A stretch of 57,648 nt of DNA from Lentilactobacillus rapi DSM 19907 = JCM 15042 (GTDB lineage: Bacteria; Bacillota; Bacilli; Lactobacillales; Lactobacillaceae): positions 1 through 57,648 of the forward strand of contig NZ_AZEI01000013.1 of NCBI RefSeq assembly GCF_001436255.1, in the 5' to 3' direction. Of this stretch, positions 1 to 57,648 are shown one piece after another (within the stretch, counting starts at the first letter, position 1; each line of letters begins with the position of its first letter). The notes beneath the pieces were generated by a model. That model was not told the DNA's origin and did not search any database. It was given only the letters and a program-made list of their open reading frames with translations. A program made the position numbers and the translations under genes.

Positions 1-50
1 GAAAACCAACAGTTCTAACCTGCCGTTTTCCTACATTTTACGGGTGCCTT

Positions 51-710
51 TTACAACATCTTATCTGAGAAGGTGTTGCCCCATTTAGACAGTGGAATAT
101 TAGTTGTGATTACTGTTGATTTCCGTTCATAACGGCGTTCAATTAGTTGGAAAAATAGCTTAGCCCCAATTGAATCAATCGGTAAATAACCAATTTCATC
201 AATGATCAATATTTGAAACCGGGCGTATTGGCGTAAGACTTCTTCACTTCTCCCTTGAGCTAATGCAGTCTGTAATTTGCTGATTAAATCGCTGCACCGA
301 ATAAATTGGGTTGAAATGCCTTGCTTACAACCTTCAATGCCAATTGCTGTGGCTAAATGAGTCTTCCCGACACCGGAGGTGCCAATGAACAAAATATTTT
401 GATTATCGTCCGCAAATCTTAGGGATCCTAAATCTTCAATCATCTTTTGATTAATGCTGGGTTGATAACTAAAGCCAAAGTCCAGTAGTGTCTTATTGTA
501 AGGGAAACGTGCCAGCTTAATTCTCAGGGCAACCTTCTTTTGTTCACGATACTTCAGTTCCGCAGTAGTTAACTCGTACAGGGCATCGGTGAGGGATTTT
601 GGCTCATCTTCTTGGTGGTCTAAAAGGTGGTTTAAATGCTCCGCAAAACGATTCAACTTTAATTTTGTTAGGTTATTGGATAATGCTTGATACTTTGTCA
701 TTGTGCTCAC
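51..710 (-). CDS. istB: IS21-family transposition helper ATPase IstB
   Basis: IstB is the AAA+ ATPase that assists IstA in IS21 transposition. The protein (219 residues) has the DnaC-like core: Walker A in FIGTSGVGKTHLA near residue 110, Walker B in LIIDEIGYLP near residue 170, and the conserved TTNIPLSKWG segment near the end. It stops after FSDKML, short of the roughly 250 residues usual for IstB, so the C-terminal helical part (normally with an RLLHH-like motif) is missing. Terminal-repeat-like sequence starts soon after the stop, so the short form may be natural to this element. The start overlaps the end of istA by 4 nt (ATGA), the usual coupled arrangement. Confidence 0.88.
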   Translation of the reverse strand: MSTMTKYQALSNNLTKLKLNRFAEHLNHLLDHQEDEPKSLTDALYELTTAELKYREQKKVALRIKLARFPYNKTLLDFGFSYQPSINQKMIEDLGSLRFADDNQNILFIGTSGVGKTHLATAIGIEGCKQGISTQFIRCSDLISKLQTALAQGRSEEVLRQYARFQILIIDEIGYLPIDSIGAKLFFQLIERRYERKSTVITTNIPLSKWGNTFSDKML

Positions 711-1139
711 TCCATTTCATCAAACATTTTGAGGTTGCGTTCAACGTACTCATCGATGACGTCGTCATCGCGATTCTTATACAAGTCGGACCGGACAATC
801 TCTTCCATGTCTGGACGAGTGTAATTGAACCTTTTTGATGAAATAGCGTGAGAACGAATCAATTCTCCGTTATAATAAATCCAGAGAGTATTGTCATTGT
901 GTTTGATTTGCACTGTATTGCCAATATATCTTGTCGGGACTGAGTATTTCCGATTTTGAAAGACCACCATAGATTCCTTGCTAACTTTCCTTGCGATGGT
1001 TTGGCTGGCATATGAATCCAGGAGGTCGTAATCAAATTCGTGGAAATACTCTTTTTCTTTATCTAACAGTAAATACGGTGGTGTTTGGGTGGCTTGCGAA
1101 CTTTCATGATTGAGTTGATCACACGTTGAATGAACGATC
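707..1139 (-). pseudogene. IstA transposase, C-terminal fragment
   Basis: This is the 3' part of the IS21 transposase gene, cut off from its start by the IS66 element. The frame is open from the junction at 1139 down to the stop at 707. It contains the IstA C-terminal features KVSKESMV, KYSVPTRYIG and the ending ERNLKMFDEME. The first in-frame ATG gives only 87 residues (from 970), but homology extends upstream to the junction. Joining it to the other fragment appears to leave a gap of some residues, so some istA sequence was probably lost at the insertion point. Confidence 0.8.
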
Positions 1140-1224
1140 GTAAGCAGTGAAAATTTGGACGTCTACTTCGTAGACGCCTTTTTGAGTACCATAGAATTAT
1201 CAGTAAACGATGAGGTGATTCTTA

Positions 1225-1404
1225 ATGGAAAAAGTTATTGTCCCGGTTCCCGTTGAAAAACTGCAGGAACCAGCAAATGTGATCGCAAATGAAGCTCAAC
1301 TTGCCTGTCAATTGACAATTAATGATAAACACTTGAGTATTTTTAATAATGCCCAGACGGAAATTATCAGTATTGTTTTGAAGGAGTTGACGAGTCATGT
1401 CTAA
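1225..1404 (+). CDS. Small IS66 accessory protein (TnpA position)
   Basis: A 59-residue ORF starts MEKVIVPVPVEK and ends LKELTSHV. It begins 85 nt inside the left inverted repeat, after a GAGGTGAT ribosome binding site at 1212-1219, and its TAA stop overlaps the tnpB start (1397) by 8 nt, which indicates translational coupling. Many IS66 elements have a first gene, tnpA, in this position. This product is shorter than typical TnpA and I see no clear helix-turn-helix, so assignment is by position, not motif. Confidence 0.6.
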   Translation: MEKVIVPVPVEKLQEPANVIANEAQLACQLTINDKHLSIFNNAQTEIISIVLKELTSHV

Positions 1405-1753
1405 ACTACTGAATTTTACTGAGTTAGATAAAGTCTATTTGGTTTGCGGTAAAACGGATTTAAGAAAGGGAATTGATGGTTTAGCCACGATTGTTCAGGA
1501 ACAATTCAACTTGAATCCATTTTCCCCCGCCCTGTTCTTATTCTGTGGAACACGGAAAGATAGATTTAAGGCCATTTACTGGGAAGGTGATGGCTTTGTT
1601 TTGTTGTATAAAAGATACGAATCTGGTCATTTACAGTGGCCCAGAAGTGCGGTAGAGGTGCGTCAACTAACTGATCAACAGTTGGAATGGTTACTAACCG
1701 GTTTAACAATTGAACCTTCGGTTCATCGCGTACGACCCGGGCAAATATACTGA
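1397..1753 (+). CDS. tnpB: IS66-family TnpB (Orf2) protein
   Basis: TnpB is the second IS66 protein, needed for transposition but without a known catalytic activity. The 118-residue product carries the family core: YLVCGKTDLRKGIDGLA near residue 15, LFLFCGTRKDRFKAIYWEGD near residues 47-65, and YKRYESGHLQWP near residue 75. Length matches the family. Its start overlaps the small upstream ORF and it lies 96 nt before tnpC. The frame is intact. Confidence 0.92.
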   Translation: MSKLLNFTELDKVYLVCGKTDLRKGIDGLATIVQEQFNLNPFSPALFLFCGTRKDRFKAIYWEGDGFVLLYKRYESGHLQWPRSAVEVRQLTDQQLEWLLTGLTIEPSVHRVRPGQIY

Positions 1754-1849
1754 TATGACACACTCCGTCAACTTTTTATAAGCTATTTTCAACTCCGAGA
1801 CTGTATGGTATCATCACTAAGAGTTAATTTAACACGAGGAGGTGAAAAA

Positions 1850-3352
1850 ATGGAAATTGATGATCTTAGAGCCGAGGTCGCTTATTTAAAGGAACAGAAT
1901 CAGCTCCTGCAGGAGCAGGTCAAGTACTTATCGAAAAAACTGTACGGCAAGTCAAGTGAACAAATTCAAGAAGATGGTCAAACATCTTTATTTGGTGACG
2001 ATGATAATGGTGTTTTCGAAGACCCAGAGTCAACTGGAGAACAAATCAAAACCGTCGTTGTACGTCAAAAGAAAAGGAAAAGTTCGAAAACGAAAATCAC
2101 CAAAGAACTCTCGGTCAAAGAAGAAGTGATTCATTTGGAAGATGATCATTGCGATCGCTGTGGTGAACATTATGATATCTTTAAAAAGAAAGTTGGCCGA
2201 AAGTTACACTATCAGCCAGCTGAATTATACATAGTTCAACAGTACAAAGAAGTTGGCACTTGTTAGCATTGCTCAAAAGATGTTGACTACTTCGGTGACA
2301 AAATCACTTCCGCGTCCATGCCTAAAACATTCATGACTGGCGGTTTGCCAGCAGCCGACTTAGTAGCTACGGTGATTGATAATAAATATAAAATGGCGAT
2401 TCCGTTGGATCGCCAACGGCGAACCTTTAGGGAACTCGGTCTGGAAGTGGCTGAACCCACCCTGTGTTATTGGGTGGCTAAGGCGGCCAATTGCGTTGAG
2501 TTAGTCTATGACCGATTTTTAAAACTATTAAGAGGGCAACAGTACTTGCATGGTGACGAAACCCCAATTCAAGTACTGCGTGAACCAGGGAAAACGCCTA
2601 CTTCCAAATCATATCTGTGGGAAATGCGTTCAATTGAAGCGGCCGAACAATCACTGGTCTTTTTTCACTACGCAACTTCACGAAGTGAAAAGGTTGCCCA
2701 AAGCCTATATGCTGGTTACCAAGGAACTTTAGTCTGTGACGGCTATAATCATCTCCCCCCTGAGGTCATCCGGGCTGGCTGCTGGGCACATGTGAGACGA
2801 AAATTTTATGAAGCAACCAATGGAATTAAAAGCCAAATGAGTCTGGGGCGGCAATTCGTAAAACTGATTAATCGATTATTTGCCATTGAGCGTCACACCA
2901 ACGGTATTTCAGAGTGTGAACGACTGGACGTTCGTCAACGGAAAGCTGTCCCAATCGTTGAGCAAATTTTTCAATTAGTTGAGCAAACTCAGGTCATTGC
3001 CAAATCTAAACTGGGCCGAGCAATTCAGTACTTGCTTAATCAAAAGCAAGCTTTGATGGTCTATTTGACTGATCCGCAAGTCGCAATTAGTAACAACGTG
3101 GCTGAGCGTAGCATCCGACCGACCGTTATGGGAAGAAAAAACTGGCTGTTTAGTACGAGCCAGAAGGGTGCCAAAATTAATGCCATTTTCTTAAGTTTAA
3201 TGGAAAGTGCCGAAGCCAACGGCTTAAATTATCGAAAATATTTAATGACACTGCTTGAGGAAATGCCCCAATTAAGTTCCAGTGAGATTGACACTAAGCT
3301 GGAGGATTATTTGCCATGGAATCAGCGGATCCAACGGATCTGCGTCGATTAA
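1850..3352 (+). pseudogene. tnpC: IS66 transposase TnpC, broken by an in-frame stop
   Basis: The IS66 DDE transposase gene. The start at 1850 follows a strong AGGAGG (from about 1837). The N-terminus has the leucine-rich coiled-coil-like segment (DDLRAEVAYLKEQNQLL) and KLYGKSSEQ motif, then a zinc-finger region (HCDRCGEHY). A TAG codon at 2264-2266 interrupts the frame right after GTC. Reading continues in the same frame as HCSKDVDYFG and on to the catalytic domain, with LHGDETPIQ and VCDGYNHL (candidate D residues) and NNVAERSIRP (candidate E). No frameshift is seen, so one base substitution explains the break. The second half could be re-initiated at 2318 but would lack the N-terminal DNA-binding part. 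Confidence 0.88.
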
Positions 3353-3442
3353 TCCAACCAAATAGGCAGCTGATAACGTTATTTTAAATAAAATAACACT
3401 ATCAACTGCCTATTTGAATATGTCCACGTATCTACTGCTTAC

Positions 3443-4192
3443 ATTATAAACTTTTATTCGTTGAGTTGTTCTGGCCAGTGCTTCAACTTTTCCTTTAGTT
3501 TGTGGTCGAAAAGGTCGACAGGCTATTGGGTGAAATCCAGCATCCTTGGCGTATTCAACCAAAGTTTCGTTAAAAACCGGTTTACCAAAGTTGCTTTTGT
3601 GGTGATCAACGACAACCTTTTGGTTGTCAAACCAGATTTCTTTGGGAACACCACCAGTCGCATAAAACGCATTAGTTAGGCAATCAAAGAAGGTCGTTTG
3701 GGTTCGATCAAATGTAAACTGCATGTATTTCATTCGTGAGTAACCTAAGACATATAGGAAAATGTTGCCTTTCACAATTTCTCCATGTCGAGAGATCAAC
3801 GTTAAATCTTCTTTCCAGTCAACTTGGGCAGATAATCCTGGTGAGGTTTCAATACGGATGGTTGCTTTCTTTTGAGCCGTTTTCTTAATCGTTTTACAGT
3901 AATCTCTCAAGATACTTTGCTTTCCCTGATAACCACGCTCCTTGATAAAGTAATAGATTGACGTTGCTGAGCAACCTTCAAGGGACTTCTCTTTGATGAT
4001 TTCCCTGAAACCATCTAACTTACTCGGTCGCTTTAAGCGTTGCGGTACTTTATCATGCGGCGTGAGCCCCAGTTCATAATACTTTTTCACTGTTCGGGGA
4101 TCGACGCCAAAGCGGCGACTTATTTCTGAATAATTTGGCTTGATTTGATTCATGATATATTGCTGGACACACTGTTCAACATCTAAACGCAT
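3443..4192 (-). pseudogene. IstA transposase, N-terminal fragment
   Basis: The 5' part of the IS21 transposase gene. It starts MRLDVEQCVQQYI with a helix-turn-helix (YSEISRRFGVDPRTVKKYY, residues 21-39), followed by the start of the DDE integrase core (SAQVDWKEDLTL near residue 127; WFDNQKVVV near 191). True IstA sequence ends at ARTTQRIKVYN; beyond 3443 the frame runs into the IS66 repeat and stops at 3410 after a few foreign residues. The rest of the gene is at 707-1139. Confidence 0.88.
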
Positions 4193-4367
4193 TTCAATTC
4201 CTCCAGAGTTTGAGATGCATTTAGTTTACCGTAAAAAAATGCTAGAAATCCGACATTTTCTAATCGGTATTTTCCAACATTTTATAACCGTTGCTGACAA
4301 AACAATCTGAATATGGATGTACAGATAATCCAAATCAAATATTTTAAAATAGGAAAGGACTACCCAA

Positions 4368-4670
4368 ATGGTCAAACCACAAATAGTGACCTACCTAGCA
4401 ATCTTCTCTCCAGAGAAAAGCTCAGCCGCAATTAATGTGCGGTTCCCAGATGTTCCAGACACAATTACTTATGGAATGAATGAGTCTGAAGCAAGATCGT
4501 ATGCAAGTGAGGCTTTGGGATTAGCTCTTACTATACGAGAATCTTTGCCGCCAGCAACTTCCGTAGAAGATATTGTTCTATCAGCTAATGAGTATGTGGT
4601 TATGATTTCAGTGGATTTAACCAGAGCGGCTAAGAAAGTTACTGATCACGATAACCTAAAAGGAAAATAA
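4368..4670 (+). CDS. HicB-like orphan antitoxin-family protein, copy A
   Basis: A 100-residue protein of the HicB type: an N-terminal beta-rich segment (VTYLAIFSPE, INVRFPDVPDTITYG) and a following helix with alanines (SEARSYASEALGLAL). HicB proteins are antitoxins that partly mimic an RNase H fold and usually neutralise a small HicA mRNA interferase. No HicA-like ORF (about 60 residues, RBS-linked) is visible on either side, so the partner is missing or the protein has another role. The start follows GGAAAGGA. Compared with copy B at 11352, Leu replaces a Pro in the TYPAIF motif and several other positions differ, so this copy may be drifting. Confidence 0.7.
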   Translation: MVKPQIVTYLAIFSPEKSSAAINVRFPDVPDTITYGMNESEARSYASEALGLALTIRESLPPATSVEDIVLSANEYVVMISVDLTRAAKKVTDHDNLKGK

Positions 4671-4728
4671 ATTTTGTATGGATTGGGATTAGTCATGTCC
4701 ATCTGTCCTCTGTTATTCCATACAACAA

Positions 4729-4770
4729 AAGCCTCCCGATTGATTGTCCTATCATCAATCTAGGAGGCTT
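4729..4770. terminator. Bidirectional terminator, copy A
   Basis: A hairpin pairs AAGCCTCC(C)GATTGAT with ATCAATCTAGGAGGCTT, a stem of about 15 bp. A-rich sequence precedes it and it lies between hicB on the plus strand and the convergent hydrolase tail on the minus strand. The same hairpin occurs at 11659-11701. Confidence 0.75.
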
Positions 4771-4824
4771 CTACACTTGATACAGTCAATAAAAATTTAT
4801 CTATCTGCAGTTCGGGGAAACAAC

Positions 4825-5208
4825 CTATATCGTATTCTCCCCCTCACTCCACTCATCCTTCGCCTCAAACGGTTCCGCCGTCTGCTTCGAAATAAAACTA
4901 AAATAACTAATCCCATCTTTCCACTCACTCGGATCACCCCATGTAAGTGAGCGTAAGTTCCTGTTGTCGTAAGTGAAGGCATACAGGATCTTTTTTTGAT
5001 CGTAGCCGGCGGTGTTGACAAATTCGGGGTACGAAGTACCTTCGGCCAGATATTCTTTAGCAACTGTTTGCTTGAACTCCAGTGAATATTGGTTGTTTTT
5101 CGAGGAGTGTTTCAGCTCATCTACATCTCTGCGGTTATACCTTTCCATCCAAATTTTTACCTGATCAATTTTAATCCTATACCGATTCTCGATTCCAGAC
5201 ACTGTCAT
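4825..5208 (-). pseudogene. Chimeric ORF: IS3-family OrfA fragment joined to a choloylglycine-hydrolase tail
   Basis: The open frame codes for 127 residues of two origins. Residues 1-66 (MTVSGIENRYRIKIDQVKIW ... SLEFKQTVAKEYL ... YPEFVNT) look like the helix-turn-helix OrfA of IS3-family transposases. From AGYDQKKILYAFTYDN onward it matches the last 60 or so residues of the hydrolase at 11758-12813 almost exactly. The junction coincides with the end of the direct repeat at about 5015. OrfA homology seems to continue upstream of the ATG (TLEQKLFYIGLIQ, about 5209-5250) but without a usable in-frame start, so the IS end is damaged too. Neither half should work as its parent did. Confidence 0.75.
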
Positions 5209-5260
5209 TTTGACGTCTTGAATTAAGCCGATATAGAAGAGCTTTTGTTCTAGGGTGTAT

Positions 5261-5280
5261 CTGGGTCATTTTTGACCCAG
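5261..5280. repeat. Perfect 8-bp inverted repeat at the IS3 remnant edge
   Basis: CTGGGTCA and TGACCCAG are separated by TTTT. It lies just upstream of the OrfA remnant and may be a leftover of the IS end or a small hairpin; no function can be assigned. Confidence 0.45.
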
Positions 5281-5374
5281 ATCAAAACTCCTTCCTAAGT
5301 AAACAAACTTTAATTATTTGCTTGTCTACTCAAGTATATCCGAGACAGTTATTGATGAGGTGTTTATAATTGCA

Positions 5375-6916
5375 TTATTTTCTTTGGTTAATTAGCTTTC
5401 TTAGAATTGATATATCATCATCAGTGGGCTTACGAGCTCTGATATTTTGATGAAGTTCAAAAAACAGATGGTGTTGCCAATAAATTGGACTATCCCTGGG
5501 TGTGTGCGCACTTTCATGGAACTTAGTGAGCCATTTTTCTGTAAACTCTTTTAGATCGTTTGGTAACAGACAATAAGGATAGGCTATTTCAGATAACGTG
5601 ACTAAGTAATCTGGAAAGTGATTTAGAATAGGTTCGTTATTTTTCAAAATATCTGAACATGTCAAGGCCATTATAGCAATTAGGACAGATGGATCTGGTA
5701 CTTCCCAATTCAATACGGATCCATAGCTCATGAAATCAATTTTGCCACTGATATTATTTCGATTGGCCCCTTTCAACAAATCGATCATATTATTAAACAT
5801 TAGTTCTTTGTCAGGAATTCTGGTTAAATACGTATAGGAAACGTAGGTTGCTATTTTTTGTAATTGCTGCGAATTAACTGCTTTATTACACAGTATTCCA
5901 ATTTGTTCAGATACAGTTTTAAATCTATCTTTAGGTATTTGGATTGGTCCAGAATATAAATGTTCAAATTCAGAAAATGCGTTGTCAAATGTTTCATTTG
6001 GGATGTTTCTGCTAAGTGTTTCGATCTCCATATTGGTGACCCCCTTTACCGGAACTGAGCCATAAAACAATCCGTGGAATTGGGCTGAAGAAAATAAGCG
6101 TTGTGACCTGTCATTCAGTTTTTGTAAGTAAAGCTGAAAAGCAACCTTGGGGTGTTTCCCTGGAAACATTTTAGTGGGGTCGATTAGTGTGATTGCATAT
6201 TTATTACATTCTCTTTGGAGTGAGTCACTATACTCAAAAGCAATCATGTAAACGGATATACTTCGTTTTGCAAGAATGTTTTCCAACTCTAAAAAAATTT
6301 TTTGTAGGTCTGGATCTCTGAAGCTATATCCAATAAATAGTAAATTATTAGTCATAAGATGACTTTCTAGCATAATATCAAGGCCACTTCTTACTTTCAT
6401 TCTGTGTTTATAATCATTCTTTGTAATAATGAGGTTATCTGGGTGATTATAATCTCCATGAAATTTAATTAATGTTTTGGGGGAAGGAGTATTTTTCTCA
6501 AAGTCATTAGCCGAGCAGATGACATTAAGATCCCGGTTATATTTTTTCATCATTGTTTCGTACACATTATCGAAATTAGTTGTGTAGGTTATAGGAAAAG
6601 CATTACTCATGAGCATTAAATCGGCTGTTCCTTTATCATCAATAAATTCCGAAATTTGAAATTGACTTCTTAAAAAAGTACATAATCCTTTCCTGCCAAA
6701 CTTATTTTCAAATAATTGAGCAGCATTTAAAAAATAGTCAGTATCTTGTGTATTAAGATGACTGAGATCAACTTTAGATCCCATGTCTTTAATTAGGTTA
6801 TCCCATGAAGGGTTAAATTCGATTGATGTACCAGCTCCTAAGAATGGTATCACTTTCTTATTCGCTACCATTCTTGCTAAGGTGTCTAATTGTTTTTCAG
6901 AACTGTTCTTTTGCAT
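5375..6916 (-). CDS. SIR2-domain protein, probable anti-phage NADase
   Basis: The N-terminal half (about residues 10-260) is a SIR2_2-type domain: nucleotide-binding GAGTS at 27-31, TTNFDN at 112-117, a KFHGD segment with candidate catalytic His153, and GYSFRDPD at 196-203. SIR2 domains of this kind in defence systems cleave NAD+ to stop phage growth. The C-terminal half (about 270-513) is mostly helical with no domain I recognise; it could be the sensor. No SLOG domain and no TIR partner is seen, so this is not evidently Thoeris. The start has AAGGAG 10 nt upstream. The promoter contains a LexA-type box (7020-7033). It stands divergent to mcrBC within the same island, and its AT-richness suggests transfer. 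Confidence 0.82.
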   Translation of the reverse strand: MQKNSSEKQLDTLARMVANKKVIPFLGAGTSIEFNPSWDNLIKDMGSKVDLSHLNTQDTDYFLNAAQLFENKFGRKGLCTFLRSQFQISEFIDDKGTADLMLMSNAFPITYTTNFDNVYETMMKKYNRDLNVICSANDFEKNTPSPKTLIKFHGDYNHPDNLIITKNDYKHRMKVRSGLDIMLESHLMTNNLLFIGYSFRDPDLQKIFLELENILAKRSISVYMIAFEYSDSLQRECNKYAITLIDPTKMFPGKHPKVAFQLYLQKLNDRSQRLFSSAQFHGLFYGSVPVKGVTNMEIETLSRNIPNETFDNAFSEFEHLYSGPIQIPKDRFKTVSEQIGILCNKAVNSQQLQKIATYVSYTYLTRIPDKELMFNNMIDLLKGANRNNISGKIDFMSYGSVLNWEVPDPSVLIAIMALTCSDILKNNEPILNHFPDYLVTLSEIAYPYCLLPNDLKEFTEKWLTKFHESAHTPRDSPIYWQHHLFFELHQNIRARKPTDDDISILRKLINQRK

Positions 6917-7007
6917 GAATACAATTCTCCTTATATTGTGAATGCATTACCGAGGTACTTATTTTGCTAACTAATCTATCATAAGGATATGTTTTTCTTA
7001 TGCGAAC

Positions 7008-7037
7008 ATTCTACCTCAAGGAACGTACGTTCGTCAA
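7008..7037 (-). promoter_or_regulatory. Promoter of the SIR2 gene with a LexA (SOS) box in the spacer
   Basis: On the minus strand, -35 TTGACG (7037-7032) and -10 TAGAAT (7013-7008) are 18 bp apart. Inside and touching the -35 is CGAACGTACGTTCC (7033-7020), which matches 13 of 14 positions of the Gram-positive LexA/DinR consensus CGAACRNRYGTTYG. A repressor bound there would block polymerase. Transcription would start near 7001, about 85 nt before the SIR2 start codon. Confidence 0.68.
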
Positions 7038-7142
7038 AGATGAAAAAGGAATTCCATTGTCACCAAATCCTGGGTATGGGTTGTGACAAAATCAAATTAT
7101 TAATCGTTCGCTTATTCATTAATAATCACTGAGGGGATTCTT

Positions 7143-7430
7143 ATGTCAAAGTTTATTTCAAAACAATATGAGGTTCAAAATGTATCTATATAGGGAAGTT
7201 TTAAATTGGATTACCTGAATTGCAAAGGCCTTTTGTCTGAAAGTTAGTTAAAGTCAAAGATTTAGTGGATTCACTGTATAAAGACGTTCCGATTCGTTAC
7301 ATCATTACTTGGAACAATACTAAAGTGAAACTAAAAAGTCGTGATTCTGCTGTTGGCAAGAAGATCGTCATTGATGGTCAGCAAAGAATTACGGTGTTAC
7401 TAACACCCTATAGTGAATTCAGTCATTGAA
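7143..7430 (+). pseudogene. GmrSD-like (DUF262) restriction gene, decayed N-terminal remnant
   Basis: After a GAGGGG ribosome binding site, the frame starts MSKFISKQYEVQNVSI and hits TAG. Switching frames recovers GLPELQRPFV (then TGA where Trp is expected), then VKDLVDSLY, PIRYIITWNN, VGKKIVIDGQQRITVLL. These are the ordered motifs of the DUF262/GmrS ParB-like domain, including DGQQR. At least two nonsense codons, a frameshift and a small deletion are present, so it is dead. Homology stops near 7415, and the C-terminal DUF1524 part appears 3.1 kb away at 10568-11071, on the other side of mcrBC. Confidence 0.78.
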
Positions 7431-7495
7431 GGGAGTTTTTAATAACACTTTTACCGCCATTTATCAATTTGACAACGTCCCGAGCGATCCAAAAA

Positions 7496-7504
7496 TGATA
7501 TAAT
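7496..7504 (+). promoter_or_regulatory. Extended -10 promoter for mcrBC
   Basis: TGATATAAT gives a consensus -10 (TATAAT, 7499-7504) with a TGn extension, 25 nt before the mcrB ATG. No good -35 lies at 17 bp; a TTGACA at 7470-7475 is too far (23-24 bp). Confidence 0.55.
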
Positions 7505-7529
7505 TTTTATCAGAAACGAGGGATGATTT

Positions 7530-9536
7530 ATGGAAGAAAAGTACACCTGGCGACCGATTTTTAAAGAACTGAGTCGTAAGCTTTTGGATTATCGCGATCA
7601 CCAAGATGAGCTTTTGAATATGGGGTCAAAAGCGCTTCGCAATGGGGATATGAAAGATTTTTCTGATTTACACATGATCGATCCGTTTACATTCTTTGGG
7701 GCGTTCATGCGCAGTGGGGCGGTTCCTAATCGATTACATATTTTAAGGGATATCAAAGACAAAATGGGATTGGATTCGAAAATGCCAACTGATCTTGCCG
7801 GACTCCCGACATTGAACCCAATGCAGGCGTGGTTTTGTTTCCCTGGCAGCACAGTGGCAGAAATTAATAACTTTTGGAATCTGTTTGAAGATACCCTTAA
7901 TCTGGATCTAACTGATGGAGAAAGTCAAAGTCGTTTTATTAGTGATTACCACAAAATTTATACCATGAAAGGTATTCATTCTAGAACCACGTCAGGTCTC
8001 TTCTGGGTTCGCCCAGACCTGTTCTTTAGTCTGGATAATGCAAACACCGGTTATCTGTTTGAATTGATAGACAGACAGTCACTTTCAAAAATTGAGGATC
8101 AGATTAAACATGTGAAGAAGAGTGCATCTGGAACTGACTATCTTAATTTTTGCAATGATATGAAGGCTTTACTCAATAAATTTCAGCTTAATTTCGTTGA
8201 ATATAGTGATAAAGCTTATTTGGACAAGGATTTGCCCCACTATTATTGGATGAATTGTAATCCAGCTATCTGGGATGTATCCAGCGAAGAAGAACAAAGC
8301 ATTCAAAGTTATACCAAGAAGAACGAGAGTGGAAATTCCAGAAGAATGGCCTCGGCCTTCAATGAAATTAAAGAAGGGGATCCAGTTATCGGGTATGTGT
8401 CATCTCCAAGAAAAAATGTGACAACCTTATTAACTGCTGTCCAATCTAATAATCAATCTGAAATTATGGTTCGGGTGGACAAGCAATTGACTCATCCAAT
8501 TGTTTCGGAAGAACTGGCTAAAGATCCAATTGTAGGTCCATTTTACAATGGTACTAAGCAAGGCAGCCTTTTCCGTATGCGTAAGGTTGAATATGATCAG
8601 ATCCTGAAACTAAGTCAGTTAAGTGGAAATGACACCGTTATCGAGTCGGCTAACAAAATAATCCCTTATACTGAGGAAAATTTTCTCAACGAAGTATTGC
8701 TATCCAATGATCAATTACATCAACTCGAAAGATTATTAATTCGCAAGAAAAACTTAATTCTTCAGGGACCTCCTGGTGTTGGTAAGTCATTTATTGCTAA
8801 ACGGCTTGCTAAGGTGATGTTGGATGATCAAGTGGATTCGTCAGAACATATTAAAATGGTCCAATTTCATCAAAGCTATGGTTACTCAAATTTAATGATG
8901 GGTTATGTGCCTTCAGGGGATGGCTTTAAGCTTCAACATGGGGTGTTTTACCGCCTTGTCCAGGAAGCCATTCAACATCCTAACGAGAAATATTTCTTCT
9001 TAATAGATGAGATTAATCGAGGTAATGTTTCAAAAATCTTTGGTGAATTATTGATGCTAATTGAAGCAGATAAGCGAAGTTCTAGTAATTCTGTCACGCT
9101 ACTGGATGGGTCAACTTTCTATATTCCTAACAATATCTATTTAATTGGAACCATGAATACGGCTGATCGTGGGTTAACACGAATGAACTACGCTTTAAGA
9201 CGCAGATTTAGTTTTTACACCATTCATCCGGCTTTCAATTCACTGAAGTTCCAACAAATATTAGCTCAAGATGATGATCCAACTGCTCATGAGTTGATTG
9301 CTGGTTTACAAGCCCTTAACTCTGATATCGATAAAGATGAGACTCTTGGTAAGGACTTCGAAATTGGCCATAGTTACGTCATGAATGACAATAAAATTGC
9401 CAGCTTGCCATACTTACAAGACTCAGTGTTGTATGATATCATTCCTCAACTTCAAGAGTACTGGCAAGATGAACCGGATAAGGCGAATAGTTATGCTGAA
9501 AGTTTGAAAGAAGAAGTTGGTTTGAATGAAAGATAG
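7530..9536 (+). CDS. mcrB: McrB-like AAA+ GTPase with EVE domain
   Basis: This is the DNA-recognition and motor subunit of a type IV (modification-dependent) restriction system. Residues 1-230 are an uncharacterised N-terminal domain. About 237-362 is an EVE (PUA-like) domain: HYYWMNCNPAIWD opens it and EGDPVIGYVSS follows; EVE domains bind modified bases. The McrB motor follows, with Walker A GPPGVGKS (413-420), Walker B LIDEINRG (491-498), the McrB signature MNTADR (542-547) and arginines RRRF (557-560). The N-domain plus EVE plus AAA order fits EVE-McrB proteins. The stop overlaps the mcrC start by 11 nt, so both are coupled. It is inserted within a ruined GmrSD-like gene. Confidence 0.88.
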   Translation: MEEKYTWRPIFKELSRKLLDYRDHQDELLNMGSKALRNGDMKDFSDLHMIDPFTFFGAFMRSGAVPNRLHILRDIKDKMGLDSKMPTDLAGLPTLNPMQAWFCFPGSTVAEINNFWNLFEDTLNLDLTDGESQSRFISDYHKIYTMKGIHSRTTSGLFWVRPDLFFSLDNANTGYLFELIDRQSLSKIEDQIKHVKKSASGTDYLNFCNDMKALLNKFQLNFVEYSDKAYLDKDLPHYYWMNCNPAIWDVSSEEEQSIQSYTKKNESGNSRRMASAFNEIKEGDPVIGYVSSPRKNVTTLLTAVQSNNQSEIMVRVDKQLTHPIVSEELAKDPIVGPFYNGTKQGSLFRMRKVEYDQILKLSQLSGNDTVIESANKIIPYTEENFLNEVLLSNDQLHQLERLLIRKKNLILQGPPGVGKSFIAKRLAKVMLDDQVDSSEHIKMVQFHQSYGYSNLMMGYVPSGDGFKLQHGVFYRLVQEAIQHPNEKYFFLIDEINRGNVSKIFGELLMLIEADKRSSSNSVTLLDGSTFYIPNNIYLIGTMNTADRGLTRMNYALRRRFSFYTIHPAFNSLKFQQILAQDDDPTAHELIAGLQALNSDIDKDETLGKDFEIGHSYVMNDNKIASLPYLQDSVLYDIIPQLQEYWQDEPDKANSYAESLKEEVGLNER

Positions 9537-10557
9537 AAATATTCGTATCCAAAATATCTTTTATATGCTTGCTTTTGTTTACGATAAATTAAATTACTCC
9601 GGTTTTCAGAAATTAGGAACAGAGGACTTTGAGGATGGTTATGACTTGTTGGGGAAACTATTTTTGCATGCATGTAAGCTTCAGTTAATTCGTGGCTTCC
9701 CACACGATTATCGCGGATATACTGAGAAAACCGCTTATCCCCATGGGCAAATTCAAATGACGGACTCCATTACTCAAGGAGCGTTAATTAACCATCAAGT
9801 TATCGTTCAGGATGATTCTTTTTCTGCCAATATTCCTCAGAATCAACTGGTTAAAATGGTGCTGTCGAGGATTGCTCAAAGCAAAAGCTTTCCCCATGAT
9901 CAACGTCTGTTGGCTAAGAAAATGTGGCGAAATTTTTGGCCAGTTAAAAATATTAATTCAAACGATTATCCAAGCGTTAAACGATACTTACACAGAATGG
10001 GGGAAGATGGCTCGCTGCTGGTTTTATTGTCAGAAATATTAATTGAAGGGAAAATTTTCGCAACAAATAATGAAAATTATAAAATGGCGAATTTTGAAGA
10101 TCAATTGATGAGCAGATTGTATGAAAAGTTTCTTTTAAAGTATTATCAACAACGTTTTTCCAACTATGAAGTAAAATCCGCTTATATTAAATGGGACAAG
10201 CTGGAAAAGGAAACGCCCCATCTGCCAACCATGCATTCTGATGTTCGAATTTGTGGCCAAAATAAGACGGTTATTTTAGACGCCAAATATTATCAGCATT
10301 CGTTACAAAGAAATTTTGATGTCGAAAAGTTTCCTTCGGATAATATGTACCAAATTATTACGTATGTTCTAAATGAAAGTCGGACTGGCTGCAATTCCAA
10401 TGTTGAAGGAATCATTTTATACGCAAAATCCAGTATCGGTGGCCATCCGGATGGTGAAATTCATATTTTGGGTCATCGATTTCGAGTCAAGACTTTGGAT
10501 CTTAATGTTAATTGGCAACAGTTAACAGAACAGTTAGATCGTTTAATTGTATTTTGA
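9526..10557 (+). CDS. mcrC: McrC-like PD-(D/E)xK nuclease subunit
   Basis: McrC docks on the McrB hexamer and supplies the cleavage activity. The 343-residue protein begins with the McrC N-terminal fold (IQNIFYMLAFVYDKLNY) and carries the nuclease motif as Asp239 (HSDVRI), then Asp252 and Lys254 in ILDAKYY, with a conserved Tyr/Gln-rich helix after it (NMYQIITYVLN). Glu200 in the preceding helix (EDQLMSRLYEKF) could complete the site. It overlaps mcrB by 11 nt. All expected catalytic residues are present, so the McrBC pair looks functional. It ends about 10 bp before the DUF1524 remnant. Confidence 0.87.
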   Translation: MKDRNIRIQNIFYMLAFVYDKLNYSGFQKLGTEDFEDGYDLLGKLFLHACKLQLIRGFPHDYRGYTEKTAYPHGQIQMTDSITQGALINHQVIVQDDSFSANIPQNQLVKMVLSRIAQSKSFPHDQRLLAKKMWRNFWPVKNINSNDYPSVKRYLHRMGEDGSLLVLLSEILIEGKIFATNNENYKMANFEDQLMSRLYEKFLLKYYQQRFSNYEVKSAYIKWDKLEKETPHLPTMHSDVRICGQNKTVILDAKYYQHSLQRNFDVEKFPSDNMYQIITYVLNESRTGCNSNVEGIILYAKSSIGGHPDGEIHILGHRFRVKTLDLNVNWQQLTEQLDRLIVF

Positions 10558-10567
10558 TCAGTGTTAA

Positions 10568-11071
10568 TCCAAGAGAGTAGTCGATAGAATAATTCAACAA
10601 GAACTTCCCGATACACTTTGGAATGTTACATTGCCAGATGATCGTTTATCCCACTCTTCTACCCAAGCTAATGTTTGGAAGATCTTTGTCATGAGCCAGG
10701 TCCGCAACCATGATATTGCTTGGTTAGAAAAGGATCATGGAATTCGTGACCTATTGCTTGAACAAGGGAATATCCACCATATTTTTCCGAAAGCATATTT
10801 GAAGAATCACGGTTTTTCTCAAACACAATACAATCAAACTGCCAATTATATTTGGATTACGCAACCACGGAATCTGCAAATTAATGATCGGGCACCGAAG
10901 GACTATTTATCTGATCCGAAAATTACCGAATTTGGAACGGATGCTTCGTTTGCCAGCAATGCGATTCCACAAAGTTTAAAGAATGACGATTATAACGATT
11001 ACCAAGCTTTCTTAAGTGAAAGACGAAAGTTAATGGCTAATAAGATTCATGCTTATTTTAATGAATTGTGA
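10568..11071 (+). pseudogene. GmrSD-like gene, C-terminal DUF1524 (HNH-type) remnant
   Basis: The open frame reads from about 10568 (SKRVVDRIIQQELPDTLWN) to the stop at 11071. It has the DUF1524 active-site motif HHIFPKAYL and typical following segments (NYIWITQPRNLQIND, AFLSERRKLMANKIHAYF). The only start is a TTG at 10631 without a clear ribosome binding site, so it is best read as the tail of the gene whose head lies at 7143-7430; the middle is missing and mcrBC occupies the gap. It could still be made as a small nuclease-like protein of about 146 residues if read through from mcrC. Confidence 0.72.
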
Positions 11072-11351
11072 GTCTTTGTTACAAGTGATAGGGGTAAGTA
11101 AAGATATCAATTGTTGATTGACTTTAACATCATCATTTTTCAAAATTTCCATCGGCGATATTTATCTTATCAAAGCCTGTAGAATTTTTGATATAATTCT
11201 ACATGTTTTAAGAAATTAGACTCACAGAAATTTCCTGATTTACAAAACAGCGTTAAATTTGATTAAAATCAATGCTTTAGGTATAACTTAACCATATGGA
11301 AGAGATTTAGATAACCTGTTATCAGTACTTTATCAAGAAAGGATCATCCAA

Positions 11352-11654
11352 ATGGCCAAACCACAAATAGTGACCTACCCAGCAATCTTCTCTTCAGAGA
11401 AAAGCTCGGCCGCAATCAATGTGCGGTTCCCAGATGTTCCAGACACAATTACTTTTGGAATGAATGAGGCCGAAGCAAGATCGTATGCAAGTGAAGCTTT
11501 GGGATTAGCTCTTACTATTCGGAAATCTTTGCCGCCAGTAACTCCCGTAGAAGATATTGATCTGTCAGCTAATGAGTATGTGGTTATGATTTCAGACGAT
11601 CTGACAAGAGCAGCCAAGGAAGTTGCTGATTACGATAAAGACATTTTAAAGTAA
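11352..11654 (+). CDS. HicB-like orphan antitoxin-family protein, copy B
   Basis: A 100-residue HicB-type protein, about 86 percent identical to the one at 4368. It keeps the usual TYPAIF motif, then INVRFPDVPDTITFG and the alanine-rich helix EARSYASEALGLAL. A GAAAGGA ribosome binding site precedes the start. No hicA is found upstream (only about 280 bp of non-coding DNA after the DUF1524 remnant) or downstream, where a terminator and the convergent hydrolase gene follow. Role without a toxin is unknown. Confidence 0.72.
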   Translation: MAKPQIVTYPAIFSSEKSSAAINVRFPDVPDTITFGMNEAEARSYASEALGLALTIRKSLPPVTPVEDIDLSANEYVVMISDDLTRAAKEVADYDKDILK

Positions 11655-11658
11655 AACA

Positions 11659-11701
11659 AAAGCCTCCTGATTGATTATCCCATCATCAATCTAGGAGGCT
11701 T
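11659..11701. terminator. Bidirectional terminator between hicB copy B and the hydrolase gene
   Basis: AAGCCTCCTGATTGAT pairs with ATCAATCTAGGAGGCTT, about 15 bp of stem. It serves two convergent genes and matches the copy at 4729-4770. Confidence 0.78.
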
Positions 11702-11757
11702 CCACACTTTATACAAGGTCAATAAAAATTTATCTATCTAGAGTTCGGGGAAACACC

Positions 11758-12813
11758 CTATATCGTATTCTCCCCCTCACTCCACTCATCCTTTGCCTCA
11801 AACGGTTCCGCCGTCTCCTTCGAAATAAAACTAAAATAACTAATTCCATCTTTCCACTCGCTTGGATCACCCCATGTAAGTGAGCGTAAGTTCCTGTTGT
11901 CGTAGGTAAAGGCATACAGGATCTTTTTTTTGATGTCGTAGCCGGCGGTGTATTGGGTCCAAGCGACCAGGGTATCGTCATCCTGGTTGATTCGGAGAGA
12001 ACCTTTTGGCGTATTTACCGCCGTCAGCAATTGATACAGTTGGTTCAAGGCTTCATCGTCATCTACCTCAATCGACAGCAATTTGGAGAAGGCGGCTCGT
12101 AAAAATCTGGATTCTGGTTTGTAGTCGGCGGGGATGCCGACCAGACCACTAGTGGGTTCACCTAACTTGATTTGTTCGATTGGCTCATCAACTTTATAGG
12201 TGTAACTGCGGTTGGTAGTGCGTTCCAGCCACGTTTTCAAATTATTCAAGTGCCAATCAAATGTTGGCGCATTGGTAAAGACGCCCAGTGGATTTTCGAA
12301 GATCTTAAAGCCATTTTCAATGGATGGCTCGACTACAATCGAGCGGCCAGTTTCATCGTGGAATACACAGTGTTGCGGAACCGACATCCCCATCATCGGG
12401 CCAGTTTCATTTGTAATGCCAATATCATTGTTCAGCTGATTCTTGATGTCGTCCAAACTCTGATAATGCGTCAAAATCCACGTACATAATTCTTCACCCC
12501 GAATAGCAACTTTACCGGCTGCAGTAATTTCTTCAGTAGGAACGTACTTAAAGAAGTGATCGAAGTAAAACGAACCGCCGCAGATACCATAATCGTTAAT
12601 CCCATCAAGCAGTACCGGTGATTTGTGGATATCCTTTGCCCAGACGATTCCCATAACGTTGGTTTGGGTTTCAAACGGGGTAAAGGTTGACTGAAATTCA
12701 TAACCCTTTGGAATCTTGACACCCGAGTACTCGAAATGTTGTTCAAAGTCCTGGGTCCTTGCCCAGTAAGGATTACCTTGTTTACTAATCAATTCAATAC
12801 CTGTACAAGCCAT
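11758..12813 (-). CDS. Choloylglycine hydrolase family (bile salt hydrolase / penicillin V acylase-like)
   Basis: An Ntn-hydrolase of 351 residues that would cleave a linear amide bond, such as a conjugated bile salt or an acylated amino acid. The start at 12813 is chosen because AAAGGAG lies 8 nt upstream and the family motif follows at once (MACTGIEL). The candidate nucleophile is Cys3, followed by WARTQDFE (Arg and Asp of the active site), GGSFYFDHF, and VFTNAPTFDWHLNNL with the conserved Asn. In most relatives the nucleophile is Cys2, so here an extra Ala would also have to be removed. No signal peptide, so cytoplasmic. Substrate cannot be told. The last 60 codons are duplicated at 4825-5010. 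Confidence 0.82.
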   Translation of the reverse strand: MACTGIELISKQGNPYWARTQDFEQHFEYSGVKIPKGYEFQSTFTPFETQTNVMGIVWAKDIHKSPVLLDGINDYGICGGSFYFDHFFKYVPTEEITAAGKVAIRGEELCTWILTHYQSLDDIKNQLNNDIGITNETGPMMGMSVPQHCVFHDETGRSIVVEPSIENGFKIFENPLGVFTNAPTFDWHLNNLKTWLERTTNRSYTYKVDEPIEQIKLGEPTSGLVGIPADYKPESRFLRAAFSKLLSIEVDDDEALNQLYQLLTAVNTPKGSLRINQDDDTLVAWTQYTAGYDIKKKILYAFTYDNRNLRSLTWGDPSEWKDGISYFSFISKETAEPFEAKDEWSEGENTI

Positions 12814-12878
12814 GTTGCAGCTCCTTTCGAAATGTTGATGTTGCATTTAACCCACGTCCTTCAAATTGACAAACCTGA

Positions 12879-13877
12879 TTAATTTTCCAATTCATCAACG
12901 GCAACGTGTTTCTTAGCGGATGGCATCATTGCGATTCCTGCACCGATCAAGGCAACCAAAGCACCGATAACCGTAACCAAGTAAACTTGGGCGCCGAGTT
13001 GGGGAATCAACCAATCAATTAAGACCGAACCGATTAACTGGCCGGCAGTTGAAGCCAACCCCAGCAGCAATAGCCCCAAGCCGCGAACTAGCAAAGCCAT
13101 CAGAGCAATTGAGAGTAAGCCAAGCGGGCCGCCTAAATACATCCACCAAGCGGTTGGCAGGCTAAACGAAACATCTCCCATTAGAACACGGACGAGTAAA
13201 ACACCACCAAGAACACAGAAACCGATAATAAAGTTCCAGGTGATGGAAACCAACATTGAGCCGGTTTCCTGGGCAACAGCTGAGTTACCGGCAGGTTGCC
13301 AACCGGCTAACAAACCAGCCAGGAAAGGTAAAATGGCTAACGCAATTACTTTAGGAGCTTCCCAGTTGGGGGAAACGACTAATACGGTGGCCACAATTGC
13401 CAATAAGGCGCCTAAAATTCGGGGGAAGTTGAAGTATTGTTTCTCAGGAACGCCGATGCCTAAGCGGTCACAGAGCAGACCGGAAATAACCATGCCAGAA
13501 ATCAAAGTTGTTTGGAAAGTCGCAACGCCTAAAACTGAAGCTGAAGCGCCTTCTGAAAAGACAACCATTGCGCCACAGATGCCGGCAATCCAGTTCCACC
13601 ACGGAATCTTTTTGGCAGCAATTTTACCAGGAATCGAAGCAAATTGTTTTCGAGTTGAACGACGGGCCAAGATGATAACGGCCATCACAACCAATCCAGA
13701 ACCAAAGGAAACGACGGCTGAGGCATTGCCGTCTTTCAATAATTTACCAACCTGACCATTAACGGCTGACTGCATTGGTGACAGCATGCCGGCCAAAATG
13801 GTTGCAATCACTAATAATGGCACAACAACTGTTTTTTCTGTATTTTTCATGTTATTTGTTGATGGTTGATCACTCAT
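12879..13877 (-). CDS. DMT-superfamily transporter with two DUF606 units
   Basis: A membrane protein of about 332 residues with ten hydrophobic segments. It consists of two tandem DUF606-like halves: the first starts VVPLLVIATILAGMLSPMQSAVNGQVG and the second near residue 180 (AILPFLAGLLAGWQPAGNSAVAQ). The repeated motif of a small segment with polar Q/N-G residues is typical. Start is set at MSDQPST (13877) because AAAGGGG lies 8 nt upstream; the longer frame from 13895 has none. It follows a hairpin-repeat array and lies downstream of the amidotransferase-like gene and upstream of the hydrolase, all on the minus strand. Substrate unknown. Confidence 0.78.
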   Translation of the reverse strand: MSDQPSTNNMKNTEKTVVVPLLVIATILAGMLSPMQSAVNGQVGKLLKDGNASAVVSFGSGLVVMAVIILARRSTRKQFASIPGKIAAKKIPWWNWIAGICGAMVVFSEGASASVLGVATFQTTLISGMVISGLLCDRLGIGVPEKQYFNFPRILGALLAIVATVLVVSPNWEAPKVIALAILPFLAGLLAGWQPAGNSAVAQETGSMLVSITWNFIIGFCVLGGVLLVRVLMGDVSFSLPTAWWMYLGGPLGLLSIALMALLVRGLGLLLLGLASTAGQLIGSVLIDWLIPQLGAQVYLVTVIGALVALIGAGIAMMPSAKKHVAVDELEN

Positions 13878-13895
13878 AATGTGTACCCCTTTCAA

Positions 13896-14019
13896 AAGTG
13901 AGCGGATCCAAGCGATTAGAAGTCGGAGCGTAAGCCGCCGCTGAGGAAAATTCCCGATTCTGGAATTTTTCTCAGTGGTGCTTACGTGCAGACTTCTGCT
14001 TGGAGCAGCTGTCCTAAAA
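13896..14019. repeat. 124-bp hairpin repeat, copy 1
   Basis: Begins AAGTGAGCGG and ends CAGCTGTCCTAAAA. The two halves are partly complementary (TTAGAAGTCGGAGCGTAAGC against GCTTACGTGCAGACTTCT), so it can fold into one long imperfect hairpin. It abuts copy 2 directly and ends next to the ribosome binding site of the DUF606 gene. A third copy is at 26960-27082. Confidence 0.82.
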
Positions 14020-14020
14020 C

Positions 14021-14144
14021 AAGTGAGCGGAGTAAAGCAGTTAGAAGTCGGAGTGTAAGTCTCCTCTGAGGAAAATTCCTGATTCTGGAATTTTTCTCGG
14101 AGGTGCTTACATGCAGACTTTTGCTTTGCACAGCTGTCCTAAAA
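14021..14144. repeat. 124-bp hairpin repeat, copy 2
   Basis: Same boundaries and fold as copy 1 (AAGTGAGCGG to CAGCTGTCCTAAAA), in tandem with it after one base. The centre differs slightly between copies but the stem is kept by matched changes (GTAAGTCTCCTC / GAGGTGCTTAC here, GTAAGCCGCCGCTG / CAGTGGTGCTTAC in copy 1), which suggests selection for the fold. Confidence 0.82.
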
Positions 14145-14199
14145 TCTGGTTCATTTTAAATAGCGTTCAATATGATAAGTGGGTTGAAGCGAAACTGAT

Positions 14200-14946
14200 T
14201 TAAGCTAATTCACCAGCTAACCAACTGATGCAACGGGAGAAAAACTCACCGTAGTTATCCCAAGCCATGAAGTCTTGAGAGGCCCAGTGGGGGGCAATGT
14301 CAGTTCCATATGCGAGGGTGCGGCCTTTACCAGCCGTGCCGGTTACTAAGAGGGGCGCCGAATCGGCAGTCATCAAGACTTGGCTGGCAGCTTTGGGTTC
14401 AATGTCTTGGTAGCCTAAAATGACAGGGAATTCACCTAAGCCGCGGGTAATTGGATTATCTTTGGCTTCAAGTGGTCGGACCCCTTGGGGTGACTCAATC
14501 CGATCGTCATAAGGCTTGATGGTAACGGGCAACACATCTTCGATTGGGGAACCATGATAATGGGCTTTGCCTTCAAAGCCGCTAAATGATAAATACCCGC
14601 CGGCCATCATTAGCGCGCCACCTGACTGCACCCATTGTTTGAGCAAAGCTAATCGGTTTACGGAAGGGTTGCCACCAGCAAAGACGCCGTTGGACAGCGT
14701 AAATGAATTTGAACCAATGTCAGAAAGCATGATGACGTCGTACTGGTTGAGTTCAGTTAACGTCCAGGGAAAGTTTTCCGGAACGTCGTGTGCTCGCAAG
14801 TGAGTGACGGTGTGGCCAAGGGCTCGCAATGATTTGAGTAAGTCCTCACAGCCAATTTCTAATTTCGTACTTGTAAATGAATCATATCCTTTGTATTCAG
14901 TCGTGGTTGAGATCCACGATTCACCAGCTAACAATACCTTTGCCAT
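14200..14946 (-). CDS. Glutamine amidotransferase-like protein (DUF1355-type)
   Basis: A 248-residue protein with a class I amidotransferase-like (flavodoxin-like) fold. It begins MAKVLLAGESW, has YDVIMLSDIG near residue 88, ALLKQWVQSGGALMMAGGY near 123, and a final catalytic-domain segment GRTLAYGTDIAPHW near 215. No nucleophilic Cys in a G-x-C-x-G motif is evident, so amidotransferase activity is doubtful; related proteins are annotated only by fold. AGGAGGGA precedes the ATG. It is the first gene after a promoter with a LacI-type operator, so it is probably induced with the peptide genes across the LacI regulator. Confidence 0.72.
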   Translation of the reverse strand: MAKVLLAGESWISTTTEYKGYDSFTSTKLEIGCEDLLKSLRALGHTVTHLRAHDVPENFPWTLTELNQYDVIMLSDIGSNSFTLSNGVFAGGNPSVNRLALLKQWVQSGGALMMAGGYLSFSGFEGKAHYHGSPIEDVLPVTIKPYDDRIESPQGVRPLEAKDNPITRGLGEFPVILGYQDIEPKAASQVLMTADSAPLLVTGTAGKGRTLAYGTDIAPHWASQDFMAWDNYGEFFSRCISWLAGELA

Positions 14947-15076
14947 ACGAAGTTATCCCTCCTAGGAATTGTGATTAAGTCAGATTTGGAAGCATTATCA
15001 GATTGCCAAAGATTGAATGATCATAATTGGGCCCATAAATGCAGCTGTGTTTTCAATCAATAGGGATCTTGGGTTG

Positions 15077-15104
15077 TCAACTGGTAAAGCGCTTTATCAA
15101 TTGA
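15077..15104. promoter_or_regulatory. LacI-type operator O1
   Basis: A 28-bp near-palindrome centred on AAAGC/GCTTT, with half-sites TCAACTGGTAAAGC and GCTTTATCAATTGA (12 of 14 positions symmetric). It lies about 40-60 bp downstream of the predicted start of the minus-strand promoter, where a repressor would block elongation or loop to O2. Confidence 0.72.
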
Positions 15105-15145
15105 CCAAATAAAAATGCGTCGCTTCCTACGCTTTTTACACCTGT

Positions 15146-15173
15146 AGAATATCATGTTTTAAAATTATGTCAA
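15146..15173 (-). promoter_or_regulatory. Sigma-A promoter for the amidotransferase-like unit
   Basis: TTGACA (15173-15168), a 16-bp spacer and TATTCT (15151-15146) on the minus strand, between operators O1 and O2. Confidence 0.6.
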
Positions 15174-15255
15174 CTGATATCACATGTACAAAATGTAAGA
15201 AATTACATTAGAATCCTATGGAAACACCGGTTGACGCAGATAATAATTATTTTGA

Positions 15256-15275
15256 TTGATAAAGCGGTTTATCAA
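15256..15275. promoter_or_regulatory. LacI-type operator O2
   Basis: TTGATAAAGC / GGTTTATCAA, a 20-bp palindrome with one asymmetric position. It shares the core with O1; the centres are 175 bp apart, a distance that allows looping across the promoter. Confidence 0.68.
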
Positions 15276-15288
15276 GCAAAATAAAAAA

Positions 15289-15328
15289 AGTGATGTTAAA
15301 ATACATGTTATATATTTTAACATCACTT
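15289..15328 (-). terminator. Terminator of the LacI-family gene
   Basis: AGTGATGTTAAAATA pairs with TATTTTAACATCACT (15 bp), followed on the minus strand by a run of seven T. The stem overlaps the stop codon of the regulator. Confidence 0.85.
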
Positions 15329-16339
15329 AATGAATTTGACAGATTTTCTTCTAATGAGCTTAGGTTTAATGACAATTTGACGGGTGACATCTCGTTTGCC
15401 CTTAATCTTGCGAAGCAGCATTTTGATGGCATCTGCCGACATTTTATCTGCATCTTGATCAATCGTAGTCAGTGGCACCTCAATGATCTCCGTGTAGGGG
15501 GTGTTATCAAAGCCGACCATTGAGAAGCGATTAAAGATATCGACACCCTGTTCCTTGGACCATTTAATGAGTCCAAATAACATCAGGTCATTGGAACTCA
15601 ATATGGCTGTAATTTCTGGATGCTTGAGAATTTGCGGCGCCAATTGATAGCCGCTTTCGCCAGAATAGTCGCCTTCAAAGACTAGGCTTTGATCAAAGGG
15701 AATGTGATTCTGCCGCAGACCGGCTTGGTAGCCTTGATAGCGCTCGTGAGCGTTAACCAAGTGATCCTTGCCTTTGATGAAAGCAATCTTTCGGTGGCCG
15801 TGGTCAACCAACTCCTGGGTCGCCATCATGGCACCTTCCACGTTATCAAAGTTGACATAGCTAATGTCCATATCTGTGCTGGCATTCAGCAAGATAATCG
15901 GCTTGCCGGCGCTTTTAAATAAGTGTTCGACTTCATCTTGATCGGCTGAAAAAAATTCACTGGAAGGAACTAGCAGGATGCCGTCGACACCCCGAGAAAT
16001 CATATTTTGAATGGCCTGCTTTTCCCCCAGGTAGGAGTTGCCGCTGTCCACAAATAGCGTGAAGTAACCATTTTCTCGGAGCTTGCGATTAATAAATTGG
16101 GTCAACTCGGTGAAGAAAGGGTTAGTAATATCTGGCACAATCAGGCCAATGTTATAGCTGATTTGTTTGCTCAACAGCACAGCTGCAGAGTTGGGCTGAT
16201 AATTCATTTCTTTGGCAATTTGTTTAATTTCTTGCTTCTTTTGCGTCGAGATTCGTGATTCCTTGTTGTTTAGAACCAGTGAAACGGTCGTTAAGGAAAC
16301 GTTTGCTCTTTTCGCAATATCTTTCATGCCATATTTCAT
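15323..16339 (-). CDS. LacI-family transcriptional regulator
   Basis: A 338-residue repressor: helix-turn-helix and hinge at residues 3-55 (MKDIAKRANVSLTTVSLVLN, YQPNSAAVLLS), then a periplasmic-binding-protein-like effector domain (IGLIVPDITNPFF, GVDGILLVPSS, HRKIAFIKG, FDNTPYTEII). The start at 16339 has GAGG at 9 nt; the frame extends upstream to 16372 without a better site. It is divergent from the epimerase/OppA/S15 unit and upstream of the two operators that flank the amidotransferase promoter, so it probably controls one or both units. The inducer is unknown; a peptide-derived or sugar ligand is possible. Confidence 0.88.
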   Translation of the reverse strand: MKYGMKDIAKRANVSLTTVSLVLNNKESRISTQKKQEIKQIAKEMNYQPNSAAVLLSKQISYNIGLIVPDITNPFFTELTQFINRKLRENGYFTLFVDSGNSYLGEKQAIQNMISRGVDGILLVPSSEFFSADQDEVEHLFKSAGKPIILLNASTDMDISYVNFDNVEGAMMATQELVDHGHRKIAFIKGKDHLVNAHERYQGYQAGLRQNHIPFDQSLVFEGDYSGESGYQLAPQILKHPEITAILSSNDLMLFGLIKWSKEQGVDIFNRFSMVGFDNTPYTEIIEVPLTTIDQDADKMSADAIKMLLRKIKGKRDVTRQIVIKPKLIRRKSVKFIK

Positions 16340-16658
16340 AAAGCGGGACCTCAATTCAAAATTAGTTAACAAATAAGTTAACAGAAAAACGGTTCATGCC
16401 ACAATTTAATTAAAATGATTCTAGCTCCAATCATACTAATATATTTGGAAATGGACAACTCAAAAACATGACATGAGCGGGTCATGAGTGATCAACAAAA
16501 TTGGTCCATTTAGCCAGAGTACTCAAGAATGTTGACAAAACAGGCATAGCTTCATTCTACATGGTTTCAGGTACGTCATTATTTGGTTGTAATTTCATTC
16601 AAAACACGCTATCATCTAACATTATGAGAACGTTTTTAATTTAAGGGGTGAAGAGTTC
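16340..16658. other. Divergent control region between lacI-type gene and epimerase operon
   Basis: No gene is seen. Near the regulator start is GTTAAC-AAATAA-GTTAAC (16365-16382), possibly an autoregulatory site. A CATGAC-N8-GTCATG inverted repeat is at 16467-16486. For the plus-strand operon there is TTGTAA - 17 bp - TATCAT (about 16588-16616) ahead of AAGGGGTG, the ribosome binding site of the epimerase gene. A TTGACA lies further up near 16533. None of these carries the GATAAAGC core of O1 and O2. Confidence 0.45.
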
Positions 16659-17726
16659 ATGCAGATAAGTAGTATTGTTGGCAAAGCAGTTAACATCGAG
16701 CTGACCCAACCGTTGAAAGTGACCTTTGGGGAGATTAAATCCATTGAGTCGCTGATCATCAAGATTACCACTGATACTGGCTTAGTGGGTTACGGTGAGG
16801 CCTGTCCATTTGAACCAGTCACCGGTGAGTCAATCGAGACTGAGCAGGCGGCCCTTAACGCGATGGCTAAAACGATTGTCGGGGAAGATCCATTTTGTAT
16901 CGAGCGGCTCCATTCATTGATGGATTCGCAGACGGTTGGCCACACCGCTTTGAAAGCCGGCATTGACATCGCCCTGTATGATTTGCTGGGCAAGGCAACC
17001 GGTTTACCAGTATACAAATTATTGGGCGGCAATGATAACCAGGTACATACGGACATCACAATCTCAATCGGTGAGCCTAGAAAAATGGCTAACGAAGCCG
17101 TTGATTATGTCAGTCGAGGATTCTCAGCTCTGAAAGTGAAAGCCGGGATTGATCAAGAGTCGGATGAAGAAGCCATCAGCGAAATCTTGAACGCTGTCGG
17201 TGATAAAGCGATGGTTAAGGTCGATGCCAACCAGGGTTGGAACGCCAAACAGACAATCCGCATTTTGAACAAATTTCAGAATACCCAACTCCAAATTGTC
17301 GAACAGCCTCTTCCATACTGGCAGCACGAGGAAAATAAAGTGATTAGAAATGCGATCACTCAGGATTTGATGTTGGACGAGAGTGTTCATGCGCCAAGCG
17401 ATGCCTATACCGTGATCAGCAATGGTGAAGCCGATATTGTTAATATTAAGTTAATGAAATCCGCTGGCATCTATGGGGCAGAAGGCATTAATAAAGTGGC
17501 TGAAGCAGCGGGTGTTCGATGCATGATCGGCTGTATGGCCGAAACCCGATTGGGAATTTGTGCAGCGGTTCATTTTGCGGCTGCCCATCAAAACGTCGCT
17601 TTTTGTGATTTGGACAGCTTTTTGATGTTCAAAGAACCTGATTGGCTGACCGGTGGATTCACCAACGAAGGCGGATTACTAACGCTGTCAGATAAACCAG
17701 GTCTTGGGTTGGATATCACCATTTGA
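16659..17726 (+). CDS. Dipeptide epimerase (L-Ala-D/L-Glu epimerase family)
   Basis: An enolase-superfamily enzyme of 355 residues that would invert the second residue of a dipeptide, classically L-Ala-D-Glu from murein. It has the capping domain (GYGEACPFEPVTGE), the catalytic lysine pair in ALKVKAG near residue 164, metal ligands in VKVDANQGW (near 190), IVEQPLP (near 216) and LMLDESVHA (near 241), a second acid/base Lys in VNIKLMKSAGI, and the C-terminal DLD motif (CDLDSF) that holds the dipeptide ammonium group in this family. RBS AAGGGGTG. First gene of an operon with a peptide-binding lipoprotein and a peptidase-like hydrolase, which supports a peptide-salvage role. Confidence 0.87.
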   Translation: MQISSIVGKAVNIELTQPLKVTFGEIKSIESLIIKITTDTGLVGYGEACPFEPVTGESIETEQAALNAMAKTIVGEDPFCIERLHSLMDSQTVGHTALKAGIDIALYDLLGKATGLPVYKLLGGNDNQVHTDITISIGEPRKMANEAVDYVSRGFSALKVKAGIDQESDEEAISEILNAVGDKAMVKVDANQGWNAKQTIRILNKFQNTQLQIVEQPLPYWQHEENKVIRNAITQDLMLDESVHAPSDAYTVISNGEADIVNIKLMKSAGIYGAEGINKVAEAAGVRCMIGCMAETRLGICAAVHFAAAHQNVAFCDLDSFLMFKEPDWLTGGFTNEGGLLTLSDKPGLGLDITI

Positions 17727-17740
17727 GGAGGAACATGTTT

Positions 17741-19360
17741 ATGAAGAAAAAAATCGCAATCGCCGCCATGCTGGCAACAACGCTTTTGTTGGCAGCCTGT
17801 GGCAAACAGAGTAGTAGTGAAAGTAAGAAGCAGGCCACCTTTGGCTTAAACACTGAAGTGGCTTCCCTGGATACCTTAAAGGCCCAGGATCCAAATAGTT
17901 TTGATGTTCAAGATGCCTTGGTAAGCGGCTTATACCGAATGAATGCCAAAGACCAGGTTAAGCCGGATATTGCCAAAGGGATGCCGGTTAAGAGTAATGG
18001 CAATAAAACTTACACGATCAAGTTAAGGCATAATGCCAAGTGGTCAAATGGTGCGTCAGTGACCGCCAATGATTTTGTATATGCTTGGAAACGCGGCGCT
18101 AACCCAGCAACAAAGAGCAATTATGCTTATATTATTCAGACCATTGTCAAAAACGGTGACAAGATTGCCACGGGAAAGATGAGCGCCAATAAGTTGGCCG
18201 TGAAAGCCCTTGGCAAGTACCAGCTTCAAGTGACCCTACAAAAGCCAACACCTTACTTTACCTCACTGCTGTCCTTTAACCCATATTTCCCTCAAAATGA
18301 GAAATTTGTGGAAAAACAAGGCAACAATTACGCAACTTCCCCATCAACGATGCTATATAACGGGCCATTTAAACTCAAGAGTTACCGGCAAGGTGCCAGC
18401 AGTTTCTCTCTGACGAGGAATAAGAAGTACGTTGGCCCAATTAAGCCAAAGCTGGATCAACTCAACTTCAATGTGATTAAGGAAGCTCAAACCGGATTAA
18501 GCCAATATGAAAGCAAAAAGCTCGATATGACCTTCCTAACGGGTAATTTGGTTAAGAACAATGCCAAGAAAGCCGGCTTTAAGACGATCCCTAATTCACT
18601 GGTCACTTACCTCGAGTTTAACTTTAAGAAGGGCGCTAATAACTATCTGCTCAACAAGAATTTGCGGACAGCGATGGCAAATGCAATTGATACCAAACAA
18701 TTAGCCACAAAGATCCTTCAAGACAAGTCTTCGCCATTAACTGGTTATATTCCGCCAAAATTTGTGAAAAATACGGCCACTGGCAAGGACTTCCGAGCTG
18801 AGGGTGGCGATTTGTCAGTTCCTAACAAGAATTTAGTTCAGGAAAACTGGCAAAAGACCTTGAAACAACTGGGTAAGAAGCAGATTACAATTCAATTGTT
18901 AGTTGATGATGAAGATTGGCAGAAGACAACGGCCCAATATCTCCAGTCAGAATTGCAAACTCAATTGAAGGGCTTGAAAATTGATATTCGATCACTTCCA
19001 CAGCAGCAAGAGCTTGGCATGGTTGCCCAAGGCAAATTCCAGATGTGCTTGGCTCAATGGGGACCTGATTACCAAGATCCAAATACCTACCTGGCTAACT
19101 TCGTAACTGGTGGGCGAACTCAATTTAGTGATTCTAAGTATGATCAGTTTATGAGCGAAGCCAATGGCAAATTTGTAAACGATCCAGCCAAGCGATTCCA
19201 GGCATTGCATAATGCCGAACGACAGCTGGTTCAAACGGATAAAGCAATTGTTCCATTGAACCAACAAGTTTATTCAGTTCTACAAAATCCGAAATTGAAG
19301 GGCGTTCACCATCACATGGTTGGCGCACCATTCACATACGCAACGGCATATTGGAAGTGA
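17741..19360 (+). CDS. Oligopeptide-binding lipoprotein (OppA family)
   Basis: A solute-binding protein of the SBP_bac_5 type, anchored outside the membrane by a lipid. The signal peptide MKKKIAIAAMLATTLLLAACG ends in the lipobox LAAC. The body shows the usual landmarks: LDTLKAQDPNSFDV, YTIKLRHNAKWSNGASVTANDFVYAWKR, and LAQWGPDYQDPNTYL near the end. The start at 17741 is preferred because AGGAGG is 9 nt upstream; the ATG at 17735 is only 3 nt from it. No permease or ATPase genes accompany it, so it probably feeds a housekeeping Opp system. Located between the epimerase and the S15 hydrolase. Confidence 0.9.
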   Translation: MKKKIAIAAMLATTLLLAACGKQSSSESKKQATFGLNTEVASLDTLKAQDPNSFDVQDALVSGLYRMNAKDQVKPDIAKGMPVKSNGNKTYTIKLRHNAKWSNGASVTANDFVYAWKRGANPATKSNYAYIIQTIVKNGDKIATGKMSANKLAVKALGKYQLQVTLQKPTPYFTSLLSFNPYFPQNEKFVEKQGNNYATSPSTMLYNGPFKLKSYRQGASSFSLTRNKKYVGPIKPKLDQLNFNVIKEAQTGLSQYESKKLDMTFLTGNLVKNNAKKAGFKTIPNSLVTYLEFNFKKGANNYLLNKNLRTAMANAIDTKQLATKILQDKSSPLTGYIPPKFVKNTATGKDFRAEGGDLSVPNKNLVQENWQKTLKQLGKKQITIQLLVDDEDWQKTTAQYLQSELQTQLKGLKIDIRSLPQQQELGMVAQGKFQMCLAQWGPDYQDPNTYLANFVTGGRTQFSDSKYDQFMSEANGKFVNDPAKRFQALHNAERQLVQTDKAIVPLNQQVYSVLQNPKLKGVHHHMVGAPFTYATAYWK

Positions 19361-19365
19361 TTTGA

Positions 19366-21423
19366 GTGAATTTTGATTATTATCAAACTGGAATTAAAGA
19401 AGCAACCTTTTCTGTCGAAGACGATCAGATTCGAGTTCGAAAAAATGATGGGATTAGTGATTGGCAAACCGTCAGTGGTGAAGTTGAAGCCGATTATACC
19501 GAACGACTGCATTTTGATCTGGTAAAAGCCATTCATGAACTGATCGACAATCCGGAAGTAGTGGCTGGAATTCGAACAGGGGTAACATTCCATACCTCAA
19601 CTGGCGCAATTTATCAGCCAACAACTGACGAGCATCTTTGGATTCAACGAGAAAAGAAGCCAGCAATTAATCTGGTAGTGGCTGCCGGCAAAGTGGTTGG
19701 ACTTCAGGTGGCCGTTCGAAATATGGGCACGGTGATCATTCGTCCCGGCTTTGAAAAGGATACTGTTTTAGCCGAATGGCAGGAACAGGGGATGCTGGTG
19801 ACGGATCCGTTTGAAATCCAGCCGCATTATACAAAGATGGTTTCAATGCGAGATGGCGTGAAGCTGGCGACGGAAATCTTTATGCCGGCTGATGGCCAGG
19901 CTAAGCATAGTGTCATTTTAGGGCGGACACCGTATGGGCGCCAACTATTCTATAAAGATTACGAACGGTTTGTTCAACGCGGATTTGTGGTTGTGCTTCA
20001 AGATGTTCGTGGTCGGAATGATTCTGAAGGCGACTGGCTGCCAATGTATTATGAGCGTGAGGATGGTCAAGACACCGTTGAGTGGATTGCCAAACAGGAC
20101 TGGTCTAATCAAAAGGTTGGGATGATCGGTGGCTCTTATGGCGGTTACGTCCAATGGGCAGCGGCATCTTCCGGCACCCCTTACTTGAAAGCCTTGGTCA
20201 GCATTGTCACGGCTGGCGGCCCCTTCAACGACACGATCTATAAAAATGGCGCCCCAATGGCAGGCAGTTTAGCCTGGTTCTTTTCAACTTCCGAGCGGAA
20301 ATTCCATCCGGAAAAAATGCTGCGGAATGATTGGGATGAGTTGATGAAGATTCGGCCATTGAGCATGATCCCTCAAGTTGGTTTGGGACATGAAATTCCG
20401 GGATTTTCCGAGTTCATGAAGCATAAACACTACGATGAATTTCTAGCTCAGATGGACTGGAAGGTGCGTGCGAACAACATTCATGTTCCGGCGCTGATTC
20501 AAAGTGGCTGGTTCGATGATAACGGAGTCGGAACCACCGAAGCCATTCGAGCAACCAATCACTACACTAGAGGAAGTCGAAAGCTGATCCTAGGGCCTTG
20601 GGTTCATAGTGGTAATGCCCAATATGATTTGGGGCCGGTTCATCTGGGTGAAAACGCGCTGCGATTCGATATCGACCTCCAACACGTTAGGTGGTTTGAG
20701 CATTTCCTAAATGGCGTTAATAACGGCGTTGACAAGGAAGCGCCGGTTGAGTATTACACCTTAAATACGGATAAGTGGAAGAATGCTGATCAATTTCCAC
20801 CCACTGAGCAGCAGACCAGTTGGTATCTCGATTGCGAGAATGGTAAGTTGTTGCCTGAAAAGCCAACTCAAGAGAGTATCGGGAAGTTCGACTATGATCC
20901 GACGAATCCCATTCCGCATTTAATTGACGTTTCCCAAAATGAATTGGAATTTCCAAATGATTACGCCGAGGTTGAACAGCGGGATGACGTCTTGACGTTC
21001 ACCAGTAACGAATTAGCTGAGCCGATGACCATTACCGGCTGGTTTAAGGCAATCTTTTACGCAAGTTCGTCAGCCGTTAACACCGACTGGGCAGTTCGCG
21101 TGACTGACGTTTATCCAGATGGGCGCTCGATCAACATTGATGATGGGGTCATGAATGCCATTTTCTACGATGGTCCGGATAAGCCACAATTGCTGAAACC
21201 AGGGAAAGTTTACAAGTTTGAAGTGGAAACTCAAAAAACTTCAATTCAGTTGGCGGCTGGTCATCAATTACGAGTTGACATTGCCAGTGCTGCCAATAAT
21301 TTGATTTTCCCCAACACCAACACGGAAGCAGGTGCCGATGGCAATCACCCGGTGACAGCTCACCAAACGATTTATTCGGGAGGGAAGTATTCGTCTAGAG
21401 TTGTGTTTAGTGAAGAGTCGTAA
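19366..21423 (+). CDS. S15/CocE-type hydrolase (X-Pro dipeptidyl-peptidase family)
   Basis: A serine hydrolase of 685 residues. Residues 1-155 form an N-terminal extension without a recognised motif; the catalytic domain starts at MVSMRDGVKLATEIFMPADG. The nucleophile lies in GGSYGGYVQW, after VVVLQDVRGRNDSEGDW; a His in LGPWVHSGNAQ and an Asp in QSGWFDDNG complete the triad by position. The C-terminal jelly-roll domain (from about 480) is typical of CocE/PepX. No signal peptide. The start is GTG, 5 nt after the OppA stop, with no strong ribosome binding site, so coupling to OppA is likely. It could be a dipeptidyl peptidase or an esterase; context favours peptides. Confidence 0.82.
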   Translation: MNFDYYQTGIKEATFSVEDDQIRVRKNDGISDWQTVSGEVEADYTERLHFDLVKAIHELIDNPEVVAGIRTGVTFHTSTGAIYQPTTDEHLWIQREKKPAINLVVAAGKVVGLQVAVRNMGTVIIRPGFEKDTVLAEWQEQGMLVTDPFEIQPHYTKMVSMRDGVKLATEIFMPADGQAKHSVILGRTPYGRQLFYKDYERFVQRGFVVVLQDVRGRNDSEGDWLPMYYEREDGQDTVEWIAKQDWSNQKVGMIGGSYGGYVQWAAASSGTPYLKALVSIVTAGGPFNDTIYKNGAPMAGSLAWFFSTSERKFHPEKMLRNDWDELMKIRPLSMIPQVGLGHEIPGFSEFMKHKHYDEFLAQMDWKVRANNIHVPALIQSGWFDDNGVGTTEAIRATNHYTRGSRKLILGPWVHSGNAQYDLGPVHLGENALRFDIDLQHVRWFEHFLNGVNNGVDKEAPVEYYTLNTDKWKNADQFPPTEQQTSWYLDCENGKLLPEKPTQESIGKFDYDPTNPIPHLIDVSQNELEFPNDYAEVEQRDDVLTFTSNELAEPMTITGWFKAIFYASSSAVNTDWAVRVTDVYPDGRSINIDDGVMNAIFYDGPDKPQLLKPGKVYKFEVETQKTSIQLAAGHQLRVDIASAANNLIFPNTNTEAGADGNHPVTAHQTIYSGGKYSSRVVFSEES

Positions 21424-21518
21424 TATTTAGAAGATTTGACTAAAAGGCTCGCAAAAAGATCTCCTTCGATGTTGATTAATAAGAAAAGACAGGATTAACA
21501 GTTATTACTTCCAAAAGT

Positions 21519-21571
21519 ATAAGCGTGTGTTCCGAATGTTAGGATTTTAAACATTCAGAGCACACGCTTAT
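21519..21571. terminator. Terminator between the S15 gene and the deoxyribose operon
   Basis: A long hairpin, ATAAGCGTGTGTTCCGAATGTT with AACATTCAGAGCACACGCTTAT, has over 18 paired bases. It lies between convergent units and could serve both. Confidence 0.8.
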
Positions 21572-21662
21572 ATTATTAAAATGATTTTGTTAAAGTAGTT
21601 ACTCAATGAATTGAGTGCACTTAATTTAAAGCTTATTTCCACTAAAACAATTTTATAATTTA

Positions 21663-22595
21663 TCAGCGTACCGAAGATGATCCCGACAGCGCTTTCATTT
21701 CATCCCAAGTTGGATATGACTTCTGCGTGCCGCGGCGGGTAACGGTGATTGCGGCGTACTGATTAGCGTGTTTGAGAGCAGTCGGCACATCTTCGCCTTG
21801 AGCAAAGTAGTGGGCGAACGATCCGATAAAGGAATCACCAGCACCGGTTGTATCGACAGCTTTAACCTTGACAGCGGGGATTAATTCACCACGATCTTTA
21901 GCAACCCAGAGAACCCCTTTGGATCCCAAGGTAACCATCATATTCTTAACACCCAACGTAATCATGTGTTTGGCTGCCTGCTTGATTTCATCCATATCAT
22001 TGGTTGGCATACCGGTTAGGGTGGCTAACTCAGTTTCGTTTGGTGAGAAGAAGTCAACTTTAGATACATGATTAATGTCCAAGTCTTTGTTTGCGGGCGC
22101 TGGGTTCAAGAGGACCGGCACGCCGAATTGATTGGCCAAGTCGATTGCATGATAATTGGTTTCCAACGGAATTTCTTGCTGTAAGACAATGATCTTAGTA
22201 TTTTTAATCAAGTCGACATATTTGTCCAGAACCTCTGGAGTTAACTCGTTGTTGGCACCTTTAATAATCAGGATTCGATTGTCTGAGGTCGGATCAACAA
22301 AAATTGGTGCGGCACCACTACTCTTAGTGCCAATGCCAACGCCAGTGGTATCAATGTGATTTTCCTTAAAATTAGCGAGCTGCTGTTTGCCAAACGTGTC
22401 ATTACCAACCATTGAGATAAAGCTGACCTTGGAACCTAATCTGGAAGCTGCCACGGCTTGGTTAGCGCCTTTACCGCCAAACCCCATTTGAAAGTCGGGA
22501 GCCTCAACGGTTTCGCCTTCAACAGGCATACGATCAATGTAGGTAATTAAATCGATCATATTTGAACCAATTACTAAAACGTCACTTTTTGTCAT
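21663..22595 (-). CDS. deoK: PfkB-family sugar kinase, probable deoxyribokinase
   Basis: A ribokinase-like kinase of 310 residues: GSNMIDLITYIDRMP start, [15 protein letters not shown] (substrate side), and ATP/anion-hole motif DTTGAGDSFIGSF near residue 250 with the catalytic Asp. It is 3' of deoC and a DUF4432 gene on the same strand, separated from the latter by 18 bp. That gene set is the deoxyribose pathway of other bacteria (kinase makes deoxyribose 5-phosphate, aldolase splits it). A second, separate ribokinase with rbsD lies at 27.5 kb, which supports a deoxyribose role for this one. Specificity cannot be read from sequence. Confidence 0.78.
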   Translation of the reverse strand: MTKSDVLVIGSNMIDLITYIDRMPVEGETVEAPDFQMGFGGKGANQAVAASRLGSKVSFISMVGNDTFGKQQLANFKENHIDTTGVGIGTKSSGAAPIFVDPTSDNRILIIKGANNELTPEVLDKYVDLIKNTKIIVLQQEIPLETNYHAIDLANQFGVPVLLNPAPANKDLDINHVSKVDFFSPNETELATLTGMPTNDMDEIKQAAKHMITLGVKNMMVTLGSKGVLWVAKDRGELIPAVKVKAVDTTGAGDSFIGSFAHYFAQGEDVPTALKHANQYAAITVTRRGTQKSYPTWDEMKALSGSSSVR

Positions 22596-22613
22596 GATAA
22601 GTTCCTCCTTAGA

Positions 22614-23630
22614 TTACTTTTCCAATCCGGTTGTTACTTTGAATTCACGGGATTCATGCGCCTTCAACATAATCAGGGTGCCGGCTTGCTTAGCGGCAGC
22701 GAAGCCTTCTGGTGTACTGGTTCCAGGGATAACAAATGCATTAACCTGTTGATCTGGATTATAAAGAATCCAGCGGGTGCCAATTGGAAACTGTTTTGTT
22801 GAAAATTTGGTTAGGAAGTTTTTGCCATTACCAATGTTGACTCGGAACTCTGCATCGTCGACATACTTTGACAAATCTGATGAGAAGAAGACAATTTCCG
22901 GATCATAATGATCGGGATCATCTAATTTGTTAATCAACTTACCCGAGGCTTTCAATTTTTCGTTGAATGCTGTCCATTCTGGAGTTGGGTGAACGTGAGC
23001 AGGAATGGTTTGGCGAAGTTGGAAAGCCTCATCGGGCACATTTGAACTCATTTCAGCATCGGAAACGTAGGCGTAGTTCATATGGCAGAGGTACTGAAGC
23101 GGCATCGGCTGATAATTGGACAGGTTGGTGACTTTTAAGTGAATATCAAACAAGCCACTATCCTGATGCATGGTGACGTTCGGTTCAGCCAGATAGTGAT
23201 CGCCAAAGCCCTTAACGTATTCATAACTGCTGTGGATGGTGATCGTATCACTGCCAAAAGTTAAGTGGGATTCATTCATTGGCGAAGTTGGGAATTCACC
23301 ATGCAATTGATAATCGTCCTCGGGCCCTGGGGTTCCGTTAGCTAATAGGCCTGACGTGAATTGGAAACAACCGTAGGTGTCGGCAATTCCCGGACCAGGT
23401 AATGGTTGAGTAAACATGTCTTTCATTTTGAGGGAAATATTGTCAAAGATGGCGTCCCAAATGATTAATCCTTGGAAGGGGAGCACAGTTAGGGCACCCT
23501 TGGAGTTCTTGAGCTTTAAGCCTTCAATCCCTGAAGGATAAGTAAAGGTTTCAACTGCGAAATGATCATCTTTGAATAATTCAAAGGGTGCATCCGTAAA
23601 CATTGCGTGACTTAGATTAAGTGATTTCAT
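22614..23630 (-). CDS. DUF4432 aldose-1-epimerase-like protein (DeoX-like)
   Basis: A galactose-mutarotase-like beta-sandwich protein of 338 residues. Seen are FQGLIIWDAIFDN, GCFQFTSGLLANGTPGPEDDYQLHGE with a conserved His, and YLCHMNYAY with another. Proteins of this family sit in deoxyribose operons (deoX of Salmonella deoQKPX) and may interconvert sugar anomers. Lies between deoC and the kinase on the minus strand. A GGAG-type RBS is 5' of the ATG, and a cre-like site is just upstream. Confidence 0.78.
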   Translation of the reverse strand: MKSLNLSHAMFTDAPFELFKDDHFAVETFTYPSGIEGLKLKNSKGALTVLPFQGLIIWDAIFDNISLKMKDMFTQPLPGPGIADTYGCFQFTSGLLANGTPGPEDDYQLHGEFPTSPMNESHLTFGSDTITIHSSYEYVKGFGDHYLAEPNVTMHQDSGLFDIHLKVTNLSNYQPMPLQYLCHMNYAYVSDAEMSSNVPDEAFQLRQTIPAHVHPTPEWTAFNEKLKASGKLINKLDDPDHYDPEIVFFSSDLSKYVDDAEFRVNIGNGKNFLTKFSTKQFPIGTRWILYNPDQQVNAFVIPGTSTPEGFAAAKQAGTLIMLKAHESREFKVTTGLEK

Positions 23631-23656
23631 GAGTTTGGATCTCCTTTATTTATATA

Positions 23657-23669
23657 TGAAGCGCTTACA
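23657..23669. promoter_or_regulatory. cre-like site between deoC and the DUF4432 gene
   Basis: TGAAGCGCTTACA matches a CcpA box except for one missing A in the left half (consensus TGWAANCGNTNWCA). It lies in the operon spacer, about 30 bp before the DUF4432 start, where a bound repressor could act as a roadblock. Confidence 0.4.
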
Positions 23670-23729
23670 ATCTTTCCTTAAAATAAACAGAGAATTTGAA
23701 CGTGATTGGATTCTCTGTTAGGTTAAGCT

Positions 23730-24383
23730 TTATTCTTTGCCAATAATCTTAAGGCTGGCGCTGGTACCTAATCGGGAGGCGCCAGCTTTGATCATACTTT
23801 CGGCATCTTCGGCAGAATGAATGCCACCGGCAGCCTTAACTTTAATGCGGTCACCAACGGCTTTTTTCATAATGGCAACATCATGGGCCTTGGCACCACT
23901 CGTTGAAAATCCAGTCGAAGTTTTCACGAAGTCAGCCCCAGTATTTGCGACAATGTCAGACGCCTTGGCAATCTCATCATCAGTTAATAGCGCATTTTCG
24001 ATAATCACTTTAATGAGCGTATTACGTTTATGAGCAGCTGTCACAACGGATTGAATATCTTCTTGAACGGCTTGGTAATTTCCGCCCTTAAATTCGCCAA
24101 TATTCATCACCATATCGACTTCATCGGCGCCATCTTCAATCGCTTGGTTAGCCTCGGCAACTTTGATGTTGGTCGTGTTTGCTCCCAAGGGGAAACCGAT
24201 CACGGTTGCTGTTTTGACGTTGGTGGCGGCTAGCAAATTATGAACGTGTGAAACCCAATATGGGTTAATCATAACCGAATAGAAATCATTGTCGATGGCT
24301 TCTTTAACAACGCGATCGACATCTTCTTGAGTTGCTTCAGGTTTGAGTAACGTGTGATCAATGTACTGGTTTAATTTTTCCAT
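23730..24383 (-). CDS. deoC: Deoxyribose-phosphate aldolase
   Basis: DeoC cleaves 2-deoxyribose 5-phosphate to glyceraldehyde 3-phosphate and acetaldehyde. The 217-residue product has class I DERA motifs: IDHTLLKPEATQ at the start, GANTTNIKVAEA, EVDMVMNIG, the Schiff-base lysine in FVKTSTGFS (near residue 150) and the proton-relay lysine in IKVKAAGGI (near 180). Length matches short bacterial DERAs. First gene of the minus-strand unit, divergent from the DeoR-type regulator with the shared operator at 24438-24470. Confidence 0.95.
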   Translation of the reverse strand: MEKLNQYIDHTLLKPEATQEDVDRVVKEAIDNDFYSVMINPYWVSHVHNLLAATNVKTATVIGFPLGANTTNIKVAEANQAIEDGADEVDMVMNIGEFKGGNYQAVQEDIQSVVTAAHKRNTLIKVIIENALLTDDEIAKASDIVANTGADFVKTSTGFSTSGAKAHDVAIMKKAVGDRIKVKAAGGIHSAEDAESMIKAGASRLGTSASLKIIGKE

Positions 24384-24437
24384 GAATACATCCTCTTTTC
24401 AGTTTTTCTTTTATATCTTTAATCTATCATTAAATCA

Positions 24438-24470
24438 TACATATGTAAACGTAATATATTTACATATGTA
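24438..24470. promoter_or_regulatory. Operator for the DeoR/SorC-type regulator
   Basis: TACATATGTAAA (24438-24449) and TTTACATATGTA (24459-24470) form a perfect 12-bp inverted repeat with a 9-bp spacer. Each arm contains the palindromic core ACATATGT. It lies between divergent deoC and deoR-type genes, so one protein bound here could control both. Confidence 0.78.
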
Positions 24471-24533
24471 AAATAAAGTAATTTATGTTAAGCTTAATGA
24501 TAATAACAGGTTCCCGATGAAAGGTGGCTACCG

Positions 24534-25496
24534 ATGATGGATATCGCGAAAAGGTCAAAAGCAGATGAACATTTTAAACGACTTGTTAAGATTAGTCGGC
24601 TGTACTATCAAAACGGCTTAAGTCAAATCGAAATTGCCAAGCAGCTTAATTTGTCCCGGCCAACGATTGTCAAGGCACTTCAAGAAGCTCGCAAGGAAGG
24701 GGTTGTTCGAATAGAGGTGGTTGATCCCTTCGAAGATATTCCACTGCTTGAACAACAGTTACAAGATAAGTATCAGTTAAAACGCGTCATTGTTACCCTG
24801 GAACCTACCCATACAGAAAAACGGATTTTGACTGATTTGGGCAAAGCAACTGCCGATTATCTTCATGAGATTGTAAAGGATGACGACATTATCGGTATTA
24901 ATTGGGGCAAGACAATGAAGGCAGTGGCCGAACACTTACGCGAGGATCACCACCAGAATGTTAAAGTCGTCCAGTTAAAAGGGAGCGTCACGAATTCTCA
25001 CGAAGGTAATTTTTCCGCAGATATTACTAACAAATTTAATCGGGCTTTTCATACCCAAGCAAATGTTCTACCGTTGCCGGTTATCTTTGGTGATTCTAGG
25101 GTAAAAGAAGCCGCAACCAGCGATTATTTTATCAAAGATGTTATTAAAGAAGGCTATGACGCCAACATCGCTATCTTTACGGTCGGAACGACCCGGCCCA
25201 ACGCCATGTTATTTCGCCTAGGATATCTTGATAACCAACAGATTAAGAAGTTACAGAAAGAAGCAGTCGGAGATGTCATCTCCCACTTTATTACCCTCGA
25301 TGGTCAGCTTGCTGATCCTCAGCTAGACAAACGGACGGTTGCCATTCCATTGGATAAGTTAAAGCACAAGGCTTATTCAATCCTGGTTGCTGGCGGGGAA
25401 CCCAAGCTTTTGCCAATTCATGCGGCGCTTACCGGCGGCTATGCCAATGTCTTAGTCGTCGACCAGGCGGTTGCCAAGGATCTATTAAAGTACTGA
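24534..25496 (+). CDS. deoR: SorC/DeoR-family regulator (deoxyribonucleoside type)
   Basis: A 320-residue regulator: N-terminal helix-turn-helix (YYQNGLSQIEIAKQLNLSRPTIVKALQEAR, residues 27-56) and a sugar-phosphate-binding SorC domain (DIIGINWGKTM near 120, VVQLKGS near 143, TVGTTRP near 212, GGYANVLVVD at the end). B. subtilis DeoR, of the same class, represses deoxynucleoside genes and responds to deoxyribose 5-phosphate; the deoC neighbourhood supports the same role here. Two Met codons at the start; AAAGGTGG is the ribosome binding site. Confidence 0.87.
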   Translation: MMDIAKRSKADEHFKRLVKISRLYYQNGLSQIEIAKQLNLSRPTIVKALQEARKEGVVRIEVVDPFEDIPLLEQQLQDKYQLKRVIVTLEPTHTEKRILTDLGKATADYLHEIVKDDDIIGINWGKTMKAVAEHLREDHHQNVKVVQLKGSVTNSHEGNFSADITNKFNRAFHTQANVLPLPVIFGDSRVKEAATSDYFIKDVIKEGYDANIAIFTVGTTRPNAMLFRLGYLDNQQIKKLQKEAVGDVISHFITLDGQLADPQLDKRTVAIPLDKLKHKAYSILVAGGEPKLLPIHAALTGGYANVLVVDQAVAKDLLKY

Positions 25497-25504
25497 TTAA
25501 AGAC

Positions 25505-25545
25505 AAAAGCGTTTGATCACCTGTAAATAGTGACCAAACGTTTTT
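25505..25545. terminator. Bidirectional terminator between deoR and the permease gene
   Basis: AAAAGCGTTTGATCAC pairs with GTGACCAAACGTTTTT around CTGTAAATA, with T-runs on the plus strand and A-runs on the other side. Confidence 0.82.
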
Positions 25546-25581
25546 ATTTTTCAAAATTGTTTGTAACGAAACAGGTTACTT

Positions 25582-26940
25582 TTATTGATTTTGTTCGATT
25601 TGTTCTGGGTGAGCAAGATCGTAACGATATTCAAAGAAGAAGTAAATTGTCACGATAACGTAGCAAAGAGTTGGTACGATAAATGAAAGTTGCATTGAAC
25701 CAGTGAAGTCGGAAACTAATCCTTGGATAGCTGGGATAACAGCACCACCGACAATGGCCATAACAACAATGGCACCAGCGGTTTCAGTGAATCGTTTATC
25801 TTCAACCGTATCAAGCGTATGAGCATAAATCGTTGGCCATTCTGGACCGAAGAAGAAACTAGCAGCGATAGCCATCCAAACGGCAGTCATGTTTGGAATC
25901 GTAGTTGCGCCAATTAACGTCAACGTTCCAAGGGCTGAGAAGATAGCTAAAACACCGGTAATGGAATGGTCTTTCAACAAGTAGCTGGCAAACAATTTAC
26001 CAAAGAACCAAGCGGCGTAACTGTAAATCATAAAGGTACTTGCATCACTATCTGAAATGCTGGTATTCAAGTTAAGGGCCAACCGAATGGTGAATGACCA
26101 AACAGTGGTTTGCATACCAACATAGAAGAATTGTGCCATGATTCCTTTTTTGAATCGAGTGTTTTTAGCAAGGTACTTAAGGGTTTCGATTAAGCTTGGC
26201 TGTGTTGCTTTTTCTTTATCAAGACTAACAGCTTTTGAACTAGGCATTGGCGTCAAAGCCAAAACAATTAAAATGGCAATTAAGACAACTAAAATGTACT
26301 TGTATGGCTGCAAAGTCATTTGAAGCATCTTTTCACCATAAGCAATTCGTTCAGCGCCATGCATGTGACTCATGGTTTCTGACAAATTACCCACGTGACC
26401 AAAGATTAAATATTTACCTAAGACAATTCCGGCAATATCACCAAGTGGTACCAGAGTTGCCGAAATGTTCATTCGGATGTTTGAATATTTACGCGGTCCA
26501 ATCATTGAACTGTAAGTATCACAAGATGTTTCCAGGAAGCTCAACCCAACGGCAATTGCAAAGATTGAAGCTAAGAACATGGTGTAGGTTGCTACTCGTG
26601 AAGCGGGGAAGAACATTGCACAACCCACGATATAAAAGATTAAACCAGTCATAATAGCAAACTTGTAACTTTGTTTTTTAATAACAATTGAAGCTGGGAT
26701 GGCGATTAAGAAATAACCACCATAAAAGGCACTTTGAACAAAGGCGGTTGCAGCATCGTTAAGCATAAAAACAGTCTTAAACTGGGTGATTAAAATATCA
26801 TTCAGTGATGCTGCTGCTCCCCATAGTGGGAAAATTAATGAAACTAATAGGAATTGGAAAATAGGTGTTTTATTGAGATAGCCATCGGCATATTGTTTCC
26901 AGCCGTGTTTCTCTTCAACCACGTGACGACTTGCTTCCAT
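25582..26940 (-). CDS. MFS sugar permease, FucP-like (ribose or deoxyribose uptake)
   Basis: A 12-helix major facilitator of 452 residues in the fucose:H+ symporter group: FPLWGAAASLNDILITQFK in helix 1, ETSCDTYSSMIGP between helices, and PEWPTIYAHTLD in the second half. It is the last gene after rbsK and rbsD on the minus strand, so ribose is the direct guess; but the FucP-like DeoP carries deoxyribose in other bacteria and the deo operon is next door. The leader is the hairpin repeat at 26960-27082, which ends just before its AGGAGG. Confidence 0.83.
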   Translation of the reverse strand: MEASRHVVEEKHGWKQYADGYLNKTPIFQFLLVSLIFPLWGAAASLNDILITQFKTVFMLNDAATAFVQSAFYGGYFLIAIPASIVIKKQSYKFAIMTGLIFYIVGCAMFFPASRVATYTMFLASIFAIAVGLSFLETSCDTYSSMIGPRKYSNIRMNISATLVPLGDIAGIVLGKYLIFGHVGNLSETMSHMHGAERIAYGEKMLQMTLQPYKYILVVLIAILIVLALTPMPSSKAVSLDKEKATQPSLIETLKYLAKNTRFKKGIMAQFFYVGMQTTVWSFTIRLALNLNTSISDSDASTFMIYSYAAWFFGKLFASYLLKDHSITGVLAIFSALGTLTLIGATTIPNMTAVWMAIAASFFFGPEWPTIYAHTLDTVEDKRFTETAGAIVVMAIVGGAVIPAIQGLVSDFTGSMQLSFIVPTLCYVIVTIYFFFEYRYDLAHPEQIEQNQ

Positions 26941-26959
26941 ATTTGAGTCCTCCTAAAGT

Positions 26960-27082
26960 AAGTGAGCGGAGCAAAGCGTTTAGAAGCTGGAGCCTAAGTT
27001 TACTTGGCCGGAAATCCCGGGCTTGGATTTTTGTCCAAGTAGACTTAGGTGCAAGCTTCTGCTTTGCGCAGCTGTCCTAAAA
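26960..27082. repeat. 123-bp hairpin repeat, copy 3
   Basis: Same family as 13896-14144: starts AAGTGAGCGGAG and ends CAGCTGTCCTAAAA. The fold is nearly complete: GCAAAGC with GCTTTGC, TAGAAGCT with AAGCTTCT, and CCTAAGTTTACTTGG with CCAAGTAGACTTAGG (one mismatch). It fills the space between rbsD and the permease gene, so it would be transcribed inside the operon. Confidence 0.82.
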
Positions 27083-27112
27083 TATAAATTGCAAAAACTA
27101 AATCAAATGCGA

Positions 27113-27508
27113 TTAGAACGTTACGCCGGATTCAAGGATAATATTTGAAAATGGGGTCATTTCGCCGGTTCGCACGAATGCGTGACACTTAGCCAAGTCC
27201 TTTTTCAAATCTGAATGGGGCATATATTCAATTTCAACATCTGGTAAAACTTCTTTGATAGCTTTTAATTGATCTGGATTCTGAGTTTTAATTTCATCGG
27301 CTAAATAAATCTTTTGGACTTTAAGCTCGGCCAAAACATTCTTTAGGACGTCCATAAAGCTGGGGATTTCTTTGGTTAATGCCAAATCAATCTTTTTGGT
27401 TCCCATTGGAACTGGCATGCCGGCATCACCGATGCTTAACCAGTCCATGTGGCCCATACCAGCAATAACGGTTGATAACTCTGAATTAATAACAGTTGTT
27501 TTTTTCAT
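27113..27508 (-). CDS. rbsD: D-ribose pyranase RbsD
   Basis: RbsD converts ribopyranose to furanose forms before phosphorylation. The 131-residue product has the conserved [16 protein letters not shown] near the N-terminus (catalytic His and Asp) and the ending [14 protein letters not shown]. The start at 27508 is chosen because GAAAGGAA lies upstream and the length then fits the family; the longer frame to 27559 overlaps rbsK and lacks a site. Directly downstream of rbsK. Confidence 0.93.
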
Positions 27509-27536
27509 TTTATAATTCCTTTCTGGATACTCAATT

Positions 27537-28469
27537 TTATGAAGCTGATTCCTTTTCAACTTTCAATACTTCGTCTAGGGTTGGAATTGAAGGTTGAGCG
27601 CCTAGTCGTTGAACCGTCAGTGAACTTGCGTGTTGCGCAAACTTTACAGCTGAGACGATGTTTGAAAAGTCTGGGGCAACTTGGGATACAAAGGCGCCGA
27701 TAAAGGTATCACCTGCGGCGGTTGTATCCACTGCCTTGACTTTGTATGCAGGCAACATTTCTGCCTTGTCTGGAGTTGAATAAAAAGCACCCTTATCACC
27801 GATTGTGATGATCAAGTTGGCAACACCCAGATCGGCAAATTTCTTAGCAGTTGCCGTCATTGAAACTTGATCAGTAATTTTAATGCCAGTAATTGAAGCA
27901 CTTTCCAGTTCATTAGGAACAATGATGTCGGTTAACTTCAACAATTCCGGCTTGATGCCATTGCTTGGTGCTGGCGCTGGATTTAAAACGGTTGTCACAC
28001 CGTTTTGTTTGGCGATCTTAAAAGCAGCAATTGCGGCATCCTGAGGTGTTTCGAATTGAGCAACAACAAAATCTGAATTTTTAATCGTTGGTTCTGCTTT
28101 TTGGACCTCTTCAGCAGTGAGTGTTTGGTTGGCGCCGCCATAAACTAAGATGCAATTTTGACCATTATCATCAAGCATGATGTTAGCAGTTCCGGTGCCA
28201 ACGCTTTCATTTTCGCTAACAAAAGTACTGTCAATTTTGTCGGCTTTCAGTGAATCTAGCATGAATTGACCAGCACCATCATTGCCAATCTGACCAATAA
28301 ATGAGGTTTGGGCACCTTCCCGAGCAGCAGCTACTGCTTGATTGGCACCCTTGCCGCCAGCAGCGTTACTTTTTGATTTAACTTGAACTGTTTCCCCTGC
28401 TTGGGGGAAGTCTTTAATTCTAAAAGTTGTGTCAACGTTTAAGCTGCCTAAAACCGTTACTTTGTTCAA
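27537..28469 (-). CDS. rbsK: Ribokinase RbsK
   Basis: Phosphorylates ribose at O5. The 310-residue protein has [42 protein letters not shown] and the catalytic motif [14 protein letters not shown], all as in bona fide ribokinases. It is followed 28 bp later by rbsD. The upstream region holds several AAACGTTT-type boxes suited to a LacI-family (RbsR) repressor or CcpA, but no rbsR is next to it. Confidence 0.92.
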
Positions 28470-28494
28470 AAGACCACTTCCAATGTTGTTTTAT

Positions 28495-28760
28495 TGATGT
28501 TTATCAAATGTTCCTTAAAAGGTTTTAGATAAACGTTTTACTAAATCCTTTTACAATTGAATAAGATAGCACAACCTGGAATCGCTTTCAACTATTTTAT
28601 CCGTTAGAAAATTCTTTCACCTCGCCAAAACCCCGCCAATAAAACGTTTTCAAGCACTTAAAATTTTTTTCATATCATTGGTAGATTCTTTTAGTTGCTA
28701 GGAAGAGATACTTGTCATAAAGTTAATATGTTGAAATTCTATTTGAGAAGGGATAAAAAA
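28495..28760. promoter_or_regulatory. Divergent control region, rbsK and oxidoreductase gene
   Basis: Contains GATAAACGTTTTACT (28526-28541 area) near the rbsK side and AAAACGTTTTCA near 28640 on the other side; both have the AACGTT core of LacI-family or CcpA operators but neither fully matches the cre consensus. AGAAGGG ahead of 28761 is the ribosome binding site of the oxidoreductase gene. Confidence 0.45.
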
Positions 28761-29756
28761 ATGATTAAATTAGGTATTATTGGTACTAATTGGATTACCC
28801 AGCAGTTTATTGATGCTATCAAGGAGTCTAAGCGCTACCAATTAACAAGTGTCTATTCTCGTCATCTGGATACGGCTAAAAGTTTCGCTGATCATAATGG
28901 GGCAACCGAGACGTTTGATGACTTGAAAACTTTTTTCAACGAGGGGGACTTTGATACTCTCTACATTGCGTCACCTAACAGTCTCCACTTTGATCAGGCG
29001 AAACAAGCAATTGATCATGAAAAAAATGTGATTGTTGAAAAGCCAGCATTTATGAATGTTGATCAAATGGATCAGATCCAAGCATTGTTGAAGGAACATC
29101 CAACCGTCAGCTATTTTGAGGCTGCTAGAAATATTCACACGCCAAACTTCCGAGCAATCAGCGAGAAATTGGCTGATCTAAAGCTTGTCCAGGGGGCTGA
29201 ATTTACTTACTCTAAATACTCTTCACGATATGATAAAGTTTTAGCTGGCGAGGAACCCAATGTTTTCTCACTGAAATTTGCTGGTGGGGCATTGCAAGAT
29301 CTAGGCGTTTATACGGTTTATGATGCCGTGACCTTATTCGGTTTGCCAACCGCGGCAACTTATTATCCCCAACTGGTTTCCACTGGAGTTGATGGAAAAG
29401 GGACTGCCATTCTTAGTTATCCAAATTACAACGTCACTTTGAACTTTTCAAAAATTTCTAATTCGTATATGACTTCAGAAATTTATGGCTTAAAAGACGT
29501 CATTGAGCTCGATGATGCAGGTGAAATTCAGCGGGTTAACTATATTGATGCAAAAGGCCAGCGGAGTCCGATTGGGGAACAAACTGACCAAAATCCGATG
29601 CTGCCGGAAGCCCTCGATTTTGCCAGAGTCATTTCAGATCCTGATAATGCTAAGAATAAGCAAGACTACGATCGCTGGCTGAAACTTAGTGTTGGGGTTA
29701 ATCGCGTTCTTTTTGATTTACGGAAATCTGCCCATATTAAATTTGAGGGTGAGTAG
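28761..29756 (+). CDS. Gfo/Idh/MocA-family oxidoreductase
   Basis: An NAD(P)-dependent dehydrogenase of 331 residues. The Rossmann start is LGIIGTNWITQQFIDA, followed by VYSRHLDTAKSFADH, LYIASPNSLHFDQAKQAI and the catalytic EKP motif (VIVEKPAFMN, near residue 92). The second domain has FAGGALQDLGVYTVYDAV. The start at 28761 follows GAGAAGGG; the frame upstream to 28695 lacks a site. Divergent from rbsK; substrate not deducible, with sugars or inositol-like compounds common for the family. Confidence 0.88.
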   Translation: MIKLGIIGTNWITQQFIDAIKESKRYQLTSVYSRHLDTAKSFADHNGATETFDDLKTFFNEGDFDTLYIASPNSLHFDQAKQAIDHEKNVIVEKPAFMNVDQMDQIQALLKEHPTVSYFEAARNIHTPNFRAISEKLADLKLVQGAEFTYSKYSSRYDKVLAGEEPNVFSLKFAGGALQDLGVYTVYDAVTLFGLPTAATYYPQLVSTGVDGKGTAILSYPNYNVTLNFSKISNSYMTSEIYGLKDVIELDDAGEIQRVNYIDAKGQRSPIGEQTDQNPMLPEALDFARVISDPDNAKNKQDYDRWLKLSVGVNRVLFDLRKSAHIKFEGE

Positions 29757-29806
29757 ATCAACCGAAAAATAGTTAACAACTGACTGAGGCTATTGCATAC
29801 TCTAAA

Positions 29807-29856
29807 AACGGGACTGATTAGCGTGCTCAGTTATGATTACGCTAGCCAGTCCCGTT
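29807..29856. terminator. Terminator between oxidoreductase gene and sbcC
   Basis: AACGGGACTGATTAGCGT pairs with ACGCTAGCCAGTCCCGTT, about 16 bp, followed by CTTT on the plus strand and preceded by AAAAA, so usable in both directions for the convergent genes. Confidence 0.85.
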
Positions 29857-29900
29857 CTTTAATTGATTAAGTCATTTCAAAAAAGTCTGAATGGACGTTC

Positions 29901-32900
29901 TCACACCCCCACCATCTTCACCGCACTCTTCCCCTGCCCAACGGTCTGCACCTGAATCTGACAGGGAATACTATCCTTTAGCATCGCCACGTGGCTGATG
30001 ATGCCAATCGTCCGGTTGCTGCTCTCAATGTTTTCCAGCGCCGCCATGGCGGTTGCCAGCGAGCTTTGGTCCAAGCTGCCGAAGCCCTCGTCGACAAATA
30101 GGGTGTCAATGCTGATGCCACCAGCTTCATTTTGGATAACTTCTCCTAAAGCTAATGCCAAGCTTAACGCCACGATGAAGCTTTCGCCACCTGACAAGGT
30201 GTGGACACTGCGGGTTTCGCCAACGGTATCATCGTAAACGTCAATTTCTAGTCCGGTATCCTTTTGATAGGTGCCGGACTCTTTGTGTAACAAGAGGTGG
30301 TAACGGCCGGAACTCAATTGTTTCAAATGTTCATTAGCGACGTTCAAAATTTCTGCCAACTGAGCCCGCAAAACGTAGCGCTCCAGCCCCAATTTGGCAT
30401 CATTATTTCCGGTAACGGTCGATACTAGCTGCTCCAATTGAGTGAGCTTTTCCTGCTGGTTATGGATATCCTTGTAACTTTTATTGATTTGCTTCAGTGA
30501 ATTACCGTTTAAAATGTAGCGGTTGTTCTGAACTTTTGACTCAGCGTTCAAATCATCCCGAACTTGAGTCAATTGAGCGAGTTTTGCTCGTTCTGCCTCA
30601 AGGTCAACTGGCTTGTGATCGCCGATGTTCTTTTCGTAGGTCTCAATGGCGACCTTGGCACTTTGAACTTGCTGTTGATAGTCTTTGGCCTGCTGTTGGT
30701 AATCAGCCAAATGAGATAGCTGCTCCAAGCAAGATTCGAACTTGGACCACTCAGCCGTGCCAAATTGCTTTTGAATTGCGTTGGTGATCAATTCCTGAAC
30801 CGCTGTCAATTTCTGCTGATTATCCTTGATGTTTTGGTTCAATCCTTTAATCGTGGCGTTGCTCTCGGAAATTTGATTGCTGATTTGGTTCAAATCCTGA
30901 TTGTTAGCCTTAACCGCATTTTCGTAATGTTGAACAGAATCAGTAATTTCAGTTAAATAGGTGTCCAAAGTTGACAAATCCTTAAATTCTGCTGGTAAAT
31001 CTGCCTGAATTGTTTCTAAGGTGCCCTTAGTTTTCGCCAAATCCTTTTCGTTGGTCTGAAGTTCCGAATTGAGGTTGGTGGATTTCTCCATTAAAGCGCT
31101 GAGTTGTTGCTTGATATGGTCCTGTTTTTCGGCTTTGTCGGCCAATTCTTGAAGCTGATCGTCAATGTCACTGATTGCTCGTTGATTTTGATTGATCTGA
31201 TTTTTGATGACTTGCACGGCACTTTGCAAATCACTAATCGGGTTTTCGGTGATTTTTCGCTCCTCAAATTCGGCAATCAATGCCGCAAATGTCGTTTGAA
31301 ACTGTTGGGTTTGCTTGGTTAACTGGGCCGTTTGGTTCGCCAACTGGGATTCCTGTTGCGTAGCGGTATCCTTCACTGCCTGCAATTGATTTTGGGCAGC
31401 CTTCATTTGCGCATTGGAAACTGTTCGAACATCGACCACGTGAGCGGGTGCCGGGTGATCCAGACTCCCACAAACGGGGCAAGGGGTGCCATCTTTTAAC
31501 TGGTCAACTAAATTCATAATCTGATTCTGCAGCCAGTCGTTGCGCAAATCATCATAGTTGGTCTGAGTGGCTGCCACCTGTTTTTTGGCAGTAAGTAAAG
31601 CCGTCTTAGCGGCAGAAACTTGAGCTTCCAGGTTCTGGTTTTCGGTATTTTGGTGCCACAAATCCTTCAGTTGTTGCTTGTAATTGGTTAATTGATCGCT
31701 GGTTTGCTTAAGCAGGTATCGACGATCCTTCAGGGGGTCTCGTTGCTTTAAATCGGCATCAATTTGGGCAGTTTGTTGCTGGAGATCAGCCATTGATTGG
31801 TTGGTGGCAGTTAGCTGCTTCTTGAGGTCAGCAAGCCGGCCCTCGGAATCACTTAACGATTGTGCTAAATCAGCTGCTTTTTTGAAGGACTGCCGTTGTT
31901 TTGTTAAGACGGGGATGCGGTCCTTCAATTCTGCTTGAGCACGCTGTTTATCTTGAAGCGTTCTTTGGGTCTTCTCTGCAGTCTTTTGCGCAACTTTATG
32001 ATCTGCTAATTCATTAGTAACGGTTGCCAGCTTTGCCTGAAAATTCTGAATGGTTGCCTGGAGTTCTTGAAAATGGTCATATTTTGGTTTTAAATCCTTG
32101 GCCCAAGTTAATTGATCGATTTCTTGCTTGAGCTTATCATAATCGGCTTTTTTGGCACTAAGTTGGGTCAGCGCTTGACGTTGGTTTTCCAGTTCCTTGA
32201 TCTGTGTATTCATCTGTTCATCAGCATTGATCTTCGAAGACTGCTTCGTGATTTGATCTTGGGCGTCGTCAACTTTTGCCTTCAGTGCGGCCAAATCTGC
32301 CTTGGCGACTTTTTGTTGGGCCTTCAATGCTTGAATCTGATTCTCTGTACTTTGAGCTTGAATGTCAGTAGGAGCGTCAACCCAATCAACGCTGGCTAAA
32401 TTGTCTTGAATAGCCTGCTGCCACTGCTTAGCGTTGGCGTTCATGTCCCGTAATTTTGCATTCAAAGCATCGCTCCAACGACGGTAAATATCAGTATGGA
32501 AAATATTTCTCAATAACGTTTCCTTATCCGAGCTGCTGGCGGCTAAAAACTTGCGAAAATCCCCCTGGGGTAACAAGACAATCTGGACAAACTGTTGGCG
32601 GGTCAGTTGGAGAATCCGTTCGATGTTGCCGGTTATTTCTGAAATCCGCTTAATTTCATTAACTTTTTTGTCGTCTTTAAAAAAGCTGAGCGTCCCTTTG
32701 GCTTCGTAAACTTTTTGACCGGATCCCCGTTGTTTATTCAATGTTTGTTTAGGTTGGCGGGCAATCACGTATTTTTTGCCTTGATGTTCAAATGTCAGTT
32801 CAACCCTGGTCGGCGAGTCAAAGTCAGCAAAATCCGACCGTAAACTTGCTGGGTCACGGTCTTGGGTAATGCCTTCGCCGAACAACGCAAAGGTAATGGC

Positions 32901-33035
32901 GTCAAAGATGGTGGTCTTGCCGCTACCGGTGTTGCCGGCGATCAAAAAGACAGGCGTTTGATCTAATTTGTTAAAATCAATAGTTTCATCTTCATAGGGA
33001 CCGAAATTTTGCATGTGTAATTTTAATGGTTTCAC
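29901..33035 (-). CDS. sbcC: SbcC exonuclease ATPase subunit
   Basis: SbcC, the Rad50-like subunit of the SbcCD nuclease, opens DNA hairpins and blocked ends. The 1044-residue protein has Walker A IAGNTGSGKTTIFD (residues 33-46), long coiled coils on both sides of the zinc hook CPVCG (near residue 515), and at the C-terminus the signature LSGGESFIVALSLALALGE and Walker B DTLFVDEGFGSLD. Size and order are standard. Its ATG overlaps the sbcD stop (ATGA), so translation is coupled. Confidence 0.95.
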   Translation of the reverse strand: MKPLKLHMQNFGPYEDETIDFNKLDQTPVFLIAGNTGSGKTTIFDAITFALFGEGITQDRDPASLRSDFADFDSPTRVELTFEHQGKKYVIARQPKQTLNKQRGSGQKVYEAKGTLSFFKDDKKVNEIKRISEITGNIERILQLTRQQFVQIVLLPQGDFRKFLAASSSDKETLLRNIFHTDIYRRWSDALNAKLRDMNANAKQWQQAIQDNLASVDWVDAPTDIQAQSTENQIQALKAQQKVAKADLAALKAKVDDAQDQITKQSSKINADEQMNTQIKELENQRQALTQLSAKKADYDKLKQEIDQLTWAKDLKPKYDHFQELQATIQNFQAKLATVTNELADHKVAQKTAEKTQRTLQDKQRAQAELKDRIPVLTKQRQSFKKAADLAQSLSDSEGRLADLKKQLTATNQSMADLQQQTAQIDADLKQRDPLKDRRYLLKQTSDQLTNYKQQLKDLWHQNTENQNLEAQVSAAKTALLTAKKQVAATQTNYDDLRNDWLQNQIMNLVDQLKDGTPCPVCGSLDHPAPAHVVDVRTVSNAQMKAAQNQLQAVKDTATQQESQLANQTAQLTKQTQQFQTTFAALIAEFEERKITENPISDLQSAVQVIKNQINQNQRAISDIDDQLQELADKAEKQDHIKQQLSALMEKSTNLNSELQTNEKDLAKTKGTLETIQADLPAEFKDLSTLDTYLTEITDSVQHYENAVKANNQDLNQISNQISESNATIKGLNQNIKDNQQKLTAVQELITNAIQKQFGTAEWSKFESCLEQLSHLADYQQQAKDYQQQVQSAKVAIETYEKNIGDHKPVDLEAERAKLAQLTQVRDDLNAESKVQNNRYILNGNSLKQINKSYKDIHNQQEKLTQLEQLVSTVTGNNDAKLGLERYVLRAQLAEILNVANEHLKQLSSGRYHLLLHKESGTYQKDTGLEIDVYDDTVGETRSVHTLSGGESFIVALSLALALGEVIQNEAGGISIDTLFVDEGFGSLDQSSLATAMAALENIESSNRTIGIISHVAMLKDSIPCQIQVQTVGQGKSAVKMVGV

Positions 33036-34168
33036 GATTTTTTACCCCCATCATTGGCAGCCTTCAGTGCTTCGGTGGCCCACTTTTTTTGTTGCTCGGT
33101 TAAGTCCTCTTTGGCAATTTGTTGATAAAAATCGGCTAGGAGTGCCATTGGGTCTTTCTGGCGGATTTGTTTGCCACTTTCTCCCCGATAGTCAATTGCG
33201 GTTTCATACCCGTTTTCCCGGTCCAACGAAATGATGTGAGGATAGATGTTTCGTAATTGCGCGAGAACGTTCGGAATTGGTTTGGTATCCTGCAGGGTGA
33301 TGCCGTAGTAGTTATCTAGATTCAATTGCTGATAAAAATCCTTATCGGTTAAGGTCGCAAAAGTTTCCGTCAATTTCTGGACATCCCATAACGGTTTGAT
33401 CGGCTTAAAGGTCAGCTTGACTGGATCGGTGTCCACGATAAAGACACCCTTTTGCTGGTTGGCTTCGGACAATGAGAACTTGACCGGCGAGCCGCTATAT
33501 CTGGCGTTGTCAGCGTGAAGGGCGTCTTTGCCATGCAAGTGGCCGAGAGCAACATAATCGAAATCTTGAAGGAGGGCAACCGGTACGGCAGCCAGGCCAC
33601 CAACGGTTAGCTGGGTTTCAGAAGCGGTCTGAGTACTGCCGTCCGCGAAGAAATGGGCCACTAAAATGTGCTTCTTCTGGGGATTAAACTGCGTCTTCAT
33701 CTTCTCAGCAATTGGTTTAAATGCCTGATCCAGGTGCTTGATCGTCTCATCGTTGAAGTATTGTTGAGCATCAAAAAGTTCAAAGTAAGGCAATAAAAAT
33801 AGTTGGGTGTCAGGCAGCTCAATTGGTTTAAATGCCTGGTCCAGCCTGGTATGCAGGTAAAAGTTGGTTTGCTTGAACCACTTGGAACCGGTAGATAGGC
33901 GCGTGGCACTGTCATGGTTGCCAGAAATGGCGTAGATGGGAAATTTGTCCGCTAAGTTTAACTTCTCAATCATTTGGTTCAAAAGAGCCACTGAATCTTC
34001 GGCGGGCATGCTGCGATCGTAGAGGTCGCCGGCAATGATGATCCCGTCGACTTTTTCGTCAATGGCAATTTTTTCGATTTGCTCAAAAGCATTCTTTTGT
34101 TCGGAAGTCAGGTCAAAGCCGTGCAGGCGCCGGCCAATGTGCCAATCAGCAGTATGTAAAAAGCGCAT
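33032..34168 (-). CDS. sbcD: SbcD exonuclease nuclease subunit
   Basis: The Mre11-like phosphoesterase partner of SbcC, 378 residues. Metal-binding motifs appear in order: TADWHIGRRLHG, IAGDLYDRSMP, SGNHDSATRL, VAHFF and ALGHLHG. The start at 34168 (MRFLHTADWH) follows AAGGGACG; the open frame runs another 279 bp upstream but the extra residues have no family likeness. Overlaps sbcC by 4 nt. Confidence 0.95.
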   Translation of the reverse strand: MRFLHTADWHIGRRLHGFDLTSEQKNAFEQIEKIAIDEKVDGIIIAGDLYDRSMPAEDSVALLNQMIEKLNLADKFPIYAISGNHDSATRLSTGSKWFKQTNFYLHTRLDQAFKPIELPDTQLFLLPYFELFDAQQYFNDETIKHLDQAFKPIAEKMKTQFNPQKKHILVAHFFADGSTQTASETQLTVGGLAAVPVALLQDFDYVALGHLHGKDALHADNARYSGSPVKFSLSEANQQKGVFIVDTDPVKLTFKPIKPLWDVQKLTETFATLTDKDFYQQLNLDNYYGITLQDTKPIPNVLAQLRNIYPHIISLDRENGYETAIDYRGESGKQIRQKDPMALLADFYQQIAKEDLTEQQKKWATEALKAANDGGKKS

Positions 34169-34629
34169 ATGATTACGTCCCTTCAATGTCCAATTTATGA
34201 TGGCTCTCATTATATATATACGGATTAAGTTCAGTCTGTTTTGAGTATATCTCTGGTAAAAATTGAAAGCAATCGCGGAATGACGCTCAGTCAAAATTTT
34301 TTCAACCACAAAGACGAGCCTCAAAGTTGGCAAGAGAAGGGCATCATCATGATTTCCTTTTAATAGGTACTCGCGGTATTCGTTAAAATGGCTATTTACG
34401 AAAAAACAATGGATATTTATAAAATAATTAACCGAATAGAATTGCAATAATTTTCAAAAGAAGTTCAGAATTTTGCTAAATGATAATGTTAAAATTTACT
34501 AAAATATCACTTTTCGACACCATTTATCGTAAAATAACCATTGATTATAAAATTGAAATCGCTTACACTATAAACTAAAGTTAATTAATAAAAAACTCAT
34601 TTATAAAATCTGAAAGAGGGACATTTAAA
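34169..34629. other. Non-coding divergent region between sbcD and the HPr-like gene
   Basis: AT-rich. For sbcD there is a TATAAT on the minus strand (34214-34209), 41 bp before the ATG. No LexA box is seen for sbcDC. On the other side are a perfect cre box (34554-34567) and a TATAAA (34570-34575) ahead of the GAGGGAC ribosome binding site for 34630. Confidence 0.5.
34554..34567. promoter_or_regulatory. cre box (CcpA site) upstream of the HPr-like gene
   Basis: TGAAATCGCTTACA matches every defined position of the consensus TGWAANCGNTNWCA. It lies directly before a TATAAA -10-like element, a position at which CcpA binding would normally repress. Confidence 0.75.
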
Positions 34630-34920
34630 ATGTTAGAAAAAGAATATCGAGTTAATGCCGAAACCGGAATTATGGCTAGACCTGCCACCCAGCTGGTCAT
34701 GGTCGCAAACGAATATCAAGCAAAAATCACTGTTTTTTACCGTCAGCAACGCGCCGACCTCAAGTCAATCATGGGCGTAATGTCGCTTGGAATTCCTAAT
34801 GGCAGCGACATCCGGATTCAAGTAGAAGGCGAAGATGAAGTTGAAGCCATGAATGGGATTGATGAACAGCTGAAGACTGAAGGACTGGTTGAAGATGTAG
34901 ACATGAGACGGGAAGCTTAG
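34630..34920 (+). CDS. HPr-family protein lacking His15 (Crh-like)
   Basis: A 96-residue HPr-fold protein. HPr passes phosphate from enzyme I to sugar permeases through His15. Here the site reads ETGIMARPAT, so residue 15 is Met (codon ATG, read directly) and the PTS role is impossible. The regulatory site is kept: LKSIMGVMSLG places Ser46 in the exact motif phosphorylated by HPr kinase, with the Met/Ile residues used for CcpA contact. This is the logic of Bacillus Crh (Gln15, Ser46), a corepressor only. A short acidic/basic tail (EDVDMRREA) is extra. A perfect cre box lies upstream; no ptsI is adjacent. It might also be a decaying HPr copy, but the frame and the rest of the core are intact. 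Confidence 0.85.
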   Translation: MLEKEYRVNAETGIMARPATQLVMVANEYQAKITVFYRQQRADLKSIMGVMSLGIPNGSDIRIQVEGEDEVEAMNGIDEQLKTEGLVEDVDMRREA

Positions 34921-35048
34921 AAATGACTTTTCGTCAATTAAGTTTCATGATGATCAAATATAATCACTAGCTATTGAGTTGTTTTGTTACTCAATTAACG
35001 AGTGACTTTTGGGTTGTTTTCCAATGAGTTAGCTAAAGGAGATTCCTC

Positions 35049-35543
35049 ATGCCCACCACCAAACTTTCCGTTCCACTCATTACCCAGCGGCCAGAGTTAC
35101 CGACCGGCTGTGAAATTACGGCCGTGACAATGATGCTGCGGTATGCTGGCGCAAATGTCGATAAAGTTTCACTTGCTCATGAAATGCCGTACGACCACTT
35201 TGATCCAAATAAGGGATTTGTAGGAGATCCATTTACCGAGGATGGGAATAGTATCTATCCACCGGCGTTAATCGAGCTGGTTACGAAATACGCTGGGAAG
35301 GCTGTCAACTTAAGTGGTCAGCCAATTAACAAATTGAGCGAGTACCTTGCCAATACGAAACATCCGATTGTCACCTGGGTCGGTCAATTTGACGGCTTTA
35401 ATACCCATGCGCTGATTATGACCGGATTTGATGATAAAGTGATCTACTATAATGATTGTTGGACCGGTGAACAAACATCAATGCCAATTTCAGCTTTTGA
35501 AGCAATTCGAAATCATCAACAAAAGCTGGCGTTGAGTTATTAG
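35049..35543 (+). CDS. C39-like cysteine peptidase family protein
   Basis: A 164-residue papain-like protein of the Peptidase_C39_2 type. The motif LPTGCEITAVTMMLRYAG holds the candidate nucleophile Cys and upstream Gln (ITQRPELPTGCE), and NTHALIMTGFDD supplies the His, followed by YYNDCWTGE with the candidate Asn/Asp. No signal peptide is visible, so either the product is cytoplasmic or exported without a classical signal. AAAGGAGA precedes the ATG. Substrate unknown. Confidence 0.78.
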   Translation: MPTTKLSVPLITQRPELPTGCEITAVTMMLRYAGANVDKVSLAHEMPYDHFDPNKGFVGDPFTEDGNSIYPPALIELVTKYAGKAVNLSGQPINKLSEYLANTKHPIVTWVGQFDGFNTHALIMTGFDDKVIYYNDCWTGEQTSMPISAFEAIRNHQQKLALSY

Positions 35544-35585
35544 AGATTGGGACGAAAGGCGATTTGATCCCAGAATTTAAGTGAA

Positions 35586-35624
35586 AAAAGTAATGCATTC
35601 TGGTTTTTGAATGCATTACTTTTT
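35586..35624. terminator. Terminator after the C39-like gene
   Basis: AAAAGTAATGCATTC pairs with GAATGCATTACTTTTTT, a 15-bp stem with a T-run. Confidence 0.87.
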
Positions 35625-35747
35625 TGGCTTAAATGGCCGGTATCAGCCGTTTGTTGCAAGTTTTATCAATATAAGAGAGAAAACCAAATGCATTTACACA
35701 CAATCTGCAACCTCATGTTCCAAGCGTTCAATTTGAATAGCAATCTT

Positions 35748-36188
35748 TTATTGACCAACTTTTGTATCCGTGCCACTCAAACGTTCGAAGAAGAGTCGGT
35801 GCTTTTGCGAAAATGTGTCAATTAATAGGTCCACCAGAATCAAAAGGAGAACGAATGAGAGGGCTAGGACAATTTTTTGGATGGTGATTAATTCTGAAGA
35901 CGGGGCGTAGGCAGTCATGTCCAGTAAACGTCCTTGGATGCCAAAGGTGCCGCCGATAATCCCGTAGGCAATCATGTTTCGCAGACAGATCTGCAGCCAA
36001 GTGGCATCTTGACCGAATCGGTTTGTCAGCCGAATGCCGACGATTCGCATACCGAACGTTTTTTGATTCGTGATTTCAGCGCCAAGGATATAGATCGCCC
36101 CAACGATGAAAGTGACCAACCATTTTGGGCCGAGAAAGATATTTAAAATGTCACTGACAATGTAAATAATGATCCAATCCACTGCCAA
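35748..36188 (-). CDS. RDD-domain membrane protein (likely 3' part of a VanZ-RDD gene)
   Basis: An RDD-family membrane module: hydrophobic helices (WIIIYIVSDILNIFL, LVTFIVGAIYILGAE) and the conserved TFGMRIVGIRLTN, then LCLRN-type segment (ICLRNMIAYGIIGG). The only start is a TTG at 36188 without a ribosome binding site, lying 46 nt inside the VanZ frame. Reading upstream in this frame gives GTALAVDWIII, and the VanZ frame ends with ISVIRR just before, so RR-x-TALAVDW would restore a typical RDD start. This points to one gene with a frameshift near 36195. Confidence 0.72.
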   Translation of the reverse strand: MAVDWIIIYIVSDILNIFLGPKWLVTFIVGAIYILGAEITNQKTFGMRIVGIRLTNRFGQDATWLQICLRNMIAYGIIGGTFGIQGRLLDMTAYAPSSELITIQKIVLALSFVLLLILVDLLIDTFSQKHRLFFERLSGTDTKVGQ

Positions 36189-36847
36189 CGCGGTCCCCGG
36201 CGAATGACCGAAATATTTTGACTCTTGGCAACGGCGGATTTGTCGACCTTTTGTTTATTCGGCAGAAAGCGCCCCAGCCAGATGGCCAGACTGCCACCAA
36301 GAAAGCCACCAAGGGTATTGAGCATTAAATCGTCGACATCGAATAACCGATACGGCCGGGGATAAATCCAGTACAGACCGGACAATTGAGTTAACTCATA
36401 AAATAGCGACAGACAGAAACTTAACAGGACGGTTTGCTTCCAGTTGCGATTGAAATAATACCGCAGATAAAACCCAAACGGCAGGGTTAACAGCAGGTTA
36501 AAGGCCGGCTGGATCACCGTTGGCGCCTTTAAGGCAGCAATCCAAGTGCTGGGATGGGTCAAAGAAAATGGATTATATTTCAAAAAGTAGGTAATGAACG
36601 TGAATGGGACAAAGTTATGGGTCGGTGTCGTTAAGTGAGCAACGTAGCTCCTCGATGGCAACGGTAGAATCGTTAAAAAGTAAGCACACAGCATATAGAA
36701 CACGAATGTGTAAAGCATGAAAATATTCCATTTTGGTAATGCTCCATAGCGATGGTAGTTAACCAAAAGGATTGGCAGGGTGATCACCATGGCGATCATT
36801 GGAAAAATAATGGCAGCAGTGTAAATGACGTGAATATATTGTGACAT
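36143..36847 (-). CDS. VanZ-like membrane protein (likely 5' part of a VanZ-RDD gene)
   Basis: A 234-residue protein with five hydrophobic segments and VanZ hallmarks: YFLTILPLPSR, FNLLLTLPFGFYLRYYF, SFCLSLFYELTQLSGLYWIYPRPYRLFDVDDLMLNTLGG. VanZ proteins are linked to low-level teicoplanin resistance and envelope stress, mechanism unclear. After ISVIRR the frame runs into GPRWQWIGS and stops, while the RDD domain continues in another frame. In related lactobacilli I expect VanZ and RDD as one polypeptide of about 380 residues. ATG follows GGAG. Confidence 0.78.
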   Translation of the reverse strand: MSQYIHVIYTAAIIFPMIAMVITLPILLVNYHRYGALPKWNIFMLYTFVFYMLCAYFLTILPLPSRSYVAHLTTPTHNFVPFTFITYFLKYNPFSLTHPSTWIAALKAPTVIQPAFNLLLTLPFGFYLRYYFNRNWKQTVLLSFCLSLFYELTQLSGLYWIYPRPYRLFDVDDLMLNTLGGFLGGSLAIWLGRFLPNKQKVDKSAVAKSQNISVIRRGPRWQWIGSLFTLSVTF

Positions 36848-36879
36848 GAAGTTCTCCTCAGTTGATGTTGAATGAATGA

Positions 36880-37941
36880 TTAAGGCTTTGGCACTAACAG
36901 CGCGCCGATGGCCAATGTGATTGACAGGGCAAGCATTAGAATAAAGACGGTCAGGTGGAACTTCTTGTGCATCACAAACAATGCGAGGTACTCGCGAATG
37001 ACGGCGTTGGGAAGGAAATAAAATGGTGTCGGAGCCCCTAACCCATAAGCGGCAATTTTTAATTGATGAGCGAGAATGCCGGCCCGTAAAGTATGGTAGT
37101 TGTTGGTGACAAAGATTTTCTTGCTTGTGTCAGAACCACCGTCATTTCTGATAATTTGTTCGGAAAATTGCATATTCTGCTTGGTGTTGACCGATCGATC
37201 TTCAACCAAGGTGTCGGCTTCAGGTACCCCGTGATCAATGGCATATTGCTGCATTGCCTTTCCTTCTGGGAGCTTTTCGTCAGCGCCTTGGCCTCCGGAA
37301 AAGATCAACTTAGCCCGTTTATGGGTGGTTTGAAGTTGCTTGTGATAAAAATCAATGGCGGTGTTAATGCGGTTCCCCAACAGGCGACCAACTTTATAGC
37401 CATCAATTAGACCACTCCCCAGCACGATAATGTAGTCCTTGTCTTTTTTGGGGAAGTACCAATGATACAGCAGCATTGAGGTGATCGTATTCCAGACAGT
37501 GAGCAGGACGTAAAAGATGACGTAGGTTAAAAATGACATTACGCCTAATTTGATGGGTTCGGGAGCATGAATGGGGTTGAAGAAGATTAAAATATCAGCT
37601 AAAACCACGCCAATACCCACAATTAAGGTCAGCGAACTGCTGAGGCTATGGCCTTCACGTTTCCAGACAATAATGGCATTCCAGAATAAAAACACAAAAC
37701 TAAGGGTCAACCCTACAAAAACGACGGCGCCAACCAAGGCGATCAATAAGCCTAAAATGATTCCTAAGGTTTGGTTGTTAAAAACTGAGATGAGTTGGAC
37801 AAATAAGACCAGCAGCGCCAAAAGTGAAAAATTGGCTAGCCAGCCCAGCATGGATGAATTTCGGTTACGAATTAAATATGTACATAATGTTCCCGCGAGG
37901 ATCAAGAAAATGATCACAGTAGGAATAAGTGTTACGGCCAA
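36880..37941 (-). CDS. DUF218 (SanA/ElyC/YdcF-like) membrane protein
   Basis: About 353 residues. Five hydrophobic helices in the first half, then the DUF218 domain: YIIVLGSGLIDGYKVGRLLGNR, KLIFSGGQGADE, EGKAMQQYAIDHGVPE, VEDRSVNTKQNM, FVTNNYHTLRAGI, and a last hydrophobic helix. DUF218 proteins act in envelope maintenance. TTG at 37941 is preferred as start because AAAGGGG lies 8 nt upstream; the GTG at 37950 touches it. Followed by VanZ-RDD, so a small envelope operon. Confidence 0.8.
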   Translation of the reverse strand: MAVTLIPTVIIFLILAGTLCTYLIRNRNSSMLGWLANFSLLALLVLFVQLISVFNNQTLGIILGLLIALVGAVVFVGLTLSFVFLFWNAIIVWKREGHSLSSSLTLIVGIGVVLADILIFFNPIHAPEPIKLGVMSFLTYVIFYVLLTVWNTITSMLLYHWYFPKKDKDYIIVLGSGLIDGYKVGRLLGNRINTAIDFYHKQLQTTHKRAKLIFSGGQGADEKLPEGKAMQQYAIDHGVPEADTLVEDRSVNTKQNMQFSEQIIRNDGGSDTSKKIFVTNNYHTLRAGILAHQLKIAAYGLGAPTPFYFLPNAVIREYLALFVMHKKFHLTVFILMLALSITLAIGALLVPKP

Positions 37942-38104
37942 GTCAAACACCCCTTTCTGTTATTATATTTCAGTGATGGTGGTTAGGCAAAGAATTTTGA
38001 AGCCAGTCATAAAGAAATGGCTAGGTGTGAATTCGGGATCATCGAGACACGATGACGCAACTAAAAAGGTCACCCCAATTGCGTAGGATGACACTCATGC
38101 TAGT

Positions 38105-38134
38105 ATTATACAGGAATTTAAGGGCCAATGATAA
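38105..38134 (-). promoter_or_regulatory. Putative promoter of the DUF218-VanZ-RDD unit
   Basis: On the minus strand TTATCA (38134-38129), 18 bp, TATAAT (38110-38105). The -10 is perfect and the -35 is weak; a leader of about 160 nt follows. Confidence 0.45.
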
Positions 38135-38153
38135 TGATGATTTCACATAGCAG

Positions 38154-38193
38154 AAAAAACACAAATTTCATTTTGCTGGAATTTGTGTTTTTT
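38154..38193. terminator. Terminator of the pepIP-oppA operon
   Basis: AAAAAACACAAATT pairs with AATTTGTGTTTTTT, lying right after the OppA stop on the minus strand and usable both ways. Confidence 0.82.
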
Positions 38194-38200
38194 GAAATTG

Positions 38201-39835
38201 TTATTTTGTTAAATAAGCTCGCGTATAATCATCTTCTCCAGCTGGGTGGTGAAGAACGCCCTTTAGATGTGGATTTACCAAGTGACTTTCAATCATTTGA
38301 TAGAGTGGGATGACTGGCATCTGTTCATTCAAACGAGTTTGCATGTTACGAAGATTTGCCCAATATTTGGACTGATTCTTTGCATTGTCACTGGTTGCCT
38401 CTTGATACTGCTTATCGAAGTAGGCATCGTCATATTTACCATAGTTTTGGGGACTATTTTTAGTCATAATGCCCATAAAACTGATTGGATCAGCGAAATC
38501 TGACAGCCATAAGGTTTGCAAAATATCGAATTTGCCGGCAGTTTCAGTATTGAGTAATCCTTTGGCTGGCAAACTGGAAATATTGACTTTAGCATCTGGA
38601 AGTGATTGCTTAATCGATGCTTGAATGAACTGGGCAACGTTTTTGGTGATTGTTTGATCGTCACCGGTTAATCGGAGCTGAATGTTTCCTTTAGTATGGG
38701 ACTCTTTTAGGCCCTCAGCCCATAACTTTTTGGCTTTGGCAATGTTGTAGGTTTCTTTTGGCTTGGTTTCTTCAGCGAAATCTTTACCGGTAGTCGGGTC
38801 CGTCGCCGTATCCTTTGATGTATAAGTGTAAGCCGGTTGAGAACCATCAGACAGAATATCTTTGGTTAGTTTATCTCGGTCAATCACGAGGCTGATTGCT
38901 TGCCGTAATTTAGCGTTGTTGAGGGGCTGACCATTCCGCTGATTGAGTCGAAGATAGTAGGTTCCAGCTTTTTCAACGTGAATGAGATCTTTATTTTTTT
39001 GCAGGCCTTTAGCGGTAACCCCACTAATAGTGGCGTCATCAAGTTTTCCTTGTGTAAATAGGTTATGAGCGGTGTTGGGATCTTTAACAACCTGCATCTT
39101 AATTGAGCTTAAATGGATTGCTGATTGATCATAATAATGGGAATTTCGCTTCAATGTCCAATTATCATTAGTCCCATTCCAGCCGGTGACTTTGAACGGA
39201 CCATTGTAATACATATATTGAGATTTAGTCCCATATTTTGAACCAAATTTATCAAGGGCGGTGCTGCTTTGCGGGAAGAATGCAGGCAAGACCATCATTT
39301 TAATGAAGTAAGGCATTGGATGATCCAGTTGAACCTGCAAGGTATGTTTGTTGAGGGCATAAACGCCAAGTGTCTTATATGATTTCTTCCCGGCCGTGAT
39401 CGCATCGGCGTTCTTAATGCCCGAGAATATGTAGTTATAACCAGATTTTGCGGTTGGGGAAACGTCTCTTCGCCAAGCTTTTACAAAATCGGTCGCAGTT
39501 ACCGGATCACCGTTACTCCATTTGGCATTTTTGCGAAGGTGGAAGGTGTAGGTTTTACCATCATTAGTTGGTTTGGCAATTGAGGTTGCCATGGCAGGCG
39601 TCGGCTCATTTTTACTATTGGCCCGATACAGGCCTTCCATGCTATTTTCCAAAGTATTCCAAATAGGCAGGTCAGCAACTGCTGAGGTATCCAAAGAAAG
39701 GAGTTCGTTGGTTTGCATTAAAGAAATTGAATTGTGACTACTCGCTGAATTGTGTGAACTGCCCTTGGCGCCGCATGCTGCTAACAATAATGCTGAAAGA
39801 CTAATTGCTGCAAATGATAAGAGATGTTTGTTCAT
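38201..39835 (-). CDS. Oligopeptide-binding lipoprotein (OppA family), second copy
   Basis: A 544-residue SBP_bac_5 protein. The signal peptide MNKHLLSFAAISLSALLLAAC ends in lipobox LAAC; the body shows YTFHLRKNAKWSNGDPVTATDFVKAWRR and LQTLWLSDFADPISF. The start at 39835 follows GGAGG; the frame extends to 39850 without a better site. It differs clearly from the copy at 17741. No Opp permease genes adjoin it. It is cotranscribed with a proline iminopeptidase under a T-box, so it probably brings in peptides needed when an amino acid runs short. Confidence 0.9.
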   Translation of the reverse strand: MNKHLLSFAAISLSALLLAACGAKGSSHNSASSHNSISLMQTNELLSLDTSAVADLPIWNTLENSMEGLYRANSKNEPTPAMATSIAKPTNDGKTYTFHLRKNAKWSNGDPVTATDFVKAWRRDVSPTAKSGYNYIFSGIKNADAITAGKKSYKTLGVYALNKHTLQVQLDHPMPYFIKMMVLPAFFPQSSTALDKFGSKYGTKSQYMYYNGPFKVTGWNGTNDNWTLKRNSHYYDQSAIHLSSIKMQVVKDPNTAHNLFTQGKLDDATISGVTAKGLQKNKDLIHVEKAGTYYLRLNQRNGQPLNNAKLRQAISLVIDRDKLTKDILSDGSQPAYTYTSKDTATDPTTGKDFAEETKPKETYNIAKAKKLWAEGLKESHTKGNIQLRLTGDDQTITKNVAQFIQASIKQSLPDAKVNISSLPAKGLLNTETAGKFDILQTLWLSDFADPISFMGIMTKNSPQNYGKYDDAYFDKQYQEATSDNAKNQSKYWANLRNMQTRLNEQMPVIPLYQMIESHLVNPHLKGVLHHPAGEDDYTRAYLTK

Positions 39836-39855
39836 GTTGATTTCCTCCATTCGAA

Positions 39856-40761
39856 TTATTTGGTATTAAAATTGCCATCCTCAACGTCTTGTAGATATTC
39901 GCCAAGGGTTTGGAAAAACGCTTTGGGATTATCAATGCTGTGACAATGACCACCATCTGGCGTAAGCGTAAGCCGAGCGTTGGGAATCGTGTCAGCCATC
40001 CGTTTGGCAGTATCGAGGGGCATGGTGTCGTGATCCCCAAATGTTAACAACGTTGGGTTCGTTATTTTGTGGATGTCTTTTCTGCGATCCCATTCGCGAA
40101 GTTTGCCAACCATCACGAACTCATTATTTCCTTGGAAGTAGTTGTATACTGGCGTGGCCATAGTCTCAACCAAATGACGAGGGGCTCGTTCAGGATGCCT
40201 TGTGACGTAAATTTTATAAAGCTGGGCAACGAGATCTTGGTACTTGGGGTCGTCAAAGCGCTCGTCTTTTTCGACAGCTTTCATGTAGTCAATTTCCAGT
40301 TCTGTGAAAGTCTTTTCCCGAAGCCGGTTAATATGGGTGGTATATTCTTCAATGTTATCGATCATACTCATGATGATTAAGCCTTTTAGATGATCACCAT
40401 ATTTAAGGGCATATTCTTGGGCCAGGATGCCGCCCCATGAATGACCAAGGAGATAAAAGTTCTCCAGGCCTAATTTTTGGCGAACTTCTTCTAATTCTGA
40501 AAGATAATAATCTAACGTCAGGTATTTTTGGTTTGCCGGTTGAGTAAAATCAGGTTGATCCGAATAAAAGGATCCTAGCTGGTCATACATCGATACTTGA
40601 ACGTGATATTTCGCTAATCCTTGGGCAAAATTTTCAAATTCCTCATGGTTACTGCCGGGGCCACCATGAACACATAGAAGATGAATATCACCTTCACCGA
40701 CTGTGCGCGTAAATAGATGGAACCCATTATCTAACGTCAAAATTTGACTTCCTTGTTGCAT
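39856..40761 (-). CDS. pepI: Proline iminopeptidase (alpha/beta hydrolase, S33)
   Basis: Removes N-terminal proline (or similar residues) from peptides in the cytoplasm. The 301-residue protein has the oxyanion motif HGGPGSNHEEF, the nucleophile motif GHSWGGILAQEYA, YDQLGSFYSDQP, and the final acid and His in FGDHDTMP and DGGHCHSID. The start at 40761 follows GGAGTGG; the longer frame to 40821 runs into the T-box terminator and is unlikely. First gene after the T-box leader. Confidence 0.87.
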   Translation of the reverse strand: MQQGSQILTLDNGFHLFTRTVGEGDIHLLCVHGGPGSNHEEFENFAQGLAKYHVQVSMYDQLGSFYSDQPDFTQPANQKYLTLDYYLSELEEVRQKLGLENFYLLGHSWGGILAQEYALKYGDHLKGLIIMSMIDNIEEYTTHINRLREKTFTELEIDYMKAVEKDERFDDPKYQDLVAQLYKIYVTRHPERAPRHLVETMATPVYNYFQGNNEFVMVGKLREWDRRKDIHKITNPTLLTFGDHDTMPLDTAKRMADTIPNARLTLTPDGGHCHSIDNPKAFFQTLGEYLQDVEDGNFNTK

Positions 40762-40794
40762 CAAAACCACTCCATTCTTTGATTGCTGAGTAAA

Positions 40795-41078
40795 TAAAAA
40801 ACGTCCTACATAAGTTTTCACTTACATAGGGCGTTTCCGCGGTACCACCTATTATCGTCCAGAAAAAAACTGAACACTCAATGTACGGCAAATGAAATCA
40901 TCTGCGATACACGGCCAATCATAATGGGTGGCTACCATCAGAAACTAATTTGTTCATTTCTGCCGCTCAAGGATTACTTTCAACCAACTCAATTTGCCTT
41001 CTTTCACCAAACGAAAGCTCTCTTAAATCATTCAGTTGATTTACTATTCCTCTCAAAGCGTTTTTTAATTTACTCATC
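40795..41078 (-). promoter_or_regulatory. T-box riboswitch leader
   Basis: Read on the minus strand, the leader contains all ordered T-box parts: a Stem I region from about 41078 with an AGTA bulge motif (GAATAGTAA) and GAGAGC/GGTGAAAG distal elements, the T-box sequence GGTGGTACCGCGG (40849-40837) whose TGGTACC region contacts the tRNA end, and a terminator CGCCCTATGTAAGT / ACTTATGTAGGACG with TTTTTT (40833-40795). Uncharged tRNA would favour the antiterminator and switch on pepI and oppA. The specifier loop appears to read GAAAGTAA, but the codon cannot be fixed without folding; no proline codon is obvious in it. Confidence 0.9.
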
Positions 41079-41094
41079 AATATTTAATGACATT

Positions 41095-41123
41095 AGATTA
41101 ACGCCATGATGTCAGAATGTCAA
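41095..41123 (-). promoter_or_regulatory. Promoter of the T-box operon
   Basis: TTGACA (41123-41118), 17-bp spacer, TAATCT (41100-41095) on the minus strand, placing the start just ahead of Stem I. Confidence 0.7.
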
Positions 41124-41184
41124 CCGCAGCTACTAAAAAATAATCGAAGGGGTGGCCGAGTTGTCTTTTGAATGCTTAAATATA

Positions 41185-41886
41185 CTACCACTCAATTTCC
41201 TCAACCGGTTTCGGCCGATCATTTAGCTTATCTTGCTTAACCTGACCATCACCAATCTCAATGATATGATCGGCCATTGGCTTAATCATGCCATTATGGG
41301 TCACAATGATGACGTTTTTATCAGTTTTATGGCTAAAATCCTGCAACAATTTCAAAATACTTTTGCCGGTTTTGTAATCAAGGGCACCAGTGGGCTCATC
41401 ACATAGTAATAATTCGGGATTCTTGGCGATGGCTCGGGCAATGGCAACCCGTTGTTGTTCACCACCGGAGAGTTGGGCTGGGAAATTATTCATCCGCTTG
41501 CCGAGACCAACTTCCTGCATCACTTCGGTAACGTCTAATGCGTCGGGAGAAATCTGCGAGGCCAGTTCAACATTTTCCAGCGCCGTTAAATTCGGAATCA
41601 AGTTATAGAATTGAAAGACAAAGCCAATTGAGTGGCGGCGATAGGTCGTCAATTGCTTACTGGTGTCCGTTGAAATGTCCTTGCCATTCACAATGATCTG
41701 GCCATGAGTTGGTGTGTCCATACCACCCAAAATGTTGAGCAATGTGGATTTGCCGGCGCCTGATGCCCCAACGATAATCGTCAACTCACCCTTGGCAATC
41801 TCGAAGTTAATATCGTCATTTGCCCGCACTTCTTGCTCACCGCTGCCATAAATTTTTGAAACGTGTTTGACGTCAATATATGCCAT
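41185..41886 (-). CDS. ABC transporter ATP-binding protein (MacB/LolD type)
   Basis: A 233-residue ATPase with Walker [10 protein letters not shown] (residues 38-46), signature [14 protein letters not shown], Walker [13 protein letters not shown] and the H-loop VIIVTHN. This subgroup pairs with FtsX/MacB-like permeases, which are normally next door, often fused into one operon. None is seen here: upstream lies a divergent crcB pair and downstream the T-box operon. It must work with a permease elsewhere or be a relic. GGAGGATC precedes the ATG. Confidence 0.88.
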
Positions 41887-41969
41887 CCTAGATCCTCCTG
41901 CCTTATTCTATACAGTAACTATAGCCTATTATTTTAACTAATGACAACTACTCCCGAAGAAAAAGTGGG

Positions 41970-41998
41970 CTGAAAACTTTTGCCAATTCCGTTATACT
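41970..41998 (+). promoter_or_regulatory. Putative promoter of the crcB pair
   Basis: CTGAAA (41970-41975), 17 bp, TATACT (41993-41998), followed by GAGGAGG and the first crcB start. No fluoride riboswitch fold is visible in the short leader. Confidence 0.5.
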
Positions 41999-42032
41999 GA
42001 TGAAATAAGTTTTCATCGAGGAGGAAGCCATA

Positions 42033-42434
42033 ATGCCTGTGAATTGGTATAAAATTGGCCAACTTTTGTCTGTCTTCATTGGCGGTATGACTGGTGGTGC
42101 TGGAAGATATGAGGTTGGCAAATGGTTGGGAAGCAGTCATTCTTTGCTGGCGACCACTTCCGTAAATTTGATTGGTTGCTATTTATTGGTATTTACAATT
42201 TATGGATTGGATCTGCACGTTGATTTGCCCGAATGGTTGATTTTAGGATTAGGAACTGGAATCGTCGGTTCATTCACCACTTTTTCGACTTTTGGCGTGC
42301 AGTTTGTGCAAACAGCGACAACCCATTTAGCGATTGCCATCCTGTATTTAACCGTCAATTTAGTTGGTGGCTTTTTCATGGCGATGCTGGGTTTTGGAAC
42401 TGCCCATGTCATTGACTGGAGGCAGAAAATATGA
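42033..42434 (+). CDS. crcB: Fluoride channel CrcB/Fluc, subunit 1
   Basis: A four-helix membrane protein of 133 residues that exports fluoride as a dimer. Family features are GGAGRYEVGKWLG near the N-terminus, FITNL-equivalent VNLIGCYLL, and GSFTTFSTFGVQ near residue 82, which lines the pore. The start follows GAGGAGG. The stop overlaps the next gene by 4 nt (ATGA), so two different subunits are probably made together as a heterodimer, as often in lactobacilli. Confidence 0.92.
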   Translation: MPVNWYKIGQLLSVFIGGMTGGAGRYEVGKWLGSSHSLLATTSVNLIGCYLLVFTIYGLDLHVDLPEWLILGLGTGIVGSFTTFSTFGVQFVQTATTHLAIAILYLTVNLVGGFFMAMLGFGTAHVIDWRQKI

Positions 42435-42787
42435 ATTTGATGTATGTGGCAGTTGGGGCCGGGATCGGCGCAGTGGGGCGTTATGAATTAACGATATTGG
42501 GGAAACGGCTAGCACCTATTATTCCATTTGGAACATTATTGATTAATGTGCTGGGGGCATTGCTGGCAGGCGTTTTAACCGGGATGCTGATTGATAACAG
42601 GTTGTCACTCTTTTTGCTTACCGGGATTTGTGGGGGCTTCACGACATTTTCAACGTTCACTGCAGACACGTTTGTGTTGGTGAAAAATCAGCGGTTTGGC
42701 ATTGCCACGATCTATTGGGTTGCTACCGTGGGGCTGGGGATCGCTGCCGTCGTTTTCGGATTGTGGTTAGGAATGCTCATTCGGTAA
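42431..42787 (+). CDS. crcB: Fluoride channel CrcB/Fluc, subunit 2
   Basis: The 118-residue partner: GAVGRYELTILGK, LINVLGALLAGVL and GICGGFTTFSTFTADTF. The Asn of LINVLG and the FTTFSTF stretch are the conserved pore residues. Coupled to subunit 1 by a 4-nt overlap; the next gene starts directly after its stop. Confidence 0.92.
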   Translation: MNLMYVAVGAGIGAVGRYELTILGKRLAPIIPFGTLLINVLGALLAGVLTGMLIDNRLSLFLLTGICGGFTTFSTFTADTFVLVKNQRFGIATIYWVATVGLGIAAVVFGLWLGMLIR

Positions 42788-43669
42788 GTGAGATATAATG
42801 AAATCGTTAGGGAGGTGGATTCGATTCAATTAAAGACAAGGCAGATGGTGCAAAATGGTCTTCAGATCGTGATCGGCGCATTTATTTATGCGATCGCTAT
42901 CAATGATTTTTTGATTCCCCATCAAATTGGTGAGGGTGGCGTGACTGGTCTGACAACAATTGGGTATTACGCATTACATATTCCCCCAGCTTACACAAAC
43001 TTTGTTTTGAATGGTATTTTGATGCTGGTCGGGTTTCGGTATCTTGAAAAACATACGGTGTGGTATTCACTTTGGGCAGTTCTATGGATTTCGATTTTCT
43101 TAAAATTACCACCGTTGTTGAATTATCATACAAATCAAACGCTGATTCCGGCGATTGCTGGCGGTGTCTTGATGGGAATCGCGATGGAGATCATTTTTCG
43201 TGGTGAAGGAACCATTGCCGGTAGTACCATACTGGCCAAAATTGTTAACCGCTATTTTGGCATGCAAAACGGCTCGGCAATGCTGATGTTTGATTTGTTA
43301 GTCGCGATTCCTTCAGGATTAATTATTGGTTTTCAAAATATGATCTTGACCGTTATTGAGTTGTATGTTTCAGCGGTTGTGCTGAATGGACTCTTGTCGA
43401 GATTCGGTGCCCGCAAAGCGGTGACAATTATTTCAGCCCAGACTGATGAAGTGACCGCAGAGTTGTCAGCTGTGCTGCACCAAGGAATTACGCTGATTAA
43501 GGCCAAGGGGTATTACCACCAAGAAAAGCGGCCGATGATTTACGTGATTTGCACGGATAAACAAGTGGCCCAAATTGTGCCATTGGTGTCGAGCGTGGAT
43601 CCCGAAGCTTTAGTAGTCGTGGATAATGTTCATAGTGTCAAAGGTGAGGCCCTGGGGAAACTTTTATGA
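42788..43669 (+). CDS. YitT-family membrane protein (DUF161 + DUF2179)
   Basis: About 293 residues. The membrane part starts GLQIVIGAFIYAIAINDFLIPHQIGEGGVTGL and includes GGVLMGIAMEIIFRGEGTIAGSTILAKI; the cytosolic DUF2179 domain ends the protein (VTIISAQTDEVTAELSAVLHQGITLIKAKGYY). The function of the family is unknown. The start is unsure: GTG at 42788 follows the crcB stop directly, while the strong AGGGAGG at 42808-42814 would suit a start further in; the membrane domain begins at about 42845 in any case. Confidence 0.85.
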   Translation: MRYNEIVREVDSIQLKTRQMVQNGLQIVIGAFIYAIAINDFLIPHQIGEGGVTGLTTIGYYALHIPPAYTNFVLNGILMLVGFRYLEKHTVWYSLWAVLWISIFLKLPPLLNYHTNQTLIPAIAGGVLMGIAMEIIFRGEGTIAGSTILAKIVNRYFGMQNGSAMLMFDLLVAIPSGLIIGFQNMILTVIELYVSAVVLNGLLSRFGARKAVTIISAQTDEVTAELSAVLHQGITLIKAKGYYHQEKRPMIYVICTDKQVAQIVPLVSSVDPEALVVVDNVHSVKGEALGKLL

Positions 43670-43676
43670 TTCAAAT

Positions 43677-43750
43677 AAACAAGCTAAGAGGACATCTGGT
43701 TAGAGACGGTTGGACATCAACCGTTAACTGGAAGTACTCTTAGCTTGTTT
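43677..43750 (+). terminator. Branched terminator after the YitT gene
   Basis: AAACAAGCTAAGAG pairs with CTCTTAGCTTGTTT; an inner arm (ACGGTTG / CAACCGT) sits inside the loop. A T-rich tail follows. Confidence 0.8.
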
Positions 43751-43920
43751 TAGTTTGTGGATTAAGATGGGTTATTTCATTTATAAAAATGAAAAATATT
43801 TTCAAAATGAATCACTAATTGATCATAATGTGCTAGAATGAGAAATCGTGAGCAAACTTCAAAAGCCATCATGCTTTCATTCAGTGGTGAAGGCGTTAAA
43901 AAGATTCTTAAAAAGTTATG

Positions 43921-43948
43921 TGAATTCGCTTACACAATCGTGTATACT
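43921..43948 (+). promoter_or_regulatory. cre-like box and promoter of the gntP gene
   Basis: TGAATTCGCTTACA (43921-43934) matches the cre consensus at all but one position. A -10 TATACT follows at 43943-43948, so CcpA would cover the promoter spacer. The leader to the GTG at 44065 is about 110 nt and otherwise empty. The rest of the 43751-44064 gap shows no gene. Confidence 0.55.
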
Positions 43949-44064
43949 ATCGGTATAGTTTCTGCGTTTTTCTGCAGATGCTATTAATATACCAATTCAG
44001 GGGGTGACTTCCAAAAAAAACGGTTCATTGGTATATAATCTTTATTTCTTAGGAGGCATAAATA

Positions 44065-45363
44065 GTGGGAACGTTAATTTTACCTTGGTGGGCAGCTTTA
44101 CTAGGCTTAGCCCTTGCTATTATTTTGATTTTATGGAAGCTCAACCCGGTTTATTCATTGATGTTGGGGGCCATTGTTGGCTGTCTGATTGGCGGCGATA
44201 ACCTTGTTCAGACAATTAATGTCCTCATTCAAGGCTCTCAAAGTGTCATTGGAACGATCTTGCGAGTTATTGCTGCAGGGATGCTGGCTGGTGTCATGAT
44301 GGAATCTGGTGCCGCGGATACAATTGCCCGGGCGATCGTTAATAAGCTTGGCGATCGACTGGCGCTGTTCAGTCTGGCCTTTGCGACAATGGTGATTACT
44401 GGGGTAGGGGTCTTCATCCCAGTTGCCGTTTTAATCGTTGCCCCAATTGCGCTTGAAGTTGGTGAACGGATGCATATTTCAAAGCTAGCCTTGTTAGTCG
44501 CTCTATCTGGTGGCGGAAAGGCCGGAAATGTGATTTCACCTAATCCCAATACGATTGCTGCGGCAAAAGGCTTTGGTTTGGAATTAAGCCAAGTGATGAT
44601 TGCCGACTTTATTCCAGCGGTCGTTGGTTTGATTGTGGCAGTCTTGGTTGCCTCACTGTTGCGAAACAAGGGCTCTAAAGTCTTGGACACTGATTTGGCA
44701 AACCTGACTCAAGAAACCAATGTCAAAGATCTGCCATCTTTGGGATCTTCGTTGGTTACACCAGTTCTGGCAATTATTTTACTTCTGCTCAATCCAATCG
44801 GCTCCATTTTTCACGTTGGCTTTTTAACAAAATTGAACTTGGATGCGATGTACGTCTTGCCGATCGCCGCAATTATCGGCTCCTTGGCAATGAGAAAAGG
44901 AACCCATCTCAAGTCATATGCCCAATCAGGCATTACGCGAATGACTGACGTGGTGATGATTTTGTTGGGGGCCGGAATGATTGGTGCCTTGATTACGTCA
45001 TCCAGTTTACCAACCGAAATCATCAGCCTGATTAAGGTTAGTCACGTTTCGGGTGTCTTCCTGGCCCCAATTTCAGGAATCCTGATGGCTGCAGCAGCCG
45101 CCTCGACTTCAACGGGGGTTATCCTCGCAACCGGCTCATTTAGTAAAGCGATTCTCGGCTTCGGAGTAAGTCCACTAGCCGCCGCAGCAATGGTTCACAC
45201 CGGAGCGACGGTGATTGATCATTTACCACATGGAAATTATTTCCACGTTACGGCTAACGCGATGCACATGGAAATCAAAGAACGTTCCCGTTCGATCGTA
45301 TACGAATCAATGGTTGGCCTCTCAATGACCATTGTCGCAACGGTGATGTACGGTTTCTTCTAA
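44065..45363 (+). CDS. GntP-family permease, probable glycerate/gluconate transporter
   Basis: A 432-residue membrane protein of the GntP type: LPWWAALLGLALAIILILWKLNP at the start, GVFIPVAVLIVAPIALEVGERM, SGGGKAGNVISPNPNTIAAAKGFG and the C-terminal GATVIDHLPHGNYFH. GTG start with AGGAGG at 8 nt. It is followed by a glycerate kinase 103 bp downstream, so D-glycerate is the most likely cargo; GntP members also carry gluconate. Confidence 0.86.
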   Translation: MGTLILPWWAALLGLALAIILILWKLNPVYSLMLGAIVGCLIGGDNLVQTINVLIQGSQSVIGTILRVIAAGMLAGVMMESGAADTIARAIVNKLGDRLALFSLAFATMVITGVGVFIPVAVLIVAPIALEVGERMHISKLALLVALSGGGKAGNVISPNPNTIAAAKGFGLELSQVMIADFIPAVVGLIVAVLVASLLRNKGSKVLDTDLANLTQETNVKDLPSLGSSLVTPVLAIILLLLNPIGSIFHVGFLTKLNLDAMYVLPIAAIIGSLAMRKGTHLKSYAQSGITRMTDVVMILLGAGMIGALITSSSLPTEIISLIKVSHVSGVFLAPISGILMAAAAASTSTGVILATGSFSKAILGFGVSPLAAAAMVHTGATVIDHLPHGNYFHVTANAMHMEIKERSRSIVYESMVGLSMTIVATVMYGFF

Positions 45364-45466
45364 AGTTGCCCGTATCTGATGCAAGCTGATTTGGTGAAGC
45401 CATCATGATTCATGAATGACCAGTTTTAGATGAATTATTTTAAGACATTGCAGGAGGACAAAAAGT

Positions 45467-46615
45467 ATGAAATTTGTGATCGCACCTGATTCATTTAAGG
45501 GCGGCCTAACTGCTAAGCAAGCTGCAGAAGCGATGAAAACCGGCCTTGCCCGCGTGTATCCCAATGCAGATTACACGTTGGTGCCAATGGCTGATGGTGG
45601 TGAGGGAACCGTTCAATCTTTAGTTGATGCCACTCATGGTAAGCTGTTCACGGAAAAAGTGACTGGACCGTTGAAAAATCAAGTCGATGCCAAATTTGGC
45701 ATTCTTGGTGATGGTAAGACCGGCGTCATCGAAATGTCCCAAGCCAGTGGGATTCAATTTGTTAACGAGAAGACTCACAACCCTTTAATTGCGACAACTT
45801 TTGGTACTGGAGAACTAATTTTAAAGGCTCTCGACCATGGCATCTCTAAGTTGATTTTAGGGATTGGCGGTAGTGCAACCAATGATGGCGGCGCTGGCAT
45901 GGCCCAAGCGATTGGGGTCCGCTTACTCGATCAGCAGGATAAGGAGATTGAAGTCGGCGGTGGCAGCCTTGATCAGTTGGCAAGAATTGACACGTCAAAA
46001 GTTGACCCGCGGATTCAAAATTTGGAAATCCTGATTGCTTCTGATGTGACGAACCCATTAGTTGGTGATGATGGGGCTTCGGCTGTATTTGGGCCACAAA
46101 AGGGCGCCACCCCGGAGATGGTTAAAACGCTTGATCGCAATCTGCGACATTACGCAGCTATTATTCAGCGAGACCTTGATAAGGATTTGGCTAATTATCC
46201 GGGTGCCGGTGCTGCTGGTGGTTTAGGGGCAGGCTTGTTAGCATTCACGAATTCCACGATGGAGAAGGGCGTTGACATTGTGGTTGAATATAGTGGCCTT
46301 AAAGAAAAATCTCAAGGGGCTGATTTTGTCTTCACCGGTGAAGGCGGGATTGATTTCCAAACTAAATTTGGGAAAACCCCATATGGTGTTGCTTTGGCGA
46401 CCAAACAGGTGGCCCCTCAAGCACCTGTTATTGTGATTGCTGGCAGTGTCGGGGATGGCATCAATGAACTTTATTCTGACAAATCAATCGACGCAATCTT
46501 TACCAGCGTGGCAGGAGTTAAAACCCTGCAGGATGCCTTGGATACTGCAACCCACGATGTCGCTCAGGTGACGGAAAATATTGCGAGGTTGATTAAGAAG
46601 ACGTTGGCGAAGTGA
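45467..46615 (+). CDS. Glycerate kinase (GarK/GlxK type)
   Basis: Phosphorylates D-glycerate, feeding lower glycolysis. The 382-residue protein has the family start IAPDSFKGGLTAKQAAEAM, VPMADGGEGTVQSLV, GIGGSATNDGGAGMAQAIG and FVFTGEGGIDFQTKFGKTPYGVA. Length fits the family. AGGAGG precedes the ATG. Together with the upstream permease it forms a two-gene glycerate-use unit. Confidence 0.93.
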   Translation: MKFVIAPDSFKGGLTAKQAAEAMKTGLARVYPNADYTLVPMADGGEGTVQSLVDATHGKLFTEKVTGPLKNQVDAKFGILGDGKTGVIEMSQASGIQFVNEKTHNPLIATTFGTGELILKALDHGISKLILGIGGSATNDGGAGMAQAIGVRLLDQQDKEIEVGGGSLDQLARIDTSKVDPRIQNLEILIASDVTNPLVGDDGASAVFGPQKGATPEMVKTLDRNLRHYAAIIQRDLDKDLANYPGAGAAGGLGAGLLAFTNSTMEKGVDIVVEYSGLKEKSQGADFVFTGEGGIDFQTKFGKTPYGVALATKQVAPQAPVIVIAGSVGDGINELYSDKSIDAIFTSVAGVKTLQDALDTATHDVAQVTENIARLIKKTLAK

Positions 46616-46643
46616 TCTTTTATTTTTTTCTCACACCGTGATA

Positions 46644-46662
46644 AGATTATTAGAAATAATCT
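46644..46662. promoter_or_regulatory. Inverted repeat before the pucR-type gene
   Basis: AGATTATT-AGA-AATAATCT, perfect 8-bp arms, ending a few bases before the ribosome binding site AAGGTGAT. It may be an operator for autoregulation or a weak terminator remnant. Confidence 0.4.
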
Positions 46663-46685
46663 AATTGAAGGTGATGCTTATCAGT

Positions 46686-48236
46686 GTGACGGTAAAAGAT
46701 ATTCTTGGGTTACCATCTCTGAAGAATGCAAATGTAATTGCCGGACAACCAGCTGTTACCAAAGTTGTTGCCTCTGTTTCAGTTTTGGAATATTCGCAAA
46801 TTACGAATACCCAAGCTGAGATATACCAACACATCAATTTTAATAATGATGAATTAGTTTTGACAGCCTTTGCAAGCGTTCGTGATGATGTTGAAGCCCA
46901 ATGCGAAAATATTAAAACGTTAGCAAAGGCTGGTGAACTTGGACTCATTCTCTTTTATGTTGGATTAATCCTACCAAAAGTCGATCAACGATTAATTAAA
47001 GTTGCGGATGAGTATAACTTTATAATCATTTTAATGCCAAAAAACGAGCCTGAGTTGACATACCGTAGTGTCATCACTGAAATCATGTTTTCTGTTTTTA
47101 ATGATCAAATTGAGAATCCTAACTTTTCTGCCGAGCTAGTTGAAAAAGTTTCCTCGATGCCGAGTTACCAACAGAATCTTGATATGGTTTTACGACTCTT
47201 AAGTGATCGATTGAGAGCATCGGTAGCTCTTGTTGATAGTGAGGATCAATTAATTAGTTCCCAACAATGGCCGCAAACAAATAGCTTGAATTGGAAACGG
47301 ATCTTAAATAACATTGGACGACAAAACCAACCAGATGGTATGCATGTCTACACTCATGGCTTGGGTAAGAGCAATCAAACCTTAGTTCTTTGTAAAGAAC
47401 ACGGAGAATTAACTCACACAACCCAGAAGCAGGCCGTTGAAACGATTCGGATATCCCTGAATCTGTGGGGGAAAGTTGGTTCGTCTAACAATGAAATGGC
47501 AGCGTTACTCGATGCGATAATTCAAAACGAGCCTCAAAAGATCACCCAATTAGCCAATAAAAACCATATCAAGATCCAATCTTTATCAATGCTCCTAATA
47601 GTTAGCAACTTGGAAAATATTGATAATCTGAATAATGCTGAAGCGGACATTGTGCGAATAACTCGCGCGTTAGCGAATATTGCAATTTGTGAGATCTATC
47701 ATGACGAAATTTTGATTTTACCAGTCAATCGGCCCTCAACGCTTCAAGAGTGGCATGATTGGCAGGCTGCAATCTCACAGTATAGTGATCAGAAGCAATT
47801 AAAAATAACGACAACGAGATTTAATGACTTACACGGTGATGGAAATATTCGGGAAGCTTATCTTAATAATCATCAGTATTTGCCAGTAGCTCAAATTATT
47901 TTTCCCCGGCGGACGATATTTTCTGGTCAGGATTTGTTATTTTCAAAGTCATGTCAAGAACTAATTGATCATGGTGGTGGATTAATTAATTCACAGTTGG
48001 GACTGATTGGACAATTATCAACTGATATGATCAAAACCCTATTAGTATTCTTGCTGGATGCCCGTGGAAACATCGAAGAGGCTGCAAAATTATTGTTTAT
48101 TCATCGCAACACAGCAAAGTATCGACTTAAGAAACTGAATAACTATTTTGGGTTTAAGGTGGGCCTAATGCCCGATTCATCTTTGATTTATCAAGCTTCT
48201 GCCATATACAGAATCATCAACGGAGACCCAGTATAG
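46686..48236 (+). CDS. PucR/CdaR-family transcriptional regulator
   Basis: About 516 residues. The N-terminal PucR domain starts VTVKDILGLPSLKNANVIAG; a GGDEF-like middle and the C-terminal HTH_30 follow, the latter as LLVFLLDARGNIEEAAKLLFIHRNTAKYRLKK near residue 455. PucR-class proteins usually activate purine, allantoin or hydantoin-type catabolism, which fits the racemase/NCS1/DUF917/HyuA genes downstream. The GTG at 46686 is chosen because AAGGTGAT lies 9 nt before it; ATG 46674 overlaps that site. A terminator separates it from the operon. Confidence 0.85.
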   Translation: MTVKDILGLPSLKNANVIAGQPAVTKVVASVSVLEYSQITNTQAEIYQHINFNNDELVLTAFASVRDDVEAQCENIKTLAKAGELGLILFYVGLILPKVDQRLIKVADEYNFIIILMPKNEPELTYRSVITEIMFSVFNDQIENPNFSAELVEKVSSMPSYQQNLDMVLRLLSDRLRASVALVDSEDQLISSQQWPQTNSLNWKRILNNIGRQNQPDGMHVYTHGLGKSNQTLVLCKEHGELTHTTQKQAVETIRISLNLWGKVGSSNNEMAALLDAIIQNEPQKITQLANKNHIKIQSLSMLLIVSNLENIDNLNNAEADIVRITRALANIAICEIYHDEILILPVNRPSTLQEWHDWQAAISQYSDQKQLKITTTRFNDLHGDGNIREAYLNNHQYLPVAQIIFPRRTIFSGQDLLFSKSCQELIDHGGGLINSQLGLIGQLSTDMIKTLLVFLLDARGNIEEAAKLLFIHRNTAKYRLKKLNNYFGFKVGLMPDSSLIYQASAIYRIINGDPV

Positions 48237-48278
48237 CGTCCCTTTTGTCAAATGAGACAAAAGGAGACGCTATTTTTT
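48234..48278 (+). terminator. Terminator of the pucR-type gene
   Basis: TAGCGTCCCTTTTGTC pairs with GACAAAAGGAGACGCTA, then TTTTTTT. The stem overlaps the stop codon. Confidence 0.9.
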
Positions 48279-48393
48279 TGTCATAAAGACCAATGACAAT
48301 TGTTCCAAAAGACCGTAATATCGTTAACAATTAAATAAATGAGAAAATGATTAGATTGATTATCATTTATCTTATTAAGTGAGGTAATTGCTA

Positions 48394-49143
48394 ATGTTGA
48401 ATAAGGAAATACGGCTTTTAGATATTGTACCAGTTGTTGCCGAAGGGATCCTGAGCCAAAGTATGAAGGAAGACATGGAGCAGTATCTAATGCCGAATAC
48501 AAAGGTGGACCATGTTCAAATTGGTGGTACTGGACCGATTACGATTGAGAGCGAGTATGATGAGGCTTTCGCAGCCCCCGAAGTTGTTAAGACGGCGAGT
48601 CAAGAAATGACTCATCGTGATTACGATGGCATTTTTGTTAATTGTTTTGGCGACCCAGGGGTCCGAGCAACTCGAGAAAAATTACCGATCACAGTTTTTG
48701 GTGGTTTTGAACCAGCAATTTATTTAGCACTCGGGCTGGGAGATACAGTTGGGATTGTGACGGTTTTGGAAAACGTTGTCCCAATGCTCAAAGGCGCCGT
48801 TGCCAGGGCAGGCCTTGGTTCTCGGGTCACAACTATCCGGACCTTGGGGATACCAGTTTTGCAGCTTGAAAATCGAAAATTATTAATGACAAATCTATAT
48901 AAACAATGCAAATTAGCAATCGAGAATGATCATGTGAGTGTCCTAGTGATGGGGTGTACTGGAATTGCGGGGATTGTTGAAGAAATGACCTCACGACTTA
49001 AAGCGGATGGATATGATGTGCCAGTGTTAGAAGCTGGTCAATGCGCCATGTTGCTCACAGAATTATATGCCCGCTTAGGAATTCACCCAAGTCGTCAAAC
49101 ATACATGACGCCACCGGAAAAGGAAAAAGTTGATCAAGAATAA
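48394..49143 (+). CDS. Asp/Glu/hydantoin racemase family protein
   Basis: A 249-residue racemase of the two-cysteine type: VNCFGDPGVRATRE near residue 80 carries the first catalytic Cys and VLVMGCTGIAGI near 185 the second. NCFGDPG is characteristic of hydantoin racemases more than of glutamate racemase. Start at 48394 with GTGAGG 9 nt upstream. First gene of the five-gene candidate operon running to 53090, where it would interconvert enantiomers of a ring compound or of its product. Confidence 0.82.
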   Translation: MLNKEIRLLDIVPVVAEGILSQSMKEDMEQYLMPNTKVDHVQIGGTGPITIESEYDEAFAAPEVVKTASQEMTHRDYDGIFVNCFGDPGVRATREKLPITVFGGFEPAIYLALGLGDTVGIVTVLENVVPMLKGAVARAGLGSRVTTIRTLGIPVLQLENRKLLMTNLYKQCKLAIENDHVSVLVMGCTGIAGIVEEMTSRLKADGYDVPVLEAGQCAMLLTELYARLGIHPSRQTYMTPPEKEKVDQE

Positions 49144-49161
49144 CATGAGGAGGTCTTTTTT

Positions 49162-50439
49162 ATGAATAATAATCAGAGAAATCAGAATTGGATTAGTCTT
49201 GCTTTTGTTTGGGCAGGAGCGCTGGTGTCAATCCCAAGCTTACTTCTGGGTGGAACATTGGTAGCAGGAATGTCACTTACTAAGACGCTCTTAACTGCGT
49301 TTATTGGTTATGCCTTAGTTGTTTTAATCATGATTTTTCAAGGAATGCAGAGTACAGATTTAGGCAAACCAACTGTCAAAGTCGCCGAACAGGTTTTTGG
49401 CCAAAAAGGCTCTAAACGGGTGATTTCGATCCTCATTGCAATTGGCTGCCTCGGCTGGTTTGGAATTCAGGCAAATGTTTGCGGTGAAGCATTTGCCAGC
49501 TTACTAAAAAATCTAGGGGTAACAATTCCCGTTTCAATTTCATCTCTTATTTGGGGGATGATTATGGTTGTTACCGCAATATATGGGATTAAAGTGATTC
49601 GGCTTCTTACATATGTGGCAGTCCCATATTTGATCGGAGTTTGTTTATATGGACTTTACCAAGCTCTTGAATCAAACAGTTTTTCTCAAATTAATGCCTA
49701 CCATCCGGCAACTAATTTGCCGATTGGTACTGGACTGACGATTACATTAGGATCATTTGCGATTGGGGCAGTCATTGCTGGTGACTATTCCCAATATTCC
49801 CCTAAGAGAAGTGATGTTGTTAAAGCAGCCGTTTTTGGAGTAATCCCAGCCGGTGTCTTGATGATCGGAGTTGGGGCAATCTTAACAATCGTCTATCATA
49901 ATGCTGACTTGAATGGTGTGTTCATGAGGATTGGCTCTCCGCTTGTTGGTGGTTTAGCTTTAGTGTTGGCAACTTGGAAAGTGAATGTTATCAATGCTTT
50001 CTCCGGTGGTATTGCCGTCGTGAACGCTTTTAATATTCCAGATCGGTACCAAAAAATAACAGTATTTCTGGTGGGTTTGTCTGGAACGGGCCTGGCAATC
50101 ATTGGTATTATGAATTATTTTACCCCCGTTATGAATATTTTAGGGGCAATGATTCCCCCAGTTGCCGGTGTCATGTCTGCAGCATATTGGATAACGCATC
50201 GTGGCAACGCAAATCTTTGGGAATCAAATCCTGGATTCAAATGGTCAGGCATTATTGCCTGGTTGATAGGAGGCATTGTGGCATCCGTGCCAGTTATCAT
50301 GGGCCTGATACCCAATATTGCCCACCCACAAATTAATCCGTTAACTGGGATTATTCTGTCCTTTTTCGCTTATCTAATATTACAAAAAGTGGCTGTTCGA
50401 CAACGAGTTAAACAAAACATTCAAATTAAAGAGAGGTAA
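49162..50439 (+). CDS. NCS1-family permease (CodB-like)
   Basis: A 425-residue, 12-helix transporter of the cytosine/purine/hydantoin class: WISLAFVWAGALVSIPSLLLGG in helix 1, GWFGIQANVCGEAF in helix 3, AGDYSQYSPKRSDV in the middle and FNIPDRYQKI later. NCS1 proteins take up cytosine, allantoin, hydantoins and related rings. AGGAGG precedes the ATG, 18 bp after the racemase stop. Cargo unknown, but the neighbours favour a hydantoin-like ring. Confidence 0.86.
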   Translation: MNNNQRNQNWISLAFVWAGALVSIPSLLLGGTLVAGMSLTKTLLTAFIGYALVVLIMIFQGMQSTDLGKPTVKVAEQVFGQKGSKRVISILIAIGCLGWFGIQANVCGEAFASLLKNLGVTIPVSISSLIWGMIMVVTAIYGIKVIRLLTYVAVPYLIGVCLYGLYQALESNSFSQINAYHPATNLPIGTGLTITLGSFAIGAVIAGDYSQYSPKRSDVVKAAVFGVIPAGVLMIGVGAILTIVYHNADLNGVFMRIGSPLVGGLALVLATWKVNVINAFSGGIAVVNAFNIPDRYQKITVFLVGLSGTGLAIIGIMNYFTPVMNILGAMIPPVAGVMSAAYWITHRGNANLWESNPGFKWSGIIAWLIGGIVASVPVIMGLIPNIAHPQINPLTGIILSFFAYLILQKVAVRQRVKQNIQIKER

Positions 50440-50445
50440 TTTACA

Positions 50446-51537
50446 ATGCGATATTTAAATAAAGAAGATGTTAAAAATATTGCTACTGGAGCATCGTTAT
50501 TTGGCGCCGGTGGTGGTGGTGATCCATATGTTGGGATGATGATGGCAATTTCCGCAATTGAAAAAAATGGCCCTGTAAAATTGTTATCGCTTGATGAAAT
50601 TGATAATGATGATATTTATATGCCGGCTGCTTCCATGGGAGCGCCACTAGTTATGACCGAAAAATTTCCTAAAGGTGATGAATTTACTCGGGCATTTAAT
50701 CGACTTGGGAAATACCTTGGTAAGCCAATCACGGGAACATTTCCAATGGAGGCCGGTGGAGTTAATTCGATGATTCCAATCGTTGTTGCCGCTCAAGCGG
50801 GGATTCCCTTAGTTGATTGTGATGGAATGGGAAGAGCATTTCCGGAGCTTCAAATGACAACTTTCCATTTAGGCGGTGTCTCAGCAACGCCCATGGTTGT
50901 TACTGATGAGAAGGGAAATTTGAGTATTTTGGAAACCGTGACCGATAAATGGTCGGAACTATTGGCTAGAGATCAAGTTGTCGAGATGGGAGCCAGTGCC
51001 TCAGTTTCTCTTTATCCCTCAACTGGTCAGCAAATGAAGAAAAATGGTATCAGAGGGATTATTAGTCGATGTGAAAAAGTTGGAGAAATTGTTAAAAACC
51101 ATACTAAAGGAAAGGACTGGCAATTAAACCAGCTACTTGATTTAACAAAAGGTTTCCATCTGTTTGACGGTAAAATCGTTGATATATCAAGAGAAACCCG
51201 CGATGGCTTTAACTATGGTGAAATGACAATTCAAGGACTAAATGATTATAAGGATCAGCAAATGGTGATTGAATTTCAAAATGAGAACCTGATTGCTAAA
51301 CGAAATGATGAGATCGTTACCAGTGTTCCTGACTTAATCTGTTTGGCCGATATGGATAATCTATTACCAAGTACTACTGAATCAATTAAATATGGTAAGC
51401 GGATCACAGTCTTAGGCTTGCCAGCTGATAAAAAATGGCGGACACCAAAGGGAATTGAGACAGTCGGACCAAGATACTTCGGCTATGATTTTGACTATAA
51501 AACAATTGAATCAATTAATGAGGAGGTTGAAGTATGA
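50446..51537 (+). CDS. DUF917 (S-methyl-thiohydantoin desulfurase-like) protein
   Basis: A 363-residue protein of the DUF917 family: TGASLFGAGGGGDPYVGMMMA at the start, MPAASMGAPLVMTEK, PMEAGGVNSMIPIVVAAQAGIPLVDCDGMGRAFPELQM, and FNYGEMTIQG later. The family is named after a desulfurase acting on S-methyl-thiohydantoin; most members have no known reaction. Follows the permease by 6 bp and overlaps the hydantoinase-like gene by 4 nt (ATGA), so the two products probably act together. Confidence 0.84.
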   Translation: MRYLNKEDVKNIATGASLFGAGGGGDPYVGMMMAISAIEKNGPVKLLSLDEIDNDDIYMPAASMGAPLVMTEKFPKGDEFTRAFNRLGKYLGKPITGTFPMEAGGVNSMIPIVVAAQAGIPLVDCDGMGRAFPELQMTTFHLGGVSATPMVVTDEKGNLSILETVTDKWSELLARDQVVEMGASASVSLYPSTGQQMKKNGIRGIISRCEKVGEIVKNHTKGKDWQLNQLLDLTKGFHLFDGKIVDISRETRDGFNYGEMTIQGLNDYKDQQMVIEFQNENLIAKRNDEIVTSVPDLICLADMDNLLPSTTESIKYGKRITVLGLPADKKWRTPKGIETVGPRYFGYDFDYKTIESINEEVEV

Positions 51538-53090
51538 AATATCGTTTAGGAATTGATGTTGGTGGAACCAATACGGACGCAGTCATTCTTGATGAATCAC
51601 TTAATGTGATTGAGAGTACTAAATCACATACGACCCCAGATATTGAAACTGGTATTTATAATTCAATGAAAACAGTTATTGATCATTCTGGGATTGATCC
51701 CAACATGATTACGCATGCAATGTTGGGGACAACTCAATGCACAAACGCAATTGTCGAACGGAAGAATTTAGCAAAAGTGGGAATTATCAGATTAGGGTAT
51801 CCAGCGTCAGTGTCAATTCTTCCCTATACTGCGTGGCCCGAAGATATGGTGAAGGTTCTTTCTGGCAAGTACAGCATTCTTCACGGTGGTGCAGAATATA
51901 ATGGCAATCCGATTTCTGATTTTGATGGAAACGAGCTACGACAATTGCTTAAGGATTGGCGCGGTCAGGTTGAATCAATTGCGATTGTTGGGGTGTTTTC
52001 CTCGATTAAACCCGAACAGGAAAATGAAGCTGCAGCAATCATCAAAGAGGAATATGGAGAAGACTTTCCAGTTTCATTGTCTTCAACCATTGGCTCTATC
52101 GGACTTATTGAACGGGAAAATGCAACAATCTTAAATGCTGCTCTTCATAACGTTATTCAAAGGACGGCAAACGGATTTGCACAATCACTGATTCATGAAG
52201 GCGTTAAAAATGCTAAGACTTATCTATGTCAAAATGATGGGACATTGATGTCGATTGATTATGCGCGCCATTATCCAATTTTAACCATTGGCAGCGGTCC
52301 AACCAATAGTATTCGGGGTGCGTCATATCTGGCTGATTCGAAAAATGCGGTCGTGTTGGATATTGGTGGCACTACAGCTGATCTGGGAGTCCTCGTGAAT
52401 GGTTTCCCACGTGAATCTTCAATTGCGGTAGATGTCGGCGGAATTCGGACTAATTTTAGAATGCCTGATATCATTTCGATTGGATTAGGTGGTGGTAGCA
52501 TCGTTACTGAGGACGATAATGGGGACATTACTATTGGTCCTGAAAGTGTTGGCTATCAAATTGAAGAGAAATCACTGGTTTTTGGTGGCAAAACGATGAC
52601 AACTACTGATATCGCTGTTAGGTTAGGCAAGTCAGATGTTGGCGAATATCAAAATGTTGCCGGAATTAGCTTGGCGTTTGCTCAACGGGTTGAAGATAAG
52701 ATTCAAGAAATTATTGAGAATGCCATTGATCAAATGAAAACCAGCAGTGACGATGTTGATTTGATTCTCGTAGGTGGTGGGGCAATTATTGCTCCTAAAC
52801 AACTGCAGGGGGTTAAAACAATTATTCAACACCCTCAAGGGTCGGTTGCAAATGCGATTGGCGCATCAATTGCTCAGGTCAGTGGGGACTTCGAAAAATT
52901 ATATTCGTACGAAAAAGTTCAACGAGAGGATGCCTTAAATGACGCCCGCAGTTTTGCCGAAGATCAGGCAGTTGCTGCCGGAGCTAACGTAAGTACATTG
53001 GAACTTGTTGATGTAAATGAAACTCCACTCGCATATGCCCCTGGTAAAACGACCAAAGTGAGAATTAAGGTGGTTGGCGAGTTAAATTAA
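51534..53090 (+). CDS. Hydantoinase/oxoprolinase (HyuA) family protein
   Basis: A 518-residue ASKHA-fold protein with phosphate loop GIDVGGTNTDAVILDE, TQCTNAIVERKNLAKVG, VVLDIGGTTADLGVLV (second phosphate loop) and ISIGLGGGSIV. HyuA proteins open hydantoin or 5-oxoproline rings with ATP, usually with a HyuB partner. No HyuB is present; the adjacent DUF917 gene may replace it. It is shorter than full HyuA (about 680-700), lacking the typical C-terminal extension, but the short form is common next to DUF917. Confidence 0.86.
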   Translation: MKYRLGIDVGGTNTDAVILDESLNVIESTKSHTTPDIETGIYNSMKTVIDHSGIDPNMITHAMLGTTQCTNAIVERKNLAKVGIIRLGYPASVSILPYTAWPEDMVKVLSGKYSILHGGAEYNGNPISDFDGNELRQLLKDWRGQVESIAIVGVFSSIKPEQENEAAAIIKEEYGEDFPVSLSSTIGSIGLIERENATILNAALHNVIQRTANGFAQSLIHEGVKNAKTYLCQNDGTLMSIDYARHYPILTIGSGPTNSIRGASYLADSKNAVVLDIGGTTADLGVLVNGFPRESSIAVDVGGIRTNFRMPDIISIGLGGGSIVTEDDNGDITIGPESVGYQIEEKSLVFGGKTMTTTDIAVRLGKSDVGEYQNVAGISLAFAQRVEDKIQEIIENAIDQMKTSSDDVDLILVGGGAIIAPKQLQGVKTIIQHPQGSVANAIGASIAQVSGDFEKLYSYEKVQREDALNDARSFAEDQAVAAGANVSTLELVDVNETPLAYAPGKTTKVRIKVVGELN

Positions 53091-53118
53091 ATATTATTTA
53101 CCGTTGTAGTTCGGCACG

Positions 53119-53157
53119 AGCCATTCCGAAAGCTAAGGTTATTGAAATGGCTTTTTT
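53119..53157 (+). terminator. Terminator of the hydantoin-type operon
   Basis: AGCCATT pairs with AATGGCT over a 20-nt loop that can pair partly, then TTTTTT. Confidence 0.65.
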
Positions 53158-53595
53158 AATACGAAAAATAGTGTTTATAATTTTCTAATTTCCATGGTAA
53201 TTAATAGTGAACACAAAAAAATCTCATTCAAGTGATGGATCTTTTTTATAGATTGGCAAATCATAGGCAGTAATCGGACAACCCAACTAAAACCTCAGAA
53301 TTTAATTTTTAATTATCAAGCAGGGAATTTAAAATTGTTTGGGTAACTTTTGAGGTTAATGATTCTACAAAAAACAAAGAGACAAATCTTCAAGGACGGA
53401 ACTTTGAATTTGTTCAAGGGTCTGTAAACCATCTAATGAGACTTCATTTTATTAGAAGTAATAACGTATTGAAAGAACAGATTATCAAAGTTGCTTATAC
53501 AAGGTTATATTTCGATTAACGTGTCATGAAATAAAAAAATGATTAAATTAAATAAGAATCGAGTCTGTGAGTGAATCGATATAAGTCTTCGACAT

Positions 53596-53611
53596 TGTTA
53601 CACGTGAAACA
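53596..53611. promoter_or_regulatory. parS site (ParB/Spo0J binding)
   Basis: TGTTACACGTGAAACA matches the bacterial parS consensus TGTTNCACGTGAAACA at every fixed position. It lies in non-coding DNA and is extended on both sides into a 26-bp near-palindrome, GACATTGTTACAC / GTGAAACAATGTC (53591-53616, 12 of 13 pairs). Chance occurrence of 15 fixed bases in 57.6 kb is far below one in a thousand. parS sites cluster around the replication origin in Firmicutes. Confidence 0.85.
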
Positions 53612-53636
53612 ATGTCTTTTAATTAGTAACCACAGT

Positions 53637-53675
53637 AAAAGGCGATTTCTTTTTAACGAAGAAGTCGCCTTTTTG
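53637..53675. terminator. Free-standing terminator-like hairpin
   Basis: AAAAGGCGATTTCTT pairs with AAGAAGTCGCCTTTTT. No gene ends nearby, so it may belong to a lost gene or an unseen transcript. Confidence 0.65.
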
Positions 53676-54408
53676 TGTGGACAGTTGCGCTAATCACGCT
53701 AATATGTTCAATTATCCGCCGCATTAAAAGTGATTATCAATAGTTTCAACTAAATCAAGTCAAATCGTGGGTCAAACCTGCGAGTAATCTGGTCGCAATC
53801 GACCAGCTAAGTGGTATTTCGGTGGTTGGAGATCCCGATCAGGCTGCCATTTGAGTGAAAGCCGATTATTTCAACTCAATGTCCAATGATTGATTTAATT
53901 GTATTCCCGCGTTAAATATTGATAACTATCAGCACGGATAGTTGATTCGAACAAGTTCCCTCAGAACTTTGAGACTATAGGACCCCCGCTTTAAAGCTGA
54001 ATATGATAGGTGTATGCAGTACAGCAAGATTCAAAGTGCGATTAGCTGGATACCTAAATCTCCACACCTCTATTATAATATATTGTGAAATGATAAACAA
54101 TGTGAATTTTGTTGGTTTGGATAAGCTTGATTAACCTTTTGAAATGAACACGGCCGGCGATTTAGAATTATCGGCAAGTGTATGTAACTTTTTATTACAT
54201 ATATTTTGGAAAAAATGTATGTAATAAAAAGTGATGACCTCACCAGTGCTGTTCAACCATGTGCTAATAATTATGCATATTTGTTATTCCAATTAAAGCT
54301 TTAATTAAAGCAACAAAAACCGAAAGCATCTAAAGCATTCTCCTAACATTTCCATGTAATAAATGAATATGTAATTTAAATAAACGCACTATTATATATA
54401 TTTATACA
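53676..54408. other. Non-coding stretch, possible gene remnant
   Basis: No intact ORF. A plus-strand frame near 53780-53860 reads LVAIDQLSGISVVGDPDQAAI before a stop and then continues VKADYFNSM, which looks protein-like (the GDPDQA piece recalls UvrD-type helicases), but it is too short to assign. The stretch also holds the inverted repeat at 54187-54232. Confidence 0.3.
54187..54232. repeat. Perfect 15-bp inverted repeat
   Basis: ACTTTTTATTACATA (54187-54201) and TATGTAATAAAAAGT (54218-54232) with a 16-nt spacer. It could be a terminator, an operator for a regulator sensing the downstream permease substrate, or a MITE core; nothing decides between these. Confidence 0.55.
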
Positions 54409-54436
54409 TTGACAACCCTGATAATCATGCTACAAT
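54409..54436 (+). promoter_or_regulatory. Promoter of the permease-dipeptidase operon
   Basis: TTGACA (54409-54414), 16 bp, TACAAT (54431-54436), then a 50-nt leader with TTGGAGG ahead of 54489. Confidence 0.7.
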
Positions 54437-54488
54437 TCATTTAACTCATGTTAAAAGATATTACATGAAATGAATTGGAGGCCATTAG

Positions 54489-55925
54489 ATGGAGCATTCA
54501 CTTAAGCATAGTATTAGCTTCTTTGGACTGATCGCATTAGGAGCCGGTGGCGTCATTGGCAGCAGTTGGATTTATACCAATAGTCAATTTTTTAAGACTT
54601 ATGGTGCCGGCGGCGAAATATTTGGGTTACTAGCCGCGGCTTGTCTTGCAGTCTTGGTATCATTGTCGTTCGCGGAGCTCTCAACAACTTTCTCTCGATC
54701 AGGCGGGGAAGTTGTGTATGGTTACGCGGCTTTTGGAAAAAAAGGATCATTATTTGCTGGTTGGGCATTACTCGGGGCATATATTAGTACGTTGGCATTT
54801 TATGTGACGGCATCCAGTTTGCTCATCTCAACGATTTTTCCTCAAATTGCAATTGGCCCGTATTATTCATTTGCAGGCGTTAAAGTTTATTTAACTGAAT
54901 TAGTAATTGGAATTGCGATCATGCTGTTGGTTTTTTTGATTAACTATTTTGGTGCCAAATTAACTGGTCGGGTGCAGATATTGATGTTTCTGTTATTGGT
55001 AGTTCTTGGCTTGTCTCTGGTTGTCGTCGGCTTCTCACGGGGAAACGTTGCTAATTTTCTCCCGGCTTTTTCACAAAGCCAAGATAAAGTATCTTCAATT
55101 TTTCGATTTATTTTACCTGCAATGACCTTTCTGACTGGCTGGGAATCAGTCGCAATCATGGCAGAAGAGGCAAAATTTCCGAAGAAACGAATCGGGACGG
55201 TGGTAATCTTATCAATTGTAATCGCTGCGGTTTATTACATTTCGGTATTGCTATCATCAGCTTGGGTGTACCCTTGGCAGCAGACTGCCGGTATGCAAAT
55301 GGGGACAATTGATGCATTCAAAGCAGCTGGTTTTCCAATCCTGAGTGTTTTTGCCTACGCCATTTCATTTTTGGGGTTGGCAACGAGTGCCATGACGCTG
55401 TTTACTGCAGCATCCCGTCTTGTCTTTTCGTTAGCCAGAGCCCGTATCCTGCCTCAAAGATTTACGAAAGTTCATCCAAAATATGGGACGCCCGTCAATG
55501 CATTATGGCTGGTCTTAGCACTCGTTCTTGGAATGGGTTGGCTCGGGAAAGGAGCTTTAGTTTATTTCCTTGATATGGGTGGCTTTCTCGTAGCATTAGC
55601 TTGGTCATTTAGTACATTTTGTTTGTTGAAGATTCGGCGCAAATACCCATACCTGGATGGTGGATTCAAAAACAAGCATTTGTTCTTTCCAACTTTTGGT
55701 GGGGTGATTGCGCTTGGGGTAGCTGGTTTGACATTGATTCCGGGAACCCCCGTTTCACTTGTTTGGCCATATGAATACATTATTTTAGCCATTTGGTGTG
55801 GCTTTGGGCTAGTAAGCTACTTTACTCAAAAGGGCGAACAATCTGTTTCGGAAGAATTTATGGGAGCAGATTCTCAGTTACTTAACTCTAAAAATGTCTC
55901 AAGTAATCCAAAGGAGGTTCTTTAA
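54489..55925 (+). CDS. APC-superfamily amino acid permease
   Basis: A 478-residue 12-helix transporter: LIALGAGGVIGSSWIY in helix 1 (the GAGxIGS substrate loop), LSFAELSTTFSRSGGEVVYGYAAFG, GWESVAIMAEEAKFPKKRIG in the helix 6-7 area, and SRLVFSLARARILPQRFTKVHPKYGTP. It is followed at once (stop at 55925, next ATG at 55926) by a D-Ala-D-Ala dipeptidase, so D-alanine or a related cell-wall amino acid is a fair guess for its cargo. Confidence 0.87.
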   Translation: MEHSLKHSISFFGLIALGAGGVIGSSWIYTNSQFFKTYGAGGEIFGLLAAACLAVLVSLSFAELSTTFSRSGGEVVYGYAAFGKKGSLFAGWALLGAYISTLAFYVTASSLLISTIFPQIAIGPYYSFAGVKVYLTELVIGIAIMLLVFLINYFGAKLTGRVQILMFLLLVVLGLSLVVVGFSRGNVANFLPAFSQSQDKVSSIFRFILPAMTFLTGWESVAIMAEEAKFPKKRIGTVVILSIVIAAVYYISVLLSSAWVYPWQQTAGMQMGTIDAFKAAGFPILSVFAYAISFLGLATSAMTLFTAASRLVFSLARARILPQRFTKVHPKYGTPVNALWLVLALVLGMGWLGKGALVYFLDMGGFLVALAWSFSTFCLLKIRRKYPYLDGGFKNKHLFFPTFGGVIALGVAGLTLIPGTPVSLVWPYEYIILAIWCGFGLVSYFTQKGEQSVSEEFMGADSQLLNSKNVSSNPKEVL

Positions 55926-56681
55926 ATGGCTAACGATATTGACCAACCCATTCCGGTTTCAAAACAACCGTGGGATTGGAAATTGTCTCATGATCCGTTG
56001 ATTGAAGAATCAGGGGAGCCGCTAATTGAGGCGGCGTTTTACCCAGAACGAATCTTAACGTTTCCAGAATATTTTTATCAAGGATTAGATGGGACGGTGT
56101 TGCCAATTTTCATTCGTCAAGGAGCCTATGATCGACTAATTAAGGCAGCGGCTAGCCTTCCGAAAGGCTATAAGTTTGTCCTATTTGATGTCTGGCGTTC
56201 TAATCCCACCCAGAAAAGTTTATTCGATACTCTCAAAAATCAATTGCGTGGGCTGTTCCCGGATTTATCAGAAGAAAAGTTAACTGCCCGCACCCTGATT
56301 ACGGTTGCCCCACCTTCCAAAGATCCGAAAAGGCCTTCACCGCATAATACGGGTGGGGCGGTTGATTTGTCGATTGCAGACGCTAGTGGTCATCTATTGG
56401 ATTTTGGAACGCCATTTGATGATCATACGGAGGTTGCTAGGACGACGTATTTTGAAGAAAAACGTCTTAAGGATGAATCATTGACCGAAAAAGAGATAAC
56501 GATCATTAAGAACCGCCGGCTTCTGTACCAAGTGATGATAAGTGCTGGCTTTACCAACTATACCGATGAGTGGTGGCATTACGACTATGGCAATCAAAAC
56601 TGGGCCTGGAAGTCAGGAAAGGACACCGCCATTTATGGGTCGGCTAAGCCTAAATTTGCTTGGCGGGATCCGTTTGAATGA
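55926..56681 (+). CDS. D-alanyl-D-alanine dipeptidase (VanX/DdpX type)
   Basis: A zinc dipeptidase of 251 residues that would split D-Ala-D-Ala. The M15D site is complete: SPHNTGGAVDLS gives zinc ligands His140 and Asp147, EWWHYDYG gives catalytic Glu215 and zinc ligand His218, and FDVWRSNP gives the transition-state Arg91. No signal peptide, so cytoplasmic. The ATG follows AAGGAGG inside the end of the permease gene. In lactobacilli with D-Ala-D-Lac cell walls such an enzyme clears free D-Ala-D-Ala; with a permease it may instead serve in nutrition. Confidence 0.9.
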   Translation: MANDIDQPIPVSKQPWDWKLSHDPLIEESGEPLIEAAFYPERILTFPEYFYQGLDGTVLPIFIRQGAYDRLIKAAASLPKGYKFVLFDVWRSNPTQKSLFDTLKNQLRGLFPDLSEEKLTARTLITVAPPSKDPKRPSPHNTGGAVDLSIADASGHLLDFGTPFDDHTEVARTTYFEEKRLKDESLTEKEITIIKNRRLLYQVMISAGFTNYTDEWWHYDYGNQNWAWKSGKDTAIYGSAKPKFAWRDPFE

Positions 56682-56708
56682 TTATAATGAAATTATTAAA
56701 AAGACAAG

Positions 56709-56763
56709 CAGATCCATTCCTTTTGAAGTGCAATTAACTTCAAATTGGAATGGATCTGTTTTT
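56709..56763. terminator. Terminator after the dipeptidase gene
   Basis: CAGATCCATTCC pairs with GGAATGGATCTG, with an inner TTTGAAGT / ACTTCAAA arm, then TTTTT. Serves convergent genes. Confidence 0.88.
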
Positions 56764-56779
56764 GTGATATTTTGAAAAA

Positions 56780-57313
56780 TTACCGACTCCAGCGCCAAGC
56801 CATCACGATATCCAAGATCGATATGACCACTAAGGTTGCCCCGAAGAATTGGAGAACCACCAACACAGTGCCGAATGGATTAAACATCAGCATGATGCCC
56901 ACTAAGACCAACAAAATCCCATACAGGCTATTTGGAAAAGGCGAAACGTTCACGTATTCACGATGCTGTTGAATGCCGTCAACCGTTTTGGAGATGCCCA
57001 TGATAACCAGCGTCAGGCCGACAATAAATGGCAAAAAGGCAAGCAATGGTTTGGCAAATATCCAAATGATCAGCGCAATAATCAACTGTGAGACGCCCAT
57101 TGTCAGGCTGTAGCTGGTGATATCATCGTGGGATCGCTGCCACCAGCCAGAAATCAAGTTGATAATGCCAAACACCGCGAAAAAGACTGCCAATATGATA
57201 ATAAAAATGTTCAAAGTTTCATGTGGTTCAAACAGGAACAGTAGGCCAAAAATGATATAAGCCAAACTTTTGAGCCAAACATAATTTCTAATTTGATTGA
57301 TAAATGAGTACAT
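56780..57313 (-). CDS. HdeD-family (DUF308) membrane protein
   Basis: 177 residues with six hydrophobic helices in three repeated pairs: SLAYIIFGLLFLF, IIILAVFFAVFGIINLISGWWQR, LIIALIIWIFAKPLLAFLPFIVGLTLVIMGISKTVDGI and GILLVLVGIMLMFNPFG. The W/G-rich loop GWWQR is typical of DUF308. Linked to acid or envelope stress in enterics; role here unknown. GGGGAGAT precedes the ATG. Confidence 0.83.
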   Translation of the reverse strand: MYSFINQIRNYVWLKSLAYIIFGLLFLFEPHETLNIFIIILAVFFAVFGIINLISGWWQRSHDDITSYSLTMGVSQLIIALIIWIFAKPLLAFLPFIVGLTLVIMGISKTVDGIQQHREYVNVSPFPNSLYGILLVLVGIMLMFNPFGTVLVVLQFFGATLVVISILDIVMAWRWSR

Positions 57314-57389
57314 ATGATCTCCCCCAACTTATTACTGTCTTCATGATACGAGAAATGTTATCAAAACAACAGTAATTAGTAACAGGTTA

Positions 57390-57608
57390 TCAGATTTTTT
57401 GGTGGGTCTTAAAGTCGAATATTGGAATGACAAGTAGGGACAGGAATGGTAACCAAATTAAGTTGGCATAAACATTTAGGAAAGCGTGGTTTAAATGAAC
57501 CTTCAGTTGATGTTTAATGTGAGCAATGAGGGATTTTAACTGGTGATCCAAGTCATTTTCTTTCTTAGTAATCGTTTGGCTAACTGTGGCTGAGAAACTG
57601 TTTGAGAT
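57390..57608 (-). pseudogene. Possible tail of an MFS-type transporter gene
   Basis: A minus-strand frame of 72 codons after a TAG at 57609 reads ISNSFSATVSQTITKKEND, then LNHAFLNVYANLIWLPFLSLLVIPIFDF and KTHQKI before the stop. The last part looks like the final helix of drug-efflux MFS proteins. There is no ATG start and the window ends close by, so this could be a decayed gene or the end of one whose frame is broken. The rest of 57314-57648 shows nothing else. Confidence 0.35.
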
Positions 57609-57648
57609 CTAAATTGAGTTTTGGTATACTTTTGCAAAAAAGGAAATT

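Follow-up and report, generated by a model that had tools for sequence, protein, structure and literature searches.

Why should a bacterium with an ordinary HPr keep a second one that lacks the very residue on which phosphotransfer depends? HPr needs His15 to accept phosphate from EI, and a gene that encodes an HPr-like protein with methionine at this position lies in the window, i.e. the whole stretch of 57,648 nucleotides analyzed here (Lentilactobacillus rapi DSM 19907 = JCM 15042, contig NZ_AZEI01000013.1). We therefore asked what this protein is, how long it has been kept, how its gene is likely controlled, and which function is compatible with the residues that have been retained and lost.

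A histidine-less paralogue of HPr

The open reading frame at 34630-34920 on the forward strand encodes 96 residues and reads GIMARPA and LKSIMGVMSLG. Position 15 is Met (codon 34672-34674), where ptsH has His, and Arg17, Pro18 and the complete loop LKSIMGVMSLG with Ser46 (codon 34765-34767) are intact. The protein matches PF00381 with 89 bits (cut-off 23) and TIGR01003 with 81.9 bits (cut-off 47.9), and together with the reading of the frame this bears out the initial annotation, which had described an HPr paralogue with Met15 and the Ser46 motif. The HPr equivalog model NF010352 is matched by all 11 Met15 proteins that we found, the window protein scoring 106.5 bits, below the cut-off of 110, and NF010354, which we take to be the Crh model, gives 66 bits, below its cut-off of 123. 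An AF2 model calculated from the single sequence (best of five, with a mean pLDDT of 82; the other four reached 52-69) has the strands and helices in the order of HPr. Its best fold match is 1kkl_H, i.e. HPr bound to the HPrK/P of L. casei, and the closest solved structures are HPr chains, the best Crh chain ranking 32nd. The protein shares 47% identity with the HPr of its own genome, and a gene whose product is 97% identical to the window protein is carried by Lentilactobacillus dabitei IMAU92037.

The last 8 residues (34894-34917) form a C-terminal extension that is modeled with low confidence and is absent from all 34 canonical sequences of our site table (see below). Across the Met15 clade, the extension has 7, 8 or 10 residues, and the proteins are 95, 96 or 98 residues long, as compared with 88 in ptsH. 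A Shine-Dalgarno-like AGAGGG (34615-34620, forward strand) precedes the ATG by 9 bases, and similar purine-rich sites are found in the relatives. The idea that Met15 might be an internal start codon was set aside because the relatives conserve both the preceding residues and the ribosome site upstream.

Distribution and genomic context

That the genome might have no normal ptsH is ruled out by a His15 ptsH on another contig (G000:C59:5935-6174), and the check for such a gene was positive in all 24 Lentilactobacillus genomes. A second HPr is present in 13 of the 24, and His15 is found in none of these second copies: residue 15 is Met in 11, Arg in one (G013; loci L056 and L077) and Thr in one (G018; locus L065, near 7167), and Ser46 is kept in all 13. 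The 126 other genomes of the same search gave one HPr each. With a profile of the Met15 proteins, 396 of 397 genomes of a family sample gave a match, the 11 Met15 genes scoring 161-173 bits and the next gene 121.6, and among 398 genomes of the class the window gene scored 171 bits and the next 120. All next-best loci that were fetched (19 from the family, 9 from the class) have His15, with the limitation that both lists cover best places only, and a very different His-less copy could be missed. Genome G236 (genus g16) has a second HPr at L118 in which His15 is kept (GLHARPVSL).

The Met15 gene and its promoter occur in three genomic places, i.e. next to sbcCD-like genes (four species), at a site that is recognized by shared upstream families (six), and at a third place in G012. 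As the core and the position of the cre box described below are kept across all three, gene and promoter evidently stay together. An IS30-type transposase (named by eye) adjoins the Met15 gene in G012, which makes one relocation plausible. No neighbor family is common to all 13 second copies, the neighbors having been clustered and not named by family search. We also considered a plasmid gene and rejected this: 90 plasmid records match, the best place of each with less than 60% identity, and there is no Lentilactobacillus among the best 25 of these 90.

Models for HPrK/P, CcpA and EI were matched above cut-off in all 24 genomes of the genus. The HPrK/P search can miss genes, since it gave no match in the B. 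subtilis control, but it found all of them here. The genes ptsH and ptsI are adjacent in 21 of the 24 genomes; in the window genome there is no ptsI behind ptsH, and the same is seen by coordinates in G011 and G013. The only full EI of the window genome is encoded at C36:86396-88090, in a PTS operon that also contains transketolase-like and ribose-5-phosphate-isomerase-like (rpiA-like) genes, which were named by eye. With EI located inside another PTS operon, the normal HPr of this genome may itself have a mainly regulatory task by now, which speaks against the role proposed below for the Met15 protein. In G004, three EI genes exceed the family cut-off (C90:9444-11138, C90:21663-23357 and C39:5772-7457), and G014 has two.

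Descent and selection of the Met15 gene

The 11 Met15 proteins form one clade in the HPr tree, which took in 10 of 13 further canonical loci, and the support (92/80) is moderate because the protein is short. The clade is also seen when residues 15-17 are left out (91/61; this tree is without the 13 g20 proteins and L118), and when Crh is added (94/72; with 9 of the 24 genus ptsH proteins). In the latter tree, the Arg15 copy joins the Met15 proteins at 97/91, but it does not do so in the 92/80 tree, where long branches met. The Thr15 copy was placed, unresolved, among ordinary HPr.

In a tree of CcpA and HPrK/P, in which the CcpA of G019 lacks its N-terminus, all Met15 species fall into one group of 15 (support 92/98). 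The Met15 gene is present in 11 of these 15 species; G016, G003 and G019 have no second copy, and G018 has the Thr15 copy. Outside this group, eight genomes of the genus are without a second copy, and one has the Arg15 copy. The Met15 label needs three changes on this tree, which could be two losses after a single gain at the base of the group or earlier, and a transfer is conceivable as well. The tree of the Met15 gene has the same two halves as the species tree, and this, together with the presence in 11 of 15 species, argues for an old gene. As it is absent from several species, it must be dispensable, and draft assemblies may hide some copies.

The Met15 gene is under purifying selection. 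In 10 of the 25 within-group pairs, dN/dS is 0.07-0.21, several of these values being rough because dS exceeds 2, and the remaining 15 pairs are saturated at synonymous sites. The initial annotation had proposed to examine whether Met15 and Ser46 are conserved while synonymous changes build up, and this is indeed the case: His15 occurs at none of the 11 orthologous loci found in relatives, and no second copy has lost Ser46, so that none of the three refuting conditions named there, a missing ptsH being the third, applies. A recent mutation or a pseudogene is ruled out by the methionine in 11 of 11 orthologues, the low dN/dS, and the saturated dS elsewhere. The protein changes faster than that of ptsH.

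Conserved and remodeled residues

The site table compares the 11 Met15 proteins with 34 canonical rows (24 ptsH of the genus and 10 others), all of which have His15. Residues 44-52, R17, P18, A19, T20, L22 and V23 are identical to ptsH in all Met15 proteins, and at residues 15, 21, 24, 27, 28, 56, 62, 80 and 87 the two sets share none. We take the changed residues of helix 1 to be the face that is used toward EI and EII, and the kept Ser46 loop to be what HPrK/P and CcpA read. The remodeling at 21, 24, 27 and 28, of which the basic Lys28 is presumably an EI contact, argues against a strong EI binding by the Met15 protein. Residues 21 and 24 are presumably also near the face that contacts CcpA and HPrK, and their change could weaken these contacts as well.

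A cre-like operator in the promoter

The promoter candidate upstream of the gene consists of a -35-like hexamer TTGATT (34541-34546; TTGATT in 10 and TTGAAT in one of the 11 Met15 genes) and a -10-like hexamer TACACT (34564-34569; TACACT or TACAAT in 11 of 11), both on the forward strand, with a spacing that is constant at 17 bp in all 11 genes. A consensus promoter scan did not list this pair and gave 34360-34389 and 34553-34581, i.e. two sites against a shuffle mean of 2.7. The -10-like hexamer overlaps the cre-like operator TGAAATCGCTTACA (34554-34567, forward strand), which is the only place in the window that matches the consensus TGWAANCGNTNWCA (this is palindromic and thus counted on both strands). 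By chance, 0.12 matches would be expected in the window, and 2 of 100 shuffles reached two. The whole genome (2.85 Mb) contains 29 distinct perfect cre sites, with 19 on the forward strand as compared with 3 for the reversed control, and from the genome-wide frequency about 0.0015 perfect sites are expected within 150 bp of a given start. A site of this consensus also precedes ccpA in the window genome, at a distance of about 100 bp.

The perfect cre box that the initial annotation had placed directly upstream of the gene is thus perfect, but it is less close than claimed, as it starts 76 bp upstream of the ATG. Its conservation needs to be differentiated as well: the core CGCTTACA is invariant in all 11 Met15 genes, with a fixed place in the promoter 60-71 bp before the start, whereas only 4 of them match the full 14-base consensus exactly, the remaining 7 deviating from it at one position. 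Cre-like boxes also precede the Thr15 gene (one mismatch) and the Arg15 gene (two). Of the 24 regions of 300 bp upstream of ptsH, none has the exact 14-mer, one has it with one mismatch, and four have a looser 15-base form with one mismatch.

As the box overlaps the -10 hexamer, bound CcpA should repress the Met15 gene. The cre would then give an autorepression that fits the feedback loop suggested initially, but RbsR or a further member of the LacI family could be the one that reads the box. The best reading of the promoter sequence is that the Met15 gene is itself under catabolite control. Downstream of the gene, a terminator-like hairpin with a T-rich tail is predicted at 34986-35016 on the forward strand (by consensus scan only; one found against a shuffle mean of 0.4), and 35049-35543 of the window encodes a C39-family peptidase-like protein of 164 aa (PF13529). 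A C39 peptidase is directly downstream in 3 of the 13 second-copy loci, and 5.4 kb off in a fourth. With the hairpin present and the C39 gene mostly not adjacent, the Met15 gene is probably transcribed alone.

Proposed role and alternative explanations

Taking the sequence evidence together, we consider it fairly probable that the Met15 protein, uncoupled from the PTS and regulated at Ser46, is a partner of HPrK/P and CcpA and acts in a Crh-like manner. The long conservation of a His-less copy that keeps Ser46 suggests that it serves the carbon-control signal only. Lacking a histidine at position 15, the protein would not be able to take phosphate from EI. The whole Ser46 loop and Arg17 are kept, and HPrK/P should therefore phosphorylate Ser46 at high sugar flux. 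This phosphorylation would be driven by FBP and ATP, and the Ser-P form would bind CcpA as a corepressor. Normal HPr can be held in the His-P form, and His-P hinders the phosphorylation of Ser46. A copy that is never His-P would avoid this conflict and could report ATP and FBP whatever the PTS does. Lentilactobacillus is heterofermentative and lives largely on pentoses and other non-PTS sugars, and a PTS-blind reporting would suit heterofermenters on such substrates. As long as CcpA is idle, the Met15 promoter would be open, and the protein would build up on poor or non-PTS sugars. The stored protein would permit a fast response when the flux rises, and CcpA would then shut the gene off. It is odd for a main corepressor that its own cre would shut it off in glucose. 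Co-adaptation of these partners is not apparent: no CcpA column separates the species with the Met15 gene from those without it, and the two sets of HPrK/P are told apart only by end gaps and by a single column in the C-terminal tail, which is variable.

A more far-reaching view, which we put forward tentatively and with some doubt, is that a His-less HPr arose in Lentilactobacillus independently of Bacillus and informs CcpA of the sugar flux without regard to the PTS. It would be produced on pentoses or poor sugars until the repression to which it contributes silences its gene. The family would moreover have retired the HPr histidine more than once (in the Met, Arg and Thr copies, and in the far more degenerate copy of g20). 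If this is true, giving up phosphotransfer would be a route by which carbon-control proteins arise repeatedly in PTS-poor heterofermenters. Heterofermentative lactobacilli are thought to rely little on the PTS, and the Met15 protein may have a bearing on their relaxed sugar hierarchy.

What alternatives exist for this role? In case of the promoter, the protein could be Crh-like, with the box being read mainly by another LacI-family regulator, e.g. RbsR, and the gene would then be induced by ribose or pentoses and not be autorepressed by CcpA. This is somewhat unlikely, since 4 of the 11 sites fit the CcpA consensus exactly and the same consensus precedes ccpA, but it would agree with the 13 matches to the CcpA model in the window genome, only one of which is above cut-off. 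In L. oligofermentans, the predicted cre of ptsH is fully overlapped by a predicted RbsR site (PMC4972977), and in Geobacillus, crh is elevated on ribose (PMC13130090). This alternative touches the promoter only and is compatible with the best explanation for the protein, namely a Ser46-regulated partner of HPrK/P and CcpA. A different partner is assumed if the Ser-P form binds non-PTS transporters and acts in inducer exclusion or expulsion as a controller of sugar permeases. For this purpose the Ser46 loop would be equally suited, and expression would fall into the time when secondary sugars are consumed and their permeases are present. Such a binding has reportedly been proposed for HPr of Lactobacillus brevis, and an inducer exclusion by HPr(Ser-P) has reportedly been described in a heterofermenter. 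However, no neighbor family accompanies all 13 second copies, and the kept residues include the Ser46 loop that, as we presume, CcpA reads, which makes a permease controller improbable. A decoy that binds EI, EIIA, HPrK/P or CcpA without phosphate transfer, and thus damps the PTS flux or catabolite repression, appears decidedly improbable. A protein that has lost His15 but largely preserves the fold does resemble a dominant-negative, and since its synthesis would coincide with relief from CcpA repression, damping could maintain that relief. Against this, the helix-1 face at 21, 24, 27 and 28, including Lys28, is remodeled, and for a pure EI decoy there would be no need to keep Ser46 and its loop exactly as they are.

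It is very unlikely that the Met15 protein is an orthologue of Bacillus Crh, be it inherited or transferred. A grouping of Met15 with Crh is left standing by the AU test (p 0.176), but descent from Crh is disfavored by the scores, as the match to PDB sequences is 82 bits for HPr and 48 bits for Crh. Moreover, with the profile of the Met15 proteins only the 11 Met15 genes exceed 122 bits in the family sample and only the window gene does so in the class sample, and residue 15 is Met, not Gln. The crh operon has yvcJ, yvcK and whiA as neighbors, and these are not at the window locus, where sbcCD-like genes (by eye) and the C39 peptidase are found; the other loci differ as well, not all of their genes being named by family search. 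Hardly conceivable is a decaying ptsH copy without function, for which only the faster protein change and the absence from some species would speak, whereas dN/dS is well below 1 where computable, sites are saturated elsewhere, and promoter and operator are kept in 11 of 11 genes.

Comparison with HPr, g20 proteins and Crh

The Met15 protein resembles the HPr (ptsH) of Lactobacillaceae in its fold and in the Ser46 loop, which is identical over residues 44-52. It differs by the absence of His15, the changes in helix 1 at 21, 24, 27 and 28, Pro56, and a gene position that is not beside ptsI. A second HPr-like protein in genus g20 (13 of 15 genomes, loci L119-L131) is of the same family and also lacks His15, with a Ser46 that was aligned by eye. 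Unlike in the Met15 protein, its active site is completely gone (GLTGD-type, without Arg17 and Pro18), Ile47 is replaced by Ser, and it forms a separate clade; a cre within one mismatch was found upstream of none of the 13 genes. This His-less protein hints that the HPr histidine was retired more than once in the family.

The closest functional parallel is Crh of Bacillus subtilis and Geobacillus, which also is a paralogue next to a normal ptsH, lacks His15, keeps the Ser46 loop and Arg17, and is accompanied by HPrK/P and CcpA in the genome. Crh has Gln15, as described for Parageobacillus (PMC9631020), whereas the Lentilactobacillus second copies have Met, and once each Arg and Thr. Unlike Crh, the Met15 protein is nearer to HPr by score, carries the C-terminal extension of 7-10 residues, and has a promoter that is overlapped by a cre, and the neighboring genes are different. 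Methylglyoxal synthase (TIGR00160), the control of which is a known task of Crh, was found in 0 of the 24 genus genomes by a search that matched 7 of 14 controls, including B. subtilis. The Met15 protein is therefore unlikely to have this task, and we dropped it as a candidate function. In the titles and abstract openings of the listed literature on Crh, HPr and CcpA in lactobacilli or Lentilactobacillus, from which most subscription journals are outside coverage, there was no report of a Met15 protein.

The separate evolution from Bacillus Crh that had been suggested initially is favored insofar as the scores point to a lactobacillus HPr, but it is not enforced by the AU test, which leaves the Crh grouping in place. 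A separate origin is thus probable from the sequences, and we file the protein as a Crh-like variant and not as Crh, because descent rests on this AU result and both the crh neighborhood and the MgsA partner are absent. According to a 2026 paper, it was unknown why HPr and Crh overlap, and for Geobacillus it is proposed there that CcpA represses on ribose by way of Crh and not of HPr (PMC13130090). The Met15 protein of Lentilactobacillus would add a second, probably separate case to that of Crh, and the two could then be compared with regard to the question whether the loss of His15 frees Ser46 signaling from PTS traffic.
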